A stretch of DNA of 64,000 bases from Sinorhizobium sp. 8-89 (GTDB taxonomy: Bacteria > Pseudomonadota > Alphaproteobacteria > Rhizobiales > Rhizobiaceae). The position numbers and the translations under genes are program-made. The notes beneath the pieces are model-generated. The model had not been told where the DNA came from. It was given only the letters and a program-made list of their open reading frames with translations, and made no database searches. Where the stretch lies: contig NZ_JASKLR010000007.1 in the NCBI RefSeq assembly GCF_030124325.1, positions 124,001 through 188,000 on the forward strand. The letters are read 5' to 3'. Shown in pieces: positions 1 through 64,000 of the stretch (within the stretch, counting starts at the first letter, position 1; each line of letters begins with the position of its first letter).

Positions 1-5
1 TTCAT
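1..5 (-). CDS. 5' end of a divergent gene leaving the window
   Basis: On the minus strand an ATG lies at 5-3, preceded at 16-11 by a purine-rich AAAGGA that could serve as ribosome binding site. Only five bases of the possible gene are inside the window, so nothing can be said of the product. A gene divergent from a LysR regulator is the usual arrangement and would be the natural target of the regulator starting at 194. The call rests only on the start codon, the RBS-like spacing and this context. Confidence 0.3.
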
Positions 6-193
6 GGGAGGTCCTTTCAGGCTTCGACGCCGGTTCCGGCCGAGAAGGGCCGCTTGCGGCTGGCGTCGAAAGAAGCGGATGGTCATCGGTGGTGTCGCGC
101 CCGCACCGGGGGCCGACACCACGGAGGATAGGACCGTCATCCGCGGCTGAAAATCTCTGTCAATTCTCACGGGTTGTTCTATCATTTCGATCA

Positions 194-1084
194 ATGAACC
201 GGACCCAGCTTTCTCAACTCGCCGTCCTTTCCGCCGTCGCCGCGCACGGCAGCTTCCGCGCCGCCGCGAAGGAACTCGGTGTCGCTCCATCCGCCGTTAG
301 CCATGCGGTCGCCAGCCTCGAGGCAAGTCTGGGCGTGCGATTGCTTTCGCGCACCACTCGCAGTGTCGCGCCGACAGAGGAGGGGCGTCGGCTCCTGGAG
401 CGGTTGCGCCCCGCGCTCGAAGAAATCGCTCACGCGCTGGAAGCCGCGGCGGAGGCGCGCGAGCGACCGGCGGGAAACCTGCGCATTACCGCGCCGCGCT
501 TTGCCGCCGACCTCATCCTTGCGCCCCGGCTGGGCGCGTTTCTGGAGCGCTACCCCGACATCGTGCTCGAAATCGCCAATGAAGACGGCTTCACCGATAT
601 TGTCGAAGAGGGTTATGACGCGGGCATCAGACTTGGCGAGAGCCTGGAGGCCGACATGATCGCCGTGAGGGTCGGTCCGGACCTCACAAGCGCCGTGGTG
701 GCGGCGCCATCCTATTTCGAACGCCAAGGAAGGCCTGCCCACCCCCGCGAACTTGCCGGGCACCGCTGCATTCGCCGTCGCTTTTCGAACGGCACGCTCT
801 ATCGTTGGGAATTCGAAAAGGGGGGCGAGGAGATAACCGTGTCGGTAGCCGGCCCCCTGATCCTCGGCGAGGATCGACCGATCATCAAGGCCGCGCTTGG
901 GGGCGCGGGGCTTGCCTATCTCTTCGAGTCGCGCGTGAGCGAGGATATCGCGGCGGGGCGATTGGAGCGCGTGCTCGAAGATTGGTGCGCGCCCTATGCC
1001 GGCCCCTACCTCTACTATCCAAGCCGTCGCCAGATGCGCCCGGCGCTGAGAGCCTTCATCGATTTCTTCCGGCATTTGGAGTAA
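194..1084 (+). CDS. LysR-family transcriptional regulator
   Basis: A 296-aa protein with the LysR layout: an N-terminal winged helix-turn-helix (about residues 1-60, including FRAAAKELGVAPSAVSHAV) and a C-terminal substrate-binding fold (about 90-290) that would sense a small effector. The open frame extends to 89, but the added 35 residues are not LysR-like; ATG 194 gives the canonical start MNRTQLSQL. It probably represses or activates the divergent gene that begins at the left edge, and often itself. The effector cannot be predicted from sequence. It is in the subgroup typical of rhizobial paralogues acting on SDR or oxidoreductase genes. Confidence 0.9.
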   Translation: MNRTQLSQLAVLSAVAAHGSFRAAAKELGVAPSAVSHAVASLEASLGVRLLSRTTRSVAPTEEGRRLLERLRPALEEIAHALEAAAEARERPAGNLRITAPRFAADLILAPRLGAFLERYPDIVLEIANEDGFTDIVEEGYDAGIRLGESLEADMIAVRVGPDLTSAVVAAPSYFERQGRPAHPRELAGHRCIRRRFSNGTLYRWEFEKGGEEITVSVAGPLILGEDRPIIKAALGGAGLAYLFESRVSEDIAAGRLERVLEDWCAPYAGPYLYYPSRRQMRPALRAFIDFFRHLE

Positions 1085-1119
1085 GGCGGCCGGCGGAGAG
1101 AGACCGGCCGCCGCTCAAG

Positions 1120-1160
1120 CAATTCCAGGAACGCCTGCAACGGCGTTCCGCCGGGAATTG
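1120..1160. terminator. Nested inverted repeat between convergent genes
   Basis: Two nested stems lie between the convergent LysR and YciE-like genes: CAATTCC (1120-1126) pairs with GGAATTG (1154-1160), and GGAACGCC (1128-1135) pairs with GGCGTTCC (1142-1149). A separate GC-rich stem (GGCGGCCGG 1085-1093 with CCGGCCGCC 1104-1112) directly follows the LysR stop. There is no strong T tract, so a bidirectional terminator is inferred from position and structure only. Confidence 0.4.
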
Positions 1161-1180
1161 CGCAGTGGCGAAGAGTTAGA

Positions 1181-1672
1181 TCACGCGGCTTTCTTGTTCG
1201 CTTGCGCCATGGCTAGTTTCGTCAGGTCCTCGTCGGTGACGATCTCTTCCTTAAGCGTAGCGTCGAGAAGCGAAACCGCATCCTTCAACCCGATGGTCTT
1301 GGCCCAGGTCTTCAGGGTGCCGTAGCGCGATATCTCGTAATGCTCGACAGCCTGGGCGGCGGAGATGAGGCCGGCGTCAAGCGCGGGAGTGCCCTTGAAC
1401 TCGTCCATGATCTCTTCGCCTTCGGCAATGATGCCCTCGATCGCCTCGCAGGTTTTGCCCTGTGCGCGTTTGCCGATCATGTCGAAGACCTGCTGCAGCC
1501 GCTCAACATGGGTTTCCGTCTGTTCCTTGTGCTTCTCGAAAGCGGCCTTGAGTTCCGGTGCCTGTGCGCCGCGTGCCATCTTTGGAAGCGCCTTGAGGAT
1601 CTTCCGCTCGGCGTAATAGATGTCTTTCAGGGTATCATGGAAGAGATCGTTCAGTGTCTTTTCCTTGGCCAT
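1181..1672 (-). CDS. YciE/YciF-like ferritin-fold protein (DUF892)
   Basis: A 163-aa, all-helical protein of the DUF892/YciE family, a ferritin-like four-helix bundle associated with general stress. The N-terminus KTLNDLFHDTLKDIYYAERK is diagnostic. Glu and His residues recur at ferritin-like positions (YAERKI, EKHKEQTETH, AVEHYE, LKEEI), consistent with a di-iron site and possible ferroxidase activity, though this is not proven for the family. It is full length with a Lys-rich tail (NKKAA). A GGAAC-N17-GTTT arrangement on the minus strand (1741-1716) about 45 bp upstream resembles the RpoE2/EcfG general-stress promoter of rhizobia. Confidence 0.88.
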   Translation of the reverse strand: MAKEKTLNDLFHDTLKDIYYAERKILKALPKMARGAQAPELKAAFEKHKEQTETHVERLQQVFDMIGKRAQGKTCEAIEGIIAEGEEIMDEFKGTPALDAGLISAAQAVEHYEISRYGTLKTWAKTIGLKDAVSLLDATLKEEIVTDEDLTKLAMAQANKKAA

Positions 1673-1715
1673 ATTTCGGCATCCTTTCCGGTGGTGGTTT
1701 TTGATAGCGCCAACG

Positions 1716-1741
1716 AAACACTGTCGAACCGCGTTTGTTCC
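1716..1741 (-). promoter_or_regulatory. Candidate RpoE2 (EcfG) general stress promoter
   Basis: Reading the minus strand, GGAAC (1741-1737) is followed after 17 nt by GTTT (1719-1716). The consensus of the rhizobial extracytoplasmic sigma factor RpoE2 is GGAAC-N16/17-CGTT. The -10 element lacks the leading C. It points into the YciE-like gene, a family commonly stress-induced. This is a pattern match, not a demonstrated promoter. Confidence 0.35.
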
Positions 1742-1878
1742 GGGCAGGCAGACTTACCGCCTAGATGTGTTCCTCACGTCGAATATTCGGGGAGACCGGC
1801 TTTCTCACAGTCTCGGGAATCGGGTGGCCGCCTGGCGCCGGATCTGGGATTCCTTTGCCGCTAACGAGAAAGGAATCC

Positions 1879-2652
1879 ATGATGCCAAGACTTGAAGGAA
1901 AGATCGCGATCATAACCGGGGCGAGTTCCGGTATCGGCCGCGCCGCCGCCGTGCTTTTTGCCCGTGCGGGCGCACAGCTTGTCGTTAACGCGCGGCGCGA
2001 GCATGAACTTACGCTGCTCGCTCAGCAAATTGCCGACGAGGGCGGGGAGGCCGCGATCCTCGCCGGCGATGTCCGTGACGAAGCCCTGAACAAGGCGCTT
2101 GTCGATCTGGCGATCCGCCGCTTCGGCGGCTTGGATGTCGCATTCAACAATGCCGGGGCGCTGTGTGCGATGGGCGAACTCCCGTCGCTCTCTGTCGAGG
2201 ACTGGCGAGAGACGCTCGACACGAATCTGACGAGTGCTTTCCTTGCAGCCAAGCACCAGCTACCGGCGATGATTGCCCGTGGCGGCGGCTCGCTCGTGTT
2301 CACGTCGAGCTTCGTTGGACACACGGCAGGTTTTCCCGGCATCGCCGCCTATGCGGCGAGCAAGGCCGGTCTTGTCGGCCTGACGCAGTCGTTGGCGGTC
2401 GAATTCGGAGCGCGAGGGGTTCGCGTCAACGCGCTGCTGCCGGGCGGGACCGATACGCCGTCCAACCATGCGAACCTGCCGGGGGCTGCGCCGGAAACGC
2501 GAGGCTTCATCGAGGGCTTGCACGCGCTGAAACGGATGGGCCGGCCGGAGGAGATCGCCGAAGCTGCGCTCTATCTGGCGTCCGACGCTGCGAGTTTCGT
2601 CACCGGCGCGGCGCTGCTCGTCGACGGCGGCGTCTCGATCAACCGGACCTGA
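1879..2652 (+). CDS. SDR-family NAD(P)-dependent oxidoreductase
   Basis: A 257-aa classical short-chain dehydrogenase/reductase. The glycine-rich cofactor motif TGASSGIG is at residues 13-20, NNAG at 90-93, and the catalytic residues are Ser143/144, Tyr158 and Lys162 (YAASK). The C-terminal AAFVTGAALLVDGG-like strand is typical of the family. The start is set at ATG 1879 because AGAAAGGA precedes it; the upstream in-frame extension to 1765 is not SDR-like. The substrate is unknown: such proteins reduce or oxidise sugars, acyl-ACPs or aliphatic alcohols. It is followed after 60 bp by the 205-aa gene on the same strand. Confidence 0.9.
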   Translation: MMPRLEGKIAIITGASSGIGRAAAVLFARAGAQLVVNARREHELTLLAQQIADEGGEAAILAGDVRDEALNKALVDLAIRRFGGLDVAFNNAGALCAMGELPSLSVEDWRETLDTNLTSAFLAAKHQLPAMIARGGGSLVFTSSFVGHTAGFPGIAAYAASKAGLVGLTQSLAVEFGARGVRVNALLPGGTDTPSNHANLPGAAPETRGFIEGLHALKRMGRPEEIAEAALYLASDAASFVTGAALLVDGGVSINRT

Positions 2653-2712
2653 TCTTGCAATCATGCCGCGCATGGGCACAGTGCCGTCTCGCGATGAAAG
2701 GAGGAGTCGAGC

Positions 2713-3330
2713 ATGAGGAAACCCGGATCGATGAAATCGCTCGAAGATCTCGGCCGTGTCAGGCTCTCGCAAAACTTCTTCCTGCGGGATTTCCTGCATT
2801 CGGAGATTGCCGATTTCTATCACATTCCGAACATCCCGGACGATCCGGATCTTGCCATCGAGGCCGGGAGGAAGCTCTGCGAGGAACTGCTTGAGCCGCT
2901 GCAGGCGATCTTCGGTCGCCTGCACATTCGTTCGGCCTATCGAAACCGGGCGGTCAACGCCTTCGGTAACACCAACAAGCTCAACTGCTCGACAAACGCG
3001 GCCACGGCGGCCGACCACATATGGGACATGCGTGATGCCGACGGATGCATGGGCGCCACCGCTTGCATCGTCATTCCGTGGATTTGGGATCGGGAGCGTC
3101 ATGAGGGCGGCTGGCAGAGCCTTGCCTGGTGGATCCACGACCACTTGCCTTATGCGTCGCTCGGCTTCTTTCCAAAACTCTGGGCCTTCAACATCCAGTG
3201 GCACGAAAGGCCGCGCCGCACGATTAGAAGCTATGCCGAGCCGCGCGGGCTGTTGACGAAGCCGGGCATGGCCAACCACGAGGGCAGCCATGCGCATCTC
3301 TATCCCGGGTTTCCGCCGCCGCACCGGTGA
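2713..3330 (+). CDS. Conserved protein, possibly M15-peptidase-like fold
   Basis: A 205-aa soluble protein with no signal peptide or membrane segment. A very strong ribosome binding site (AAAGGAGGA) precedes ATG 2713. The segment RLSQNFFLRDFLHSE followed by a conserved RSAYRNRAVN stretch and a late W-H pair (about residue 176) resembles M15-type DD-peptidase-like domains. The usual zinc motif SxHxxGxAxD is replaced by STNAATAADH, so an active zinc peptidase is doubtful. The protein is rich in Trp and His. Its role is unknown; the M15 link is a weak inference from motif spacing. Confidence 0.7.
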   Translation: MRKPGSMKSLEDLGRVRLSQNFFLRDFLHSEIADFYHIPNIPDDPDLAIEAGRKLCEELLEPLQAIFGRLHIRSAYRNRAVNAFGNTNKLNCSTNAATAADHIWDMRDADGCMGATACIVIPWIWDRERHEGGWQSLAWWIHDHLPYASLGFFPKLWAFNIQWHERPRRTIRSYAEPRGLLTKPGMANHEGSHAHLYPGFPPPHR

Positions 3331-3434
3331 CGTCGTAATCCGCTCGCCTCACCCTTCGCCTTGTGGGAGGGTTGGGAGGGCGCCTTCTCGTTCGCCGCTC
3401 CCACGATCCCGACCGCCATGTGTCGTCCGCTTCG

Positions 3435-4385
3435 CTAAGCGCTCACGTCGTTCAGTTTGCCGATCGCCTCCTCGGAAAGCTTGAGTTCTGCCGACTTTAC
3501 GAGGCTTGCCAGTTGATCGAGATTGGTTGCGCTGGCGATCGGCGCGGTCACGCCTTCGCGTTCGATGATCCAGGCAAGGGCGATTTCCGCCTGTTTCGCT
3601 CCGGTATCCTCCGCGATTTCGTCCAGAACGCCGAGGATGCGCATGCCGCGCCCGTCGAGATATTTTTCAACACCACCGCCGCGGGCCGAGCCTTCGAGAT
3701 CCTTGTGCGAGCGGTATTTTCCGGAAAGGAATCCCCTCGCCAGGCTGAAATAGGTGATGACGCCGATTTCCTCCGCGATTGAGAGATCGCGTAACGGGCC
3801 GTCATAAGTGGCCCGGTCATAGAGGTTGTATTCCGGCTGGAGCACGTCGTAGCGCGGCAGTCCCTTCGCCGCCGAGACGTCGAGAGCATCGCGCAATTGC
3901 GTGGCGTCGAGGTTCGATGCGCCGATGGCGCGGACCTTGCCCTCGGCGAGAAGCGTGTCATAGGCGGCAAGCGTTTCCTCGTACGGCGTCTCCGGATCCG
4001 GCCAATGCGAGAGGTAGAGATCGATATGGTCGGTCTGCAGGCGACGGAGTGAATCCTCGACCGCCTGCATGATCCAGCGCCGCGAAAGGCCTTTCCGGTC
4101 CGGCCCCAGTTCGGACCCGACCTTGGTGACGATGACGGCATCGTCGCGCGCATATGCTGACTGCTTCAGCCATTTGCCGATGATCGTTTCGGATTCTCCG
4201 CCCTTGTTTCCGGGCGCCCATGACGAATAGACATCCGCCGTGTCGACGGCGTTGAAGCCGGCTTCGAAGAAGGCATCGAGCAAGGCGAAGGATGTCTTCT
4301 CATCCGCTGTCCAGCCGAAGACGTTGCCGCCGAAAACAAGCGGCGCAATCGAAAGGCCGGTGCGGCCAAGTCTGCGCTTTTCCAT
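3435..4385 (-). CDS. Aldo/keto reductase
   Basis: A 316-aa (beta/alpha)8 barrel NADPH-dependent oxidoreductase of the YghZ/Tas-like aldo/keto reductase group. The catalytic tetrad is readable: Asp48, Tyr53 (DTADVY), Lys88 (VTKVG) and His127 (LSHWPD). ATG 4385 is preferred over the in-frame ATG 4400, because TGGAGCG lies seven bases upstream of it. It converges on the 205-aa gene and is divergent from the Gfo/Idh/MocA gene. A role in aldehyde or sugar reduction is likely, but the substrate cannot be assigned. Confidence 0.92.
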   Translation of the reverse strand: MEKRRLGRTGLSIAPLVFGGNVFGWTADEKTSFALLDAFFEAGFNAVDTADVYSSWAPGNKGGESETIIGKWLKQSAYARDDAVIVTKVGSELGPDRKGLSRRWIMQAVEDSLRRLQTDHIDLYLSHWPDPETPYEETLAAYDTLLAEGKVRAIGASNLDATQLRDALDVSAAKGLPRYDVLQPEYNLYDRATYDGPLRDLSIAEEIGVITYFSLARGFLSGKYRSHKDLEGSARGGGVEKYLDGRGMRILGVLDEIAEDTGAKQAEIALAWIIEREGVTAPIASATNLDQLASLVKSAELKLSEEAIGKLNDVSA

Positions 4386-4623
4386 GGTTTCGCTCCACAT
4401 GGTTGGATGAAAACAAGTTTGCGATCGGGAGAATTGCGGGCTGAAAGATAAGTCACCACGGCGCAGAATGACACCTGCCAGAGCACGATGATTTTGGGTC
4501 GGGGCCGACGAAAATGATAAACGTGATCGATTTTAATCGGTTAGTGCGGGAATGCAGGCGGAAACCGCGCGCACTTCTCCGCATCCCGCGTCGGGCGGCT
4601 TTTCTGCGCATCGCATAGTTGCT

Positions 4624-4635
4624 AGGTACGTACCT
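4624..4635. promoter_or_regulatory. 12-bp perfect palindrome upstream of dehydrogenase
   Basis: AGGTACGTACCT is a perfect palindrome 38 bp before the start of the Gfo/Idh/MocA gene, within the 288-bp divergent intergenic region. A second short dyad (CGATTTTAATCG) lies further upstream near 4530. Either could be an operator; no regulator gene is adjacent. Confidence 0.25.
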
Positions 4636-4673
4636 CGGGGCTAGTGTCGGCGCAGCCAAGAAGGAGTCTATCC

Positions 4674-5660
4674 ATGCTGCGTTTCGGAATTCTGTCGACG
4701 GCCAAGATCGGCCGTGAACTTGTCGTGCCTGCCATTCAGGACGCGGAAAACTGTGTCGTCGCGGCAATCGCCAGCCGCGATCTCGCCAAGGCCAGGGCGA
4801 TGGCCGACCGTTTCTCTGTACCGCATGCGTTCGGATCCTACGAGGAAATGCTGGCATCCGATATGATCGACGCCGTCTACATTCCGCTGCCGACTTCGCA
4901 GCACGTGGAATGGAGCATCAAGGCCGCCGATGCCGGCAAGCACGTGCTCTGCGAAAAGCCGATCGCGCTCAAGGCGGAGGAGATCGACACGTTGATCGCG
5001 GCGCGCGACCGCAACAAGGTGCTGGTTTCGGAAGCTTTCATGGTGACCTACAGCCCGGTGTGGCGGAAGGTGCGCTCGCTCCTTGCCGAGGGGGCGATCG
5101 GCAAGCTCCGGCATGTCCAGGGGGCGTTCACCTATTACAATCGCGATCCCGGCAACATGCGCAACGTCCCGGAACTCGGCGGCGGCGGCCTGCCGGATAT
5201 CGGCGTCTATCCGACGATCACGACCCGTTTCGTCACCGGCAAGGAACCGCTTCGCGTTCAGGCCAATACCGACCGTGATCCCGAATTCGGCACCGACATC
5301 TACTCGAGCGTGCGCGCCGACTTCGGCGATTTCGAACTGAGCTTCTACATCTCGACCCAGCTTGCCGCCCGCCAAGTCATGGTCTTCCATGGCGACAACG
5401 GCTACATCGAGGTGAAATCGCCCTTCAATGCGGACCGGTACGGCCGCGAGGAAGTGGAACTGACCAACCAGAACCACGCTCAGTCGCAACTCTTCCGTTT
5501 CCAGGATGCGCGCCAATACAAGCTAGAGGCCGAGGCCTTCGCGCGCGCGGCACTCGGTCAGCCTGAGGAAGTGGTGACACTTGAGAACTCGCGCCTCAAC
5601 CAGAGGTTCATCGACGCCATCTACCGGGCGAGCGAAAAAGATGGCTGGGACACGGTCTAA
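4674..5660 (+). CDS. Gfo/Idh/MocA-family oxidoreductase
   Basis: A 328-aa NAD(P)-dependent dehydrogenase. The N-terminal Rossmann fold opens with [10 protein letters not shown], and the family signature EKP is at residues 94-96 (VLCEKPIAL); the Lys of this motif contributes to catalysis in the family. The C-terminal alpha/beta domain (about 130-320) would bind a sugar or polyol. Start at ATG 4674 is supported by AAGGAG at 4660-4665; the upstream in-frame start at 4644 has no such site. Likely roles are sugar, inositol or dihydrodiol dehydrogenation. The gene ends before a hairpin at 5685-5707. Confidence 0.92.
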
Positions 5661-5684
5661 AACCAAAACATTAGCCGGCGAATG

Positions 5685-5707
5685 ATGGCCCGCCTCGAGC
5701 GGGCCAT
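5685..5707 (+). terminator. Hairpin after Gfo/Idh/MocA gene
   Basis: ATGGCCCGC (5685-5693) pairs perfectly with GCGGGCCAT (5699-5707) across a five-base loop, 25 bp after the stop codon at 5660. Only a short T run follows, so it is a plausible but weak intrinsic terminator. Confidence 0.5.
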
Positions 5708-5839
5708 TTGCTGGAAGCGTCCTTTGCGTGTCTGAAACGATGCGCGGCACTGTAGGTGATCATCAAACCGATTACCTCCGAAGTAATGGATTTTGCGCTT
5801 CGGTCAGGCCAATCTGCCGGCGCAACGGAGAAAGACTTC

Positions 5840-6619
5840 ATGGAATTCGGCCGTCACCTGAAGGAATGGCGCGGGCATCGCCGCATGAGCCAGCTTGATC
5901 TCGCCGTCGCCGCGGGAATTTCGGCGCGCCACCTTTCGTTCCTGGAAACTGGCCGCTCGAAACCCTCCGAGGGGATGATCCTGCGGCTGGCGTCGGTGCT
6001 CGATATCCCGGCTCGGGACCAGGGCATGCTCTTTACTGCGGCCGGTTACCGGCCGCGGGTGGCGACGCGCCCTGCCACCGCGCTTGACGCGATGCCTGCC
6101 GCCGTCGCAAGCGCGATCCGTCTGATGCTCGATCGCCATGCTCCCTATCCCGGCCTTGTCTTTGACCATGAATATACTGTCCTGCTTAGCAGTCCGGCCT
6201 TTGCCGCGCTCGCGCAGGCCGCAGAGATTCCCGTCGACCCCGGCCAGAACTTCCTCGACGCCTTCCTCGGATCGGAGAGCATCCGCGCGCTCGTCATCAA
6301 TTGGGAGGCGGCCGCCGCGGATTTGGTGCAGAGGGTGCGCATGGAGGCATGGCTGCAGGGGCCGCGAAGCCCCTTGCAAAGACGGCTGGAGCGGCTTCTG
6401 GCCGATCCGGCGGTCGCCCGGGCAATCGAGAACTATCCGGAGACCGACCGGCTGCCGGTGCTGCCGATCGAACTGCGGCTCGGCGCGACCGAATTGCGCT
6501 TCATCACGACGCTTTCAACCTTCGGCTCGACCCAGGACGCGCTCGTGGAGGGTGTCCTGATCGAATCCTTCTTTCCGGCCGACGACTCAACGCGACGATT
6601 CTTCGAGCAGCAGGGTTGA
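5840..6619 (+). CDS. MmyB-type XRE-family transcriptional regulator
   Basis: An N-terminal Cro/C1-type helix-turn-helix (MEFGRHLKEWRGHRRMSQ onward, with ISARHLSFLETGRSKPS as recognition region) is followed by a MmyB-like ligand-binding domain of about 170 residues (DRHAPYPGLVFDHEYTVL, then ADLVQRVRMEA). This pair is typical of regulators next to SDR or oxidoreductase genes in actinobacteria and rhizobia. The frame is open from 5756; ATG 5840 is chosen because family members start just before the HTH and ACGGAGA lies upstream, giving 259 aa. ATG 5786 is an alternative. Target genes are not identified; the flanking oxidoreductase is a candidate. Confidence 0.85.
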   Translation: MEFGRHLKEWRGHRRMSQLDLAVAAGISARHLSFLETGRSKPSEGMILRLASVLDIPARDQGMLFTAAGYRPRVATRPATALDAMPAAVASAIRLMLDRHAPYPGLVFDHEYTVLLSSPAFAALAQAAEIPVDPGQNFLDAFLGSESIRALVINWEAAAADLVQRVRMEAWLQGPRSPLQRRLERLLADPAVARAIENYPETDRLPVLPIELRLGATELRFITTLSTFGSTQDALVEGVLIESFFPADDSTRRFFEQQG

Positions 6620-6658
6620 TGATCGGCGAAGCCGCTGGACTTCGTGGGCGCGCATGAG

Positions 6659-7024
6659 TCAGGAGTTTATGACGATCATGCCGCCGATGATGAGCGCGGC
6701 GCCGGCGACATACCGAATGGTAAGGGCCTCACCGAGAAAAAAGGCGGCAAACAGCGGTACGAAGCAGAATGTCAGCGCCATGAAGGAATAGGCAAGCGTC
6801 AGCGGCACGGATCTCAAGGTGAAGATCCAGATGATCGTACCGAGGCCATAGAGGGCCAGCGCCGTGAGCAGCGTCGGATTTGCGAGAAGCGCCGCTAGTC
6901 CTCGGAGATCGAAGTCGTCCGTTCTGGCGCTGGTCAGCTTGAACAGGATCTGCCCGGTCGAGATCAGGATCGGCGTAAAGATCAGCCCGAACCAGACGGC
7001 CGGCGCGAGATTGAAAGCGGTCAT
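6659..7024 (-). CDS. Four-helix SMR/EamA-like membrane protein (flippase-like)
   Basis: A 121-aa hydrophobic protein with four predicted membrane helices (about residues 7-25, 38-62, 68-88, 97-119), the size of SMR drug exporters and of the ArnE/ArnF undecaprenyl-linked sugar flippases. Start ATG 7024 lies 10 bp after the methyltransferase stop; the longer frame to 7192 only overlaps that gene. It is the last gene of the GT2 - methyltransferase - SMR run. In that context a role in flipping a lipid-linked sugar, rather than drug export, is inferred. The conserved Glu of EmrE-type exporters is not evident in helix 1. Confidence 0.8.
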   Translation of the reverse strand: MTAFNLAPAVWFGLIFTPILISTGQILFKLTSARTDDFDLRGLAALLANPTLLTALALYGLGTIIWIFTLRSVPLTLAYSFMALTFCFVPLFAAFFLGEALTIRYVAGAALIIGGMIVINS

Positions 7025-7034
7025 TCCCGCAGCC

Positions 7035-7736
7035 TCACGCCTTGTCTTCGCGATAGAAAATATCGCGTCCGATGTCGACGCACTCATGTCGCTCGGGCAC
7101 CGGATGCATCGCCCTGAGGAAAGAATGCGTATAGGGGAAGAAGTTGAAATGCGGGTTGAAAGTGTAGCGGTATTCCCGCTCGCGCGGCACAACGATGATC
7201 ACCCGCTGCCGTGCGATACGCCGGAGCTCCGATATCGCCCGGCGATAGTCGAGGATATGCTCGATCACGTGGGTGCAGACGACCGTATCGAACTCTCCAT
7301 CTGAAAACGGCAGTTCCTCGATCTTGGCGGCAAAATATTCGACGTCGTCGATGGCCGAGGCATCGTCGATGGCGAAATCAACGCCGGAAAGCCGCTCGAG
7401 TGTCGGATTGGCGCTTCTGATCCGCTTGAGAAGGGCGCCGGTTCCGCAGCCGACGTCGCAGACGCTGGTACCGCGGATCTCGGCCGTGATCTTGCGGATG
7501 CAGGCCCCGGAGTTGTCGGTCCCTTCATGCACGCGCGGATGCTGCCGGTAGAGCTGTTCGTACTCCGCAGCCGAGAGAAACGGCGCCCGTTCGCGAAAGC
7601 GCGCGAGATGGGCGATATGGTCGCCCCAGGCAAGACTCGCCATCCCTCTGAAGAGGCGAGAATCGCGCAGGATGGGGGGAATGACGTCTTCGATGACGAA
7701 GCGTATGCGGTTTGTCGTCTCCCGATTCATCGACAA
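7035..7736 (-). CDS. Class I SAM-dependent methyltransferase
   Basis: A 233-aa methyltransferase. The SAM-binding motif I VCDVGCGTGA is at about residues 92-101, with an acidic residue after the next strand (SGVDF) and a motif IV-like DTVVCTHVIEHI. The N-terminal 80 residues probably shape the acceptor site. It sits 11 bp downstream of the GT2 gene and 10 bp upstream of the SMR-like gene, so an operon is nearly certain. By context it may methylate a sugar, a lipid-linked intermediate or a lipid head group; the sequence alone does not decide. Confidence 0.88.
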   Translation of the reverse strand: MSMNRETTNRIRFVIEDVIPPILRDSRLFRGMASLAWGDHIAHLARFRERAPFLSAAEYEQLYRQHPRVHEGTDNSGACIRKITAEIRGTSVCDVGCGTGALLKRIRSANPTLERLSGVDFAIDDASAIDDVEYFAAKIEELPFSDGEFDTVVCTHVIEHILDYRRAISELRRIARQRVIIVVPREREYRYTFNPHFNFFPYTHSFLRAMHPVPERHECVDIGRDIFYREDKA

Positions 7737-7747
7737 TGTCCCTAATA

Positions 7748-8746
7748 TCAGGCGACAGCTTTCCTGCCCCGCCGCTTCGGCAGCGCGACAGGTGAAGCCT
7801 GCGATTTTTTCCCGCCGTGCGGCTTTTGCCGGGCGATCGTCATGTAGTGGATCCGCAGCTGCTCCGTTCGAGCGCGCGAGACCGAATCGAGAATGAGGCC
7901 GGCAGTAAGCATCATGATCGCCACCAGTATCAGGGCCATCGAAAAGACCCAGGTCGGCAGACGCGGCACGAGGCCAGTTTCGAAATATTCAATGAGCACC
8001 GGCATCATGAAGATGAGGCTTGCTGTCAGGAACGCCGCGCTGATCAGGCCGAAAAACGCGAAGGGCCGCGTCTCCTTCATCAGCATCGCAATCATCCAGA
8101 GGATCTTGGCGCCATCCTTGAACGTCGAAAGCTTCGAATGCGAGCCCTCGGGCCGCCGGCCGTAGTCGAGTTCGAGTTCGTTGACGGGCAGCTTCAGCCG
8201 CGATGCGTGCACGGACATTTCCGTTTCGATCTCGAACCCGTTGGAGACGGCCGGAAAACTCTTCACGAAACGGCGCGAAAACACGCGGTAGCCGGAGAAT
8301 ATATCGCTGAAATCGGTGCCGAAGATCGAACGGTAGAGGCGATTGAAGATACGGTTGCCGAAGGCGTGGCCCTGGCGTCCTGCTTCCACGCGGATATGCC
8401 TGCGGGTTCCGACAACCATGTCCGCCTGCTCCGTCAGGAGCGTGCGAATGAGGTCTTCGGCATCGGCGGGCGAATAGGTGCCGTCGCCATCGGCCATGAC
8501 GTAGATGTCGGCGTCGATGTCGGCGAACATGCGCCGGACGACATGGCCCTTGCCCTGCCGGCGCTCGCGCACGACCGTAGCTCCGGCCAGCATCGCCTGC
8601 AGGGCCGTGCCGTCGATGGAATTGTTGTCATAGACATAGATGTGCGCGGAGGGCAGCGCCGTCTTGAAGCCATGCACGACGTGACCGATCGTCGATGCCT
8701 CATTGTAGCAAGGCAGGAGGACGGCGATGTCTAGCTGGTCGGACAT
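7748..8746 (-). CDS. GT2 glycosyltransferase with C-terminal membrane anchor
   Basis: A 332-aa family 2 glycosyltransferase of the DPM1/ArnC type. The nucleotide-sugar fold starts at LDIAVLLPCYNEAS, with the metal-binding DGD at residues 86-88 and a conserved region around residues 150-180 (FSDIFSGYRVFSRR). Two hydrophobic segments follow near residues 235-290, and a Lys/Arg-rich tail ends the protein. Such enzymes transfer a sugar from UDP or GDP to undecaprenyl phosphate, which a GT-C enzyme then uses. Start ATG 8746 opens directly into the fold; the longer frame to 9055 has no GT-like sequence. First gene of the operon. Confidence 0.9.
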   Translation of the reverse strand: MSDQLDIAVLLPCYNEASTIGHVVHGFKTALPSAHIYVYDNNSIDGTALQAMLAGATVVRERRQGKGHVVRRMFADIDADIYVMADGDGTYSPADAEDLIRTLLTEQADMVVGTRRHIRVEAGRQGHAFGNRIFNRLYRSIFGTDFSDIFSGYRVFSRRFVKSFPAVSNGFEIETEMSVHASRLKLPVNELELDYGRRPEGSHSKLSTFKDGAKILWMIAMLMKETRPFAFFGLISAAFLTASLIFMMPVLIEYFETGLVPRLPTWVFSMALILVAIMMLTAGLILDSVSRARTEQLRIHYMTIARQKPHGGKKSQASPVALPKRRGRKAVA

Positions 8747-9003
8747 GGGTCGCTGATCCGGTGGCGGGAACTGACGCGATCCTACACGCGGTGCGGTTAA
8801 CAAGACGCTATGCGTGTCGGAGCGTCGAGGCGATCCGGCAGCGCCGGCTTTACGCTTTCTTGATCGGCGCCCCCTAGAATCGCGGCGCACTTCAAGCGGA
8901 AGCCGTGACACGGTTCTTCGCATCAAACGATCGATCACGCAGCGCTGCTGGACCGTTTCCATCCAAAACGCTGCCGTGATCCCGGCGGCGGGTAGACAGT
9001 CCG

Positions 9004-10860
9004 ATGGCAGAGACAGGCGGGATATCACTTGCGTCGCATGAGCACGCCGGCGCAACGCACGCTCCTTTCTGGCCGCGACTGCCGGCGATGGTATTCGCCT
9101 ACGCCCTGCCGGTGATCGCTTTTCTCATCGTCAAGATGTTGCTCGCCGAAGACTATGTAGGCCGCGACAACGACGACGTAATGCGACTTGTCCAAGTCCG
9201 CGACCTGCTGGCCGGTCAAAGCTGGTTCGACCTTACCCAGACGAGGCTCGGCCTCGACGGCGGTACGTTGATGCACTGGTCACGTCTCATCGATCTGCCG
9301 CTCGCGGCGCTCATTTCCCTTCTCGGACCGTTTGCAGGTGCCGAGCGAGCAGAAATGATCGCCTTGGCGATCTGGCCGCTCCTGCTGGTCATACCATTGC
9401 TCGCCGCCATGGGGTTGGCGGGCTGGCGGATAGGCGGACCGCAATGCATGCATTTCTGCCTCGGTTTCGCGGCGATCTTCGTCGCCACCAGCAACCGCTT
9501 TCTGGCGGGTGCGATCGATCATCACAATGTCCAGCTCGTCCTGGTCGCGACAATGGCGGCAATGTTGGTCGATCAGCGATACAGGGCGACAAACTTCGCG
9601 ATCGCCGGTGCTGCCGCTGCCTTGGCAATCGCCATCGGTGTCGAGACGACACCCTTCGTGGCGGTTATATGCCTCGTCGTCGCCGTCATATGGGCGTGGG
9701 AGGGGCAGGTGTTTGCCGCCGCGGCCGCCGCGTTCGGCGCGGCTCTGGCGGTAACCGTCAGCGCCGCTTTCTTTCTGACCGTATCGCCGCATCTCTATCG
9801 CGCGGTGACCTGCGATAGCCTCTCGATCGCATTCTACGCCCTATCGGCGACGGGCGGCGTCTTGCTCGCCGGCGCTGCGATCGTTGCAAGCCGCCTTCAG
9901 CGACCCGCACGATTTGTGGTTCTCTCCTTCAACGGCGTCGTGATCGCGGGCGTGCTTCTCAGTCTCGCGCCGGAGTGTCTGCGAAATCCGCTTGCCGATC
10001 TCGATCCGTTGCTCCGCGAGCTGTGGTTGGATCGCGTCACCGAAGCGCGATCGTTCCTGTTCATTGCCGAGTTAGATCCGGCCAACCTTGGCACCTTCTA
10101 TGCTGCAGGGCTTCTTGCCGTAGGACTTTGCCTCTGGCGCATCTGGCGGGGCGAACGCACCGGCCTATCCCTCATCCTGCTGGCGGTGATTCTCGTCAAT
10201 TGGGGCATTGCGCTGATGCAGGTTCGTGCAGCCGTCTTTGCCAACCTGCTTTCCATTTTGCCGATTGCGCTTCTGCTCGTCGATTTAAGGTCGAAATCGA
10301 TGCGGGAAGCAGGAGCTCCCCTGGCATCCGTGATCTATGTCACCGCTGCGCTCGTCTCCGTTCCCGCCGTGTGGGCGGTCGCGGGTGAGCTGGCTGTCAA
10401 CGGCGTCAACGAAATGGCGGGGAGCGCGGCCAACGGGCAGAAGAGCGCGGACCGCTGTTATTCGTCGGCGGCAATGCCGGATCTGCAGAACATCGAACCC
10501 GCGACCCTTGTTGTCGATCCGTCCAACATGGGCGCTTCGATCCTGCGGTTCACCGAACATCGCGCCTTGAGCGCGCCGTATCACAGAAATCCGCAAGGCA
10601 TGTTGGCGGAACTCCGGATCGGATTGGCGACGCCGGATGAGGCGGCGCGGATGCTGAAGGCATTGGGCACCCCCGTGCTGGCCTTCTGTGTCGACGATCC
10701 GCAGACGCGGATGATCACAAAACGGGCGCCCGAGGGGCTTTATGGTCGTCTCGCCTCAGGGGACGTACCGGATTTCCTTGAATCATTGCCGGTCACGGCG
10801 GAAACGGGCGTGAAGCTCTTCCGGCTCAAGGCGGATGTTCTACCCCAAGTCGCAGAATAA
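9004..10860 (+). CDS. Large polytopic membrane protein, GT-C-like
   Basis: A 618-aa integral membrane protein with roughly 12-13 hydrophobic segments up to residue 460 and a C-terminal periplasmic domain of about 150 residues. After the first helix comes GRDNDDVMRLVQVRDLL, an acidic motif placed like the catalytic Asp of GT-C glycosyltransferases (STT3/ArnT/GT39), then LDGGTLMHWSRLIDLP. Divergent from a GT2 - methyltransferase - flippase operon, it may use the polyprenyl-linked sugar made there. The acceptor is unknown. The ATG 9004 start lacks a clear Shine-Dalgarno. Confidence 0.75.
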   Translation: MAETGGISLASHEHAGATHAPFWPRLPAMVFAYALPVIAFLIVKMLLAEDYVGRDNDDVMRLVQVRDLLAGQSWFDLTQTRLGLDGGTLMHWSRLIDLPLAALISLLGPFAGAERAEMIALAIWPLLLVIPLLAAMGLAGWRIGGPQCMHFCLGFAAIFVATSNRFLAGAIDHHNVQLVLVATMAAMLVDQRYRATNFAIAGAAAALAIAIGVETTPFVAVICLVVAVIWAWEGQVFAAAAAAFGAALAVTVSAAFFLTVSPHLYRAVTCDSLSIAFYALSATGGVLLAGAAIVASRLQRPARFVVLSFNGVVIAGVLLSLAPECLRNPLADLDPLLRELWLDRVTEARSFLFIAELDPANLGTFYAAGLLAVGLCLWRIWRGERTGLSLILLAVILVNWGIALMQVRAAVFANLLSILPIALLLVDLRSKSMREAGAPLASVIYVTAALVSVPAVWAVAGELAVNGVNEMAGSAANGQKSADRCYSSAAMPDLQNIEPATLVVDPSNMGASILRFTEHRALSAPYHRNPQGMLAELRIGLATPDEAARMLKALGTPVLAFCVDDPQTRMITKRAPEGLYGRLASGDVPDFLESLPVTAETGVKLFRLKADVLPQVAE

Positions 10861-10937
10861 TCCGCCATTGACAGAAAAATGGTAGATAGCGGTGCGCGGC
10901 TGCTGATCTTCGGGGCGCCGTCGGTTACAAAGGTCGC

Positions 10938-12536
10938 ATGAACTCGTTCTTCGATTCCGCTTCGCCGTCCAATCTCGCCGAATATTCGGTCTCGGAACTT
11001 TCCGGCTCGATCAAGCGTACGGTCGAGCAAGCGTTCGACCAGGTTCGCGTGCGCGGCGAGATTTCCGGCTATCGCGGTCCGCACTCCTCGGGCCACGCCT
11101 ATTTTTCGCTGAAGGATGATCGCGCCCGCATCGACGCGGTCATTTGGAAAGGCGCGTTCTCGCGGCTGAAGTTCCGTCCGGAAGAGGGCATGGAGGTCAT
11201 CGCGACCGGAAAGGTCACGACCTTCCCAGGCTCGTCCAAATATCAGATCGTCATCGAATCGTTAGAGCCGGCGGGCGCCGGCGCGCTGATGGCGCTCATC
11301 GACGAGCGCAAGCGCAAGCTTGCCGCCGAAGGTCTGTTCGACGCCGGGCGCAAGCGGCCGCTGCCCTACATGCCGAAGGTGATCGGGGTCGTGACCTCGC
11401 CGACCGGCGCCGTCATCCGCGACATTCTCCACCGCATTGCGGATCGCTTCCCAGTCCATATCGTCGTCTGGCCGGTGCGCGTTCAGGGCGACGGCTCCGG
11501 GGACGAGGTGGCGGCAGCCATTCAGGGCTTCAATGCGCTGGCGATCGGCGGACCGATCCCGCGTCCGGACGTGCTGATCGTCGCCCGCGGCGGCGGTAGT
11601 CTCGAGGACCTCTGGAGCTTCAACGACGAGGTCGTTGTGCGCGCGGCGGCGGCGTCCGATATCCCGCTGATCTCCGCCGTCGGTCACGAGACCGACTGGA
11701 CCCTGATCGACTATGCCGCCGATCACCGGGCGCCGACACCGACCGGTGCCGCCGAAATGGCGGTGCCGGTGAAGGCGGACCTCGAAGCGGAGGTGTCGGC
11801 GCTGTCGGCGCGACTGAAGGCGGCGGTCGCACGACAGATGGAGAACCGCCGGCAGGAGCTGCGCTCGCTTGCCCGCGCGCTGCCTTCGCTCGATCAGTTG
11901 TTGGCGCTGCCGCGCCGACGTTTCGACGAGGCATCGGCGGGCCTTGGTCGTGGCCTGCAAATGAACACCACCAACAAGCGCCGTGCCTTCGAGCGCATCG
12001 CCGCGCATCTCCGGTCGGATCTGCTGACGACGAGGATCAGCGATCGTCGGCGGCATCTCTCGGAGGCGATGAACCGTGCCGAGCGGATCGTCGAGCGCCA
12101 GGTCCATCGCGGCCAGTCGCGCGTCTCCGCCGCCGACGCCTCGCTTCGCGCCCTGCCGTCGCGGCTCATCGGACAGATCCACCGCGCGTCGGATCGCGTC
12201 GCAGGCCTTCGCGCACGGTCTGACGCCGCTATCGCCGGCGAGATGCGGAGGCTCAAGGGCGTGCTCGTCGCGCAGGACCGCGTGTTGCAATCGCTGTCCT
12301 ATCGCAACGTGCTCAAGCGCGGCTTCGCGCTGGTGCGCGATGGGGCGGGCCGGCCGGTGAAACAGGCCGCAGCGGTCGAGCCCGGCATGGCGCTCTCGCT
12401 GGAATTCGTCGATGGCAGCGTGTCGGCGGTCGCAGGCGAGGGCGGCGCGCCCCCTTCGCAGCAAGAGCCGAAGAAGCGTTCGCCACGGTCGCCTGAGCCT
12501 GCTTCCGGGCCGCCCAAGCAGGGCAGCCTGTTTTGA
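10938..12536 (+). CDS. xseA: Exodeoxyribonuclease VII large subunit
   Basis: A 532-aa catalytic subunit of exonuclease VII, which degrades single-stranded DNA in both directions with the small subunit XseB. The N-terminal OB fold (about 10-110, including [20 protein letters not shown]) is followed by the catalytic domain (about 130-320, with [16 protein letters not shown] and [11 protein letters not shown]) and a long Arg-rich coiled-coil region (about 280-460). The tail is a disordered, Ser/Pro/Lys-rich extension. The length is normal for rhizobial XseA. xseB is not in the window. Confidence 0.97.
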
Positions 12537-12594
12537 GCGGGTTGGGAACAAGTGCCCGCGGTTTTGCGACCGCATCCCGCCGCAGCTTGGATCG

Positions 12595-13191
12595 ATGCCG
12601 ATGCATATCCTGATGGTGCTCGCCCATCCGCTCGAGGACAGCTTTGCCGCAAGCGTCGCGCGCGTGGCCAGGAAAGCGCTTGAGGGCAGGGGCCACACGG
12701 TCGACCTGCTCGACCTCTATCGCGAGGGCTTCGACCCGCGGCTGACCGTTACGGAGCGCGGCAGCTATTTCCACGAGCATTATGATGCTTCGGAGGTCTC
12801 GGGGTGGATCGCGCGGGTCAAGGCGGCGGACGGGCTGGTGCTCGTGTTTCCGCAATGGTGGTTCAATTTCCCGGCAATCCTCAAGGGCTTCTTCGATCGC
12901 GTCTTCGCACCCGGCGTCGCCTTCGATCATGAACCGGGGGGCGGGCGGATTGTCCCGCGGCTCGGCAATATCAAGCTGTTCTGGGCGCTGACCAGTACGG
13001 GTTCACCCTGGTGGGTGGTGCATCTCTACATGGGCAATCCGGTGCAGCGGCTGCTCAAGCGCGGCATCGCCGCTTTCTGTAGCAAGGGTGTCGATTTTCG
13101 CATGATCAGCCTGCACGACATGGATCGGGCGACAGCGGCGAAGCGCCAGCGCTATCTCGAACGCGTACGCGCTTTGGTGAGCCGGATCTAG
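12595..13191 (+). CDS. NAD(P)H-dependent flavodoxin-fold oxidoreductase (KefF/NQO-like)
   Basis: A 198-aa member of the NQO1/KefF/YwrO family, flavoproteins that reduce quinones or other electrophiles by two electrons. The FMN/FAD-binding start MHILMVLAHPLEDSF and the central FPQWWFNFPAILKGFFDRVF stretch are diagnostic. Two in-frame ATGs (12595 and 12601) are possible starts. The frame is open further upstream into xseA but that part is not homologous. No partner K+ antiporter is adjacent, so a KefF role is not supported; quinone detoxification is the better guess. Confidence 0.9.
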   Translation: MPMHILMVLAHPLEDSFAASVARVARKALEGRGHTVDLLDLYREGFDPRLTVTERGSYFHEHYDASEVSGWIARVKAADGLVLVFPQWWFNFPAILKGFFDRVFAPGVAFDHEPGGGRIVPRLGNIKLFWALTSTGSPWWVVHLYMGNPVQRLLKRGIAAFCSKGVDFRMISLHDMDRATAAKRQRYLERVRALVSRI

Positions 13192-13243
13192 AGCAGGATG
13201 AGTGGGCGCGGTTTTCCGCCAGCACCCCGCTCCAGAGGTGATT

Positions 13244-13789
13244 TCATTCGAACGTCGCCAGGAATTTCCGGAGCAGCGCGTTGAGCGCTTCCCGTTCTGC
13301 GGGTTCAAGACCGGCGACCAGGCGCTGCTGGTTGGCGACATGGGCCGCCGCCGCTTCGTCAATGCGTTTCAGACCCTCCGGCGTCAGCGCGATGATCACA
13401 CCGCGCCGGTCTTCCGGATTGTCGAGCCGCTCGACGAGGCCGGCCTTCTCGAGTTGGTCGATACGATTGGTCATCGTGCCGGAGGTGACCATAGTTGCCG
13501 CAAGTAATTCGCCGGGGGAAAGCTGAAAGGGGGGCCCAGAGCGCCGGAGCGTCGCCAACACGTCGAAGCTGGCCGATGTCAGGCCGTGATCGCTGAAGAC
13601 CTTTTCCTGCTCCCCTGCGACATGCGCTCTAACCCGCGCCAGGCGCCCAAGAAGACCCATCGCCGAAACGTCTAGCTCCGGCCGCTCCCGGCGCCACTGC
13701 GCCAGGATCTTGTCCACGTGGTCCTTTTCGAACTCTTCCATATCGATCCGCAACAGCGAGGCAGCGCCGAACTTTTTCCGCGCAGTCAT
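13244..13789 (-). CDS. MarR-family transcriptional regulator
   Basis: A winged-helix MarR regulator of up to 181 aa. The winged helix spans about residues 75-140 (LSPGELLAATMVTSGTMTNR, then the wing LDNPEDRRGV). ATG 13789 is the longest sensible start; ATG 13741 (MEEFEKDHVDK, 165 aa) matches typical family N-termini equally well. It is divergent from an EamA exporter, and two near-identical palindromes lie between them. It therefore likely represses both genes and is released by a ligand exported by the transporter. Confidence 0.92.
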   Translation of the reverse strand: MTARKKFGAASLLRIDMEEFEKDHVDKILAQWRRERPELDVSAMGLLGRLARVRAHVAGEQEKVFSDHGLTSASFDVLATLRRSGPPFQLSPGELLAATMVTSGTMTNRIDQLEKAGLVERLDNPEDRRGVIIALTPEGLKRIDEAAAAHVANQQRLVAGLEPAEREALNALLRKFLATFE

Positions 13790-13808
13790 GTTCGCTCTAA
13801 CCTTCAGA

Positions 13809-13826
13809 TATCTTGACGTCAAGATA
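13809..13826. promoter_or_regulatory. MarR operator 1 (perfect 18-bp palindrome)
   Basis: TATCTTGACGTCAAGATA is a perfect 18-bp palindrome 19 bp upstream of the MarR start. It has the half-site length typical for winged-helix dimers. Its near-duplicate lies 37 bp away toward the EamA gene. Confidence 0.7.
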
Positions 13827-13845
13827 ATTGCGGTTAGAATGGAGA

Positions 13846-13863
13846 TATCTTGACGTAAAGATA
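13846..13863. promoter_or_regulatory. MarR operator 2 (one mismatch from operator 1)
   Basis: TATCTTGACGTAAAGATA differs from operator 1 by a single base and ends 16 bp before the EamA start codon, overlapping the likely promoter or leader of that gene. The duplication in the divergent region strongly suggests autoregulation plus control of the exporter. Confidence 0.7.
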
Positions 13864-13879
13864 CTTGAGATAAAGAGAC

Positions 13880-14740
13880 ATGAACGCGCGCAGCTTCGAC
13901 ATCGGCCTCACGGCCGTAGCACCGGCCATCTGGGGAAGCACCTATCTGGTCACCACGGAATTCCTGCCACCCGGCTACCCGCTGACGGTTGCGATGCTCA
14001 GGGCGCTGCCGGCGGGACTGCTTCTTTTGCTCATAGTCCGGCAAATGCCGAAGCGGAACTGGTGGCTGCGCAGCTTCGTGCTCGGCGCGCTCAACTTCTC
14101 CATTTTCCAGGCGATGCTGTTCGTCTCTGCTTACCGTCTTCCCGGTGGCGTCGCCGCGACCGTCGGCGCCATCCAGCCACTGATTGTCGTCGTGCTCTCC
14201 CGCGTGGTGATCGGCTCGCCGATCAAGGTGCTGAGCGTCGTCGCCGGTATCGCCGGCATGGCCGGCGTTGCCCTTCTGGTGCTGACGCCCGGGGCCGCGC
14301 TCGATCCAATCGGGGTCGTCGCCGGGCTCGCCGGCGCCGTTTCGATGGCTTTCGGCACGGTGCTCAGCCGTCACTGGGCGCCGCCAGTCTCGCCGCTGAC
14401 TTTTACTGCCTGGCAACTCGCGGCAGGCGGCTTGCTGCTGGTTCCCGCGGTGCTTCTTTTGGAGCCGTCCTTGCCGCCGTTAAGTGTCGCGAATGTTGCC
14501 GGTTTCGCCTATCTCGGCCTGATCGGCGCCGCCTTCACCTATCTTCTGTGGTTTCGCGGGCTCTCGCGGCTTGAGCCGTCAGCAGTTGCGCCGCTCGGCT
14601 TCCTCAGTCCGGTCGTGGCGATCCTGCTCGGCTGGGGCGTGCTCGACCAGCAACTGACAGTCGCCCAATCGGCCGGCATCGCCGTCGTGCTCGCGAGTGT
14701 GTGGCTCAGCCAGCGGGCTCAGGTGGTTCGGCGTGCATGA
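13880..14740 (+). CDS. EamA/DMT-family transporter
   Basis: A 286-aa drug/metabolite transporter with ten predicted helices made of two EamA repeats (about residues 5-140 and 150-280). The first contains the typical AIWGSTYLVTTEFLP stretch, and the second ends in GFLSPVVAILLGW. It likely exports an amino acid, a metabolite or a toxic compound across the inner membrane. It is controlled by the divergent MarR. Its 3' end overlaps the converging ProC-like gene by 22 bp. Confidence 0.92.
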   Translation: MNARSFDIGLTAVAPAIWGSTYLVTTEFLPPGYPLTVAMLRALPAGLLLLLIVRQMPKRNWWLRSFVLGALNFSIFQAMLFVSAYRLPGGVAATVGAIQPLIVVVLSRVVIGSPIKVLSVVAGIAGMAGVALLVLTPGAALDPIGVVAGLAGAVSMAFGTVLSRHWAPPVSPLTFTAWQLAAGGLLLVPAVLLLEPSLPPLSVANVAGFAYLGLIGAAFTYLLWFRGLSRLEPSAVAPLGFLSPVVAILLGWGVLDQQLTVAQSAGIAVVLASVWLSQRAQVVRRA

Positions 14741-15521
14741 CCAGCGGCGGCCCGTTCCGCCGCGGCTCTCAGCCCTTTGGCAATGGGCGTGCGGATATCG
14801 GCTGCGGCCATGGTCTCGAGCCCGGCGGCGGTCGTTCCGGCATAGCCGACGAAGGTCTCGACAATTTCGGCCGGCGTTTGCTCGGCCTCGGCAAGAAGCG
14901 TACTGCCGCCGAGAAAGAGCCGCCCGACGGCCCTTTCCGCCGTCGCGGGCGCTATGCCGCCGTCGGCGATCGCGCTGCGGATCATCGCATCGGCGAAGGC
15001 GGCGAGAAAGGCAGGGCCGGATCCCGTCAGCGCCGTGAAATAGTTGAGCTCCGCCTCGCTGCCTACGCGCAGGGCCTCTCCCGAGGAGGCGAAGAACCGC
15101 TCGGTGAAGAGGCAGTCTTCGGCGGTTGCGTCCTGGCTTGCAAGCCAGGGTGTGAAGGAAAGTCTTTTCTCGGCGCAGGCATTGGGCATGGCGCGGATCA
15201 CGCGCCTCGTCCGGAAGCGTGAGGCAAGTTCGGGGCTGGTCACCATCGCCATCACCGAAATGACGAGCTTGCCGGAGAGGTCGAGGCGGATTGCGTCGAG
15301 GTCCGAAGGCCTGACCGAAAGAAGCACGACGTCGGCCGCAGCGGCCAGCGCGGCATTATCGTTAGTAAAACGGACGCCCGGCCAGGCTCCGAAACCTCCG
15401 CTGTGCCGCTGCGCGAGGAGATGACGAGCGCTTCCTCCTGAACGACGCCGTCCGCAAGCGCTGGGCGAAGCAGTGCTCCGCCCAGCCAGCCGGCGCCGCC
15501 GATGACGCCGAGTGTAGTCAA
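14719..15521 (-). pseudogene. ProC-like pyrroline-5-carboxylate reductase, frameshifted
   Basis: The N-terminal Rossmann segment TLGVIGGAGWLGGALL...ALVISSRSGTAE reads in one minus-strand frame, while the rest, from FGAWPGVRFTNDNAAL to the C-terminal dimer domain (ALTGSGPAFLAAFADAMIRS), reads in another. The switch is near 15395, where the coding strand has GGAGG; one extra G would join the frames. The start is TTG 15521, overlapping the aminopeptidase stop as TTGA, so the pair was translationally coupled. An intact product would be about 267 aa. The C-terminal part retains clean family sequence, so this is either a very recent mutation or a sequencing error. The family reduces pyrroline-5-carboxylate to proline, but this is a divergent paralogue. 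Confidence 0.8.
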
Positions 15522-16774
15522 GCCCACTCGCCCTTCCGCATGACCGGCACGCGGCTGCCGTCGGCACGCACGCCGTCGATATCGACCTTGCCCGAGCCGA
15601 TCATCCAGTCGATGTGGATCAGGCTCGAATTGCCGCCCTGCGCGCGGATCTGTTCCTGGCTGAGATTCGCACCATCGAGGAAGCACCCCGAGTAGCATTG
15701 GCCGAGCGCTATGTGGCAGGAGGCGTTTTCATCGAAGAGAGTGTTGTAGAAGAGGATGCCGCTCGCCGAGATCGGCGAGGAATGTGGCACCAGCGCCACT
15801 TCGCCAAGCCGGCGTGCACCCTCGTCGGTATCGAGAACCTTCTTCAGCACCTCCTCGCCGCGCAAAGCCTTGGCTTCGACGATCCGGCCGCCCTCGAACC
15901 GCACCTGAATATCGTCGATCAGCGTGCCCTGGTGGGAGAGCGGCTTCGTGCTCGACACGTGGCCTTCGACGCGGAGCGCATGCGGCGTCGTGAACACTTC
16001 TTCGGTGGGGATGTTAGGATTGCAGGTGATGCCGTTCTTGGCGGTCGAGGCGCCGCCGTGCCATTCGTGGCCGTCCGCAAGCCCGACGGTCAAGTCGGTG
16101 CCCGGGCCGGTGAAATGCAGCGCCGCGAAGCGCTCGCCGTTCAGCCATCCCGAGCGCCTCCTGAGATTCTGATTGTGCTCTTTCCAGGCGGCGATCGGGT
16201 CGTCGACCTGGACGCGCGAGGCGGCAAAAATGGCATTCGCCAGCTTCTCGACGGCAACCGTCTCGGGATCGTCCGGAAAGATCTGCTTTGCCCAGGCGGG
16301 GTTCGGATAGGAGACGATGTTCCAGTTAATGTCGAAATTGGTGATTTTCTCGAGCGCCGGCTTGTAGGCGATCGAGTTCGCCTTGTTCGCCCGCGCGACC
16401 TTCGCCGGATCCTCAGCCGAAAGCATCATCGGGTTGTCGCCGGCAATGGCGAGCCGCGCGGCGCCGCCCGCATAGGCCTTGGCCATGCCTTCGTAGAGCC
16501 AGTCGCTCGCGCGATCGAAGCTCTCGTCTGGCGCATGGGCGTAACGGGCAAGTGTGCTTTCCTCATCGGAATAGAACGTCGTCACCAGACCCGCGCCGGC
16601 CATATAGGCGTGCTTGGTGATGAGGCGCACGAGCGGCAGCGCCGCGATCGGCGCGGTCACCACCAGGTCCTGGCCCCTCTGAAGCTGCAGGCCGACCTTG
16701 ACTGCGACCTCCGCGAGCTTTTCGAGCTTCACGGGATCGACGGGATTTCTTGCGGATGGAAGGGGGGCGTTCAT
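15518..16774 (-). CDS. M29-family (AmpS-like) aminopeptidase
   Basis: A 418-aa thermophilic-type aminopeptidase of clan M29, cytosolic and dependent on two divalent metals, removing N-terminal residues from peptides. Family landmarks are readable: NIPTEEVFTTP (metal-binding Glu pair), ALVPHSSPIS with YNTLFDENASCHIALG (His/Tyr), and HIDWMIGSGKVDIDG near the C-terminus (His and Asp ligands). ATG 16774 is chosen for the AGGAG upstream; the frame is open to 16843. Its stop overlaps the start of the ProC-like gene. Confidence 0.93.
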   Translation of the reverse strand: MNAPLPSARNPVDPVKLEKLAEVAVKVGLQLQRGQDLVVTAPIAALPLVRLITKHAYMAGAGLVTTFYSDEESTLARYAHAPDESFDRASDWLYEGMAKAYAGGAARLAIAGDNPMMLSAEDPAKVARANKANSIAYKPALEKITNFDINWNIVSYPNPAWAKQIFPDDPETVAVEKLANAIFAASRVQVDDPIAAWKEHNQNLRRRSGWLNGERFAALHFTGPGTDLTVGLADGHEWHGGASTAKNGITCNPNIPTEEVFTTPHALRVEGHVSSTKPLSHQGTLIDDIQVRFEGGRIVEAKALRGEEVLKKVLDTDEGARRLGEVALVPHSSPISASGILFYNTLFDENASCHIALGQCYSGCFLDGANLSQEQIRAQGGNSSLIHIDWMIGSGKVDIDGVRADGSRVPVMRKGEWA

Positions 16775-16940
16775 CGCGGCTCCTGCTGTCCTCTCGCGCC
16801 GTTTCCGAGGATCGGCGGCAATCGCCGGCAGAAACGAGCGCATGGCTTACGGTACCGTCGCCGTCTTGTGCGTCCGGGACGCGCGCGATCGAGCGGCGCG
16901 CCCGTTTTAGACCGGTTCAGCCGAAAACAGAAGGCTTTTG

Positions 16941-17043
16941 CTACTGCATGTTTCCTTGGTCGTAGCCGATTTAAGGATAAAACATGCAGCAGTTCAAAGT
17001 GCTACAGCATCATTTGCGCGGCTGGTGAGACGCGCGGCGCTGT
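16941..17043 (+). repeat. Dispersed intergenic repeat, copy A
   Basis: About 103 bp made of two modules: an arm pair CTGCATGTTTCCTT ... AAGGATAAAACATGCAG, and then a GC-rich part ending CGCGCGGCGCTGT preceded by a GTGCTACAGC linker. The same structure recurs at 49775-49878 and, inverted, at 62439-62545. It lies in the 280-bp gap upstream of the aminopeptidase. It contains no gene; its hairpins suggest a small non-autonomous or RNA-structured element common in rhizobial genomes. Confidence 0.75.
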
Positions 17044-17053
17044 CGTCGCCGCG

Positions 17054-17740
17054 TCACGCGGCGGTGCGTCCGGACCGGAGAAGCGCCGCTTCGTGCTTCC
17101 TGAGGAACTCCATCAACCGCTGCGGATAGTCTGCGGTTACCGCGGCCTTTACGCTTGCCCGTGCGGCAAGTGCCTTTCTCCAGGCGGTAACGCGCGGCAG
17201 TCCGTCGAAGATGCCCATGTCTGATATCGTGTCGAACACATCGAAATAGCGGAAGATCGGCGCGAAAACGGCATCGACCAGACTGAAATCGGGGCCTGCA
17301 AAAAATGGGCCGTCGCCGAGTTCTGCCTCGATCGTCGCGAATTTAGCCTTGAGCACGCCTCGTCTGGCTTCCAGCGTCTCGGTGTCCTGGGTGGTTTCAT
17401 AGACCCAGAGATCGGAAAGAATGGCCGAGCCGAACTCCATCCAGCCGCGATGGCGCGCCCGTGTCAGCGGGTCGGCCGGGTGCAGTTTCGGTCCCGGCTG
17501 GGTCTCTTCCAGATATTCGCAGATGACCGAGCTTTCGAAGAGGATCGCCTCGCCCCCTTCCTGTGGAATGCGGAGAAGGGGGACCTTGCCGAGGGGCGAG
17601 ATTCTCAGGAACCAGTCGGGCTTGCTGCCGAGATCGATATAGACGCGTTCGAACGGTACGCCTTTTTCGGAGAGCGCGATCGCGGCGCGCTGAACATAGG
17701 GGCAGAGGTGGTGGCTGATCAGGGTCAGTGGCGCGGTCAT
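17054..17740 (-). CDS. Glutathione S-transferase
   Basis: A 228-aa GST with an N-terminal thioredoxin-like domain (residues 1-80) and an all-helical C-terminal domain (about 90-215). SHHLCPYVQRAAIALSEKGV holds a Cys at the active-site position, as in omega and beta-type GSTs. FESSVICEYLEE is the glutathione-binding SNAIL-like motif. The 86-bp upstream region has two related palindromes that probably control it. It may detoxify electrophiles or act as a thiol transferase. Confidence 0.93.
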   Translation of the reverse strand: MTAPLTLISHHLCPYVQRAAIALSEKGVPFERVYIDLGSKPDWFLRISPLGKVPLLRIPQEGGEAILFESSVICEYLEETQPGPKLHPADPLTRARHRGWMEFGSAILSDLWVYETTQDTETLEARRGVLKAKFATIEAELGDGPFFAGPDFSLVDAVFAPIFRYFDVFDTISDMGIFDGLPRVTAWRKALAARASVKAAVTADYPQRLMEFLRKHEAALLRSGRTAA

Positions 17741-17762
17741 CGATAATCCTGCTCTGAGTCGT

Positions 17763-17780
17763 ATAGATGCAATTGCATAT
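17763..17780 (+). promoter_or_regulatory. Operator-like palindrome upstream of GST, copy 1
   Basis: ATAGATGCAATTGCATAT holds a perfect 12-bp palindrome (ATGCAATTGCAT, 17767-17778) only 23 bp upstream of the GST start codon. A near copy on the other strand lies 45 bp away. The paired arrangement is typical for MarR or TetR dimers. No regulator gene is adjacent. Confidence 0.55.
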
Positions 17781-17807
17781 ATAATGTCCTGCTGGGCCTG
17801 TCAAGAT

Positions 17808-17825
17808 GTATGCAGTTGCATCTAT
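17808..17825 (-). promoter_or_regulatory. Operator-like palindrome upstream of GST, copy 2
   Basis: On the minus strand this site reads ATAGATGCAACTGCATAC, matching copy 1 at 16 of 18 positions. It ends two bases before the ybaK stop codon. The two sites bracket the likely GST promoter. Confidence 0.55.
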
Positions 17826-17826
17826 G

Positions 17827-18297
17827 TCAGGCAATCAAAGGAGCGACGATCGCCTTCAGCGCTGCCTGCGCATCCTTCGGCGCAAGCCGCACCTGCAGCC
17901 CCCGCTGGCCGCCGTTGATGTAGACCAGCGCTTCGCCAAACGCTGCTTCCTCGATCGCCGTCGGAACGCTCTTTCTCTGGCCGAAGGGACTGATGCCGCC
18001 GACATGATAACCGGTCAAACGCTCGGCCTCGGCGGGCTTCATCATGTTCGCCGACTTGCCGGCGAAGGCGGCTGCCAGCTTTTTCATGCTGACTTCCCTG
18101 TCGGGCACGATGCAGCAGACCGGCTTGCCGTCCATTTCGGCCATCAACGTCTTCAGCACACGGGAAGGATCCTCTCCGAGCGCGTCGGCCGCCTGAAGGC
18201 CGACGCGCTCGGCACCGGGATCGTAGTCGTAGCTGTGCACGGTGAAAGAAACGCCGGCTTTTGCGAGCGTCTGCGTGGCGCGGGTCGTCTTGGACAT
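17827..18297 (-). CDS. ybaK: Cys-tRNA(Pro)/Cys-tRNA(Cys) deacylase YbaK
   Basis: A 156-aa trans-editing protein of the YbaK/EbsC family, which hydrolyses Cys-tRNA(Pro) mischarged by prolyl-tRNA synthetase. The core LMAEMDGKPVCCIVPDREVSMKKLAAA carries the essential Lys, and GYHVGGISPFGQRK is the family signature. The length is normal. It lies 10 bp downstream of the ArsC-like gene on the same strand, suggesting cotranscription. Confidence 0.93.
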   Translation of the reverse strand: MSKTTRATQTLAKAGVSFTVHSYDYDPGAERVGLQAADALGEDPSRVLKTLMAEMDGKPVCCIVPDREVSMKKLAAAFAGKSANMMKPAEAERLTGYHVGGISPFGQRKSVPTAIEEAAFGEALVYINGGQRGLQVRLAPKDAQAALKAIVAPLIA

Positions 18298-18307
18298 GGC
18301 ATGCCTC

Positions 18308-18658
18308 TTACGCGCCGAAGCGAGCTTCGTAGAGTGCCGGCTTGAAACCGATCAGCAGTTTGCCATCGGTATCGAGCACCGGGCGTTTGATCATCGACGG
18401 CTGCACCAGCATCAGCGCGATGGCTCTTTCCGCCGTCATGTCCTGCTTGTCGGCTTCGGGCAGATTGCGGAAGGTCGTGCCCGACCGATTGAGCACCGTC
18501 TCCCAACCGAATTCGTCGCACCAGCGCTTGAGATGCGCGCGATCGATTCCCTCGGCCTTGTAGTCGTGGAACTTGTAGGTAACGCCGCGGCCTTCGAGCC
18601 AGCTGCGCGCCTTCTTCATCGTATCGCAGTTCTTGATGCCGTAGATCGTAACCGTCAT
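18308..18658 (-). CDS. ArsC/Spx-like (YffB-type) thioredoxin-fold protein
   Basis: A 116-aa protein with the ArsC-like thioredoxin fold. IYGIKNCDTMKKARSWL holds a single Cys in the position of the ArsC active-site Cys, and the FRNLPEADK and SMIKRPVLD segments match the YffB group. ATG 18658 is preferred, with GGGAG upstream; the annotated TTG at 18664 is unnecessary. YffB proteins act as glutathione-dependent thiol reductases of unknown substrate; arsenate reduction is not implied, since no ars genes are near. Confidence 0.9.
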   Translation of the reverse strand: MTVTIYGIKNCDTMKKARSWLEGRGVTYKFHDYKAEGIDRAHLKRWCDEFGWETVLNRSGTTFRNLPEADKQDMTAERAIALMLVQPSMIKRPVLDTDGKLLIGFKPALYEARFGA

Positions 18659-18724
18659 TGCCAACTCCCGCGTTGTCGGTCAGACACATAGCCCGACACG
18701 CTTCGCGAGAAAAGCCGTCGCGCC

Positions 18725-19357
18725 TCAGGTCACTCCGACGTAGCGCCCGGGCTTGTGGTTGATCGCGAGTATCATGTTGACGACGGCAGCGCCGATGATC
18801 GAGAGCAGGAGATTGGCCGGCGGCAGCACGAAGACAGCGGCCGCAAGGATCGCCAGGTCGATGGCAAGCTGGAAATAGCCGGCGCGGATTCCCCACTTCT
18901 CCTGCAGGTAGATCGCCAGGATATTGATGCCGCCGAGACCCGTGCGGTGGCGGAAGAGAACAAGCAGCCCCATGCCCATCAACCCTCCGCCGACGACGGC
19001 GGCGTAGACCGGATCGATCCGCGCGAACTCCACCCACTGAGCCGTCAGCCGGGAAAACAGCGACACGAGGCTGATCGCGAGGAAGGTGCGCAAGGCGAAC
19101 GGCCAGCCAAGCCGCCGGACGGCAAGAACGTAGAAGGGCAGGTTAACGAGCGAGAAGACCAGCCAGAACCCGGCTCCAGTTGCGTATTGCAGAAGCAGGG
19201 CGAGGCCGGCGGTACTGCCCGTCAGAAGCACCGCCTTGCTGTAGATCACGACGCCCAGCGAAACGATAAGCGTGCCGGTGAGGATCGCGAGCCCGTCCTC
19301 ATAAACCCTGTGACGTTCCACTGGCGCCTCGATGCTGACCTCTCCGTCGACCTTCAT
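18725..19357 (-). CDS. YitT-family (DUF161) membrane protein
   Basis: A 210-aa integral membrane protein with five to six predicted helices (about 25-45, 50-72, 80-95, 115-135, 165-185, 185-200). The LGGINILAIYLQEKWGIRAG stretch near residue 140 is characteristic of the YitT family. It is the short form lacking the C-terminal cytosolic DUF2179 domain. Function is unknown. It ends just before the converging arrangement of the ArsC-like gene and starts 16 bp downstream of the aminotransferase stop, so the two may be cotranscribed. Confidence 0.88.
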   Translation of the reverse strand: MKVDGEVSIEAPVERHRVYEDGLAILTGTLIVSLGVVIYSKAVLLTGSTAGLALLLQYATGAGFWLVFSLVNLPFYVLAVRRLGWPFALRTFLAISLVSLFSRLTAQWVEFARIDPVYAAVVGGGLMGMGLLVLFRHRTGLGGINILAIYLQEKWGIRAGYFQLAIDLAILAAAVFVLPPANLLLSIIGAAVVNMILAINHKPGRYVGVT

Positions 19358-19373
19358 CTCTCCGCCGCCTCCG

Positions 19374-20543
19374 TCAGAGGCTCGTGAAATTGCCGACGAC
19401 GCCGGCGACTTCCGCGGTCTTCAGGCCGGCGATGTTGATGCGACCCGATGTCGGCATGTAGATGCCGTGCTCGCTTCTCAGCCGCATGACTTCCGCTTCC
19501 GAGAGCGGCAGCATCGAGAACATGCCTTCTTGGTCGGCGATCGCGCCCAGCGCCTGCCAGCGCGTTCTGAGCCCTTCGGCAAGCGCCCGGCGGATGCCCG
19601 TCATGCGCAGGCGCATGGCCTCGAGTTCTTCCGCCCAGTCGCGTGCGAGGTCGTCGTTGGCCAGGATTGTGCGCACCACGGCCGCGCCATGGTCCGGCGG
19701 CATGGAATAGCTCGTGCGGGCAAGCCCGGCGAGGTTGGACCGCACCGTGTCGGCGGAGGTCGGCGAGGCGGTGAGCGCGTAGATGGCGCCGGTGCGCTCG
19801 CGGTAGAGCCCGAAGGACTTCGAGCAGGAAACGGCAAGGAGCGCCTCCGGAACGACGTTTAGGAGATGCCGGAGGCCGGCCACGTCCTGATTGAGACCGC
19901 GGCCGAAACCCTGGTAGGCGAGATCGACCAGCGGCAGGAGACCCCGCTGCGCGACAATCGCGGCTATCTCCAGCCATTGCGCCTCGCTCAGCGCTCCGCC
20001 TGTCGGGTTATGGCAGCTTGCATGCAGGAGGACGGCGTCGCCGGCCGCCGCACCTTGGAGCGCGCCGACGAGATTGTCGAAGAGCACCGTCTGCGTGGGA
20101 ATGTCGAAGAAGTCGTATGTTGCCGTCTCGAGACCCGCCGCCTTGAAGATGGGCCCGTGGTTCGGCCAGCTCGGCAGGCCGAGCCAGATCCGTTTGCCGC
20201 CCAGGCGGTGGATGAGTTCGGCGGCGAGCCGCAATGCGCCCGAGCCGCCAGGCGTCTGCACGCTTGCAATATGGCTCCGTTCGACCGTGTCGCCGCCGAC
20301 GAGCGTCCAGAGGTGGTCGAGGAAAAGTGGATCTCCCTCGGGCCCGACATAGGCCTTCGTGTTCTGTGTTTCCAATAGCCGCTTCTCCGCCGCCTTCACC
20401 GCCCGGAAGATCGGCGTGTGGCCGGTTTCGTCACGGTAGACGCCGACGCCAAGGTCCACCTTGCTGGGGCGCTCGTCGTTTCGGTAGAGGCCGATCAGGG
20501 CCAGCAACGGATCGTCGGGTTGACGGGCGAGAGCATCAAACAT
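19374..20543 (-). CDS. tatA: Aromatic amino acid aminotransferase (class I, TatA-like)
   Basis: A 389-aa fold-type I PLP enzyme of the aspartate/aromatic aminotransferase group. The PLP Lys is K242 (SCSKSFGLYRER), with CHNPTGG at 177-183 and DLAYQGFG at 208-215 binding cofactor. The Arg after SKSFGLYRER and the conserved C-terminal FTSL-like end match AspC/TyrB-type enzymes. Size and overall features fit the Sinorhizobium tatA product, which transaminates tyrosine, phenylalanine and tryptophan with 2-oxoglutarate. ATG 20543 is used; the frame is open much further upstream. A divergent Lrp/AsnC regulator probably controls it. Confidence 0.88.
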   Translation of the reverse strand: MFDALARQPDDPLLALIGLYRNDERPSKVDLGVGVYRDETGHTPIFRAVKAAEKRLLETQNTKAYVGPEGDPLFLDHLWTLVGGDTVERSHIASVQTPGGSGALRLAAELIHRLGGKRIWLGLPSWPNHGPIFKAAGLETATYDFFDIPTQTVLFDNLVGALQGAAAGDAVLLHASCHNPTGGALSEAQWLEIAAIVAQRGLLPLVDLAYQGFGRGLNQDVAGLRHLLNVVPEALLAVSCSKSFGLYRERTGAIYALTASPTSADTVRSNLAGLARTSYSMPPDHGAAVVRTILANDDLARDWAEELEAMRLRMTGIRRALAEGLRTRWQALGAIADQEGMFSMLPLSEAEVMRLRSEHGIYMPTSGRINIAGLKTAEVAGVVGNFTSL

Positions 20544-20665
20544 GCCGGGTTCCCTCTGGTCTAACAATTGAGGAATAGTCGTTTTGGGCAGGCGGAAAGG
20601 CAAGCCATATGCGCGACTTGTTTGTAACCTCTCTAAGACAGTTCGAACGCAAATTCGACGCTGCA

Positions 20666-20737
20666 TTTGCGAACAGATTGAAAATTGCTTACATGTTTTT
20701 GCGCAACTCCGGCCAGGTTCTTCTCTGGATTTGCGCA
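20666..20737. promoter_or_regulatory. Three octamers phased at 32 bp in tatA/lrp intergenic region
   Basis: TTTGCGAA at 20666-20673, TTTGCGCA at 20698-20705 and TTTGCGCA at 20730-20737 recur at exactly 32-bp intervals, about three helical turns. They lie between the aminotransferase and the Lrp/AsnC gene. Lrp/AsnC octamers wrap DNA and bind phased sites, so these are candidate sites for the adjacent regulator. Confidence 0.45.
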
Positions 20738-20760
20738 GTTGTGGGTTGGAGCGGACTGGG

Positions 20761-21231
20761 ATGGATCGTGGAAAAACGGAGCTGGATGCGATCGACCGGC
20801 GGATTATCCGCCTGCTCGTCGAGGACGCATCGAGAAGCAACAATGAACTGGCGGAAAGGGTCGGCCTCTCGCCGGCGCCATTGTCACGGCGATTGGCGCG
20901 TCTCTATGCGGCGGGCATCATCCGCCAGACGGTCGTCATCGATCCGAAGGCGGCCGGTATCGGCTTCCAGGCATTCGTCGAAGTGACGTTGGAGCGCACC
21001 GCCAGCAAGGTGGGACAGCGTTTCATCGAACTGGTCTCGCGCATGCCGGAAGTCGTCGAATGCCATACGGTCGCCGGCGATTTCGATTTCCTGCTGAAGA
21101 TCGCCGTGCGCGATGTCGCGGACTACAAGCGCCTGCTCTGGAGCGAGTTCGAGCAGATCGCCGAAATCAAGACGCTCCGCTCGACCATCCTGCTCGACAG
21201 TCCGAAAATACACACGGGTGTCGCGCCGTAG
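20761..21231 (+). CDS. Lrp/AsnC-family transcriptional regulator
   Basis: A 156-aa feast/famine regulator. The N-terminal helix-turn-helix (LDAIDRRIIRLLVEDASRSN, LAERVGLSPAPLSRRLARLY) is followed by a RAM ligand-binding domain (about 70-150, with VVECHTVAGDFDFLLKI). ATG 20761 is the standard start; upstream extension is not homologous. By position it likely controls the divergent aromatic aminotransferase in response to an amino acid, as Lrp family members with such neighbours do. Its ligand cannot be told from sequence. Confidence 0.93.
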   Translation: MDRGKTELDAIDRRIIRLLVEDASRSNNELAERVGLSPAPLSRRLARLYAAGIIRQTVVIDPKAAGIGFQAFVEVTLERTASKVGQRFIELVSRMPEVVECHTVAGDFDFLLKIAVRDVADYKRLLWSEFEQIAEIKTLRSTILLDSPKIHTGVAP

Positions 21232-21404
21232 GCCCCCTCATCCCGCTGCCGCGACCTTCTCCCCGTTTTTGGCGGGGGACGGTTCTGCGCCCGCCAGTCT
21301 CCTCTCCTCGGCGGCGGAGAAGGGGGATTGGAGAGCGGAGCGTTGCCGCGAGTCTCCCTCGCCCCGCTTGCGGGGAAAAGGTGGCCGGCGGGCCAATGAG
21401 GGCC
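21232..21404. repeat. RIME-like intergenic mosaic element
   Basis: A 173-bp GC-rich palindromic element between the Lrp/AsnC and AstE-like genes. The ends are inverted: GGCCCCCTCAT near 21231 versus ATGAGGGCC ending at 21404. Internal stems CTTCTCCCCG and CGGGGAAAAG recur. Its right part (GCGGGGA-AAGGTGGCCGGCGGGC) closely matches the element inside the ugpB-ugpA junction at 58154-58261. It is the class of short non-coding repeat known as RIME in Rhizobiaceae. Placed between converging genes, it may also end transcription. Confidence 0.75.
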
Positions 21405-21415
21405 ATTTCAGAGGG

Positions 21416-22477
21416 TCACGCTTCGAGCGTGCCCGGCTTGCGCGCCGCGCGCGAGGGTTCCGCACAAGCGATCTTCATGACATCCGACCGGCGGCGAGCG
21501 AGGCGCGTCGAGACGCGGGTGACGATAAGGCCGTCCTGCGGCGACCGGACCTCGACCGCGCCGTCCGGCATCCCGGGTTTGGCAATGATCGTCGCGAGCA
21601 GGTCTCCCGCCTTCACGCTTTCTCCGATATCGCGATGGAACAGGATCGCGCCGGCTTGAGGCGCGCGGATCATCTCGATGTTGTCGAGCGGCACGACCTT
21701 GCCGGCGAAGGCAGGAAGATCAGTGTGCGCGCCGGCGATGACGCCTCGCCCGAGGAGAAACTGCCACACGCCCTCGGCATCCTTCCGGGCAGTTTCCGGA
21801 TAGACGTCGCGCGTGCCACGCAACTCCACCGTCACGGAAAGCATGTCGGGCAGGGCCGTCTTCTTCCGGCCCTCGATTTCGTTTTTCCAGGCATGGACCA
21901 CAGCTTCCTCGAAAGCGGAACTTTCTCCGTCGGAGAGAAGCACGGCCTTCATGTCGAGAGCGGTGGCGAGATCTGCCGCCTCTGGCCAGAAAGCCTCGTC
22001 GATATAGGCGTATTGCAACCCTTCATCGTCGCAATGGAGGTCGAGCACCAGGTCGGCGCCGAGTGCTATGTAGAGCAGTTGTCGCTTCAGTTGATCGGTC
22101 GCCGAATGCCTGTCGAGGTCTTCGAGCAGGTCGCCGCGTTCGCCGAGGGAAATCAGCGGGAAATCGCGGTTGAAGTTGGTGCGGGAGCCGAGATCGAAGC
22201 GACCTTGCAGTTCGCCGAAATGCGATTGCGCCGAACCGATCGGGTTTGCTTGCGGAACGACGGTGATATCGCCGAGGATCGCGCCGTCGGCATTTGCTTG
22301 GCGCAGCTTCTCCAGGAGGAAATGCGAGAGCGCCGTGCCCGGCAGTTCGTTGGCGTGAAGCGCCGCCTGGATATAGACCCGGGGAGCTTCGGGCCTGCTG
22401 CCCTTGAACCGGAAGACCGGCAGCCGCCATTCGACGCCCGGCGTGTCGCCGGCGATGATGATTTCCGAAATTTCCAC
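21416..22477 (-). CDS. Succinylglutamate desuccinylase/aspartoacylase-family hydrolase
   Basis: A 353-aa zinc hydrolase of the M14-related AstE/AspA family. The zinc ligands are readable: His41 and Glu44 (ALHANELPG) and His148 (DLHCD). RTNFNRDFP is the family substrate motif. A C-terminal lipoyl-like beta domain (about 265-335) is typical of the long AstE/AspA group. It would cleave an N-acyl amino acid, but the real substrate is not known; no ast operon is nearby. The stop lies just after the RIME-like element. Confidence 0.9.
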   Translation of the reverse strand: MEISEIIIAGDTPGVEWRLPVFRFKGSRPEAPRVYIQAALHANELPGTALSHFLLEKLRQANADGAILGDITVVPQANPIGSAQSHFGELQGRFDLGSRTNFNRDFPLISLGERGDLLEDLDRHSATDQLKRQLLYIALGADLVLDLHCDDEGLQYAYIDEAFWPEAADLATALDMKAVLLSDGESSAFEEAVVHAWKNEIEGRKKTALPDMLSVTVELRGTRDVYPETARKDAEGVWQFLLGRGVIAGAHTDLPAFAGKVVPLDNIEMIRAPQAGAILFHRDIGESVKAGDLLATIIAKPGMPDGAVEVRSPQDGLIVTRVSTRLARRRSDVMKIACAEPSRAARKPGTLEA

Positions 22478-22523
22478 TTTGCCTCGTCCTCAAGATTTGG
22501 GGCGACGCCCCTATCGGATGTGC

Positions 22524-23150
22524 TTATGTGCTGACGAGGCCCGCCGCGCAAGCCAGGCTGGCGAGCAGACCTGTGGCGCGCCGCAGATCAGGCGCGAGCG
22601 GCCAGCGGCGCAGATGACGGTGACGGCCCTGGCCATAAAGACTGTGCACGAGGACGATATCGCGCACCGTCCAGGTGATGGGCTCGAGGTGCACCCCCGG
22701 TACGGCGTAATCGTCATAGAACAAGGTCAGATGCGGCTCGAACGGTCGGCTGGAGCAATCCAGGGAGCCGATGATCTGCCTGTGAATGGCCTGAAGCGCA
22801 CCAGCGCCTTCGCGACACCTCATGACGAGCGCGCGACTGCTTCCTGTCCGGAAGCTTGCTGCCCGGTCGAACGTCACGTTGAACGGTGACGCCGTGATCC
22901 TGCTGCCGATGCGGCAAGCGGCCGAAACGGCCACCTCCGGCAGGCCGCTGAAGCGGCCGAGACCGGCAAGTGAAACGTGAAGCCGCCCCGGCGGATAGAG
23001 CCGGCACGACAGGCCATATTTCTTCTTCAGCCGGCGGCCGGTCTCGACCAGGCGTTCTGCCGCAGCCGGCTCCGGCAGAACCGCAAAATAGAGAAGATCG
23101 GTGCTGACCTGCGCCGGCCTTGTATCGAAGCCGAACGAAAGCTGATCCAT
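22524..23150 (-). CDS. 2'-5' RNA ligase-family (2H phosphoesterase) protein
   Basis: A 208-aa 2H phosphoesterase. The two catalytic motifs are His58-x-Ser60 (LHVSLAG) and His140-x-Thr142 (PHLTLFYD). Family members ligate or hydrolyse 2'-5' RNA bonds or cyclic phosphates. ATG 23150 has a strong GGGAGGA upstream; the frame is open further but without homology. The gene lies 46 bp upstream of the AstE-like start on the same strand. Confidence 0.88.
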   Translation of the reverse strand: MDQLSFGFDTRPAQVSTDLLYFAVLPEPAAAERLVETGRRLKKKYGLSCRLYPPGRLHVSLAGLGRFSGLPEVAVSAACRIGSRITASPFNVTFDRAASFRTGSSRALVMRCREGAGALQAIHRQIIGSLDCSSRPFEPHLTLFYDDYAVPGVHLEPITWTVRDIVLVHSLYGQGRHRHLRRWPLAPDLRRATGLLASLACAAGLVST

Positions 23151-23350
23151 GCCGTCCTCCCGAGGGCGTCGAAGCCGGCGGCTGGCGCCCGAACTGCTCT
23201 GTGGATATGTGAATTTAATCCTAGGTCGGGATGGTGCCAAGTCCAGAGCGGCAAGTGGAGCGCAGCAGTTCGGCGCCCCGGAGCAATGGCGCTATTCTTG
23301 TAGATAGGCTGTCGCTGAATGCACAGCAGACTTCGTCCGAATCACGTCAC

Positions 23351-23989
23351 TCACGGGCGGTCAATCTGCTTGTCCTGCCTTGGTCGAACACCGTTCAAAA
23401 AGACCTCTACGGCGGAAGCGACTGCCACCCGCGATTCTTCGTCCGATGGCGACGGGCGGATTCCAAGAATGACCTGAAGAAGATTGTCGCGGATCATGCC
23501 TACAAAGTGCCCGGCCACGCGCAGGCAATCACCCGTCCGAATTTCTCCTCGTCGCCTCGCGACCTCAAGGACCTGGGCGAGCCGGGACGTGGCCCGGCCC
23601 GGTCCCTGTTCGTGGAACGACCGTACGAGATCAGGGAAGCGATTGGTCTCGGTGATGGCAATTCGATAGATGCCGATCAAGGTTGGCGATTTGTAAAGCT
23701 CCATGAGACGTTGACCAAACGCTGTCAGCGTCTCCTCGAGATCGTGCCCTTCGATTTCCTCGATTACCAGGGTCGACAGCACCTTGTCTGCGTTTTCGGC
23801 GACGATGGCCGCGAACAGGCCCTCCTTGTTGCCGAACTCATTGTAGATGTTGCGCTTCGATCCACCGGCACGCTCGATGATCGCGTCGATGCTTGTCGCC
23901 GCATAACCTTGTTCGAAAAAGACCTCGGCGGCCGCTTGAAGAAGGATCTCTCGGCGACGTTTGGGCCGCCCTGACTTTGCTGCAACCAC
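23351..23989 (-). CDS. TetR-family transcriptional regulator of the EmrAB-type operon
   Basis: A 212-aa TetR repressor. The DNA-binding domain (about 12-58) contains AAAEVFFEQGYAATSIDAII and GGSKRNIYNEFGNKEGLF; a C-terminal AefR-like ligand domain follows. The start is GTG 23989 because an in-frame TAG lies two codons upstream, with AAGG before the GTG. It is divergent from the HlyD-cyclase-MFS operon. Two inverted repeats in the 94-bp intergenic region are its obvious targets, so it likely represses both directions until an exported drug or metabolite binds. Confidence 0.93.
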   Translation of the reverse strand: MVAAKSGRPKRRREILLQAAAEVFFEQGYAATSIDAIIERAGGSKRNIYNEFGNKEGLFAAIVAENADKVLSTLVIEEIEGHDLEETLTAFGQRLMELYKSPTLIGIYRIAITETNRFPDLVRSFHEQGPGRATSRLAQVLEVARRRGEIRTGDCLRVAGHFVGMIRDNLLQVILGIRPSPSDEESRVAVASAVEVFLNGVRPRQDKQIDRP

Positions 23990-24029
23990 GGCCTTCTAAC
24001 CCCTCTCATCAAAATCGACCCTCTTGACT

Positions 24030-24045
24030 GGTAACGTCCGTTACC
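24030..24045. promoter_or_regulatory. TetR operator 1
   Basis: GGTAACGTCCGTTACC is a perfect 7+2+7 inverted repeat 41 bp from the TetR start codon in the divergent promoter region. A near duplicate occurs 28 bp away. Confidence 0.7.
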
Positions 24046-24057
24046 GTATGTGTCAAT

Positions 24058-24073
24058 GGTAACGCGCATTACC
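24058..24073. promoter_or_regulatory. TetR operator 2
   Basis: GGTAACGCGCATTACC is a 7+2+7 inverted repeat with one mismatch, ending directly before the GGAGGGC ribosome binding site of the HlyD-like gene. Centre-to-centre spacing to operator 1 is 28 bp. Binding here would block the efflux operon. Confidence 0.7.
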
Positions 24074-24083
24074 GGAGGGCGTC

Positions 24084-25139
24084 GTGGCGCAGATCAACAG
24101 GAAAAAGATCATCGGCTTGCTGCTGTGCCTCGGCGCCGTAATAGTCGTGGCCGCAGGATGGGCTCAGGCTCGCTCGAGTGGCGAAATTTCGACAGACAAC
24201 GCCTATGTCCGCGGGGACGTGACCTCGCTCGCCCCAAAGATAGCGGGCTACGTCACGGCGGTGGAGGTCGAGGACAACCAAGCCGTCCGGGCGGGTGACA
24301 TCCTGTTCCGGATCGACGATCGAGACTACCGCGCGCGGCTTGCGCAAGCAGTGGCCAATGTCGAAGCTGCCCAAGCTCGCCTCACCAATGTCGATGCGGA
24401 GACAGAGCTTCAGCATGCCCTCGTTCGACAGGCTGCGGCCCAGAGACGTTCCGCTGTGGCCGAGATGAACCTCGCGATCAAGGCCTACGACCGCCGCCGC
24501 GAGCTTATCCGCAGCAATACAATCAGCCAGGCCCACGTCGATGAAAGTGATGCGGCACGATCGAGAGCCGAGGCGGGCGTCGCGGCCGCCTCGGCAACGG
24601 TAGAGGCTCAGCAGCAACGCATCGCCGTCCTTGCCGCTCAGCGCGAAGCTGCCGTTGCCGCCGTGGCGCAGGCACAGGCCGCGCGCGATCTCGCCCAAAT
24701 CGATCTCGATAGTACCGTCGTCCGTGCGCCTGTCGGTGGCGTTGTCGGCAACCGCCAGGTCCGCATCGGCCGGCTTGTCGCGCCAGGGGTTTCGTTGCTC
24801 GACATCGTTCCGGTCAACTCTGTGTGGGTCGTGGCGAATTTCAAGGAAACCCAGCTCGAACATATCCGGTCCGGTCAGCGCGTCCGGATCACCATCGACG
24901 GCTACCCGAACGATAGGCTTGAAGGCGTGGTCGACAGCTTTGCGCCCGGCAGTGGCTCTGCCTTCAGCCTGCTTCCCGCAGACAATGCAACAGGAAACTT
25001 CGTTCGCGTCGTCCAGCGCGTTCCGGTGAAGATCCGGTTTGCCAGCAATCCGTTGCCCGGCCGGCTCGTGCCCGGCTTGTCCGCCCGTGTCGAGATCGAT
25101 CGAGAAAGCGGCTTTGCGACGACGAAATCGCCAAGCTAA
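24084..25139 (+). CDS. HlyD/EmrA-family membrane fusion protein
   Basis: A 351-aa periplasmic adaptor of a tripartite efflux pump. An N-terminal helix (about 9-28) anchors it; ISTDNAYVRGDVTSLAPKIAGYV is the lipoyl-half signature, a coiled coil covers about 85-195, and the second lipoyl half plus beta-barrel follow (DSTVVRAPVGGVVGN, then FKETQLEHIRSGQRV). The start is GTG 24084 with GGAGGGC upstream. The partner exporter (EmrB-like) begins at 26474, separated by an adenylate cyclase gene. An outer-membrane channel gene is not in the operon. Confidence 0.93.
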   Translation: MAQINRKKIIGLLLCLGAVIVVAAGWAQARSSGEISTDNAYVRGDVTSLAPKIAGYVTAVEVEDNQAVRAGDILFRIDDRDYRARLAQAVANVEAAQARLTNVDAETELQHALVRQAAAQRRSAVAEMNLAIKAYDRRRELIRSNTISQAHVDESDAARSRAEAGVAAASATVEAQQQRIAVLAAQREAAVAAVAQAQAARDLAQIDLDSTVVRAPVGGVVGNRQVRIGRLVAPGVSLLDIVPVNSVWVVANFKETQLEHIRSGQRVRITIDGYPNDRLEGVVDSFAPGSGSAFSLLPADNATGNFVRVVQRVPVKIRFASNPLPGRLVPGLSARVEIDRESGFATTKSPS

Positions 25140-25156
25140 TTGCCCGTGACGGCGGA

Positions 25157-26416
25157 GTGTTCAGGAAAAGAGACGGAAAGATGATCGCAGCATGTGGCAG
25201 ATCCGGATCGCCGCCGGGTGCTAGCGGCGGCCCCATTAGTTCGGCAGCCACGATCGAACTGATCGAATGGCTGGTAGGGGATGAAAGCCACGAACTGGAC
25301 GACGCGGGTCTCGCAGCCGGGTTTGGACGGCGCCTCCGAGCGGCCGGTTTACCAATCGACCGGCTGACGCTCAATTTAAGAACGCTGCACCCGGAAATTC
25401 TTGGCCGCAGCGTGGCCTGGGCACCCAACGAAGCTGTCGAGATTCGGGACAGGGAGCACGGCACCGAAATTTCGCCGGGCTTTGCCGGCAGCCCACTCCG
25501 TCGCGTCATGGAGACGCGCAAGCCGGTAATCGTGCGTCTCGATAGCTCCATCGACCCAGCATGGGTCCATACGGACCTCTTTCACGGACGCGGTCTCATC
25601 GAATTCGTCATCGTCCCGCTGTGCAATGCCGATGGCCTTGTCAGTGCCGCAACCTTCTCGACGACATGCCCGAGCGGCTTTGCCCCGTCCGAGTTGGCTG
25701 CGTTGGACCGGATCGTTCCGGCTCTGCGCAATGCCTGCGAGCTGCGTACTCTCAGGAGAGTCGAGTTGACGCTGCTCGATACCTATGTCGGCGCGACGAC
25801 AGTGCGGCGCGTAATGGCGGGCCGCATCCGCCGCGGCGAAATCGAAACGCTTGAGGCCGCATTGATGCTCTGTGATCTGCGTGGCTTCACGGCGCTGTCT
25901 AACCGATTGCCCGCAGAGCGGGTGCTCGAACTTCTCAACGCCTACTTCGATCGCATCGTGCCGGCAATCGCCGACGCGGGCGGTGAGGTGATCAAGTTCA
26001 TGGGCGATGCGGCACTCGCCTTTTTTCATCGCGATAGTCCCGCCGCGTCCTGCTCTGCCGCACTGCAGGGCTCATTAAGTGCGTTGGAAGGCCTGGGTCG
26101 ATTCGCGGCACCCGATGCTGAACTCCATGCCGGCATCGCGCTGCACTATGGAGAGGTCGGTTATGGTAACATAGGCTCGGGCCGGCGGCTCGATTTCACG
26201 GTGATAGGGCCAGACGTCAATCTGGTGAGCCGGATTCAAGCCGTATGCAGCGCGACCAGCCGTCCCCTCCTGATGTCCAAGCGATTTGCGATGCTCCTCG
26301 ATTCCGGAACAGCGATCGCGGCTGGCCGGTATGCACTCACCGGATTTATCGAGCCGGCGGAACTCTACTCGCTCGCTGGCAGCTTTGCTCAACGGTGGGC
26401 TCCAAATGGGACATAA
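25157..26416 (+). CDS. Class III adenylate cyclase with N-terminal sensor domain
   Basis: A 419-aa soluble protein. Residues 30-200 form a GAF-like sensor region, a form found in rhizobial cyclases (RTLHPEILGRSVAWAP, then FVIVPLCNADGLVSAATFST). The cyclase domain covers 230-400: metal-binding Asp240 (LCDLRGFT) and Asp284 (KFMGD), adenine-selecting Lys280 and Asp346 (LDFTVIG), and transition-state Asn355 and Arg359 (VNLVSRI). All are present, so ATP cyclisation to cAMP is expected. The start is GTG 25157 or ATG 25181. It lies 17 bp after the EmrA stop and 57 bp before EmrB, inside an efflux operon. Confidence 0.93.
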   Translation: MFRKRDGKMIAACGRSGSPPGASGGPISSAATIELIEWLVGDESHELDDAGLAAGFGRRLRAAGLPIDRLTLNLRTLHPEILGRSVAWAPNEAVEIRDREHGTEISPGFAGSPLRRVMETRKPVIVRLDSSIDPAWVHTDLFHGRGLIEFVIVPLCNADGLVSAATFSTTCPSGFAPSELAALDRIVPALRNACELRTLRRVELTLLDTYVGATTVRRVMAGRIRRGEIETLEAALMLCDLRGFTALSNRLPAERVLELLNAYFDRIVPAIADAGGEVIKFMGDAALAFFHRDSPAASCSAALQGSLSALEGLGRFAAPDAELHAGIALHYGEVGYGNIGSGRRLDFTVIGPDVNLVSRIQAVCSATSRPLLMSKRFAMLLDSGTAIAAGRYALTGFIEPAELYSLAGSFAQRWAPNGT

Positions 26417-26473
26417 GAAGGCCGACCTCCAATATGCCGAGGTGCATGTCGAGCTTGATCGAGGGAGTGGCTC

Positions 26474-28132
26474 ATGACCACAGCCGCCGCCGCGCCGAGC
26501 CGCGACAGACCTGCGACAGGAGCGCTTCTCGTCGCCGGCATAGTGCTTGCCACGCTGACGGAGGCGATCGCCAGCACCGTGCTTTCGCTCGGGCGCGGCG
26601 ATATCATCGGCGACACCTATGCAACGCCAGATCAGTTCGCCTGGCTGGATATCGGATACACCACTCTCAAGCTCATCGGATTCATGGCCGCCCCCTGGCT
26701 GATGAACCGTGTCAATCCGCTGAGCCTGATCATCGGCTCAACGCTCCTCATGGGCATGGCGTGCGGCATTGCCGCCATCACGGCTCGGCTGGACCTGCTG
26801 ATCGCGCTTCGACTTGTTCAGGGTTTCTCCGGCGGCATCCTGCTTGTCGGCGGCCAGGCGATCATTTTTGTCGCCTATCCGCGATCCCGCCAACCGATCC
26901 TTCAAGCCCTGTTTGCCATGGGGTCGGTTGTCGCTCCCGCGACCATCGCCCCGGCCCTTCAGGGGTGGTTGCTCGATAGCCAGTCTTGGGCATGGATCTT
27001 CTTCAGCATTGTGCCGGTGGCCTTGGCGGCCGCGGGACTTCTGCTGATTGCAGACAGCCCGATGTTTGCCAAGGCCGCGCAACGTCCGTTTGATTGGATC
27101 GGCTTCTCACTGATCTCCGTCGCGCTTTTCTGCTTCACCTATGTCTTCAGCCAGGGCAGCCGATGGGACTGGTTCGAGGAACCTCGCATTCTTTGGCTGA
27201 CCGTGGTCGGTGCAGCGGCGCTGCTGGCATTTCTCGGTCAACAAATGTTGGCCAAGGACCAAGGCCTGCTCGACTTTGCCCTGTTCAAATCGGAAGATTT
27301 TTGCTTCGCCTTTATCGTCAGTTTCGTCGCCGGCGCCGCGTTGTTCGGGAGCGCATTCCTGATTCCCTCGTTTGCCGTGTCCGTCCTCGCGTTCACGCCC
27401 ACTGAAGCCGGCCAGTTGCTGTTGCCAAGTGGCGCGCTTTTCATCGGCTCGCTCCTCATTGCCGCCTTTCTCGTGCAGGTCCGCCGCGTTCCTCCGGTCG
27501 CGACGGTGCCCTTCGGAATCTTGATGATCATGGCTGCGATGTGGATGCTGTCCGGATCGACCAGCGAAAGCGGCGCGGACGACATGATGGCAGCGATCCT
27601 GTTGCGCGGCTTCGGCCTTGGATTCCTTTTTCTATCGATCACGCTGATCGCCTTCAGCAACCTCAACAGCCGGAATCTCGCCTCCGGGATAGGCCTCTTC
27701 AATACGGGTCGCCAGCTTGGTGGCCTTATCGGGGTCGCCGCACTCCAGACACTCATCGACCATGACGTCGCCGCCAATGTCGCGGTCCTTGGCGCCAACG
27801 TCACCGCAGGGGGCCCCGCGGTTGGCGAGCGGCTGACGAAGACGGCAGCCATGCTCGCGGCGCGAGGAATGGACGCCGCGGCCGCCGGCCGAGCCGCGAC
27901 GAGCCTGCTCGGCAGGGTCGTCACAGGCCAGTCCACCGTGATCGCCTTCGACACCGCGTTCAACGCAGTCGCCCTGCTCTTTGTCATCGCCGCGCCTGTG
28001 CTGGTCGCCATCAAGATCGGACTCTCCCGATATGCGAAAGTGCGCGCTGCGCGCCGCTTGCGTCCCTCGATCCCTATGGTCCCTTTACATACCCCTGTGC
28101 TTCGACGATCTTCCTGTCCTGAACGCGCATGA
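26474..28132 (+). CDS. DHA2-family MFS transporter (EmrB-like)
   Basis: A 552-aa major facilitator with about 14 predicted helices, as in DHA2 drug:H+ antiporters, here with the variant helix-5 region SGGILLVGGQAIIFVAYPRS. With the upstream EmrA-like adaptor it would move lipophilic compounds out of the cell. The typical R-D motif of helix 4-5 is partly conserved (RLVQGFSGG). The 3' end overlaps the converging NTF2-like gene by about 60 bp. Expression is probably controlled by the TetR regulator at 23351. Confidence 0.92.
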   Translation: MTTAAAAPSRDRPATGALLVAGIVLATLTEAIASTVLSLGRGDIIGDTYATPDQFAWLDIGYTTLKLIGFMAAPWLMNRVNPLSLIIGSTLLMGMACGIAAITARLDLLIALRLVQGFSGGILLVGGQAIIFVAYPRSRQPILQALFAMGSVVAPATIAPALQGWLLDSQSWAWIFFSIVPVALAAAGLLLIADSPMFAKAAQRPFDWIGFSLISVALFCFTYVFSQGSRWDWFEEPRILWLTVVGAAALLAFLGQQMLAKDQGLLDFALFKSEDFCFAFIVSFVAGAALFGSAFLIPSFAVSVLAFTPTEAGQLLLPSGALFIGSLLIAAFLVQVRRVPPVATVPFGILMIMAAMWMLSGSTSESGADDMMAAILLRGFGLGFLFLSITLIAFSNLNSRNLASGIGLFNTGRQLGGLIGVAALQTLIDHDVAANVAVLGANVTAGGPAVGERLTKTAAMLAARGMDAAAAGRAATSLLGRVVTGQSTVIAFDTAFNAVALLFVIAAPVLVAIKIGLSRYAKVRAARRLRPSIPMVPLHTPVLRRSSCPERA

Positions 28133-28406
28133 CGTTGACGCCTCGAACCTGGTCCGCTTCACGCTCGCTCCAGCGGAGGTGCCAGCGGATGATCCCGCGG
28201 TCCTCGCTGGCCCAAATCTCCTCCGCTTCAAAAACAAGGTACTCGGAGGATGCGATTCCCTTCCAGAAGTTGAGGCACGCCTCACGTCCTTCGTAGCGCG
28301 CTCCATCCGGAGCGGGCGTCGTATTCTCGAGAACGCAGCCCTCGCCAATCAGGTCGTCGAGGTCTTCGGGGCGGTGCGCCTCAAAAGCGCTATTGAAGCG
28401 TTCCAT
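28074..28406 (-). CDS. SnoaL/NTF2-like fold protein
   Basis: A 110-aa small protein with the alpha+beta cone fold of SnoaL-like polyketide cyclases and ketosteroid isomerases (FNSAFEAHRPEDLDDLI, YEGREACLNFWKGIA, RWHLRWSER). No reaction can be assigned. Its 3' end overlaps the EmrB gene; its start is only 16 bp from, or overlaps, the divergent TetR gene, so the two are probably coregulated. Confidence 0.85.
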   Translation of the reverse strand: MERFNSAFEAHRPEDLDDLIGEGCVLENTTPAPDGARYEGREACLNFWKGIASSEYLVFEAEEIWASEDRGIIRWHLRWSEREADQVRGVNVMRVQDRKIVEAQGYVKGP

Positions 28407-28422
28407 AATTTCGCGGGTAACT

Positions 28423-28986
28423 TTGCGTAGCCGCCCTGAAGATAGTCCCGCGCGTCGCCGCTTACTCGATACCGCGACCCGGCTTTTTTACGAGGGGGCC
28501 ATTCATGCCGTTGGCATCGACCGCATTATTGCGGAGACCGGCGTGGCCAAGGCGACGTTCTACAAGCATTTTCCGTCGAAGGACGAACTCGTCGTCGCCT
28601 ATATCGAGGAGCAGGACAGGCTCGGGCGGGCAGCAACTGCAGCGTTGCCGAAGCAGCCCCCACGGGAAATGATCGCGGCTATCATGGGGCGCATCAGCGA
28701 GGCCGTGGTCGCGGGGGGATGGCGGGGGTGTCCGTTCCTCAACGCGGCGGCGGAATATCCCGACCCGACCAGCCCAGTGCGGCACGCGGTTAATGCGCGC
28801 CGCTCATGGTATCACGACAGCCTCCGCGACCTTCTTGCCGCGGATGGCGATCCAGTTCCTTCCGTCACGGCCTCTCTCCTCGTCGCCGTATCGGACGGCT
28901 TGCTGGAAAGCGCCTATCTGGATGATCCCGAAAGCGTCCCCGCGCTTGTCCGCGAAGCGGTGGCCAGACTGCTGGACCGCCGTTGA
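28423..28986 (+). CDS. TetR-family transcriptional regulator
   Basis: A TetR repressor of about 187 aa (197 from the TTG at 28393). The HTH ARRRLLDTATRLFYEGAIHA with GVAKATFYKHFPSKDELV is canonical, and the C-terminal region resembles the TetR_C_33/LmrA-like class. Start is uncertain: TTG 28423 gives a standard N-terminus, while the earlier TTG at 28393 overlaps the divergent gene. No ATG is available, and there is no clear Shine-Dalgarno. It probably represses the divergent NTF2-like gene. Confidence 0.85.
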   Translation: MRSRPEDSPARRRLLDTATRLFYEGAIHAVGIDRIIAETGVAKATFYKHFPSKDELVVAYIEEQDRLGRAATAALPKQPPREMIAAIMGRISEAVVAGGWRGCPFLNAAAEYPDPTSPVRHAVNARRSWYHDSLRDLLAADGDPVPSVTASLLVAVSDGLLESAYLDDPESVPALVREAVARLLDRR

Positions 28987-29119
28987 GCCGCAGTCCGGCT
29001 ACAAAGCTTTTCGACGGTTGAGGGGGCAGGGCGCCAATGGCCGCGTACAAGGGAGGGACCGCGGCCAGCGACGCCGCAGCGGCTGGCAACCTCGCCAGGG
29101 TGCGCGCACCCAGAGCCGC

Positions 29120-29785
29120 TCAACCTTCCAACATGTGATCCGCCAGGCTGTAGCAGTGGCTCGCCTGATAGGCGTTCCGACCTCGGTTCATGTGCGTCAG
29201 ATTGAAAGTCCGAATGGCGCGCAACACGCGGCGGGTCGCGAGGAACTTGCGGATAGAAGCGGAGGCCCGCACATTGATGCCGAAAATGTCCTCGCCGCGC
29301 GGGAAGAAATAACCGACGTCTTCAGCCGTCGTGACGCAGTGCTCGAGAAAGGGCTCGTCCACATGGCCCTGCGCGGGTGACTGGTCCGTCGTGAAATCCG
29401 AAAGATGCACCAGGAATCTCGCACGGATGCCCTCGCCGTCCGCATAGACCGTGAAAAGCTCCATCCAACTCGCATTAACGCGGACAAGCGGCTTGTCGGA
29501 GGTCGACGGCAGACAAGAAACCGACCAGTAGTGACGCTCGGTCTTGCGCGGGACGGGGATGCAGTTTTGGCCGTAGAGTCTCAGAATCTCCAGAACTTCT
29601 TGTGCTTGCGGGTGACGAAGAAGCTTCTGAAACCGCGCGACGTACTTGAACCGCTGTTCCAGGGACTCCGAACGCTCGTCGGCGTCATGCAAGTTCGTCT
29701 CGCCTTCTATCCAATTGCGCTGCTGCTCAAGATCAAGAAATTGGCGCAGACCAGTGGTGGTGCTGCGGCGAGGAGGCGTGCTCAT
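29120..29785 (-). CDS. Protein of unknown function
   Basis: A 221-aa soluble protein (234 aa from GTG 29824) that I do not recognise. It has no signal peptide, membrane segment or known motif. It is basic and rich in Arg, with a coiled-coil-prone N-terminus (FLDLEQQRNWIEGE) and a C-terminus ending NAYQASHCYSLADHMLEG. Start ATG 29785 follows a weak upstream region; GTG 29824 is an alternative. It lies between the TetR/NTF2 pair and the guaA-linked island, about 180 bp from the left att-like repeat, and may be accessory DNA. Confidence 0.6.
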   Translation of the reverse strand: MSTPPRRSTTTGLRQFLDLEQQRNWIEGETNLHDADERSESLEQRFKYVARFQKLLRHPQAQEVLEILRLYGQNCIPVPRKTERHYWSVSCLPSTSDKPLVRVNASWMELFTVYADGEGIRARFLVHLSDFTTDQSPAQGHVDEPFLEHCVTTAEDVGYFFPRGEDIFGINVRASASIRKFLATRRVLRAIRTFNLTHMNRGRNAYQASHCYSLADHMLEG

Positions 29786-29962
29786 GTCAGGTGCATCCGA
29801 TCGTCCTCCCGCGAAGTGCCGCACCCGACACGACGCGACTTGTGACCCTTTGCTAGATCGACCCTATGCCCGTCGATAGGTGCCAATAGGAAGCGTCTTA
29901 TTTTGTATCAGCATTTATGGCGTGCTCTGGCGCAGAATCCGATACCGTCGGATGGGCAGAAA

Positions 29963-29980
29963 TCACTCCCACTCGATTGT
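29963..29980 (+). repeat. Left att-like direct repeat of the guaA 3' end
   Basis: TCACTCCCACTCGATTGT matches the guaA 3' terminus (33458-33475, TCACTCCCACTCGATCGT) at 17 of 18 positions in the same orientation. A duplication of the end of guaA is what integration by a tyrosine recombinase at this known hotspot leaves behind. The 3.5 kb between the copies is thus a candidate integrated element. Confidence 0.65.
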
Positions 29981-30186
29981 TCTAAGTCTAGTTAGGCCAT
30001 TAATATAGCTAGGTTTTTTATTCGTTGCCGCGCAAGAAGCCGACCCATGGGCCGCCAAAACGTTACGGTCTTGATTTCAAAGGGAAAAATAGCACGAAAA
30101 TTTTGTGCGGTTTCGGCATCTATCGAAGTCGATCGCCTTTCCGGACCCACTTTGGGCAACTCAGGTGGGTTTCACAGCGAACGAAG

Positions 30187-30198
30187 AAAGTACCGTCA
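30187..30198 (+). repeat. 12-bp repeat, left-end copy
   Basis: AAAGTACCGTCA, identical to four copies at the other end of the island near 33121-33279 (plus one with a mismatch). It is about 210 bp inside the left att-like repeat. A candidate recombinase arm-type site. Confidence 0.5.
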
Positions 30199-30282
30199 CC
30201 AACTTTCATAGCAGAGGGCGCGCCACAACGCGACCCGCCGCGGCAGCGTCATCCAAGCGCCGTCCCTCTCCGTTTGTAGGTG

Positions 30283-30338
30283 AACTGGATACCGCTGGCA
30301 GTGCAAACTAGACACTCCCGGCAGCATAAACTGGACAC
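30283..30338 (+). mobile_element. IS21-like terminal repeat relic
   Basis: AACTGGATAC (30283), AACTAGACAC (30306) and AACTGGACAC (30329) recur at exactly 23-bp spacing, with a common GGCAG inside each unit. Multiple short, regularly spaced terminal repeats of this type are found at the ends of IS21-family elements. No transposase is present, so only a remnant end is suggested. The family assignment is a guess from structure. Confidence 0.4.
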
Positions 30339-30358
30339 CTCAAGACCCACCCGCTCCG

Positions 30359-30398
30359 AGGGCGCGACAGCACGGTTCAAGGTGCAATGTCGCGCCCT
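30359..30398. repeat. 11-bp perfect inverted repeat
   Basis: AGGGCGCGACA (30359-30369) pairs perfectly with TGTCGCGCCCT (30388-30398). It lies about 90 bp after the stop of the methyltransferase on the minus strand and could be a terminator for it, though it lacks a T tract. Confidence 0.4.
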
Positions 30399-30487
30399 CG
30401 CTTGCTGAACTTCTTCCCGGAGGGGTCGCGGCAAGGAAGCCGGTGCTGGTTTATCAGAAGGCCCCGCAGGCGGCAGCGGCGGAATAG

Positions 30488-30961
30488 TCAGAGCCAGCGG
30501 CGAACCTCGGCCTTGTAGCGGCGGTAGTCGTCGCCGAACTTCGCTTCGAGATAGCGCTCCTCGAGGGCTATCACCTGCGTCTGGATCGCGATCAGCACCA
30601 ACGGGAGCAAGGCGAAGGCGATCGGCCCGTCGAAGCCGATCGCAAGGCCGGCATAGATAAGCGCCATGCCGAGATACATGGGATTGCGGGTCCACCGATA
30701 AGGACCGGTCGTTGCGATGAGGGTCGTTGGCTGCGACGGCGGAACGTTGGTGCCCAGCCGCCGGAACAGCCCCGCCGCCGCAAGCATTATCGCCGCGCCG
30801 GCAACGAGCAGCAGCGCGCCCGTCGCGACCAGCAACCGCCAGTCGATGCCGAAAGAGCGCAGGGTGACGAACCGCTCCGCCGCCAGCCCCAACAGCAGCG
30901 CTCCCAGATAGACGAAGGGCGGAGGGAAGCGGACCCCCGCGCTGTCCGGTTCGACGGCCAT
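30488..30961 (-). CDS. Isoprenylcysteine carboxyl methyltransferase-family protein
   Basis: A 157-aa membrane protein with four predicted helices. The C-terminal signature GPYRWTRNPMYLGMALIYAG, followed by EERYLEAKFGDDYRRYKAEV, is that of the ICMT/PEMT superfamily (SAM-dependent, acting at the membrane). Bacterial members are of uncertain substrate. ATG 30961 is favoured by GGAG six bases upstream. It follows the thioredoxin-reductase-like gene within the island, 21 bp apart. Confidence 0.85.
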   Translation of the reverse strand: MAVEPDSAGVRFPPPFVYLGALLLGLAAERFVTLRSFGIDWRLLVATGALLLVAGAAIMLAAAGLFRRLGTNVPPSQPTTLIATTGPYRWTRNPMYLGMALIYAGLAIGFDGPIAFALLPLVLIAIQTQVIALEERYLEAKFGDDYRRYKAEVRRWL

Positions 30962-30982
30962 GCTCATCTCCAATCTGTGCTT

Positions 30983-31876
30983 TCAAACCAGCATCGACTG
31001 CTGGGCGGAGATGCCCGCGGTCGCGCCGTGCGATGATGCCAAAGTGACCGAGGGCATGAGGGGGTTGGCGAGGTCGCCCGCGGCGTAAATGCCGGGCATG
31101 TTGGTTTCGCGGCGCTCGTCGACCTTGAGGGCGATGCCGAGGGGCGTATCGACCGTGGCGAGGCCCAGTGATTCATGCAGGCTTGCGGACGGCTTGTTGC
31201 GCGGATGCGCGAACAGGATGTCGACCGCGACATTGGGGCCGGTATCGAGCTTGACGGTGGCGTTATGGCCCCCGTGATGGGCGATCTCGGTGATCCGGCC
31301 ATCGACGACAGGTATGTTGCGGCGCGCCAGATCGGCCCGGATATCGGGCGGAATGTCGTGACCATCGGCGAAGAGCGTCAACCTGTCGGTCCAGTCGTGG
31401 AACAGTCTGACATGATTGTGCGACTGCCGGCCGGACCAGACGAGGCCCCAATGCTGGCCGGCGACTTCAAAGCCGTCGCAATAGGGGCAGGGCACGATGG
31501 ACGTGCCCCAGCCTTCGGCAAAGCCCGGAACATCAGGCATCTGGTCGGCGACGCCATAGCTCAGGATCAGGCGGCGCGCCCTAAGGCTTTCGCCATCGCC
31601 AGTGAGGACGGAGAAATCGTCGATGGCGCCGGAGATGCTGTCGGCCCGGGCATTAACCAGCCTGATCGTGGGATAGCGCGCTAGCTGCTGCCGCGCCTCG
31701 GCCAGGATGTCCAGCGGTGGCTTGTGATCGTGGCCGAGCAGGCCATGCGAGTGGCCGGCGAAGCGGTTGCGCGGCAGGCCGGTATCGAGAACGGTGACCT
31801 TGCGGCGGGCACGGCCGAGCTGCAGGGCGCCGGCGAGACCGGCAAAGCTGCCGCCGATGATGATGACGTCATCCAT
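30983..31876 (-). CDS. Thioredoxin-reductase-like FAD/NAD(P) oxidoreductase
   Basis: A 297-aa flavoprotein of the thioredoxin reductase superfamily. The FAD-binding start is VIIIGGSFAGLAGALQLGRA; the redox CPYC motif (VPCPYCDGFEV) is at about residue 133; the C-terminal AAGDL closes the FAD domain. The substrate may be thioredoxin-like or another disulfide; many similar proteins are not true thioredoxin reductases. ATG 31876 has GGAG nine bases upstream; the 42-residue upstream extension in the frame is unlike the family. It is divergent from a TetR gene and followed by an ICMT-like gene. Confidence 0.88.
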   Translation of the reverse strand: MDDVIIIGGSFAGLAGALQLGRARRKVTVLDTGLPRNRFAGHSHGLLGHDHKPPLDILAEARQQLARYPTIRLVNARADSISGAIDDFSVLTGDGESLRARRLILSYGVADQMPDVPGFAEGWGTSIVPCPYCDGFEVAGQHWGLVWSGRQSHNHVRLFHDWTDRLTLFADGHDIPPDIRADLARRNIPVVDGRITEIAHHGGHNATVKLDTGPNVAVDILFAHPRNKPSASLHESLGLATVDTPLGIALKVDERRETNMPGIYAAGDLANPLMPSVTLASSHGATAGISAQQSMLV

Positions 31877-32118
31877 GGTGATAAGCTCCGTGTTGTGGAT
31901 GGAGGGGTTGGGCCGGGCCTGGCGCGAAATATCGTCCAGCGATACGCGCCCGAGACGGGCAGCGAGCAGGGCTTCGGCATCGACGAGAGAGTCGCCCATC
32001 ACTGTTTTGGCCGGCCGGACAATGCCGCATTCGATATCGCCGGGCGGCCCCGGGGAAACTTGCTTTGGAGGACAAGTTGAAATCTACCCGTTGGCTTGCA
32101 TATTTCAGGTACTACATG

Positions 32119-32144
32119 GTATCGTAATGCAAGAATTAGGATAC
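32119..32144. promoter_or_regulatory. Inverted repeat, candidate operator of island TetR
   Basis: GTATCGTAAT (32119-32128) and ATTAGGATAC (32135-32144) form a 10+6+10 inverted repeat with one mismatched pair. It lies 20 bp before the GTG start of the TetR gene, in the divergent region of the thioredoxin-reductase-like gene. The arrangement fits TetR autoregulation. Confidence 0.5.
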
Positions 32145-32164
32145 TGTCAAGGACTGGAATTGTC

Positions 32165-32812
32165 GTGACCGAAAATAGCCAGGGCCGGCGCGGCCGGCCC
32201 GCCAACCAGGCGCTTGGCCAAACGATAGTCGACGCCGCGTGCGAACTCTTTGTGGAATTGGGTTTTCAAGCGACGACATTGGACAAGGTCGCCCAGCGGG
32301 CGAGGATATCCAAGCTCAGCATCTATCGGCACTTCGAGAACAAGGAGGCGCTGTTCAGCGCGGCCATCGCGGCCCGCTGCCATCAGTTTGCACCACAGGC
32401 CCTTTTTGAAGGCGTCGACGGTTCGGCCGAAGATCAACTCATGGCGGTGGGATCATCCCTGCTTCGCACGCTGTTGAGCTCGGACGTCCGCAGTGTCGAA
32501 GCCATGATCATGGCCGACAAGACGAATCAAAAGTCGTTAAGCAAGCTCCATTACGAAGCCGGCCCCGCCCATGTCATCGCCCAAATCGAGGCCCTGTTGC
32601 GTCAGTTGCACGCGAAGGCGGTTCTGAACGTGCCCGATCCTCTCCGGTCCGCCCGCTTGTTTGCCGCGCTTTTCAAAGGATCCGATCTCCTGATTATCGC
32701 ACGCTTCGATGAGGCGAGGGCAGAGGACGACAACGAAATCGAATCCTATTGCCGGTCGGCCGTCGCCATGTTCATCGCCGCGCACGGTGGCAACGACCAC
32801 GCGGGCGGATAA
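32165..32812 (+). CDS. TetR-family transcriptional regulator
   Basis: A 215-aa TetR repressor. The HTH reads AACELFVELGFQATTLDKVA, then ISKLSIYRHFENKEALF; a TetR_C_39-like C-terminal domain follows. Start GTG 32165 gives the typical short Arg-rich N-terminus; the frame is open to 32096 without homology. It is divergent from the flavoprotein gene and probably controls it through the inverted repeat at 32119. Confidence 0.9.
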   Translation: MTENSQGRRGRPANQALGQTIVDAACELFVELGFQATTLDKVAQRARISKLSIYRHFENKEALFSAAIAARCHQFAPQALFEGVDGSAEDQLMAVGSSLLRTLLSSDVRSVEAMIMADKTNQKSLSKLHYEAGPAHVIAQIEALLRQLHAKAVLNVPDPLRSARLFAALFKGSDLLIIARFDEARAEDDNEIESYCRSAVAMFIAAHGGNDHAGG

Positions 32813-33457
32813 GCATTTGATTGCTACGGGCAGCTTGGCCGGGAGCGTGGTCCAGGCGCTTCGTCATATTGGGCCGGCGCGCGGCCGAGCTTACACAGAT
32901 CGCGGCACCTCATCTTTCTCCCAACGATAAAAAGACGCGCGCATCTACCGCATCCAAGCTCCCGCCTGGATGCGGTCGACGCTTCTCTCCATCGCAGATC
33001 CGGCAGCAGTCGGGACAACATTTGATAGGTGATGCGACGGTGCCATCCGACGATATGCAATCGGGTCCGGAACATTGATCGGTACCGCAGCCTAAGCTGA
33101 AACTATGTATGTCGATAACTAAAGTACCGTCAGCGCGGAAATGTCATGCTACGGGCAATTTTCGTTATATATTTCAAATGATTGACACACAGAAAAGTAC
33201 CGTCAAACCCTAAAAACGAATGACGGTACTTTTTAGAATGCTCTGTCGGATGCGAAAAGCACCGTCAAAAGTACCGTCAGGTGATCTGCTACAAGCTGCG
33301 AGCCGCGCCATGCGCTCCGATTCTCAACGATTTCAATGACTTGATGGGTTTGTCAATTCCATTGATAATGTGCCCTGGCTAGCAGTCTGCCCTGCCCACA
33401 AATCATTGTATTTTCTGGGAAATTCTACGGTAGAGCCGCCTATCATCGCCGTTTCCC
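32813..33457. other. 645-bp gene-free right end of the guaA island
   Basis: No gene is supported here. The right half (about 33080-33450) is A+T-rich and carries five of the six 12-bp AAAGTACCGTCA motifs, two of them (33194 and 33221) in inverted orientation forming a stem, and two (33256, 33268) in tandem. No integrase or transposase remnant is recognisable in any frame. Confidence 0.7.
33121..33279. repeat. Cluster of five 12-bp AAAGTACCGTCA repeats
   Basis: Copies at 33121-33132, 33194-33205, 33221-33232 (minus strand), 33256-33267 (AAAGCACCGTCA, one mismatch) and 33268-33279, the last two exactly adjacent. A further copy is at 30187 near the other island end. Clustered short direct repeats flanking a core site are how arm-type binding sites of tyrosine recombinases are arranged. 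Iterons are an alternative reading. Confidence 0.6.
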
Positions 33458-35020
<1,563 letters not shown>

Positions 35021-35132
35021 GTCGGGCCTTCAAACGAGCTGGGTCAGGTCCTGACCCATAATCATGGCGAGCCTTTAATCAAAGCCCGGGATCAGTGCAA
35101 CGATTACATTGCACCCCGACAATTTAGGGCCT

Positions 35133-35771
35133 TCAGAGCCTGATTTCACCGGTTTCCATCGCCGCTTCCAGCCTGTCGATCGCCGCGGCCAGCTTGTCGT
35201 CGATCACGTGCAGATATTCGGTCCAGTCGTCGATGTGCTTGAGGTCGGCCTTTCCGTCCGAAATGCCGCGCAGCCCGATCAGCGGCAAGCCGAAGGATTG
35301 GCAGGCGCGCAGGACCGCGAAGGTCTCCATCTCGACCATGTCGGCGTCTATCCCGTCATAGGCCTTTCCCGAGACGATGTTGGCGCCGGTCGAAAGCCGC
35401 GCCTCCTTCACGCCCGGGATGCGTAGCGGCAGGTCGACGACCGCGGGCAGATCGAGGAACGGCGTCGCCCCTTTCTCGAAACCGAGCACGGACGCGTCCA
35501 TGTCGCGATAGCCGACCGAGGTCGCCTGGTAGACTTCGGTCTGTTCGAGCGTGGCGGACCCCGCCGAGCCCAGCGAAACGACGAGATCGGGCAGGTTGTT
35601 GCCGGCATCGAGCGCGGCGAGCGTCCGCGTCAATCTGACGGCGGCTTCGACCGGGCCGACGCCGGTCATCAGCGGTGCAATGCGGGCGCGCAGACTTGGC
35701 CCGTATTCCGCGTCGACCGCCATCACGTAGAGGATCTTCCGGCCGGCCACGGGCTTCAGTTCAAAGCTCAT
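35133..35771 (-). CDS. mtnN: 5'-methylthioadenosine/S-adenosylhomocysteine nucleosidase
   Basis: A 212-aa nucleosidase of the PNP/UDP phosphorylase family, cleaving MTA or SAH to adenine and a thio-ribose. MVEMETFAVLRA holds the ribose-binding Met-Glu, and RGISDGKADL the catalytic Asp. It is shorter than E. coli MtnN and belongs to the alphaproteobacterial form. ATG 35771 overlaps the upstream thioesterase stop as ATGA, indicating translational coupling. Confidence 0.88.
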   Translation of the reverse strand: MSFELKPVAGRKILYVMAVDAEYGPSLRARIAPLMTGVGPVEAAVRLTRTLAALDAGNNLPDLVVSLGSAGSATLEQTEVYQATSVGYRDMDASVLGFEKGATPFLDLPAVVDLPLRIPGVKEARLSTGANIVSGKAYDGIDADMVEMETFAVLRACQSFGLPLIGLRGISDGKADLKHIDDWTEYLHVIDDKLAAAIDRLEAAMETGEIRL

Positions 35772-36223
35772 CCCTCGATCCCCTCGCGTCCGCGCACCAC
35801 CATCATGGTGCCCGTCATCGATGCGATCAGCTTTGCCGGCCCGTCCGGGCGGATGGCATAGCCCCGCCCGTCCGAAACGATGATGGTCGTGCCAGGCTTT
35901 GTCACCTCGCCGCGGAAAAGAAAGCGGTCGCCGCGGCCGGGCGACAGAAGGTTCACCTTGAATTCGATCGTCAGCAGCGATGCGTCGGGGTCGATCAGCG
36001 AATAGGCCGCATAGGTCCCGGCGGCGTCAAGCGCGGCGGAAATCACTCCGGCATGCAGCAAACCATGCTGCTGCGTGAGCTTGCCGTCGAAGGGCAATTC
36101 GATCTCGACAGTTCCCTGTTCGATGCGCGTCAACTCGGCGCCGATGGTGTGCATTGCCGCTTGGCGGTTGAAGCTTTCCCGGATGCGGGCGTGAAAATCA
36201 TGCGGCTCGCTGTCGTCGATCAA
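35768..36223 (-). CDS. PaaI-type hotdog-fold thioesterase
   Basis: A 151-aa hotdog-fold protein. FDGKLTQQHGLLHAGVISAALDAAGTYAAY contains the QHG-x-HAG acyl-CoA-binding motif with a conserved Asp. It would hydrolyse an acyl- or aryl-CoA. TTG 36223 has GGAAAGG nine bases upstream and gives the normal length; the frame is open to 36367. It shares an ATGA overlap with mtnN. Confidence 0.85.
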   Translation of the reverse strand: MIDDSEPHDFHARIRESFNRQAAMHTIGAELTRIEQGTVEIELPFDGKLTQQHGLLHAGVISAALDAAGTYAAYSLIDPDASLLTIEFKVNLLSPGRGDRFLFRGEVTKPGTTIIVSDGRGYAIRPDGPAKLIASMTGTMMVVRGREGIEG

Positions 36224-36430
36224 TAGAAGAAGCCTTTCCGAGGGCGGGGCCGACTGCCCGCTGTCGCCCGACAGTGGCACGCGCGCGGAAGCAGGACAAG
36301 CATGAGCGATGCGGAAAATCAGCGCGTGGACAACCGCCGGGCGCCAGCTTTCGCGCTTCCACCGCATCGAGGCAAAAGATGCGCGAATTGGGACCGGCGC
36401 TTGCTTTCGCGAACCCCTGCTGATCCATAT

Positions 36431-36994
36431 ATGTCTACAATGAGGAACATCAGACGCATTGAAATCCGACCGGCCGTAGCTGACGACGTCCTGATGATGG
36501 CGTCAGTGCTCGTCGAAACCTGGCGGTCGACGTTTCGGGGGCTCATTTCCGATGCATATCTCGATGCGATGACGGTCGAGGATCAGGCGATCCGGCATGC
36601 GCGCCGGATGCGCGTCGCAGGCGTGTTCCACACCGTCGCGGTCGACATGGCCACCAAGAAGGTCATCGGCCTGGCGAGTTACGGGCGGGCGCGTTCCATG
36701 CCGCCGGCCTTCGACCGGGAACTCTATACGCTCTATCTCCTGGAGGAATTCCAGGGTGCCGGCATCGGCTCTGCGCTGGTGCGCACGGTTGCCGGGCATT
36801 GCCGGGACACGGGCGCCTCGTCGCTTTTTGCCTGGGTGCTGGCGGACAATCCGAACCGCGCTTTTTATGAACGGCTCGGTGCCCGTGTCGTCGGTCGAGG
36901 ACGCGTCAGCGTCGGCGGAGAAATCTATGATCAGGTGGCCTATCGCTGGGACGATCTCACAGCGCTTTCTGGCGCCCGGAATGCCGCGATGTGA
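36431..36994 (+). CDS. GNAT-family N-acetyltransferase
   Basis: A 187-aa acetyltransferase. The acetyl-CoA pyrophosphate loop is in LYLLEEFQGAGIGSALVRT (Q-x-x-G-x-G), followed by WVLADNPNRAFYERLGARVV, the C-terminal GNAT signature. ATG 36431 or 36440 start it; the upstream open frame is not GNAT-like. The substrate is unknown. Confidence 0.88.
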   Translation: MSTMRNIRRIEIRPAVADDVLMMASVLVETWRSTFRGLISDAYLDAMTVEDQAIRHARRMRVAGVFHTVAVDMATKKVIGLASYGRARSMPPAFDRELYTLYLLEEFQGAGIGSALVRTVAGHCRDTGASSLFAWVLADNPNRAFYERLGARVVGRGRVSVGGEIYDQVAYRWDDLTALSGARNAAM

Positions 36995-37005
36995 TCGGCC
37001 GGCGT

Positions 37006-38088
37006 CTATCCCAATCTGACGATATGCTGATCCCAGGCAACGGCGCTTTTGCGCTCCTTGAAGCGCCCGTCATAAGAGGAAACCGCGAATCCATGCGCGG
37101 CCGCGGCGACGCCTGCGGCCTCGGCGATAAGTTCTTGCTTCAAAACGGTGCCCGTCCGGGCATCGAGCGTAACGGCGATATTGCCTTTCGGGGACGTCAG
37201 GCCGACGAGCCCTTCGCGGCGGTTGACGGCGATTGCGCCGACATAGTTCGCGAGCGCTTCGGTCGTCCGCTCGGGGAGAGTGAGAAAGGCCAGGTCTTCG
37301 CCCGGGGAAAAGTGGCCGACGAGCGGTGGCAGCTCGTTGCGCGCCCCTTCGTACTGGCAGGCGAACCAGATCTTTCCCTCCGCATCGATGTCCACATGCC
37401 GGGTCGAAAGCCGCCTAAGCTCCTTCGGCAGCAGGTGCTTTTCGATGAGCGCGCCGGTGAAGGTGTCGACGAGCGTGAGAGTCGGCTCCATATTATCGAG
37501 GTTGAGCTTGGTGCGGCCGAAGTCCGGATGGGTCTCGATGCCGCCATTTGCGATCGCGAGCGTCCTCCCGTCGGCGGCAAGGGTCATGTCATGCGGCCCG
37601 ATGCCATAGGTCGGAAATTCTCCGATCCGGGTAAATCCCTTGGTTCCGTCGTAGACGCCGATCATGCCGCGATTGGCGGAAAAGTCGTTCTCGGTGGCGT
37701 AAAGCAAGCGCCCGTCGGCCGAAAAACAGCCGTGGCCAAAGAAATGCCGGCCCTCGGCGGCGGTGATGACGACCGGCTCGGCCGTGCCGTCCGGCGAAAA
37801 GATCACGGCATAGGTACCCGGCCGGCGGGCAAAGGCGACTACCCGGCGGCTTTCCGGTGAGGACGTCATGCCGTGCGCACGTGCCGGCAGCAGCGTCCGG
37901 TCGACAATTTCGCCCTCTTCCGTGAGCGTCGCGACACCGAAGCTGCCGTCCGGGTCCATGAAGGCCGAAGCGAAGACGGCATCCGCTCGTTCGAGCGCAA
38001 GGGCAGCACGCGGGGCAAGCGCCGCCACCCAGGCGGCACCTGCCATTTTGATGAAGCTGCGTCGGTCGATAAGGCTCTTCGCGTTCAT
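37006..38088 (-). CDS. DUF1513 Tat-exported beta-propeller protein (iron cluster)
   Basis: A 360-aa protein with a twin-arginine signal (RRSFIKMAGAAWVAALAP) and a beta-propeller of the DUF1513 family. HGMTSSPESRRVVAFARRPG and HDMTLAADGRTLAIANGG are its repeat units. DUF1513 proteins accompany imelysin and DUF1111 proteins in rhizobial iron uptake clusters; the role there is unknown. ATG 38088 is the start. A corA-type gene separates it from the second imelysin gene. Confidence 0.88.
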   Translation of the reverse strand: MNAKSLIDRRSFIKMAGAAWVAALAPRAALALERADAVFASAFMDPDGSFGVATLTEEGEIVDRTLLPARAHGMTSSPESRRVVAFARRPGTYAVIFSPDGTAEPVVITAAEGRHFFGHGCFSADGRLLYATENDFSANRGMIGVYDGTKGFTRIGEFPTYGIGPHDMTLAADGRTLAIANGGIETHPDFGRTKLNLDNMEPTLTLVDTFTGALIEKHLLPKELRRLSTRHVDIDAEGKIWFACQYEGARNELPPLVGHFSPGEDLAFLTLPERTTEALANYVGAIAVNRREGLVGLTSPKGNIAVTLDARTGTVLKQELIAEAAGVAAAAHGFAVSSYDGRFKERKSAVAWDQHIVRLG

Positions 38089-38165
38089 GCGCGTCTTGTC
38101 GTAAACGGGACGATGGCGGCGGTGATGCTGCCGCCGATCCCGATTGGGTGTAACAGATAATCGCG

Positions 38166-39167
38166 CTACAGCCAGCCCCGGCGCTTGAAATAGAGAAAGG
38201 GCAGCAAAGCCGAAAGCACCATCATTGAAAGTGCGTAGGGGTAGCCGAGCTGCCATTTCAACTCCGGCATCACGTCGAAATTCATGCCATAGATCGAGGC
38301 GACCAGCGTTGGCGGCAGGAACACGACAGCCGCCACCGAGAAGATCTTGATGATCTGGTTCTGTTCGAGGTTTATGAGGCCGAGCGTCGCGTCGAGCAGG
38401 AAATTGATCTTGTTCGAGAGAAACAGCGCGTGATCGCCGAGTGAAGTCGCGTCGCGCTGGATCAGCTTGACCCGCTGACGGCTCTCCTTTGCCGCCTTGC
38501 GCTGGCCATTTCCCTCGATCGCGACGTGATAGGCGACAAGCCTCCCGACGCTGACCAGGCTTTCGCGAATGATCGTCAACAGGTCGCCCTTCTGCCCGAT
38601 CTGCTCGATCAGCGATTGCAGGTCGCGCGTCTTCTTGGTGGCGCTGGCGTTCGACTTGCGGAAGACTTCGCGCGAGATCGCATCGACCTCGTTGCCGGCG
38701 CGCTCCAGCGCATCCGCCGTGCGGTCGATCATCGCCTCGAGCAGCCCGAGCATCACGAGTTCACCGGTTTCGCACGCCGCTCCGTTCGGCTTTTGGATCC
38801 GGTTGGCGTAGACCTGAAACGACTTCGGATCCGCGTGACGTACCGTGACGAGACTCGTTCCCTTGAGGATGAACGTCACCGGCACTTTGGCCGGATAGTC
38901 GCTGTCGAGTTTCGCCGCCGCGGTCATCGTCATGAACTCGGCGCCGTCCTCCTGGTAGAGACGATCGGAAAGTTCGATTTCCTGCATCTCGTCCCGTGTA
39001 GGAATCGCGATTGCCAGCTTGTCTTCGACGAGCCGCGTTTCTTCGGCGGAAGGATTGAAGAGGTCGAACCAGATCACCGGCTCCGGCGAAGCCAGGCCGT
39101 TGAGGAGATCGACGAGCACGAGATGGCTGTTCTGGCTTTTGTAGATGCGCAGCATTTGGGGCTCCAT
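38166..39167 (-). CDS. corA: CorA-family magnesium/cobalt transporter
   Basis: A 333-aa channel of the CorA family, pentameric and driven by the membrane potential. The cytosolic domain covers about 1-270; two C-terminal helices flank the selectivity motif YGMNF (ASIYGMNFDVMPEL). The end is basic (KRRGWL). The gene sits inside the imelysin/DUF1111/DUF1513 cluster, an unusual place. Confidence 0.93.
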   Translation of the reverse strand: MEPQMLRIYKSQNSHLVLVDLLNGLASPEPVIWFDLFNPSAEETRLVEDKLAIAIPTRDEMQEIELSDRLYQEDGAEFMTMTAAAKLDSDYPAKVPVTFILKGTSLVTVRHADPKSFQVYANRIQKPNGAACETGELVMLGLLEAMIDRTADALERAGNEVDAISREVFRKSNASATKKTRDLQSLIEQIGQKGDLLTIIRESLVSVGRLVAYHVAIEGNGQRKAAKESRQRVKLIQRDATSLGDHALFLSNKINFLLDATLGLINLEQNQIIKIFSVAAVVFLPPTLVASIYGMNFDVMPELKWQLGYPYALSMMVLSALLPFLYFKRRGWL

Positions 39168-39367
39168 GGGGCCAAGTCATCCGACCGCCTGAAGCCCTGA
39201 TCAATCAGGACCGGACGGCCGTGAGCGTGAAGGCTCGACTTCGACTGTCGGGGTTCATTTCCGGTTGATCCTTGTGGTGAAACATGCCCGAAGACGGACA
39301 CGGAATGCCCTTTGCGCCCAAAGGGCCGACTTGTCAACCTGAGCGCCCGGCAGCTCTCTGAAACCGG

Positions 39368-40495
39368 TCAATCGCCGTCGGCGAATGAAAAGCCGGCTCC
39401 AAGTCCGATCGCTCCGCCGAAGTTCCGGTTCAGTCTGTCGAGCAGGTCGGCCGTGTTGAGAGCGATGAAATCGAGCGTGGCCCGCTGTTTTCTGTCGGCA
39501 AGCGCCGCCTCGATCGGACCATCGATGCGGTCCGCTGCGCCGATCAGCGACTTGAACAGGAAGTTCACCGAGCCGGCGATCGAGCGGCTGTCGGCGGGAA
39601 GCAGGCTTTCCATCGCGGCCGTGTTGAAGAGCGTCTGCAGCGCCCGGAGGTTCACCGAGATCGACGGCATCGTATTTTCCGAGCGCCAGTAGATGGCGAG
39701 CTTCGGACGACCCTCGGCCCGCTTCCCGTCGATCGCTCCGGCATAAAAGGGTCGCAGCCGCTGGTCCTTCACCATCTCGACGCTGTGGACCAGGACGCCG
39801 AGCAGCTCCGTCGCGGCCTCCTTGTTGTCGCGGAAGAGCGGATTGCCGGGTCCGGGTTTCTTCCAGGCAGCCTGTATACCGTCCGGTTTTTCCCATGCGA
39901 CAAGCAGTTCGCCGGCGATCGCCTTCAGGTTCTGCGATATTGCGCGGCCGTAGCGGCAGCGGAAGTCGCCGTTCTTCCCGGCGAGCACCTCCGCCCCTGT
40001 GCCGTAAAGGACGTATTCAAGCGCGCCCAGCCCCTGCACCGCGACGCTCTTTGTCTTGAGGCGGCCCGGTTCCGTTGCTGTCTCGTCGCCCCTGGCAAGA
40101 ATGGCCTGTACCTGCTTGAGGCCGGTGCTCTTGCGATCGGGATAGAACAGGAACCGCTCGAACCGGTTCTGCTCCAGCGCCGGCCCCAGGCGGACGATTT
40201 CGATCGCCGACCATTTCCGAACGACGCCGGAGAAAGCTGCTCGCGTCGTCTCGAGCGCTGGCTCAGACGGGGCGTGGCAAAGCGTCGACGTTGCTTCGAC
40301 GAGGAGGGTCGTCGAGTGCGACAGGTCGCGATAGCCGGGAATGACGAAGTTATCCACGGCCTTCGCCATGACGCCCGGCAAGGCTGCCTCGTCAAGGACA
40401 CGCGGGGAAAGCGCGCTCCCCTCCTGCGCCACTGCAGGCATCGCGGCGTGCGCCATGAGGAGAAGGCCGAGTGCCAGGAAATGCCGAAGGCGCAT
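39368..40495 (-). CDS. Imelysin-family exported protein (second copy)
   Basis: A 375-aa exported protein with a signal peptide (RHFLALGLLLMAHAAMPAVA). It is an imelysin (M75) family member; the usual GxHxxE of the family is here GLGALEYVLYG, without the His. Imelysins bind iron or haem at the outer face and are iron-regulated; no peptidase activity is established. ATG 40495 shares one base with the DUF1111 stop (TGATG), indicating coupling. Confidence 0.9.
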   Translation of the reverse strand: MRLRHFLALGLLLMAHAAMPAVAQEGSALSPRVLDEAALPGVMAKAVDNFVIPGYRDLSHSTTLLVEATSTLCHAPSEPALETTRAAFSGVVRKWSAIEIVRLGPALEQNRFERFLFYPDRKSTGLKQVQAILARGDETATEPGRLKTKSVAVQGLGALEYVLYGTGAEVLAGKNGDFRCRYGRAISQNLKAIAGELLVAWEKPDGIQAAWKKPGPGNPLFRDNKEAATELLGVLVHSVEMVKDQRLRPFYAGAIDGKRAEGRPKLAIYWRSENTMPSISVNLRALQTLFNTAAMESLLPADSRSIAGSVNFLFKSLIGAADRIDGPIEAALADRKQRATLDFIALNTADLLDRLNRNFGGAIGLGAGFSFADGD

Positions 40496-42327
40496 CAGAG
40501 TGACTCCAGGAATGTGATCAGGGCTTTTCGGTCGTCCTTCGGCAGGCTGACGAAGGCGTTCCGCGCCTTTTCCGCTTCGCCGCCGTGCCAAACAATGGCC
40601 TCGATTAGGTTACGGGCGCGGCCATCGTGGAGGAAGTAGGTGTGGCCGCTGACGGTTTGCGTCAATCCGATCCCCCAGAGCGGCGGCGTGCGCCACTCGC
40701 GGCCATCGGCGACGCCGACCTCCTGGCCGTCTGCGAGACCTTCACCCATGTCGTGCAGCAGGAAATCCGAATAGGGCCAGATCAACTGGAACGCCTGCTC
40801 CTTGTGCGATGTATCGCGTCGCGTCACGAATTTCGGCGTATGGCAGGCCGTACATCCCGATTCGTAGAAGAGCCGCTTTCCCCTAAGCGTTTCCGGGAAG
40901 CTTGCCTTGCGGCGGGCGGGCACCGCCAGATTTGAGGCATAGAAGGTCACGAGACCAAGCACCGGGTCAGGCGCCTCGACGGGACCGAGCCGTTCCTGAA
41001 CGCCGATCGGCAGCGCGAGGCAGTCGGTCTGCGCCTCGGTGCAATCGCCATGGCTGCGGTCGTTGTCCGGGCTGGAAATGCCGATGTCGATGGCGAAGGC
41101 ATCGGCGGCCTGGCGGCGTAGCGACGCGCTCTGCGCCTTCCAGCCGAAGCGACCTAGCACCATGGCTCCGGTTTTGGCGTCGCGGAGCAGGGCGGGCCGC
41201 CCGCTGATACCGTCCCCGTCGCGGTTGTCGGGGTCTGCACGCGCCAGAATATCCGCCTCGTGGATCGCCTCGATCAGTCCGAGACCGATCATCGGCGAGG
41301 CGACGCGCGGTGAGAGCGTTGTCGTCGGATCGAGCGGACCATAGGCAAGGTCCGCGACGGCGTAATGTGGTTTGCGCAGGGAAACCGTTTCGCCGCCCGC
41401 GAGCGCGACCTGCGCTTCCGTGTAGGCGATGGTGACGCGCCCTTCGGCCGCGATCCCTGGCACGGCACTGTCCTGAAGCTGCGTGCCGTAGACAGGATCG
41501 GGAAAATTGAGCGCGGCATGGGATGCGATCGCTTGCCGTTCGGTGTCGTCACGCGGTGCACGGGCAAGACGATAGAACATCGAGGTTGCGTCGGACGCCC
41601 CTTCCGGCGGGCGGCCGCGCCCATCGCGGGGGTGGCAGCTCTCGCAGGCGCGGGCGTTGTAGAGCGGGCCGAGCCCGTCGGATGCCTGCGTGGACGAGGG
41701 CGACGAAACCCAGAGCTTTTCGAAGAGCGCCTTGCCGAGCTTGAAGTTCTGCTCGGCCTCGAAGGGTAGGTTCGCCGAAAACTGGGAGAAGATTTGCCGA
41801 TCGATCGGCGCAATCGTCGTTGCGGCGCCGGCGGAAAGGGCCTCGAACTGTTCGGCCTTGGAGAAATCCGTCGTCGGCCGGGTGACGGTGAGCGCGCGCG
41901 AGCGGTCGTGCTCGGAAAGGTCTTCGCGTGAAGAGGACGGGATCTGGTTGTCTGCGATCTGCCTGGCGCTGCACCCCCCTCTGCCCTGCCGGGCATCTCC
42001 CCCACAAGGGGGGAGATCAGCAAGGGGCGACGGCGATGCCACGCTTAACCGATTACTCGCTGCGTGTGCGGTTGTATTCGACCCCGACCTTTGCGCACTC
42101 GCCGTCAGGCAAGGCTTTGCTTCCGGCCAATCTCCCCCCTTGTGGGGGAGATGCCCGGCAGGGCAGAGGGGGGTGTCGACTCCGCCTTTCCCGATTTCAG
42201 CCGCGGCATTCAGTTGGAATTCTGCATTGACGGCGGGGCCGAGACCGCTGCCCGTCGCCGCTGCTGTTGCGGTGACGCTGATGAGCGCGGCAAGCGGCAG
42301 CGCTAGGAGGCGGGATGTCACATGCAT
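40495..42327 (-). CDS. DUF1111 di-heme exported protein with a repeat inserted in frame
   Basis: A 610-aa periplasmic protein of the DUF1111 (thiol oxidoreductase-like) family. A signal peptide (TSRLLALPLAALISVTATAAA) is followed by two c-type haem motifs, CESCH (about residue 230) and CTACH (about 495). Such proteins pair with imelysins in iron clusters. A 204-bp repeat with 46-bp perfect inverted arms (41972-42175) lies between the signal peptide and the mature domain and is read through as 68 residues of Pro/Gly/Cys-rich sequence. ATG 42327 is preferred; 42348 is possible. Confidence 0.9.
   Translation of the reverse strand: MHVTSRLLALPLAALISVTATAAATGSGLGPAVNAEFQLNAAAEIGKGGVDTPLCPAGHLPHKGGDWPEAKPCLTASAQRSGSNTTAHAASNRLSVASPSPLADLPPCGGDARQGRGGCSARQIADNQIPSSSREDLSEHDRSRALTVTRPTTDFSKAEQFEALSAGAATTIAPIDRQIFSQFSANLPFEAEQNFKLGKALFEKLWVSSPSSTQASDGLGPLYNARACESCHPRDGRGRPPEGASDATSMFYRLARAPRDDTERQAIASHAALNFPDPVYGTQLQDSAVPGIAAEGRVTIAYTEAQVALAGGETVSLRKPHYAVADLAYGPLDPTTTLSPRVASPMIGLGLIEAIHEADILARADPDNRDGDGISGRPALLRDAKTGAMVLGRFGWKAQSASLRRQAADAFAIDIGISSPDNDRSHGDCTEAQTDCLALPIGVQERLGPVEAPDPVLGLVTFYASNLAVPARRKASFPETLRGKRLFYESGCTACHTPKFVTRRDTSHKEQAFQLIWPYSDFLLHDMGEGLADGQEVGVADGREWRTPPLWGIGLTQTVSGHTYFLHDGRARNLIEAIVWHGGEAEKARNAFVSLPKDDRKALITFLESL
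41972..42175. repeat. RIME-like repeat with perfect 46-bp inverted arms, inside a CDS
   Basis: The left arm 41972-42017 and right arm 42130-42175 are exact reverse complements over 46 bp, and each arm is itself palindromic around CTCCCCC-ACAAGG-GGGGAG. The central 112 bp is unrelated. The total, 204 bp, is a multiple of three, so the host frame stays open. It is a typical rhizobial intergenic repeat in an atypical place. Confidence 0.85.
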
Positions 42328-42371
42328 GGGACTTGGGTCGGGCCGCATCGGGGGCGGCCCGCCTTTTCGGC

Positions 42372-43652
42372 TTATTGGAAGACGGCGCTAGGATTATCCA
42401 GGCTGTCGGAACCTTCAAGCTCGATCGTACCGAGTTCGAGCGACGCAATGACGCGTTCGACGGTCTTCGCCTGCGCGACGAGGCCATCGATCGCGGCCTG
42501 CACGGTGGCATTGCCCTCGGCGTTGCCTTCGCCGATCATCTGGTCGTAGGCCTCGACTGTTTCGGCGCGCTTGGCCATCGCCTGCATCTTTTCGACGGTG
42601 GCGGCGAGGTTGTCCTTCATTTCCTTGTCGAGGGCCGCGTCCCTTGCGGCGACGAGTTCGGAAAGCGAGGGGCCGGTCAGCTTCGTGCCGTCGACACGGG
42701 TATATTCACCGGTATAGGCGGCCTGGATGCCGATCGCGTCGTGGAGATGCGAGTTGTGCGTGTTGTCCGAGAAGCAATCGTGTTCTTCTTCCGGATCATG
42801 CAGCAGCAGGCCGAGCTTCATGCGCTCGCCGGCGAGTTCCCCGTAGGAAAGCGAGCCCATGCCGGTGAGAATGGCGGCAAGGCCAGCCTTCGGGTCGGCC
42901 TCGACTGCCTTGGTGGCGGTGCCATCCGGCGTCCAGTTGGCGACCATCTCCTTGAGGTCCGCGACGAGCAGGCTGGAGGCCGCCTTCAGATAGGCGGCGC
43001 GGCGATCGCAACTGCCGTTCGTGCAGGTTTTGGTGTCGAAGTCGGTATAGGAGCGGCTGCCGGCGCCAGCGCCGGTGCCGTTCAGGTCCTGTCCCCAGAG
43101 CAGGAATTCGATCGCGTGGTAGCCAGTCGCGACGTTCGCCTCGATGCCGCCTGCTTCCTGCAGCGTCCCGGACAGAAATTCCGGCGTGATATTCGTCGCG
43201 TCGACGTCCTTGCCGTCGATCTTGATCGTCTTGTTGGCGATCACGTTCGCAACGAACAGAGCATTCTCGTCGCTTTCGGTGCCGTAGCTTGCATCGACAT
43301 AGTCGATCAGGCCCTCATCGAGCGGCCAGGCATTCACCTTGCCTTCCCATTCATCGACGATCGTATTGCCGAAACGGTAGACCTCGGTTTCCTGATAGGG
43401 GTTACGCGCCTTGAGCCAGGCTTCGCGCGCGGCCTTCAAGGTGTCTTCGCTCGGGCTTGCGATCAGCGCGTCGACCGCCTTGTCGAGTGCTTCGGCCGTC
43501 GTCAGCGCGTCCTGGTATTTGGCATGTGCAACGGCAGCATAGTGCTTGACGACCGCAGCAGCGTCGGTGGCGGCATTCGCCGGCTGCAGCACCAGCCCCG
43601 ATGTGGCCGTCATGAGCGCCAGCGCGGCGGTGCGGATGAAATTCTTGGTCAT
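42372..43652 (-). CDS. irpA: Imelysin-family iron-regulated protein A
   Basis: A 426-aa exported protein with signal peptide (AALALMTATSGLVLQPANA) and two imelysin repeats. The family motif GYHAIEFLLWGQDL is intact at about residue 175. Four Cys (CTNGSC, DCFSD) may form disulfides. The product is the IrpA-type protein of rhizobial iron uptake loci. RBS AAAGGAG precedes ATG 43652. It is the first gene of the cluster, with an Irr-type half-site about 105 bp upstream. Confidence 0.92.
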   Translation of the reverse strand: MTKNFIRTAALALMTATSGLVLQPANAATDAAAVVKHYAAVAHAKYQDALTTAEALDKAVDALIASPSEDTLKAAREAWLKARNPYQETEVYRFGNTIVDEWEGKVNAWPLDEGLIDYVDASYGTESDENALFVANVIANKTIKIDGKDVDATNITPEFLSGTLQEAGGIEANVATGYHAIEFLLWGQDLNGTGAGAGSRSYTDFDTKTCTNGSCDRRAAYLKAASSLLVADLKEMVANWTPDGTATKAVEADPKAGLAAILTGMGSLSYGELAGERMKLGLLLHDPEEEHDCFSDNTHNSHLHDAIGIQAAYTGEYTRVDGTKLTGPSLSELVAARDAALDKEMKDNLAATVEKMQAMAKRAETVEAYDQMIGEGNAEGNATVQAAIDGLVAQAKTVERVIASLELGTIELEGSDSLDNPSAVFQ

Positions 43653-43754
43653 GACCCTCTCCTTTGCTTCTCCCAGGGCCGCGAGCAAGGTCTCTCCGGG
43701 CCCCTAAAGCGAACTTTTCATGGACCAAAAGTAAACTTGTGTCAAAGTGTATAG

Positions 43755-43771
43755 TTTAGAATGTTTTCAAT
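43755..43771. promoter_or_regulatory. Candidate Irr/ICE-like iron-responsive site
   Basis: TTTAGAATGTTTTCAAT has an exact left half (TTTAGAA) of the rhizobial Irr box TTTAGAA-N3-TTCTAAA and a degenerate right half. It lies just upstream of TTGACA on the minus strand (a possible -35 for irpA). The iron context makes it plausible, but it is only a partial match. Confidence 0.35.
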
Positions 43772-43799
43772 GTGCTACTTCGCCCAGCGCAGCCCGTAA

Positions 43800-45089
43800 C
43801 TATAGCTTGCGGCGCATAAGGCAGAAGAAGAAACCGTCGGTTCCCGTGGACGCGGGTGTCAGCGTGACCGTCTTCATGTCGGCGGACCACGGCTGCGGCT
43901 TGTCGGTGCCGAAGAGTGCTGCCCAGGTGTCGGCGGCCGAGAGGATCTCGAATTCCGGATTGTCCTCGCAGAAACCATAGACCTGCGACTCGTTCTCCTC
44001 GGGAAGCACGGAACAGGTCACGTAGATTAGATGGCCGCCTGGGCGGACGAACTGGGCGGCGCTCGTGAGCGCTTCGTCCTGCTGCGCCAACCTCTCCTCG
44101 AGGTTCTTTTGCGTGAGGCGCCATTTCGTGTCCGGGCGGCGTCGCCACGTACCGGTGCCGGTGCAGGGCGCATCGACAAGCACGCGATCGAATCGCCCCG
44201 TAAGCGGCGCAAGGGCCTCCGCCGATTCGTGCACCTGCACATTCCGGGTGCCGGCGCGCTTCAGCCGTTCGATGATCGGCGCCAGCCGCTTGCGATCCGT
44301 GTCGTAGGCATGGACCTGGCCCTTGTTGTTCATGGCCGCCGACATGGCGAGCGTCTTGCCGCCGCCGCCGGCGCAGTAGTCGAGCACCTGCTCGCCTTCA
44401 TGCGGGAAGACGAGATCGGCAACTATCTGCGAGCCCTCGTCCTGGACTTCGAACCAGCCCTTCTGGAACGAGATTTCCGCCGTCACGTTCGGTAGCCGCG
44501 AAGCGCCTTCGCCGGCCGGAATTCGCACACCGTGGCGCGCAATCGTTGCGGGCTCGGCGCCGCTCCGCTCGAGTGCCTTCAAGACTTTGTCGCGGGTCGC
44601 CTTCAGGGTGTTGACGCGCAGGTCGAGCGTCGGCCGGCCGGCAAGCGCCTGGGCTTCCGCGAGCCAGTCCTCAGAAAAGTTCTCCTCGAAGGAAGCCTGC
44701 GTCCATTCCGGAATGTCCGCCTGCACGTGAAGGGGCGCGTCTTCGAGCCGGCGCTCGGCAAAGGCTTTCATCACCTCCGCCGAAGGGGACTCCGGTGCGA
44801 ACTTGTCGTCGGCGAACTCCGCCGCAAGCGTCTCCGTGGTAAAGCCCCACTGCCGGTACATGACCGCATGGCCAAGCGCTGTCGCGCTGTCGCTGTCCAT
44901 CAGATAGGCGTGGGAGAGTTTCATCCGCAGCGCATCGTAGACGATGTTGCCGATGGCCGCGCGGTCGCCCGATCCGGCGAAGCGGTGGGAAAGGCCCCAG
45001 TCCTTGAGTGCGTCGGCGACGGGACGCTTCCGCTTCTCTATGTCGTCAAGAACCTCGATGGCCCCGGCGAGTCTTCCGCCCAATCGCAT
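43800..45089 (-). CDS. rsmB: RsmB-family 16S rRNA m5C methyltransferase
   Basis: A 429-aa SAM-dependent RNA cytosine-5 methyltransferase. An N-terminal NusB-like RNA-binding part (about 1-130) precedes the Rossmann domain (about 200-429). Landmarks are VLDYCAGGGGKTLAMSA (SAM), DAPCTGTGTWRRRPD and YVTCSVLPEENE; the Cys in TCS is the catalytic nucleophile of this family. ATG 45089 opens RLGGRLAGAIEVL; the upstream frame is not homologous. Confidence 0.9.
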   Translation of the reverse strand: MRLGGRLAGAIEVLDDIEKRKRPVADALKDWGLSHRFAGSGDRAAIGNIVYDALRMKLSHAYLMDSDSATALGHAVMYRQWGFTTETLAAEFADDKFAPESPSAEVMKAFAERRLEDAPLHVQADIPEWTQASFEENFSEDWLAEAQALAGRPTLDLRVNTLKATRDKVLKALERSGAEPATIARHGVRIPAGEGASRLPNVTAEISFQKGWFEVQDEGSQIVADLVFPHEGEQVLDYCAGGGGKTLAMSAAMNNKGQVHAYDTDRKRLAPIIERLKRAGTRNVQVHESAEALAPLTGRFDRVLVDAPCTGTGTWRRRPDTKWRLTQKNLEERLAQQDEALTSAAQFVRPGGHLIYVTCSVLPEENESQVYGFCEDNPEFEILSAADTWAALFGTDKPQPWSADMKTVTLTPASTGTDGFFFCLMRRKL

Positions 45090-45227
45090 CTTCGATGAAC
45101 TCCTTTTTCGCCGTGGTAGCGGCGATGGGGTCGAAGAGCAAGACGGAAGCGGCATAAATACGGGAGACCGACAGTTCCCGTAAGCAAATCCGCCCGGTGC
45201 GAAAATCGGGCGGAAGTATTGGGCGGA

Positions 45228-45602
45228 TCAGGAATTGATGACGCGGTAACAGATGCTGGCTGTTCCGGACCGGATCATGCCGATCTGCGAAGCGGCGGCC
45301 TTGGAGAGATCGATCACCCGGCCGCGAATGAAGGGGCCGCGATCGTTGATGCGAACGACGACGGTCTTGCCGTTGCGCTTGTTGGTGACCTGGATCTTGG
45401 TGCCGAACTTGAGGCTGCGGTGAGCGGCGGTGAGGCGGGCGGCGTTCATTCTTTCGCCGGACGCAGTCTTGGACGAGAGGGCATACCAGGATGCACCGCC
45501 GCAAGCGGACCCTGCTGCCTGACTATCGGATACCGAGACCAACCCCATCCCGGCGGTGAATAGCACTGCTGCGGCAGCAGTCTTGATTTTCGCTGGTTTC
45601 AA
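45228..45602 (-). CDS. RlpA-like septal ring lytic transglycosylase (DPBB)
   Basis: A 124-aa exported double-psi beta-barrel protein. The signal peptide ([20 protein letters not shown]) is followed by [17 protein letters not shown] and [18 protein letters not shown], the RlpA signature with catalytic Asp. It lacks the SPOR domain of RlpA and is a minimal version. It would act on denuded peptidoglycan at the septum. It lies 138 bp upstream of rsmB on the same strand. Confidence 0.9.
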
Positions 45603-46063
45603 GCGAGACCCCCACGGTTTGAAAGTTTAGTTAATTTTGCCTGCTGATCGAGCTAATTGGGGTGAATAATGGCAAAAACGTGCTTCAACCGTTAACGCTC
45701 GATTAGGATTTATTAAAAAATGGCCAAAATTTAAAATCGAAGATTGTTTGAATTAGTTTAAATCGTTGCGCGAAGTTCTTGCGAATCAGCGATTCCACCT
45801 CGCTGGAGGCCGCGTGTGGCGTGCAGGCTCCTCCTTTCGCAAAAAAATCATTAAAAATTTCGATTGGGATGATTTTTTGCGATTCTCGTTCGTGGAAATC
45901 TCGGAACTATCGCCTAAGTTGTAGAAAGAGGCGAAGTATAGACCGAACATGGGCAAGCTTTGGGCAGTCAAGCATATGCCGGGTTCCCCGTTACTATCGG
46001 ATGATCTGGAGACATGCTTTCGTCTGAACGGCGGTATTCTGATCGCGTGAATTGTGGCGGAGT
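45603..46063. other. 461-bp A+T-rich intergenic region upstream of rlpA-like gene
   Basis: No supported gene; the two short frames present have no homology or start signals. It is A+T-rich from 45620 to 45770. TTAA-CGCTCGA-TTAG at 45692-45706 resembles the CtrA site TTAA-N7-TTAA with one mismatch, which would fit cell-cycle control of a septal enzyme. No hairpin or RNA gene is evident. Confidence 0.6.
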
Positions 46064-46939
46064 CTACTTGCCGCGCCAGGTGCCGGTTTCCCACAACTGT
46101 GCAAGCGAAACGCGATAGTTGGGGAAGGCGAATTCGAACCCGGCCTCGCGAAGGCGCGCATTCGAAACGCGCTTGTTCTCGCCGTAGAAGGAGCGCGCCA
46201 TCGGCGACAGTTCGGCGGTCTCGAAGGAAGTTTCCGGCGGCGGCTCGACGCCCATCAGCCGGGCGGCCTCCGCAACGACGTCCTGTGGCGGGGCGGGTTC
46301 ATCGTCGGTGACGTTGAAGATGCCGCCCATGCCGCGGCTGGCGAGGAAGGCGGCAGCCGATCCGATGTCTTCGACCCGGATGCGGTTGAACACCTGGTTG
46401 GGCTTTACCAGCCGGCGCGCCGTGCCTTCGGCGAGATTGCGAAAGGCATTGCGGCCCGGTCCATAAATGCCGGCAAGGCGCAGGACCGCGACGGGAATGT
46501 GACGCTCGGCCCCATAGGCGAGCCAGGCATTCTCGGCATCTATCCGTTCCACGGAACGCTGTGAAACGGGTTTGCAGGCTGTTTCCTCCGTCACCCAGGC
46601 ACCCTTGTGGTCGCCATAGACGCCGACGGTGGAAAGATAGCCGATCCACCGAAGGTTCGGCAGAAGCTCGGGCAACGGCGCGACGCCGGTGCGAAACATC
46701 GGGTCGCCGTCCCGGCCCGGGGCAATCGACTGCACGAGGTGGGTTGCCTGGCGCATTGCGTCCGCGAGTTCGGCGGATATCGCCGCTCCGTCGTAGAGGA
46801 GGGGGCGAATCCCGGCTTGCGCAAGCTCGATGAGCCTTTCGGAAGAACGGGTGGTGCCGGTCAGGGATTGTGCGGCAGGAGCCAGAGCTTTCGCGATCGC
46901 CGTGCCGGAGTAGCCGGCGCCAAGAATCAGGACATGCAT
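46064..46939 (-). CDS. NAD(P)-dependent epimerase/dehydratase-like protein
   Basis: A 291-aa extended SDR-like protein. [18 protein letters not shown] is the nucleotide-binding loop, and [15 protein letters not shown] holds the Ser and Tyr of the family, with a changed active-site triad. It resembles YeeZ-type sugar-nucleotide epimerase-like proteins. ATG 46939 has GGAG upstream and overlaps the queG 3' end by 13 bp. Confidence 0.88.
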
Positions 46940-48099
46940 CGGCTTACTCCTGCCATTTGCCATTCCGAAAGTACGTCGTTGTCGGTTTCCGGCCTGCACT
47001 CTCGAGCGAAGGCGGAGAGTTCATTGCGCGGCATTAGCCGCGAAAGCGCCCAGACAGCCATTGCCCTGACCGCTGGGGAAGCATCGCTCGCCAGCGCCTT
47101 GCAGCTTGGTATCAGGCTTTTTTCGCCGGAATTGCCGGCCGCGATCAAGGCATTTCTGACGAAGCGGTCGCGTCCGATCCGTTTCACCGGGGATCCGGAG
47201 AAGAAGGCGCGGAACGCCGCATCGTCCAAGGTTAGCAGGAAGTTCAATTCCGGCTCTTTCAGGTCGTCGCGCGGCCTGAGCTTCATTTCCGAGGCTGAGC
47301 GGGCGAACTTGTTCCAAGGACAGGCCGCGAGACAGTCGTCGCAGCCATAGATCCGATTGCCGATCAGCGGACGGAGCTCGGGCTCGATCGGTCCCTTGTG
47401 TTCGATCGTCAGGTAGGAAATGCAGCGCCGCGCGTCGATCCGGTAGGGCGCCGGAAAGGCGCCGGTGGGGCAGGCGTCGAGACAGGCGCGGCAGGAGCCG
47501 CAATGGTCGACTTCGGGCTCGTCGAGGTCAAGATCGGCCGTCGTGAAAAGACTGCCGAGGAACAGCCACGAACCGTATTCGCGGCTGACGAGATTGGTGT
47601 GTTTTCCCTGCCAGCCGATGCCGGCTTTCTCTGCGAGCGGCTTTTCCATGACCGGCGCCGTATCCACGAAGACCTTCACGTCCTCGCCTGCACGGGCGGC
47701 AAACCGCGTCGCGATCTCCTTGAGCCGCCCCTTGACGACATCGTGATAGTCGCGGTTCTGCGCGTAGACGGAAATCGCCCCGCGGTCCCGCCTGCCGAGG
47801 ATTGCGCGCGGATCATCCCCGGGACCGTAGTTCATTCCGAACATGACGATCGAGCGGACGTCGCTCCACAGCACGCGTGGATCGGACCGGCGTTCTGCAG
47901 TTTCGGCGAGCCATTCCATCGTGCCGTGAGCGCCTTCGGCCAGAAACTGTTTCAGCCGGGCGGGCGCCTCCGGAATGGTATCCGGTCGCGTGACGCGACA
48001 GATATCGAAGCCCTTGTCCGCCGCCTCGCCCTTCAGAAACGCGGTCAGTGTACTGCGCTTCCTGCCTTGGTTTTCCGCTCTGACGGCGTCGCCAGGCAT
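46927..48099 (-). CDS. queG: Epoxyqueuosine reductase QueG
   Basis: A 390-aa cobalamin- and iron-sulfur-dependent enzyme that makes queuosine from epoxyqueuosine in tRNA. The two [4Fe-4S] clusters are in [16 protein letters not shown] and [14 protein letters not shown]; the N-terminal part binds cobalamin. C-terminal HEAT-like repeats ([18 protein letters not shown]) are typical. ATG 48099 follows GAGGACAAGG. The gene overlaps the next by 13 bp, so they are cotranscribed. Confidence 0.95.
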
Positions 48100-48109
48100 T
48101 GCCTTGTCC

Positions 48110-48802
48110 TCAAAAGTCGAGGTCCGCATAGTGCGAGACCGGTGTGACACCGCGCACACGCTCCCCCAGCAGCGGTCGGAAGGACGGGCGGGATTTCAAT
48201 CGCTGGTACCACTCCTTGGCCGTCGGCGCCTCGGACCAGTCGATTTCGCCGAGGTAATCGAGCACGGAGATCGCCGCCGCCGCTGCGAGATCGGCATAGG
48301 AGATGCGGTCGCCTGCAAGCCACGGGCGCGATCCGGCGAGCCAGGAGAGATACTTCATGTGCTGGCGGATATTGGCGCGCGACATGCGCAGGATTTTGGA
48401 ATCCGGTGCGCCGCCGCCCTGATCCGGCGTCATCTGCAGTTTGAAGATGCGTTCGCGCACCAGCGGGCGCGTCACATCGGCTTCCATTTTCTGCAGGAAC
48501 CATTCGGTGAGCCGGCGAATCTCCGCTCGCTGGAACGGATCCTCGGCAAGCAACCGGCGATCGCGCTTCAGAATGCCGTTCGTTTCGTCCAGATATTCCG
48601 AAATGATCGTCGCACCGCAGAGCGCGCGCATGCTGTCGTCGACATAGACCGGCAGCGTGCCCGCCGGATTGAGGGCCAGAAAGTCCCGCCGGTTCTCCCA
48701 AGGCTGCTCCTCGCTCAACTCGGTCTGGTAGCCGTATTCCGAGAGAATCAGGCGTACGAACCGGGAGGCGGAGGACATGGGGTGGTGATACAGTGTCGGC
48801 AT
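48110..48802 (-). CDS. Glutathione S-transferase-family protein
   Basis: A 230-aa GST. The N-terminal domain ([19 protein letters not shown], then [12 protein letters not shown] and IISEYLDE) is followed by a helical C-terminal domain with [20 protein letters not shown]. It is 10 bp upstream of queG on the same strand, so cotranscription is likely. Activity is unknown; the family often has low transferase activity. Confidence 0.92.
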
Positions 48803-48966
48803 CGAGGGTCGCGCTTCGTAGATCTTTTTTCAGGGAGCGTCAGCATCGTGGCACATGTGTCTGGTCACGGCTTGTCATAAAAACGAGCTATAGGTAGTTC
48901 AGGTGGCAAACACAAGCAAATCGACCTTCTCCTCCCACACCCCAACATGTCAGGAACATCTTATTT

Positions 48967-49773
48967 ATGGCGGATCAATCGATCATCAGCGCGCTCGTCC
49001 TCGGGCTCGTCGAGGGACTGACCGAGTTCATCCCCGTGTCGTCGACGGCGCATGTCCTTCTTGCCGGCCACTTCCTCGGCTTCAGGTCACCCGGAAATAC
49101 CTTCGCGGTTCTCATCCAGCTCGGCGCCATCCTGGCGATCCTGCTGGTTTATTTCCAGCGGCTGCTCAAGATCACGTTGGCCCTGCCGACGAATGCTATC
49201 GCACGTCGCTTCGTGCTTTCGGTGCTCATCGCCTTTCTTCCGGCAGCCGTGATCGGCGCCGCGGCCCACGGCTTCATCAAGTCGGTGCTTTTTGAAACAC
49301 CGATGCTGATCTGCATCGTGTTGATCGTCGGCGGTCTCGTCCTCTATGCGATCGACCAGCTCCCGCTGAAGCCGCGCTACACCGACGTGATGGAGTATCC
49401 GCCGTCACTCGCCCTCAAGATCGGCCTCTTTCAGTGCCTCGCGATGATTCCGGGCACGTCGCGTTCCGGGGCCACGATTGCCGGTGCTCTGCTGCTGGGA
49501 ACCGACAAGCGTTCTGCGGCGGAATTTTCCTTCTTCCTCGCCATGCCGACCATGGTCGGGGCCTTCGCCATCGACCTCTACAAGAACCGCGATGCGCTGT
49601 CCTTCGACGATGTGACGCTGATCGCCGTCGGGTTCATTGCCGCCTTCGTCGCAGGCGTGTTCGTCGTGCGCTCGCTGCTCGACTTCGTCTCGCACCGCGG
49701 CTTCACGCCCTTCGCGATCTGGCGGATCTTCGTCGGGGCCGCGGGCCTGCTTGGGTTGTGGCTTCTCGGATAG
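48967..49773 (+). CDS. uppP: Undecaprenyl-diphosphatase UppP
   Basis: A 268-aa membrane enzyme that dephosphorylates undecaprenyl diphosphate and recycles the lipid carrier. Eight helices are predicted; the catalytic motifs are [14 protein letters not shown] (residues 16-29) and PGTSRSGAT (near 162-170). Loss or overexpression alters bacitracin tolerance in other species, so the older name is bacA, which in rhizobia denotes an unrelated peptide transporter. ATG 48967 starts it. It precedes repeat copy B. Confidence 0.96.
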
Positions 49774-49774
49774 G

Positions 49775-49878
49775 CTACTGCATGCATCCTTAAATCCTAG
49801 CCGATTTAAGGATGAAAACATGCAGCAAAAAAGTGCTGCAGCGTCCTTTGCGCGTCTGATAGAACGCGCGGCGCTATA
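49775..49878 (+). repeat. Dispersed intergenic repeat, copy B
   Basis: A 104-bp copy of the element seen at 16941 and (inverted) 62439. CTACTGCATGCATCCTTAAA at its start and AAGGATGAAAACATGCAG form the first arm pair; TCCTTTGCGCGTCTGATAGA leads into the second part. It directly follows uppP. Confidence 0.75.
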
Positions 49879-49887
49879 AAAACATAA

Positions 49888-49921
49888 AGCCGCATGCGCT
49901 CCTTTCGAAACGCATGCGGCT
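49888..49921 (-). terminator. Intrinsic terminator of the small-protein gene
   Basis: On the minus strand AGCCGCATGCG pairs perfectly with CGCATGCGGCT (11-bp stem, 12-base loop) and is followed by TTTATGTTTTTAT. This is a good intrinsic terminator for transcription leftward, 90 bp after the stop of the 53-aa gene at 50011. Confidence 0.7.
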
Positions 49922-50010
49922 CCCTGGCCCCCGCCAAAACTCAGATATCAACCGCCGCTGTGCCGTCCTTCTTTAAGAGGACGGCTACGCGTCACGCGAC
50001 AGGTGCCGGC

Positions 50011-50172
50011 TTACTCGCCGGAAAACTCGATCGACGCCGTCGTGCATGGGTCGACGCCATAGGCGGGCGCGCATCCCTTGCTGCTGCTTGCCACGGTGCT
50101 CGGAGCCATGAATGAGCCAGCCAGAATGATCAGTGCCGCAGACGCAAAAAAGATTGCGATCGACTTGCCCAT
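50011..50172 (-). CDS. 53-aa exported small protein
   Basis: A short frame missed by length cut-offs. It begins MGKSIAIFFASAALIILAGS, a signal peptide or membrane anchor with a basic start and hydrophobic core, and ends with a 30-residue polar tail with two Cys (KGCAPAYGVDPCTT). A downstream terminator and an independent upstream region (between the NDUFA9 terminator and this start) support a real transcript. AAAGG lies about 11 bases upstream of ATG 50172. It may be a periplasmic or membrane-anchored peptide; the two Cys could form a disulfide. No homologue is recognised. Confidence 0.65.
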   Translation of the reverse strand: MGKSIAIFFASAALIILAGSFMAPSTVASSSKGCAPAYGVDPCTTASIEFSGE

Positions 50173-50360
50173 GGGACGTTATGCCTTTCGAGTATGATGT
50201 TGGCACCGACTGCGCTCGCCGAGCGATGTGGCGCGAGCGGTGTTTATTCGCTGGACATGTCATGATCAATATCAGGACATGCTGAATCTGCGGTAAACGA
50301 TATTCATATTTGCAACTGCGGCAGAACTGCAACAATGTTGCCTCGTTGCCACAAACAAAA

Positions 50361-50381
50361 ACCGCCGGCAGAGCCGGCGGT
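50361..50381 (-). terminator. Terminator of the NDUFA9-like gene
   Basis: ACCGCCGGC-AGA-GCCGGCGGT is a perfect nine-base-pair stem with a three-base loop, followed on the minus strand by TTTTTGTTTG. It ends leftward transcription of the gene stopping at 50414. Confidence 0.8.
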
Positions 50382-50413
50382 CATAAAGAGAAAATCGGGG
50401 GGGTGGCAGGGTG

Positions 50414-51394
50414 TCAGGCCGCGCGTCCGCCGCGCGTATACTGCCCATGCGGGCGATAGCGCACCAGATAGCTCGGCAGGATCGAATCGAGCATCGTCGG
50501 CTTGATCCCGATTCCGGCGAGCGTGCGTCCTTCGGCTTCGGCCTGCGCAGAGACCACATTGTCGGATTTGAGCAACACCACTTGATCGGCGGTGAGCGGC
50601 GGCGTGATGAACGGCACCAGCGAAGCGACGCTGCCGAGCAGCGAAGCAATGCCAAAGGGTATCGACACGAGATGGCGCTTGCGGTCGATCGTCTTCAGCA
50701 TGAGCTCGAGACAGTCGCGGAAGGACAGGATCTGCGGTCCGCCCAGCTCGTAGATCTTGCCTTTCTCGATCTTGCCGTCGACGGCGCGAGCCACGGCCTC
50801 GGCAACGTCGGTCACATAGACCGGCTGGAATTTCGTATGACCGCCGCCCACCAGCGGCAGGACCGGCGAAAGCCGCGCCATTTCGGCGAACTTGTTGAAG
50901 AAGCCGTCCTCGGGTCCGAAAATGATCGACGGGCGCAGAATGATCGCGTCCGGAAGCGTTTCGAGGATGGCTGCCTCGGCCCGGCCCTTGGTCCGGGCAT
51001 AGCTCGATTCCGACTTCGCATCGGCGCCGATCGCCGAAATGTGCGTCAGCGTGGCCCCGGCCGCCCGCGCGGCTTCGGCGACTGCGCGCGCTCCGAAATC
51101 CTGGATCGCGTCGAACGTGTTGCGGCCGCTCTCGAACAGAACGCCGACGCAGTTGATCACATGGTCGGCGCCTTCGACGGCGCGGTCGACCGATTTGCGG
51201 TAGCGCAGATTGGCCTGGATGAAGGAAATCTGGCCGACATTGCCGAGCGGCTGGAGATGGCCGGCAAGATCGGGCCGGCGGACCGCCACACGAATGCGAT
51301 AGCCGCGCTTGGCGAGCGCGCGCACCACATGACGGCCGACAAATCCGGATCCGCCGAAAATCGTCACCAGCGGCGGAAGGTTGGACAAGGTCAT
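50414..51394 (-). CDS. Complex I NDUFA9-like NAD(P)-binding protein
   Basis: A 326-aa extended SDR without catalytic Tyr motif. VTIFGGSGFVGRHVVRALAK is the dinucleotide loop. The family includes NDUFA9, an accessory subunit of mitochondrial complex I. In alphaproteobacteria it is encoded apart from nuo genes; a role in complex I assembly or quinone binding is suspected, but not shown. It ends at a strong terminator. Confidence 0.9.
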   Translation of the reverse strand: MTLSNLPPLVTIFGGSGFVGRHVVRALAKRGYRIRVAVRRPDLAGHLQPLGNVGQISFIQANLRYRKSVDRAVEGADHVINCVGVLFESGRNTFDAIQDFGARAVAEAARAAGATLTHISAIGADAKSESSYARTKGRAEAAILETLPDAIILRPSIIFGPEDGFFNKFAEMARLSPVLPLVGGGHTKFQPVYVTDVAEAVARAVDGKIEKGKIYELGGPQILSFRDCLELMLKTIDRKRHLVSIPFGIASLLGSVASLVPFITPPLTADQVVLLKSDNVVSAQAEAEGRTLAGIGIKPTMLDSILPSYLVRYRPHGQYTRGGRAA

Positions 51395-51515
51395 GGGAAA
51401 CGCACTCCTGATCTCATAGGGAAGAATTGCTTGCTACATAGCCCAAGCGGCGGGCGAGGTGAAGGCCAATCCCACGCCGCCGCGCGAGCACTTTCGTGGT
51501 GCTTTCTGCTGGGGT

Positions 51516-51803
51516 TCAGACCCCTTCCACTACCACCATTTCGGCGTCCGCCACTTCCTGGCGGATCGCGGCGGCGATCTGGTATTCCGGCGAGTTGTAG
51601 CAGTCGACGGCGGCTTGGAGGGAAGGGAATTCGATGACGACGTTGCGGGAGCGAACGGCGCCTTCCAGTCGATGGAAGTTGCCGCCGCGCGCAAGGAATT
51701 TTGCGCCGTATTTCTCGAAGGCCGGCTTTGCCGCCGCCACGTAGTCCTTGTAGCGCTCGGGGTCCCGTATATCGACCCGAGCGATCCAATATCCCTTGGC
51801 CAT
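51516..51803 (-). CDS. DUF1330 protein
   Basis: A 95-aa dimeric ferredoxin-like alpha/beta barrel. AKGYWIARVDIRDPERYKDY and the RLEGAVRSRNVVIEFPSLQA stretch are typical. Function is unknown. It lies 139 bp downstream of pyrF on the same strand. Confidence 0.9.
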   Translation of the reverse strand: MAKGYWIARVDIRDPERYKDYVAAAKPAFEKYGAKFLARGGNFHRLEGAVRSRNVVIEFPSLQAAVDCYNSPEYQIAAAIRQEVADAEMVVVEGV

Positions 51804-51942
51804 GATAAACTCCTCGTCTTTCGGTAGAGCACACAGACGGGATCGTTACTTCCGGCAATTCGCGGTCAACGTCAAGCGCGCCCCGTTGCTCAGGGGCGGA
51901 AGCTCGTAAAATAGCTGGAGGTGCTTCCCTTTGCCGAGCGGA

Positions 51943-52647
51943 TCAGCCGAAAAGCGCGCTCTCCATTTCGGTGAGGATCGCACGGGCAGCGGTCAGCGGC
52001 TCTGCAGCCTGAACGATCGGCCGCGCCACGACGAGATGGCTCGATCCCGCGCGAAGCGCTTCGGCAGGCGTCATTACCCGTTTCTGGTCGCCCTTGTCGG
52101 CGCCCGCGGGGCGGATGCCGGGGGTGACGAGCGCCATCTCCGCTGCGATGATCTTGCGCACCGCGGCGGCCTCCTCGGCGGAGCAGACAATCCCGCCCAT
52201 TCCCGCGGCACGGGCCTGTTCCGCCCGGCGCAGCACCAGCGTATGCGGATCGTATTCGTAGCCGGCATCGATGACGTCCTGCTCGTCCATCGAGGTGAGG
52301 ACCGTAACGCCGAGCAGGCAGAGGCCGGACCCGCGCGCCGCCTCGACGGCCGCCTTCATCGCTTTGGGGTAGGCGTGCAGCGTCAGCATCGACATGCCCA
52401 TCTTCACGATGTTCTCGACGCCCTTCGCCACGGTGTTGTCGATGTCGAGCAGCTTCATATCGAGAAAGACCTTCTTGCCGCTCGCGGCGAGATCCCGCGC
52501 GAATTCGAGACCCCCGGCAAAGGCAAGCTGATAGCCGATCTTGTAGAAGGCGACATCATCGCCAAGCGTCGAGACGATCTTCTCCGCCTCGGCGATCGTC
52601 GGAAGGTCAAGGCCAACGATCAGCCGGTCGCGCGCGCTCATGGTCAT
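51943..52647 (-). CDS. pyrF: Orotidine 5'-phosphate decarboxylase
   Basis: A 234-aa class I OMP decarboxylase, the last step of UMP synthesis. The catalytic [10 protein letters not shown] holds the Asp-Lys-Asp array, and TPGIRP binds phosphate. ATG 52647 or 52641 start it, seven bases after the phosphatase stop. Part of a four-gene run pmtA - phosphatase - pyrF - DUF1330. Confidence 0.96.
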
Positions 52648-52654
52648 GTCGAGA

Positions 52655-53236
52655 TCACCCCTGCCAGAATTCCATCGGCGTCCAGTCGCATGTGACGGCG
52701 CGATCCGCAAGACGAAATGCAAAGAGGTTGCCGCCGCCCGCCGGTTGGTCGGCATCGCGCGCGATCGCCGTGCCGGTCATGCGGCATTTGAGCAGCGTCC
52801 CGACGCCGCCATGCCCGACGAAGGCGATCGGAACAGCGGGATCGTGGCGATCGAGAATGTAGGAAACCGCGTTCCAGATGCGCGTCTGGGCATCGATTGC
52901 TCGCTCCCAACCCTTGAAGCTTTCGTTCGGATGGGCAAAAAACCAGTCGGCCGCCTTTTCGAACTCTTCCGGCGGCAGGAAGCCTGTTGCCGAGCGGTCG
53001 TTCTCGCCCATCTCTTCGTCGGTCTCGACCGGGACACCTGCCGCCTGCGCCAATATGGCGGCAGTCTCCATGGCTTTCGTCTCATGGCTGGATACGATCC
53101 GGCCGAGCGACCGGACCCACGGGTTCGCGGCCGTTACACGTGCGCGATCCCTGCCGAGGTCGGACAATCCCCATTTCGGCACGGCGATTGCCGGGTCGAT
53201 CGTGACTTGCGGATGGGTGAGATAGACGCCGAACAC
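52655..53236 (-). CDS. Histidine phosphatase-superfamily protein
   Basis: A 193-aa branch of the histidine phosphatase superfamily. The first catalytic motif, RHG in most members, reads THP (VYLTHPQV), keeping the His but not the Arg; VGHGGVG has the second His. [11 protein letters not shown] contributes the conserved Arg-less region. Start GTG 53236 (GAGG upstream) follows the pmtA stop by eight bases; TTG 53248 overlapping it as TTGA is an alternative. The substrate is unknown. Confidence 0.85.
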
Positions 53237-53244
53237 GCGACGCC

Positions 53245-53847
53245 TCAATGCGCCCTGCGATAGACCCAGAGCTGAGCGGGTGGAATATTGCGCACGACGA
53301 AGTCGAGATGCTGGATGCTGTAGCGATCGGGCACGGCGACGACCGGCGAGAGCGGACCGTAGGAAATCTGCACGACGGGCCGTCCGACCGGGATGCGCGA
53401 AAGCAGGTCTTCGATAAGTTCGACCCGGCGGTGCATCGGAAAGTTCAAAAGCGGCACAGCGGACACGACGCTGTCGAACTGCCGGTCCTTCAGGGATCCG
53501 AGCGTGTGTTCGAGATCGAACGCGTCGCCGTTGATGAACTGCACGCCGGCGAAACGGGCCCTCAGCTGGTTGAAGAAATCGGTCGAGTATTCGACCGACA
53601 CCAATTTTTCCGGTGCGATGCCGCGCTCGAGGATCGCCTTGGTGATCACGCCGGTCCCGGGGCCGAGTTCGAGCACCGGCAGGCCGGAGTGGGGATTAAC
53701 CACGCTCGCCATCCGTCGCGCCGTGATCGAGGACGTTGGCAGGATCGCTCCGACGGCACGGGTGTTGCTCATCCAGCCCTTGAAGAAGCGGATTTCTTCG
53801 TCGAACTTCCGACCGAACTTTTCCTTCACCTTCAAGCGCAAACTCAT
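53245..53847 (-). CDS. pmtA: Phosphatidylethanolamine N-methyltransferase
   Basis: A 200-aa SAM-dependent enzyme that methylates phosphatidylethanolamine three times to phosphatidylcholine. The start MSLRLKVKEKFGRKFDEEIR and the SAM motif LELGPGTGVITKAIL mark the Sinorhizobium type. It is a peripheral membrane protein without helices. ATG 53847 has GAGGGGG upstream. Phosphatidylcholine is required for symbiosis in rhizobia. Its stop overlaps the downstream phosphatase region, so they form an operon with pyrF. Confidence 0.93.
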   Translation of the reverse strand: MSLRLKVKEKFGRKFDEEIRFFKGWMSNTRAVGAILPTSSITARRMASVVNPHSGLPVLELGPGTGVITKAILERGIAPEKLVSVEYSTDFFNQLRARFAGVQFINGDAFDLEHTLGSLKDRQFDSVVSAVPLLNFPMHRRVELIEDLLSRIPVGRPVVQISYGPLSPVVAVPDRYSIQHLDFVVRNIPPAQLWVYRRAH

Positions 53848-54023
53848 CGAACCCCCTCGAAAAATCATTCTCATTTCGGTCGCACGCGGCCGAGGCTGCG
53901 TTCTGATTCGGCCAGGTCGCGTAAACGCATGGGGCATAATGTGCTCCCATCTGCGGCAAAAACAAGTCTGTCCGCGTCTAAAAGCGGCGGCTTATCAACA
54001 ATACGCGCGACTACAAGTTTCAT

Positions 54024-54052
54024 AAAAAACCCGCCGTCCAGTGTCGGCGGGG
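54024..54052 (-). terminator. Intrinsic terminator of dnaN
   Basis: On the minus strand a CCCGCCG/CGGCGGG stem (54030-54051) with an eight-base loop runs into TTTTTT. It lies 33 bp after the dnaN stop at 54085. Confidence 0.85.
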
Positions 54053-54084
54053 TCAGCCTTTCATGCCGCGGTCGAAACGAACGC

Positions 54085-55203
54085 TCACACGCGCATCGGC
54101 ATGAGGACGTAAAGCGCGTCCTCGGCGGCGAGATCACGCACCAGCGTCGGCGAACCGGGATCGGCGAGCATGAAGACCGCATCGTTGCCGGTAAGCTGGG
54201 CAGTGATGTCGAGCAGGTATTTCGCGTTGAAGCCGATTTCCAGGGGATCGCTTTCGTAGCCGACCGGCAGCTCTTCCGTCGCGCTGCCCGAATCCGGGTT
54301 GTTGACCGTCAGCGTCATCTGTCCGTCGGCGAGCGCGAGCTTCACCGCGCGGCCGCGCTCGGACGAAATCGTCGAGACGCGATCGACGGCCTGGGCAAAG
54401 GACTGGCAATCGACGCGCAGTTCCTTCTCGTTGTTGGCCGGGATCACCCGCTGGTAGTCAGGGAACGTGCCGTCGATCAGCTTCGAAGTCATGACGATCG
54501 AGCCGATCGTCAAGCGGATCTTCGCGTCCGAGACCTCGACAGTCACGACGATGTCGGGATTGTCGAGCAGCTTCTGCAGTTCGCTGACGGTCTTGCGTGG
54601 AATGATGATGCCCGGCATGCCCTCGGAACCGGCCGGGGCCTCGACATCGGCGCGCGCCAGGCGGTGGCCGTCGGTCGCAACCGCGCGCAGCTTCAGTTGT
54701 CCCTTGCTCTCGACGGTGTGCATGAAGATGCCGTTGAGGTAGTAGCGGGTCTCCTCCGTCGAAATCGCGAACTGCGTCCGGTCGATCAGCATCTTGAGAT
54801 CCGTCGCCTTCAACCGGAAGGAATGTGAGAAGGTTCCGGCCGTCAGGTCCGGGAAATCCGATTGCGGCAGGCACTGCAGCGAAAACTTCGAGCGCCCGGA
54901 GGCAACCGTCATTGCCGTGCCTTCGGCATTGGTCGCAAGCAGCACTTCCGCCCCGTCGGGGAGCTTGCGAACGATGTCGTAGAGGAGATGCGCCGGAACC
55001 GTGGTGGCGCCCGCCTGTTCCACCTGCGCAGGCGTCGCCTCGGTGATCTCGAGATCGAGGTCGGTCGCCTTCATTTCGAGGCTCGCTCCGTCCGAGCGCA
55101 ACAGCACGTTCGAGAGGATCGGGATCGTGTTTCGCCGTTCGACGACGCGGTGAACATGGTTCAGCGATTTCAGGAGATTGGACCGCTCGAGAGTAATGCG
55201 CAT
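54085..55203 (-). CDS. dnaN: DNA polymerase III sliding clamp (beta subunit)
   Basis: A 372-aa ring-forming clamp of three similar domains (about 1-125, 130-250, 255-372), which dimerises around DNA and tethers polymerase III. The start MRITLERSNLLKSLNHVHRV and end LMPMRV (PMR motif) are conserved. Two palindromes lie in its leader (see findings). It is not next to dnaA, as usual in Rhizobiales. A strong terminator follows. Confidence 0.98.
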   Translation of the reverse strand: MRITLERSNLLKSLNHVHRVVERRNTIPILSNVLLRSDGASLEMKATDLDLEITEATPAQVEQAGATTVPAHLLYDIVRKLPDGAEVLLATNAEGTAMTVASGRSKFSLQCLPQSDFPDLTAGTFSHSFRLKATDLKMLIDRTQFAISTEETRYYLNGIFMHTVESKGQLKLRAVATDGHRLARADVEAPAGSEGMPGIIIPRKTVSELQKLLDNPDIVVTVEVSDAKIRLTIGSIVMTSKLIDGTFPDYQRVIPANNEKELRVDCQSFAQAVDRVSTISSERGRAVKLALADGQMTLTVNNPDSGSATEELPVGYESDPLEIGFNAKYLLDITAQLTGNDAVFMLADPGSPTLVRDLAAEDALYVLMPMRV

Positions 55204-55230
55204 GGGATGCTACCGCTTTCAACCGTTGCC

Positions 55231-55285
55231 CGGCGGGCGAACCCGCCGCAGCGTCAACTGCGAGTGCTCCGGCCGATCGGCCGGA
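55231..55285. promoter_or_regulatory. Two palindromes in the dnaN leader
   Basis: CGGCGGG-cgaa-CCCGCCG (55231-55248) and the perfect 18-bp palindrome TCCGGCCGATCGGCCGGA (55268-55285) lie 28-82 bp upstream of dnaN, on the side facing rsmI. They could be an operator, or a leader structure. Confidence 0.3.
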
Positions 55286-55435
55286 AGGATGTGGACGGGC
55301 AAAATGGCAGAAAGAGAGCCGCAAAGGCAAGGGGTTTCACGGGCTCTTCCCCAATGTGGAAGCTTGCCATCGCAACGCACCCTTGCCCTGCCCCCTCTGC
55401 TCACTCATAAAGGGCCGAACTGAGAAGCCAATGTC

Positions 55436-56383
55436 GTGATCGGGACCAGGGAGTTGGACAAGCATCAATCGCCTCAAGCGGGGGAGAAAGAAAGGCAGCG
55501 CGGCTATCGGCTGCACAATGCGAGCATTCCCGCCCGTCCGCTGGAGCCGGCGCTCTATCTCGTCGCGACGCCGATCGGCAACCTCGCCGACATCACCCTT
55601 CGAGCCCTGGAGACACTTGCCGGCGCCGACGTTCTCGCCTGCGAGGACACGCGCGTGACCCGCGTGCTGCTCGACCGCTACGGCATCGTCAATCGTCCGT
55701 TCGCTTACCACGAGCACAATGCAGAAGAGGCCGGTCCGCGCCTGCTGGCGGCGCTCGGCGAGGGGAAATCCGTGGCGCTCGTCTCAGATGCCGGGACGCC
55801 GCTCGTCTCCGATCCCGGCTATCGCCTGGCGCAACTGGCAATCGAGGCCGGCCACCGGGTCGTGCCGATTCCCGGGCCGTCGGCTCCCCTTGCGGCCCTT
55901 GTCGGTTCGGGCCTCCCGAGTGACGCCTTCCTGTTTGCCGGCTTCCTGCCGACCAAGGACAAGGCGAAGCGCGACCGTCTCGGCGAACTCGCCACCGTGC
56001 CGGCGACACTATTGTTCTTCGAGTCGCCGCATAGGATCGCTGCGACGCTCGCCGCGGCCGCCGATGTTCTCGGTGCGGAAAGGAAGGCGGCCGTCTGCCG
56101 CGAATTGACCAAGGCGTTCGAGGAGTTCCGTCGCGGCACCCTCGAGGAGCTCAGTGCCTTCTACGCCGATGGGGCGAATGTAAAGGGCGAAATCGTTCTG
56201 GTCGTCGGTCCGCCGGATGCAAAGCCGGCTCCCAAGGAAGCGGATGTGGATGCGCTCTTGGGCGCACTTGCACGGGACATGCCAATGGGCAAGGCGGCGA
56301 CGGAAGCCGCCCACCGGACCGGACTGCCGCGCAAGGAACTCTATGACCGGCTTCTCGCTCTCAAGGAACGCGATGAGGATTGA
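55436..56383 (+). CDS. rsmI: 16S rRNA 2'-O-ribose C1402 methyltransferase
   Basis: A 315-aa SAM enzyme that modifies C1402 of 16S r[23 protein letters not shown] and [15 protein letters not shown] are the family motifs (tetrapyrrole methylase fold), and the C-terminal region [20 protein letters not shown] is the RsmI-specific extension. GTG 55436 is the only available start giving the family N-terminus. It overlaps yraN. Confidence 0.95.
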
Positions 56384-56741
56384 GCGACCGGACAGCCGCA
56401 AGCTGAAGGCCTTGAAGCGCGGTCACGTCGCCGAATATCGCGCGGCACTCTGCCTTATTCTGAAGGGCTATCGCGTCATCGCGATGCGTTACCGCACCAG
56501 GCTCGGCGAGATCGACATCATTGCCCGGCGCGGCGACGTTGTGGCCTGCGTCGAAGTGAAAGCCCGGCGCGGCTTCGACGAGGCGGTTTTCGCCGTCTCC
56601 GATACGGCACAACGGCGCATAAGGGCGGCGAGCGACATCTGGTTGTCGCGGCAGGCGGATTTTCACCGGCTCTCAGTCCGCTACGATATCGTCGCGGTCA
56701 CGCCTTGGCGCTGGCCGCGGCATCTGCCGGACGCCTTTTGA
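56373..56741 (+). CDS. yraN: YraN-family (UPF0102) endonuclease-like protein
   Basis: A 122-aa protein of the UPF0102 family, with a PD-(D/E)xK nuclease fold: [23 protein letters not shown] holds the catalytic Asp, Glu and Lys. It is commonly encoded next to rsmI. ATG 56373 overlaps the rsmI stop by 11 bp. Function is unproven; a role in DNA repair has been proposed for the family. Confidence 0.93.
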
Positions 56742-56768
56742 ATTTGTAATCGTCACGACATAAAAGCG

Positions 56769-56793
56769 TTACGGGCCTGTCATGGAAGGTCAC
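56769..56793 (+). promoter_or_regulatory. Candidate Pho box upstream of ugpB
   Basis: GTTACG at 56768-56773, CTGTCAT at 56777-56783 and GGTCAC at 56788-56793 approximate the repeated PhoB half-site CTGTCAT with 10-11 bp spacing. It lies 43-68 bp before ugpB, a gene set known to be phosphate-starvation induced in related bacteria. Confidence 0.4.
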
Positions 56794-56835
56794 TAGTCCA
56801 CTGCCATCCGCAAACGGTGGAGAGGACAGGGGACC

Positions 56836-58134
56836 ATGTTCAAGAGAATTTCGCTTGCAGCCGTTACTTTCGCATTTTCCGCAACGACATCGCTCGCCGC
56901 GACCAACATAACCTGGTGGCACGGCATGGCCGGCCGCAACGGCGAGGTCATCAACGAGGTCGCGCAGAAATTCAACGAATCCCAGAGCGCCTGCGCCCTG
57001 ACGCCGGTCAGCAAGGGCACCTACGAGGAAGCACTCGCTTCCGGTATCGCCGCTTTCCGCTCGGGCGAGCAGCCGAACATCCTGCAGGTCTTCGACGCGG
57101 GTGCCGCGACCATCATCAATGCCAAGGGCGCCGTCATCCCGGCCGAGGACCTGATCACCAAGGCCGGCTACAGCTTCGATCGCAACGCCTTCATCGACGG
57201 CGTGCGCTACTTCTATGCCGACAGCGAGGGCAAGTTCGTCGGCATGCCGTTCAACTCTTCGGCGCCGATCATGTATATCAACGACGAGGCACTGAAGAAG
57301 GTCGGCGTCGAAGCTCCGAAGACCTGGGAAGATTTCGACGCAGTCGCTCCGAAGCTGAAGGAAGCCGGTTATATCCCGCTCGTCCAGTCGCAGCTTACTT
57401 GGCAGTTCACCGAAAACTTCTTCTCGCGCAACAACATCCAGTTCGCGACCAACAACAACGGCTACGACAGCGTCGCCGACACCGAGCTCAAGGTCACCGA
57501 CCCGAACCTGCAGATGATGTTCGAGAAGCTAAAGGCCTGGAAGGACGAGGGTTACTTCGCCTTCTACGGCGCTGGCTGGAACGACAACCAGAAGGTTTTC
57601 GAGGAAGGCAAGGCTGCCCTCTGGATCGGCTCGTCCGGTTCCTTCGGCGGTTTGACGAAGACGGCGCAGATGCCGTTCTCGGCGACTTTCCTGCCCTATT
57701 GGGGTTCGATCGAAGGCGCAGGCACCAACTCCTTCATCGGCGGTGCCGCGCTCTTTGCCATGTCCGGCAAATCGGACGAGGAAAACAAGTGCGTCGCTGA
57801 CTTCTTCCAGTTCCTGACATCGCCGGAAATCCAGTATTTCTATCACAAGTCCACCGGCTACGTGGCGATCACCAAGGCAGCCTACGAGCTTGCCCAGAAG
57901 GATGGCTACTACAAGGAAAAGCCCGTTGCCGAAGTCGGCATCAAGCAGCTTCTCCTGCCGGCCGGTGAATGGTCGAAGGGTTATCGCCTCGGCTTCTACC
58001 CGCAGATCCGCGAGATCATGGAGCGCGAGTACGGCCGCATCTTCTCCGGCGAAACGACCGTCAAGGACGCCTTCGAGACGATCGAGAAAGAGGGCAACGA
58101 GCTGCTCGCCCGCTTCGCCAAGACGGCAGGCTGA
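56836..58134 (+). CDS. ugpB: sn-Glycerol-3-phosphate ABC transporter, binding protein
   Basis: A 432-aa periplasmic solute-binding protein of the UgpB group. The signal peptide FKRISLAAVTFAFSATTSLA precedes ATNITWWHGMAGRNGEVIN, the UgpB N-terminus. FHKSTGYVAITKAAY-type residues near the C-terminus bind glycerol-phosphate. It delivers glycerol-3-phosphate and possibly glycerophosphodiesters to UgpAEC. A possible Pho box lies upstream. Confidence 0.95.
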   Translation: MFKRISLAAVTFAFSATTSLAATNITWWHGMAGRNGEVINEVAQKFNESQSACALTPVSKGTYEEALASGIAAFRSGEQPNILQVFDAGAATIINAKGAVIPAEDLITKAGYSFDRNAFIDGVRYFYADSEGKFVGMPFNSSAPIMYINDEALKKVGVEAPKTWEDFDAVAPKLKEAGYIPLVQSQLTWQFTENFFSRNNIQFATNNNGYDSVADTELKVTDPNLQMMFEKLKAWKDEGYFAFYGAGWNDNQKVFEEGKAALWIGSSGSFGGLTKTAQMPFSATFLPYWGSIEGAGTNSFIGGAALFAMSGKSDEENKCVADFFQFLTSPEIQYFYHKSTGYVAITKAAYELAQKDGYYKEKPVAEVGIKQLLLPAGEWSKGYRLGFYPQIREIMEREYGRIFSGETTVKDAFETIEKEGNELLARFAKTAG

Positions 58135-58153
58135 TCATGAGCCACGCCGGCCA

Positions 58154-58261
58154 CTCATCCTCGCCCTCTCCCCTTACGCGGGGAGAGGTGAGTGCAGCGG
58201 ACGATGGAACGTTGCGTCCCTCCGCAAAGGCGGGGAGAAGGTGGCCGGCGGGCTGGATGAC
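58154..58261. repeat. RIME-like element at the ugpB-ugpA junction
   Basis: About 108 bp with the same right-hand module as the element at 21232 (GCGGGGAGAAGGTGGCCGGCGGGC). TCATCC at 58155 and GGATGA at 58255 are its inverted ends. It separates ugpB from ugpA by about 147 bp, breaking the tight spacing typical of ugp operons. It is open in the ugpA frame, so annotators may extend ugpA through it. Confidence 0.75.
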
Positions 58262-58280
58262 GGGATCGTCCGGCGATCGA

Positions 58281-59177
58281 ATGGATCAGGCAGGGGCGAA
58301 GCGCGTTCAGTTCTCATCGCCTTTTCTGCCCTATCTCTTCCTCGCGCCGCAGCTCGCGATCATCTTCATCTTCTTCTATTGGCCATCCGCGCAGGCGATC
58401 CAGTCTTCCTTCTACCTGGAAGATCCCTTCGGTTTCGGATCCACTTTCGTCGGCATGAGCAACTATGCGGACGTGCTGAAGTCGAACGAATATCTCGGTA
58501 TCGCGCGGTTCACGGCGGTCTTCACGGTTCTGGTGACGTTTTTCGCGTTGTCGATCGGCCTGCTGCTCGCCGTCAAGGCGGATGGCGTCATCCGCGGCAA
58601 TAGCGGCTACAAGACATTGCTGATTTGGGTCTATGCCATCGCGCCGCCTGTCGCCGGCCTGATCGGCATGATGTTCTTCGACCAGCACATCGGTCCGATC
58701 GTCAAGCTCGCGGCCTGGTTCGGATGGGATATCAAGGTGGGGCTCGATTATTTCGACACGGCCTTCGCCATGATCGTGGTTTCCGTATGGAAGCAGATCC
58801 CCTACAACTTCATCTTCTTCCTCTCCGGACTGCAGGGTATTCCCGTCTCCGTACGCGAGGCGGCAGCGCTCGACTGCCGTTCCGGCACGCGCCGCTTCTG
58901 GACGGTCGTGCTGCCCTTGCTCGCGCCGACGGCGTTCTTCCTGCTGATCATCAACGTCACCTATGCTCTGTTCGAGACGTTCGGCGTCATCGACGTCATG
59001 GTGAAGGACAAGGCTGCTAACAACCCCATCACCCTTGTCTACAAGGTCTATATGGACGGCTTCCGCGGCAATGATCTCGGCGGTTCCTCCGCCCAGTCGG
59101 TGATCCTGATGGCCGTTGTCTTCGTGCTCACCATCTTCCAGTTCCGCTTCATCGAGCGGCGTGTCCATTACAACTGA
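58281..59177 (+). CDS. ugpA: Glycerol-3-phosphate ABC transporter permease UgpA
   Basis: A 298-aa permease with six predicted helices. The EAA loop (VREAAALDCRSGTRRFWTVVLPLL) contacts UgpC. The start is set at ATG 58281 (MDQAGAKRVQF), giving the normal length; the frame is open back through the RIME-like repeat to 58137 and beyond, but that sequence is repeat-derived. The chosen start lacks a strong Shine-Dalgarno. Confidence 0.92.
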   Translation: MDQAGAKRVQFSSPFLPYLFLAPQLAIIFIFFYWPSAQAIQSSFYLEDPFGFGSTFVGMSNYADVLKSNEYLGIARFTAVFTVLVTFFALSIGLLLAVKADGVIRGNSGYKTLLIWVYAIAPPVAGLIGMMFFDQHIGPIVKLAAWFGWDIKVGLDYFDTAFAMIVVSVWKQIPYNFIFFLSGLQGIPVSVREAAALDCRSGTRRFWTVVLPLLAPTAFFLLIINVTYALFETFGVIDVMVKDKAANNPITLVYKVYMDGFRGNDLGGSSAQSVILMAVVFVLTIFQFRFIERRVHYN

Positions 59178-59187
59178 GGTAACGGCC

Positions 59188-60030
59188 ATGCACCGCACGA
59201 AAATCCTCGATCACGTCATCCTTCTTATCGGCGTCTTCATCATGGTCGCGCCGGTCGTCGTCGCGTTCATGACCTCGACCCATGAGGCCGCCGATATCCA
59301 CAGCAACGGTCTGAGCCTCACCTGGGGCGGCCATTTCGCGGAGACTTACAAGGCCGTGCTGACGCGCGAGGGCGGCTTCACCGGCAAGATCACCGGTTTC
59401 AACATGATGCTGAACTCCATGATCCTCGGCCTCGGCTTCGCCGCCGGCAAGATCGTGCTGTCCATGCTGGCCGCCTATGCGATTGTCTATTTCCGCTTTC
59501 CGCTGGCGACGTTCGCCTTCTGGATCATCTTCACCACGCTGCTTTTGCCGCTCGAAGTTCGCATTCTCCCCTCCTACGAGGTGATGAACGCATTGAAACT
59601 GACGAACACCTACACGGGACTGATCGTGCCGCTGCTCGCGTCGGCGACCGGCACCTTCTATTTCCGCCAGTTCTTCAAGTCGGTGCCCGACGAACTGCTC
59701 GAAGCAGCGCGCATCGACGGTGCCGGGCCGTTCAAGTTCTTCATCGATGTTCTGGTGCCGCTGTCGCGCACGACGATGGCGGCAATCTTCATCATCATGT
59801 TCGTCTATGGCTGGAATCAGTATCTCTGGCCGACGCTGATGACGACGGACGAGGGCTTCTTCACGCTCGTGCGCGGCATCAAGCAGATCCTGCTCGTCTG
59901 GGTCGGCTCCAACATTCCCGACTACAACGAGGCCTTTGCCCTGGCGATCCTCGCGATGCTGCCGCCGGTGATGATCGTCGTAATTTTCCAGCGCTGGTTC
60001 ATCAAGGGTCTGACCGAAAGCGACAAGTAG
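59188..60030 (+). CDS. ugpE: Glycerol-3-phosphate ABC transporter permease UgpE
   Basis: A 280-aa permease with six helices and the EAA loop LLEAARIDGAGPFKFFIDVLVPL. GAGGT precedes ATG 59188 and the ugpA stop is 11 bp upstream. Forms the transmembrane heterodimer with UgpA. Confidence 0.95.
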   Translation: MHRTKILDHVILLIGVFIMVAPVVVAFMTSTHEAADIHSNGLSLTWGGHFAETYKAVLTREGGFTGKITGFNMMLNSMILGLGFAAGKIVLSMLAAYAIVYFRFPLATFAFWIIFTTLLLPLEVRILPSYEVMNALKLTNTYTGLIVPLLASATGTFYFRQFFKSVPDELLEAARIDGAGPFKFFIDVLVPLSRTTMAAIFIIMFVYGWNQYLWPTLMTTDEGFFTLVRGIKQILLVWVGSNIPDYNEAFALAILAMLPPVMIVVIFQRWFIKGLTESDK

Positions 60031-60093
60031 AGCGGACCGAGGATGCGGGCTTCTCGCAGCCCTCAGCAGCGAATTTATCAACGGAGGCAACCC

Positions 60094-61212
60094 ATGGCGG
60101 CGATCGATATCGCAGAGGTTTCGAAAATCTACGCTGGCGGCGTCGAGGCGGTGAAATCCGTCTCGATCGACATCGCCGACGGCGAGTTCATCGTGCTCGT
60201 CGGTCCGTCCGGCTGCGGCAAGTCGACCCTGTTGCGCATGGTTGCAGGCCTGGAGACGATCTCGAAGGGCACTGTGAAGATCGGCACCCGGATCATCAAC
60301 GATGTCGATCCCGCCGAACGCGACATCGCCATGGTCTTCCAGAACTATGCGCTCTATCCGCACATGACAGTCTACGAAAACCTCGCCTACGGTTTGAAGA
60401 ATCGGAAGACGCCGAAGACCGAGATCGAGGCGCGGGTTGCCGAGGCTGCGCGCATGCTCGAGATCGCGCCTTATCTCGATCGCAAGCCGCGGGCGCTCTC
60501 CGGCGGCCAACGCCAGCGCGTCGCCATGGGCCGGGCGATCGTGCGCAAACCGGCGGCCTTCCTTTTCGATGAGCCGCTGTCGAACCTCGATGCCAAGCTC
60601 CGGGTCTCCATGCGCGGCGAGATCAAGCGATTGCAGAAGCGCCTCGGCACCACCTCGCTCTATGTCACCCACGACCAGCTCGAGGCGATGACGCTCGCCG
60701 ATCGGCTCGTCGTCTTGAACGGCGGCCGGATCGAGCAGATCGGCCGGCCGCTCGACGTCTATCATGCGCCGGCCTCGACCTTTGTTGCGAGCTTCATCGG
60801 CTCACCGGCGATGAACCTGGTCAAAGGCGTTCTCGACGGCGGCCGGCTGCAGATCGGCACGCAGTCGATCGACCTCGGCTATCGGGCGCCGGCGGACGGA
60901 TCGGTAACCGTGGGCTTGCGCGCGGAGGACCTGCGTCTCGCCGGGGTTGGTGAGCAGGCCTTGCTCTTCCGGGTAGATTATGTCGAGGAACTGGGCGCGC
61001 AGCGCCTCGTCCACGGCGCAATCGACGATCATTCTGTCACCGTCGCGCTTGCGCCGGAGACGCCACTTTCGGACGGTTTTGCCGTTACCATGGCGCCGGA
61101 GCGCTTGCATTTCTTCTCGTCCGAGACCGGCAGGAGGCTTGAAGAGCCGAATGCGGCAACGGGCATCGTACCGGCCACGACGCGAACCGTGAACATGGAG
61201 CCTGCATTGTGA
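60094..61212 (+). CDS. ugpC: Glycerol-3-phosphate ABC transporter ATPase UgpC
   Basis: A 372-aa ABC ATPase with a C-terminal regulatory TOBE domain. Walker A is GPSGCGKST, the signature LSGGQRQRV, Walker [17 protein letters not shown] precedes ATG 60094. Its stop overlaps the start of the EEP-family gene as GTGA. Confidence 0.96.
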
Positions 61213-62201
61213 TTGAAACGACCTCAGCGGCGCTCGCCGTTTCCTCGGTGGAGACGCGCGCCGGTATTGCCCGGATCGAGCGCAGCATTGCCGCCCATGA
61301 CGCCGTCATGGAAAGCCTTGAGGAAATGAACACGATTGAGATCGGCGGCGCGCCGCCCGCCCGCGAGCCGCTCGCCTTTCCCCTCACCGTCGCGGCCTGG
61401 AATCTCGAACGCTGCCTGTTCCCCGAGGAAAGTGCTGCGCACCTTGGTGCCACCGGCGCGTCGCTCGTTCTGCTTTCGGAGATGGACAACGGCATGGCGC
61501 GTACCGGCCAGCGGCACCCGACTGCCGAAATCGCCGTGGCGCTCAGTATGCAATACGCCTACGGCGTCGAATTCATCGAACTGGGATTGGGGTCCGATAC
61601 CGAGCGCGAATTCTGCAAGGATGACTTCAACGAGAAGGGCTTCCACGGCAATGCGCTGATGGCGGCCGCTCCGTTCAATCGCCCGTTCATGTTGCGGCTC
61701 TGGGGCGAGAGGCTGTGGTTCATGGACGGCGGCGACCAACCGAGGGTCGGCGAGCGCCTTGCCATCGGCGCCGTGATCGAGACTCGGGCGGGCCCTTTCG
61801 TCGCCATTTCCACCCATCTCGAAAGCGCGACCACGGCTGCCTATCGCGAGCGGCAGGTCAAGGAGCTGATCGACGCGCTGGACGGGACCTTTCCGGGGCT
61901 TCCTGTCCTGATCGGCGGCGATCTCAACAGCGGGAACCATATTGGCGGCGATTTCGAAGCCGAGGGCCTGTTTGCCATGAGCGCCGAGCGCGGCTTCACG
62001 CGCCACGGCGGCCCGATCGACGGCATGACGACGCGGCCGAGCCTCATCACCCGCTGGCCGAAGCGTGCAATGAAGCTCGACTGGTTTCTTGCGCGGGGCC
62101 TGAAGATTGGCAAAAGCCACATCATTCCTTCACTCGATTCTTCGGGCCGCCCGCTGTCCGACCATGATCTCATCACCTGTGTCGTGGAGGGCTTCGAATA
62201 G
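61209..62201 (+). CDS. Endonuclease/exonuclease/phosphatase-family hydrolase in the ugp operon
   Basis: A 330-aa DNase I-fold (EEP) protein. [11 protein letters not shown] has the Asn; LLSEMDN the metal-binding Glu; THLES the His; IGGDLNSGN the Asp-Asn pair; SDHDLITC the final Asp-His. All catalytic positions are present. GTG 61209 overlaps the ugpC stop, so it is translated with the transporter. EEP enzymes cut phosphodiesters of nucleic acids, inositol lipids or phospholipids. By context it may hydrolyse glycerophosphodiesters or phospholipids into the glycerol phosphate that Ugp imports. No signal peptide is obvious, so it probably acts in the cytosol. Confidence 0.88.
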
Positions 62202-62553
62202 CGCGGGAGGTCTGCACCCGCAGCGGTCCGCCCGACGGAGCGCACAGAGCGTTTCATTCGCAAAGTACGGGTTTACGCATTTGTTCTATCATTGTTCTTG
62301 TTTTTGAGCGCACTCCGTGCAAGATTTGATGTTGCAACCGGCGGCGGTTGTGGCGGCGCGAGCGCTGCCGTGACTGGAGCGGGATGAGAAGATGAGAAAA
62401 CGCGTGAAGCGGGTTTCCGCGCACATCCCGCTCTGATTCTACGGCGCCGCGCGTCTAATCAGACGCGCAAAGGACGCCGTAGCACTTTTAATTGCGCATA
62501 TTTTTTTCTTTAAATCGGATTCGATTTAAAGGAAACCTGCAGTAGGGGGCATC
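62202..62553. other. 352-bp region before comM
   Basis: No gene is supported. It holds repeat copy C (62439-62545). The stretch 62250-62330 is A+T-rich, with no clear terminator after the EEP gene. The RBS of comM (AGTAGGGGG) begins in the last bases of the repeat. Confidence 0.6.
62439..62545 (-). repeat. Dispersed intergenic repeat, copy C (inverted)
   Basis: A 107-bp copy in the opposite orientation to copies A and B: CTACGGCGCCGCGCGTCTAA at its left end and GAAACCTGCAGTAG at the right. It ends eight bases before the comM start codon. Confidence 0.75.
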
Positions 62554-64000
62554 ATGGTCGCGCGTGTCAGCACGGTTGCATTCCAGGGCATCGAAGGCGT
62601 TCCGGTCGACGTACAGGTGATGGTCGCACCTGGTAAGGTCGGCATGCAGATCGTCGGCCTGCCCGACAAGGCGGTTGCCGAAAGCCGGGAGCGCGTCCAG
62701 GCGGCGCTGCACGCATCGGGCCTGGCGCTGCCGGCAAAGCGGGTCACCGTCAATCTGGCGCCAGCCGACCTTCCGAAAGAGGGCAGTCATTTCGATCTGG
62801 CCATTGCGCTCGGGCTGATGGCGGCACTGGGTGCCATTCCGGCCGATGCTTTGAGCGGCTACGTCGTCATCGGCGAACTCAATCTTGACGGCACCATTGC
62901 GGCCGTCGCCGGCGCTCTGCCGGCCGCAATCGGCGCCAACGCGCTCGGCAAGGGCCTGATCTGCCCGGCGGAAAGTGGGCCGGAAGCGGCTTGGGCCGGA
63001 TCGGAGATCGACATTCTCGCACCGCGCAGCCTGATCGCCATCGCCAATCACTTCCGCGGCACGCAGGTGCTGTCGCGTCCCGAGCCGGCCATTCGCGCCG
63101 CTGCCGCCAACCTGCCCGATCTTGGCGACATCAAGGGCCAGGAGAGCGCCAAGCGGGCGCTGGAGGTGGCAGCCGCCGGCAACCACAATCTCTTGATGGT
63201 CGGCCCACCCGGCTCGGGCAAGTCAATGCTTGCCGCGCGCCTGCCCTCCATTCTCCCGCCACTCTCGCCTGCTGAATTGCTCGAAGTCTCGATGGTTCAT
63301 TCGATCGCAGGGCAGTTGCCGGGCGGCAAGCTATCGGACCGCCGGCCGTTCCGTGCGCCGCACCATTCCGCCACCATGGCAGCCTTGATCGGCGGCGGGT
63401 TGCGGGCAAAACCCGGCGAGGCTTCGCTCGCCCATCACGGTGTCCTGTTCCTCGACGAGTTTCCGGAATTTTCGCCGCAGGTTCTCGACGCGCTGCGCCA
63501 GCCGCTCGAAACCTCGGAATGCATCATCGCGCGCGCCAATCACCGCGTCAGCTATCCGGCGGCGATCCAGCTCGTAGCTGCGATGAACCCGTGCCGCTGC
63601 GGCATGGCGGGTGAACCCGGGCGCAGTTGCGCCCGCGGCCCGCGCTGCATGGCCGACTACCAGGCGAGGATTTCCGGCCCCTTGATGGACCGCATCGACA
63701 TCCGCATCGACGTGCCGGCCGTCAGCGCCGCCGACCTCATCCGCCCCGTCGCGGCCGAGCCGAGTGCCGCGGTCGCCAAGCGCGTCGCCCGCGCTCGCGC
63801 GCTGCAGGCGGACCGCTTCGCGGCTCTTGGTCATCCGGAACTCACGAGCAATGCCCGCTGTTCGACGACGATGATCGAGAAGATCGCCGAACCGGACGCA
63901 GCGGGCCTGCAGCTCTTGCGGGATGCGGCGGAGAAGATGAAGTTCTCGGCGCGCGGCTATCACCGGGTGCTGAAAGTGGCCCGCACGCTTGCCGACCTCG
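62554..64000 (+). CDS. comM: ComM/YifB-family AAA+ ATPase (3' end outside window)
   Basis: The first 482 residues of a protein usually about 510 long. A ChlI-like N-terminal domain (MVARVSTVAFQGIEGVPVDV onward) is followed by the Mg-chelatase AAA domain: Walker A GPPGSGKS at residues 217-224 and Walker B VLFLDE at 297-302. A zinc-finger-like insert (CRCGMAGEPGRSCARGPRC) is present. ComM is a branch-migration helicase in natural transformation; in non-competent species the role is unclear. The frame is absent from length-filtered lists because it runs off the end. Confidence 0.95.
   Translation, partial: MVARVSTVAFQGIEGVPVDVQVMVAPGKVGMQIVGLPDKAVAESRERVQAALHASGLALPAKRVTVNLAPADLPKEGSHFDLAIALGLMAALGAIPADALSGYVVIGELNLDGTIAAVAGALPAAIGANALGKGLICPAESGPEAAWAGSEIDILAPRSLIAIANHFRGTQVLSRPEPAIRAAAANLPDLGDIKGQESAKRALEVAAAGNHNLLMVGPPGSGKSMLAARLPSILPPLSPAELLEVSMVHSIAGQLPGGKLSDRRPFRAPHHSATMAALIGGGLRAKPGEASLAHHGVLFLDEFPEFSPQVLDALRQPLETSECIIARANHRVSYPAAIQLVAAMNPCRCGMAGEPGRSCARGPRCMADYQARISGPLMDRIDIRIDVPAVSAADLIRPVAAEPSAAVAKRVARARALQADRFAALGHPELTSNARCSTTMIEKIAEPDAAGLQLLRDAAEKMKFSARGYHRVLKVARTLADL

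Follow-up and report, generated by a model that had tools for sequence, protein, structure and literature searches.

The window, that is, the whole 64-kb stretch of Sinorhizobium sp. 8-89 DNA analysed here, contains a reverse-strand reading frame which we take to be guaA (GMP synthase), from the name given in the first-pass annotation and from the known family. Next to the 3′ end of this gene lies a segment that is bounded by two copies of a short core, and consists of three cargo genes and two A+T-rich ends with candidate integrase arm sites:

29963-29980, plus strand: left att core, 17 of 18 positions identical to the guaA 3′ end
29963-30425, no strand: left end, outer part A+T-rich, unmatched in the plasmid matches listed (20 of 86), which hold the cargo
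30189-30198, plus strand: left-end arm AGTACCGTCA, 222 bp inward from the left core
30488-30973, minus strand: small PEMT/ICMT-type methyltransferase, cargo (Pfam PF04191, PF04140)
30983-31876, minus strand: FAD/NAD(P) oxidoreductase, thioredoxin-reductase-like, cargo (PF07992, Pyr_redox_2)
32165-32812, plus strand: TetR/AefR-like regulator, cargo (PF00440, PF14246)
32813-33457, no strand: right end, A+T-rich, with five arm sites (motif scan and GC)
33123-33132, plus strand: right-end arm AGTACCGTCA, farthest from guaA (motif scan)
33196-33205, plus strand: right-end arm AGTACCGTCA (motif scan)
33221-33230, minus strand: right-end arm AGTACCGTCA, inverted (motif scan)
33258-33267, plus strand: right-end arm with one mismatch, AGCACCGTCA (motif scan)
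33270-33279, plus strand: right-end arm AGTACCGTCA, nearest guaA (motif scan)
33458-33475, plus strand: right att core, the last 18 bp of guaA (repeat search)
33458-35020, minus strand: guaA, the target gene (open reading frame, kept intact by comparison with the empty site)

The last 18 bp of guaA, TCACTCCCACTCGATCGT, were found to recur in direct orientation with one mismatch, at the positions reported in the first-pass annotation, and the segment that the two cores define is 3513 bp long. These were the only matches to TCACTCCCACTCGATCGT in the window at up to three mismatches, with no further core, compared to a mean of 0.07 in shuffled sequences, and none of 100 shuffles contained two matches, indicating that within the window the repeat is not a product of chance. 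A pattern related to the 18-mer, AYTCCCACTCGATTGTT, matched once in the 7.06-Mb genome of the strain. The sequence GATTGTT, on the inner side of the left core, is common to other element ends. The empty site that had been anticipated in relatives was found in the same-genus genome G018, which rules out conservation of the segment in all relatives. G018 has one copy of the 18-mer, the overlap between its left-flank match and its guaA match is exactly these 18 bp, and the window flanks, joined at the core, align with it at 94.0% identity over 1001 columns. The distribution within the genus is patchy, with a second core at 4 of the 31 guaA loci examined, and GTACCGTCA occurs within 4 kb of guaA only at those four loci. 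In G016, homology stops at the core, and the left flank outside the core has no match.

The methyltransferase, thioredoxin-reductase-like enzyme and TetR regulator named in the first-pass annotation were confirmed by their reading frames and Pfam domains, and form a module that is common on rhizobial plasmids. The oxidoreductase, which scores under all NCBIfam cut-offs, is divergent from the TetR gene; longer starts are possible for both, at 32002 and 32096, respectively. The methyltransferase is missing from the copies in G016, Rhizobium P40RR-XXII, Ensifer LC163 and Mesorhizobium LSJC280B00, in which element positions 464-1009 are unmatched. A Pfam scan of the three cargo genes detected no domains of phage interference, packaging or replication. 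The reported lack of an integrase also held, with none among the element's reading frames of at least 70 aa, and a tblastn search of IntG (see below) against window positions 29001-34000 gave a best E-value of 0.59 and no integrase fragment. By the same reading-frame threshold and Pfam, integration and conjugation genes are absent and only the three cargo genes are present; together with the flanking cores at 29963 and 33458, this is the make-up of the CIME class. The element lacks the integrase of its own that marks an autonomous guaA island or ICE, and likewise falls outside the IMEs, which are defined as encoding their own excision and integration (PMC5704250). Its ends are A+T-rich as described, with a GC content of 0.449 at 29963-30120 and 0.463 at 33080-33457, versus 0.624 for the window. 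A plasmid origin of the whole element was considered and rejected: none of the 86 plasmid records matching it covers more than 80% of the query, and among the matches listed (20 of the 86), the matched part is restricted to element positions 464-2849, i.e., the cargo.

The arm motif AGTACCGTCA, at up to one mismatch, is present eight times in the window, compared to 1.21 expected, with none of 100 shuffles reaching eight, and six of the eight matches fall within the ends of the element. Spacings between the right-end arms are 12/39/23/73 bp. The left end is most similar to that of G364 (88% over 189 bp); similarity was also detected to G095 (79% over 259 bp), in which no IntG was found, and to two IntG-carrying genomes, G110 (80% over 181 bp) and G299 (79% over 164 bp). 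Of the 22 non-guaA left ends found in the family, 14 contain a left arm at a distance of 214-226 bp, and six of these arms are AGTACCGTCA in IntG-carrying genomes. Among 14 hand-picked left ends, an exact arm at 214-233 bp was present in only 7, and was not found in G016, G325, LSJC280B00 or M. ciceri; the left ends of the last two contain near matches, with one mismatch. Right-end arms are missing in the integrase-less relatives G014, G015, G349, G095, G315, G159 and G364.

Integrases were searched for with the one directly beside guaA in M. ciceri WSM4083, which is called IntG here from its position and from PMC8627217, rather than from its record label. Relatives of IntG are present in 62 of 388 family genomes, and 30 loci, the best match per genome in 30 of the 62, were checked. 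At least one TACCGTCA lies within 700 bp upstream of the integrase at all 30, guaA is in the examined stretch at 29, and AGTACCGTCA is upstream of the integrase at 19. An arm trio at +171-173, -195-197 and -267-269 from the core was found at 18 of the 30 (the 30 include L171, with no core-and-arm set in its stretch, and L185, at which a near-core was wrongly taken); the trio is spaced about 24/72, versus 23/73 in the window element. All five right-end arms have counterparts before the integrase in L182 (one of the 30), with spacings of 12/40/24/74, the distance from core to first arm being about 60 bp longer in the window element; the last two arms are spaced otherwise in three of the 30 loci (L168-L170). 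What is new here is that both ends of the window element appear to have the att architecture of IntG-family (P4-like) integrases: the core CACTCCCACTCGAT lies in the guaA 3′ end, TACCGTCA arms occur in the order and spacing found between core and integrase, and one arm lies about 220 bp (222 bp) inside the distal core. The arm motifs are predicted binding sites of IntG. An arm-pair pattern was found at 25 loci in genome contigs, and at 13 of these a P4-like integrase gene directly adjoins the arms. ARAGORN placed a tRNA gene on the arm side at all 13, the usual layout of such islands, and the one integrase scanned among them (L094) contains PF13356/PF22022/PF00589.

No IntG was detected (E <= 1e-50) in the strain's own genome or in 32 same-genus genomes. 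The three P4-like integrases of the own genome (L118, L127 and L135) were rejected as helpers, with no TACCGTCA in the 300 bp upstream. A viral helper was also rejected: the arm-pair pattern gave no match in viral contigs, and the core pattern matched one (L136), which encodes an IntG relative of 66% identity with TTTACCGTCA arms. Relatives of a Duganella integrase (in 45 of 297 order genomes) had GTACCGTCA upstream at none of the 30 loci checked, and the search found no helper whose ends are identical to those of the window element.

Related integrase-less elements of 1.3-5.8 kb were found in other genomes, and under the same core or ends their cargo differs, including a VapC-like toxin pair, an aldehyde dehydrogenase and others. 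Across genera, the integrase-less form is 91-97% identical, compared to 76-87% for the adjoining guaA, with one genome representing each comparison: Rhizobium P40RR-XXII (element 91-94%, guaA 86.8%), Rhizobiales AFS091992 (93.6-95.4% and 80.4%), one contig of a Xanthobacteraceae MAG (94.7-96.2% and 75.9%) and Mesorhizobium LSJC280B00 (96.3-96.7% and 82.2-84.8%). Whole copies were not seen in AFS091992 and the Xanthobacteraceae MAG, because the left boundary was not found in the former and the contig begins inside the element in the latter. Tandem arrays are present in G364 (two elements) and Mesorhizobium LSJC280B00 (four successive cores), and the window element and the G016 copy are solitary beside guaA.

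These findings make it likely that the segment of 3513 bp is a genomic island without an integrase, inserted at the guaA 3′ end: a cargo-only satellite that IntG-family integrases would recombine in trans or carry along in tandem. It has no integrase of its own but has kept the docking sites of a known family, and therefore probably moves by a borrowed enzyme. The docking ends would be of the tyrosine-integrase type, with the core CACTCCCACTCGAT and AGTACCGTCA arms on both sides, and the cargo between them would be exchangeable. With an IntG-encoding element present in the cell, the integrase of that element would bind the satellite's arms and recombine the satellite's cores, either with each other or with the guaA core, so that the satellite would excise, re-integrate, or travel in tandem with its helper. 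We infer the action of IntG in trans on the window element, the route between cells and the role of the cargo. The first-pass annotation had suggested an element, either decayed or a satellite, that is mobilised in trans. Its satellite part is supported by the empty site, the exact boundaries and the arms at both ends, and also fits the cross-genus spread and the presence, in related genomes, of IntG-family integrases that use this core and these arms. The decay part may still apply to the window copy, since IntG is absent from its own genome and the 32 same-genus genomes, and for this reason the copy is probably quiescent now. To that annotation the present analysis adds the arm sites, a likely helper family and a set of related elements that carry other cargo.

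One alternative is that the segment is the dead remnant of an IntG-type island at guaA, which lost its integrase and most genes by internal deletion, and is now immobile and inherited vertically. The absence of IntG from the own genome and the 32 genus relatives, the loss of right-end arms in several integrase-less relatives, and the G016 left end without an exact arm speak for a remnant. However, distant genera contain the same-cargo integrase-less form at 91-97% identity, next to a guaA that is only 76-87% identical, the limits of the form fall at the core on either side, and the window element keeps all six arms with no integrase fragment, so that we consider a remnant unlikely. Tandem arrays, as in G364 and Mesorhizobium LSJC280B00, and the documented tandem transfer of CIMEs with ICEs (PMC5704250) would be consistent with a CIME that moves only in cis, as the passenger of an IntG-type ICE at the same guaA core, the composite being transferred later. 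The solitary copies beside guaA in the window and G016 argue against this, and imply re-integration, or excision of the partner. Such a passenger would also need an integrase acting on its att sites, and therefore differs from the trans-mobilised satellite mainly in the route between cells; we regard it as quite improbable.

Allelic exchange is known in rhizobia, and a chromosomal stretch holding both guaA and the element might have been exchanged between strains by homologous replacement. This is very improbable, because identity shifts at the core itself, from 91-97% in the element to 76-87% in guaA, and beyond the core the left flank had no match in G016, Rhizobium P40RR-XXII, LC163 or Mesorhizobium LSJC280B00. 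A chance repeat flanking unrelated genes, for which only the shortness of the repeat speaks, is hardly credible, and was rejected on the basis of the shuffles, the empty site, the four same-genus second cores, the enrichment of arm sites and the recurrence of this arrangement elsewhere in other genomes.

Many island-finding methods begin from an integrase gene, and cargo-only elements are therefore easily missed. Arm sites provide a sequence signature by which such elements can be found, and point to the family of enzymes that probably mobilises them. If the satellite reading is correct, soil bacteria, nitrogen-fixing ones included, would have a larger pool of mobile genes at guaA than the list of integrase-bearing islands suggests, and small modules of metabolic or toxin-antitoxin genes could be shuffled between families whenever an ICE arrives. 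A broader proposal, which we regard as possible rather than probable, is that in Rhizobiales a cassette economy has its dock at guaA, in which the IntG-family integrases of ICEs would act as a shared service recombinase for cargo-only cassettes. These cassettes (core and arms, 1.3-5.8 kb, with exchangeable genes for metabolism, redox functions, stress and toxin-antitoxin pairs) could be stacked in tandem and pass between families, and the system would resemble an integron that lacks a resident integrase.

Pseudo-SCC elements and integron cassettes are likewise cargo-only, with the recombinase supplied elsewhere, as proposed here, but their recombinases and sites (Ccr serine recombinases, and IntI with attC, respectively) are unrelated to the IntG type. 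Precedents for cargo-only mobilised units also exist in the CR2-sul2 unit, CIMEs and the microcin H47 island. The guaA-specific integrase of GIsul2 was reported to excise and integrate the CR2-sul2 unit experimentally (PMC9376610). As described there, the unit resembles the window element in having no integrase of its own and in being bounded by cores of a guaA-site integrase, but besides resistance genes it contains an ISCR-type rcr gene, and it was mobilised by the island that holds it, whereas the present elements have metabolic, redox or toxin-antitoxin cargo, and lie at guaA with no integrase nearby. The window element keeps arms on both sides. CIMEs have similarly lost integration genes, kept attL and attR, and form tandem arrays, but are described as decayed ICEs or IMEs (PMC5704250), whereas the present form is 1.3-5.8 kb and occurs across genera. 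The microcin H47 island of E. coli is also small and without recombinase genes, and is reported to excise and integrate by functions supplied in trans, but has other cargo and extensive imperfect direct repeats; its abstract names no helper (PMC3191183), whereas the present proposal names a family of helpers whose arms match. IntG of the Mesorhizobium tripartite ICEs and guaA islands is described as a tyrosine integrase with the same guaA target, but is carried by the element itself (PMC8627217). The arms of the M. ciceri WSM4083 IntG are TTTACCGTCA, not AGTACCGTCA.

The 3.5-kb segment at the 3′ end of guaA is an insertion. The end of the gene reads TCACTCCCACTCGATCGT in window orientation, and its last 18 bases (the core) are present again, as the first-pass annotation had claimed, at 29963-29980 with one mismatch; with up to three mismatches allowed, the window holds only these two sites, compared with a mean of 0.07 after dinucleotide shuffling. 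The genus search covered 33 genomes, own included, of which 32 gave matches and one (G030) gave none, and the guaA downstream regions of all relatives but G030 (31 of 32) were compared. A second core was found in four of the 31, at 1259 (G014), 1260 (G015), 2776 (G016), and 3410 bp (G017) from guaA, and was absent from 27. In Sinorhizobium G018, the left flank (to 29980) adjoins guaA (from 33458) with an overlap of exactly 18 bases, and this empty site aligns at 94.0% over 1001 columns with the own left flank and guaA side fused at the core.

Three genes were identified between the cores (ORFs and Pfam), none of whose products reached a curated NCBIfam cut-off. The proposed lack of an integrase and A+T-richness of the ends both held: neither an integrase nor a fragment of one was found between the cores, and the GC content of the ends is 0.45-0.46, compared with 0.62 for the window. 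A scan for AGTACCGTCA, with at most one mismatch, gave eight occurrences in the window versus 1.21 expected, six of them inside the element. These six, putative integrase arm sites, are listed with the other features:

29963-29980, left core
30189, left arm, beside the left core
between the cores, PEMT/ICMT-type methyltransferase, 161 aa
between the cores, Pyr_redox_2 oxidoreductase, resembling thioredoxin reductase
between the cores, TetR regulator
33123, 33196, 33221 (inverted), 33258 (one mismatch), and 33270, right-end arms, near guaA
33458-33475, right core
33458-35020, minus strand, guaA

When inverted pairs of the motif were sought in genome_contigs (84,980 species), 25 loci emerged. 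A P4-like tyrosine integrase directly adjoins the pair in 13 of these, from Beta-, Zeta-, and Gammaproteobacteria and one record named only Proteobacteria, and a tRNA gene lies on the arm side in all 13 (ARAGORN), which is the usual layout of such islands. The single integrase domain-scanned among these loci contains Arm-DNA-bind_3, Phage_int_M, and Phage_integrase. No integrase was detected at the other 12 loci (nine from Alphaproteobacteria, plus L081, L089, and L099), and in L081 and L089 the arm pair lies close to the edge of the stretch examined. Given the adjoining P4-like integrases, the tRNA genes, and this domain composition, the simplest reading is that the repeated motif marks arm sites, and the element ends resemble places at which integrases dock. 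Of the 31 relatives, only the four that have a second core carry GTACCGTCA at a distance of up to 4 kb from guaA.

Some other P4-like integrases in the sample have different repeated TACC-based motifs upstream, e.g., TACCAACAA or TACCCCCAA; such repeats, including TACCACCA and TACCCGCA, were seen at loci L117, L118, L119, L121, L122, L127, L142-L148, L153, L160, and L165. Perhaps these motifs amount to a code of arm sites that could be read from the arm-binding domain; L120 is an exception to this idea, and many of the P4-like loci sampled showed no such repeat.

The likely helper, judging from sequence comparison, is an integrase of the IntG family; IntG is the name given to the integrase with which tripartite ICEs of Mesorhizobium use guaA (PMC8627217). 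In M. ciceri WSM4083 (L110), a P4-like integrase of 417 aa adjoins guaA, and at E <= 1e-70 relatives of it were found in 62 of 388 family genomes. Among the best matches from 30 of the 62, guaA is in the stretch examined at 29 loci, all 30 have at least one TACCGTCA in the 700-bp region upstream of the integrase, and AGTACCGTCA lies upstream at 19. Exact arms stand at +171-173, -195-197, and -267-269 from the core at 18 of the 30 loci, and the own trio stands at +233, -256, and -329, so that the spacing (about 24/72 versus 23/73) is nearly shared and the own trio is displaced by about 60 bp. L182 has exact arms at -119 and -131 that correspond to the own pair at -182 and -194 (the latter with one mismatch); no other locus among the 30 has the full set of five at the own spacing (12/40/24/74 in L182 versus 12/39/23/73). 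Five arms are also present in L168-L170, with a different spacing of the last two. The arms of M. ciceri IntG are TTTACCGTCA, so helper arms need not match those of the element exactly.

Nine of the ten integrase-less right ends aligned carry at least two exact arms, and G014 carries none. The left-end pattern AYTCCCACTCGATTGTT gave 24 sites in 22 of 388 family genomes, two of them guaA ends; TACCGTCA lies 214-226 bp inside 14 of the 22 non-guaA left ends, including those of IntG-carrying G329, G110, G074, G377, G299, G104, and G242. Of 14 left ends picked by hand, seven carry an exact arm 214-233 bp inside the core. The own left end best matches G364 (88% over 189 bp) and G095 (79% over 259 bp), in which IntG was not found, followed by IntG-carrying G110 (80% over 181 bp) and G299 (79% over 164 bp). 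G100 holds an IntG island of ~12.5 kb, with both cores in one stretch and a left arm at 233 bp.

The segment 33399-33475, beside the guaA core, is common to the right ends of own, G014, and G084 (loci L047 and L067/L077), with 81-85% identity including the core; it is kept in G014, which has no arms, and no counterpart was found in the five integrase-bearing ends aligned.

Integrase-less two-core intervals adjoin guaA in G349 (5.4 kb), G095 (4.8 kb), G315 (2.1 kb), G159 (1.8 kb), and, in tandem, G364 (2.6 and 5.8 kb), and also occur in Rhizobium sp. P40RR-XXII (G325) and Ensifer sp. LC163. Mesorhizobium sp. LSJC280B00 has four guaA-type cores in a row (L104:7647-17193 and L105:7187), in sequence a tandem array with no detected integrase; its outermost core comes with 55 codons copied from the 3′ end of guaA.

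Nucleotide identity to the window (%) of the element and the adjacent guaA, one genome per comparison
Rhizobium P40RR-XXII: element 91.1-93.9, guaA 86.8
Ensifer LC163: element 94.8-96.3, guaA 90.0
Rhizobiales AFS091992: element 93.6-95.4, guaA 80.4
Xanthobacteraceae MAG (one contig): element 94.7-96.2, guaA 75.9
Mesorhizobium LSJC280B00: element 96.3-96.7, guaA 82.2-84.8
G016: element 93.7-94.4, guaA 95.8

The identity break falls at the core, and no left-flank match extends beyond the left core in G016, G325, LC163, or LSJC280B00; the left core was not found in AFS091992, and the Xanthobacteraceae contig begins inside the element. The stretches examined of genomes with the own-type element showed no integrase, nor was IntG found in those genomes. 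Because identity breaks at the core, with neither a flank match nor an integrase, the simplest account is that the integrase-less form itself passed from genus to genus, as a remnant that decays where it stands would not. Right-end arms are missing in G014, G015, G349, G095, G315, G159, and G364, and elements without them may be decayed. The window copy itself is probably idle unless a helper arrives, since a search for IntG (E <= 1e-50) found none in the own genome or in any of 32 same-genus genomes, and gave hits in only two of nine other genomes tested, all picked for arm-bearing sequences.

Integrase-less islands with att sites are as such already known, including CIMEs (PMC5704250) and the microcin H47 island (PMC3191183). 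The CR2-sul2 unit, which is moved by the GIsul2 integrase, shares the guaA site itself with the element (PMC9376610). Among the matches listed in a literature search that left subscription journals mostly outside its scope, no title or abstract start dealt with integrase-less elements at rhizobial guaA.

Cargo differs among the related elements: a PIN-domain (VapC-like) toxin preceded by a small gene in G014 (the same ORFs in G015); aldehyde dehydrogenase, GFA, and TetR in G017; HSP20 and a sensor kinase in G349; a dienelactone-hydrolase-like protein in G095; YCII and TetR in G315; and 3-hydroxyisobutyrate-dehydrogenase-like and glyoxalase proteins in G364. The methyltransferase segment (element 464-1009) is absent from the G016, G325, LC163, and LSJC280B00 copies, and is present in AFS091992 and mostly so in G364.

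A stretch of M. neociceri CCANP35 (L114:9779-10343) joins right-end arms, core, and left arm in the manner of an attP; guaA was not found in the stretch examined, and the genome also has IntG at guaA with TTTACCGTCA arms. The joined sites may mark the boundary of two tandem elements or may belong to a tripartite ICE. A second IntG in G379 (L200:16637-17137), ~35 kb from the guaA-adjacent one and with arms on both sides, suggests tandem integrase-bearing islands. The methyltransferase, oxidoreductase, and TetR module (30426-32811) matched 86 plasmid records and is widespread on rhizobial plasmids, without the element ends among the 20 records listed; it also occurs at other locations in 12 same-genus genomes, with 89-96% identity.
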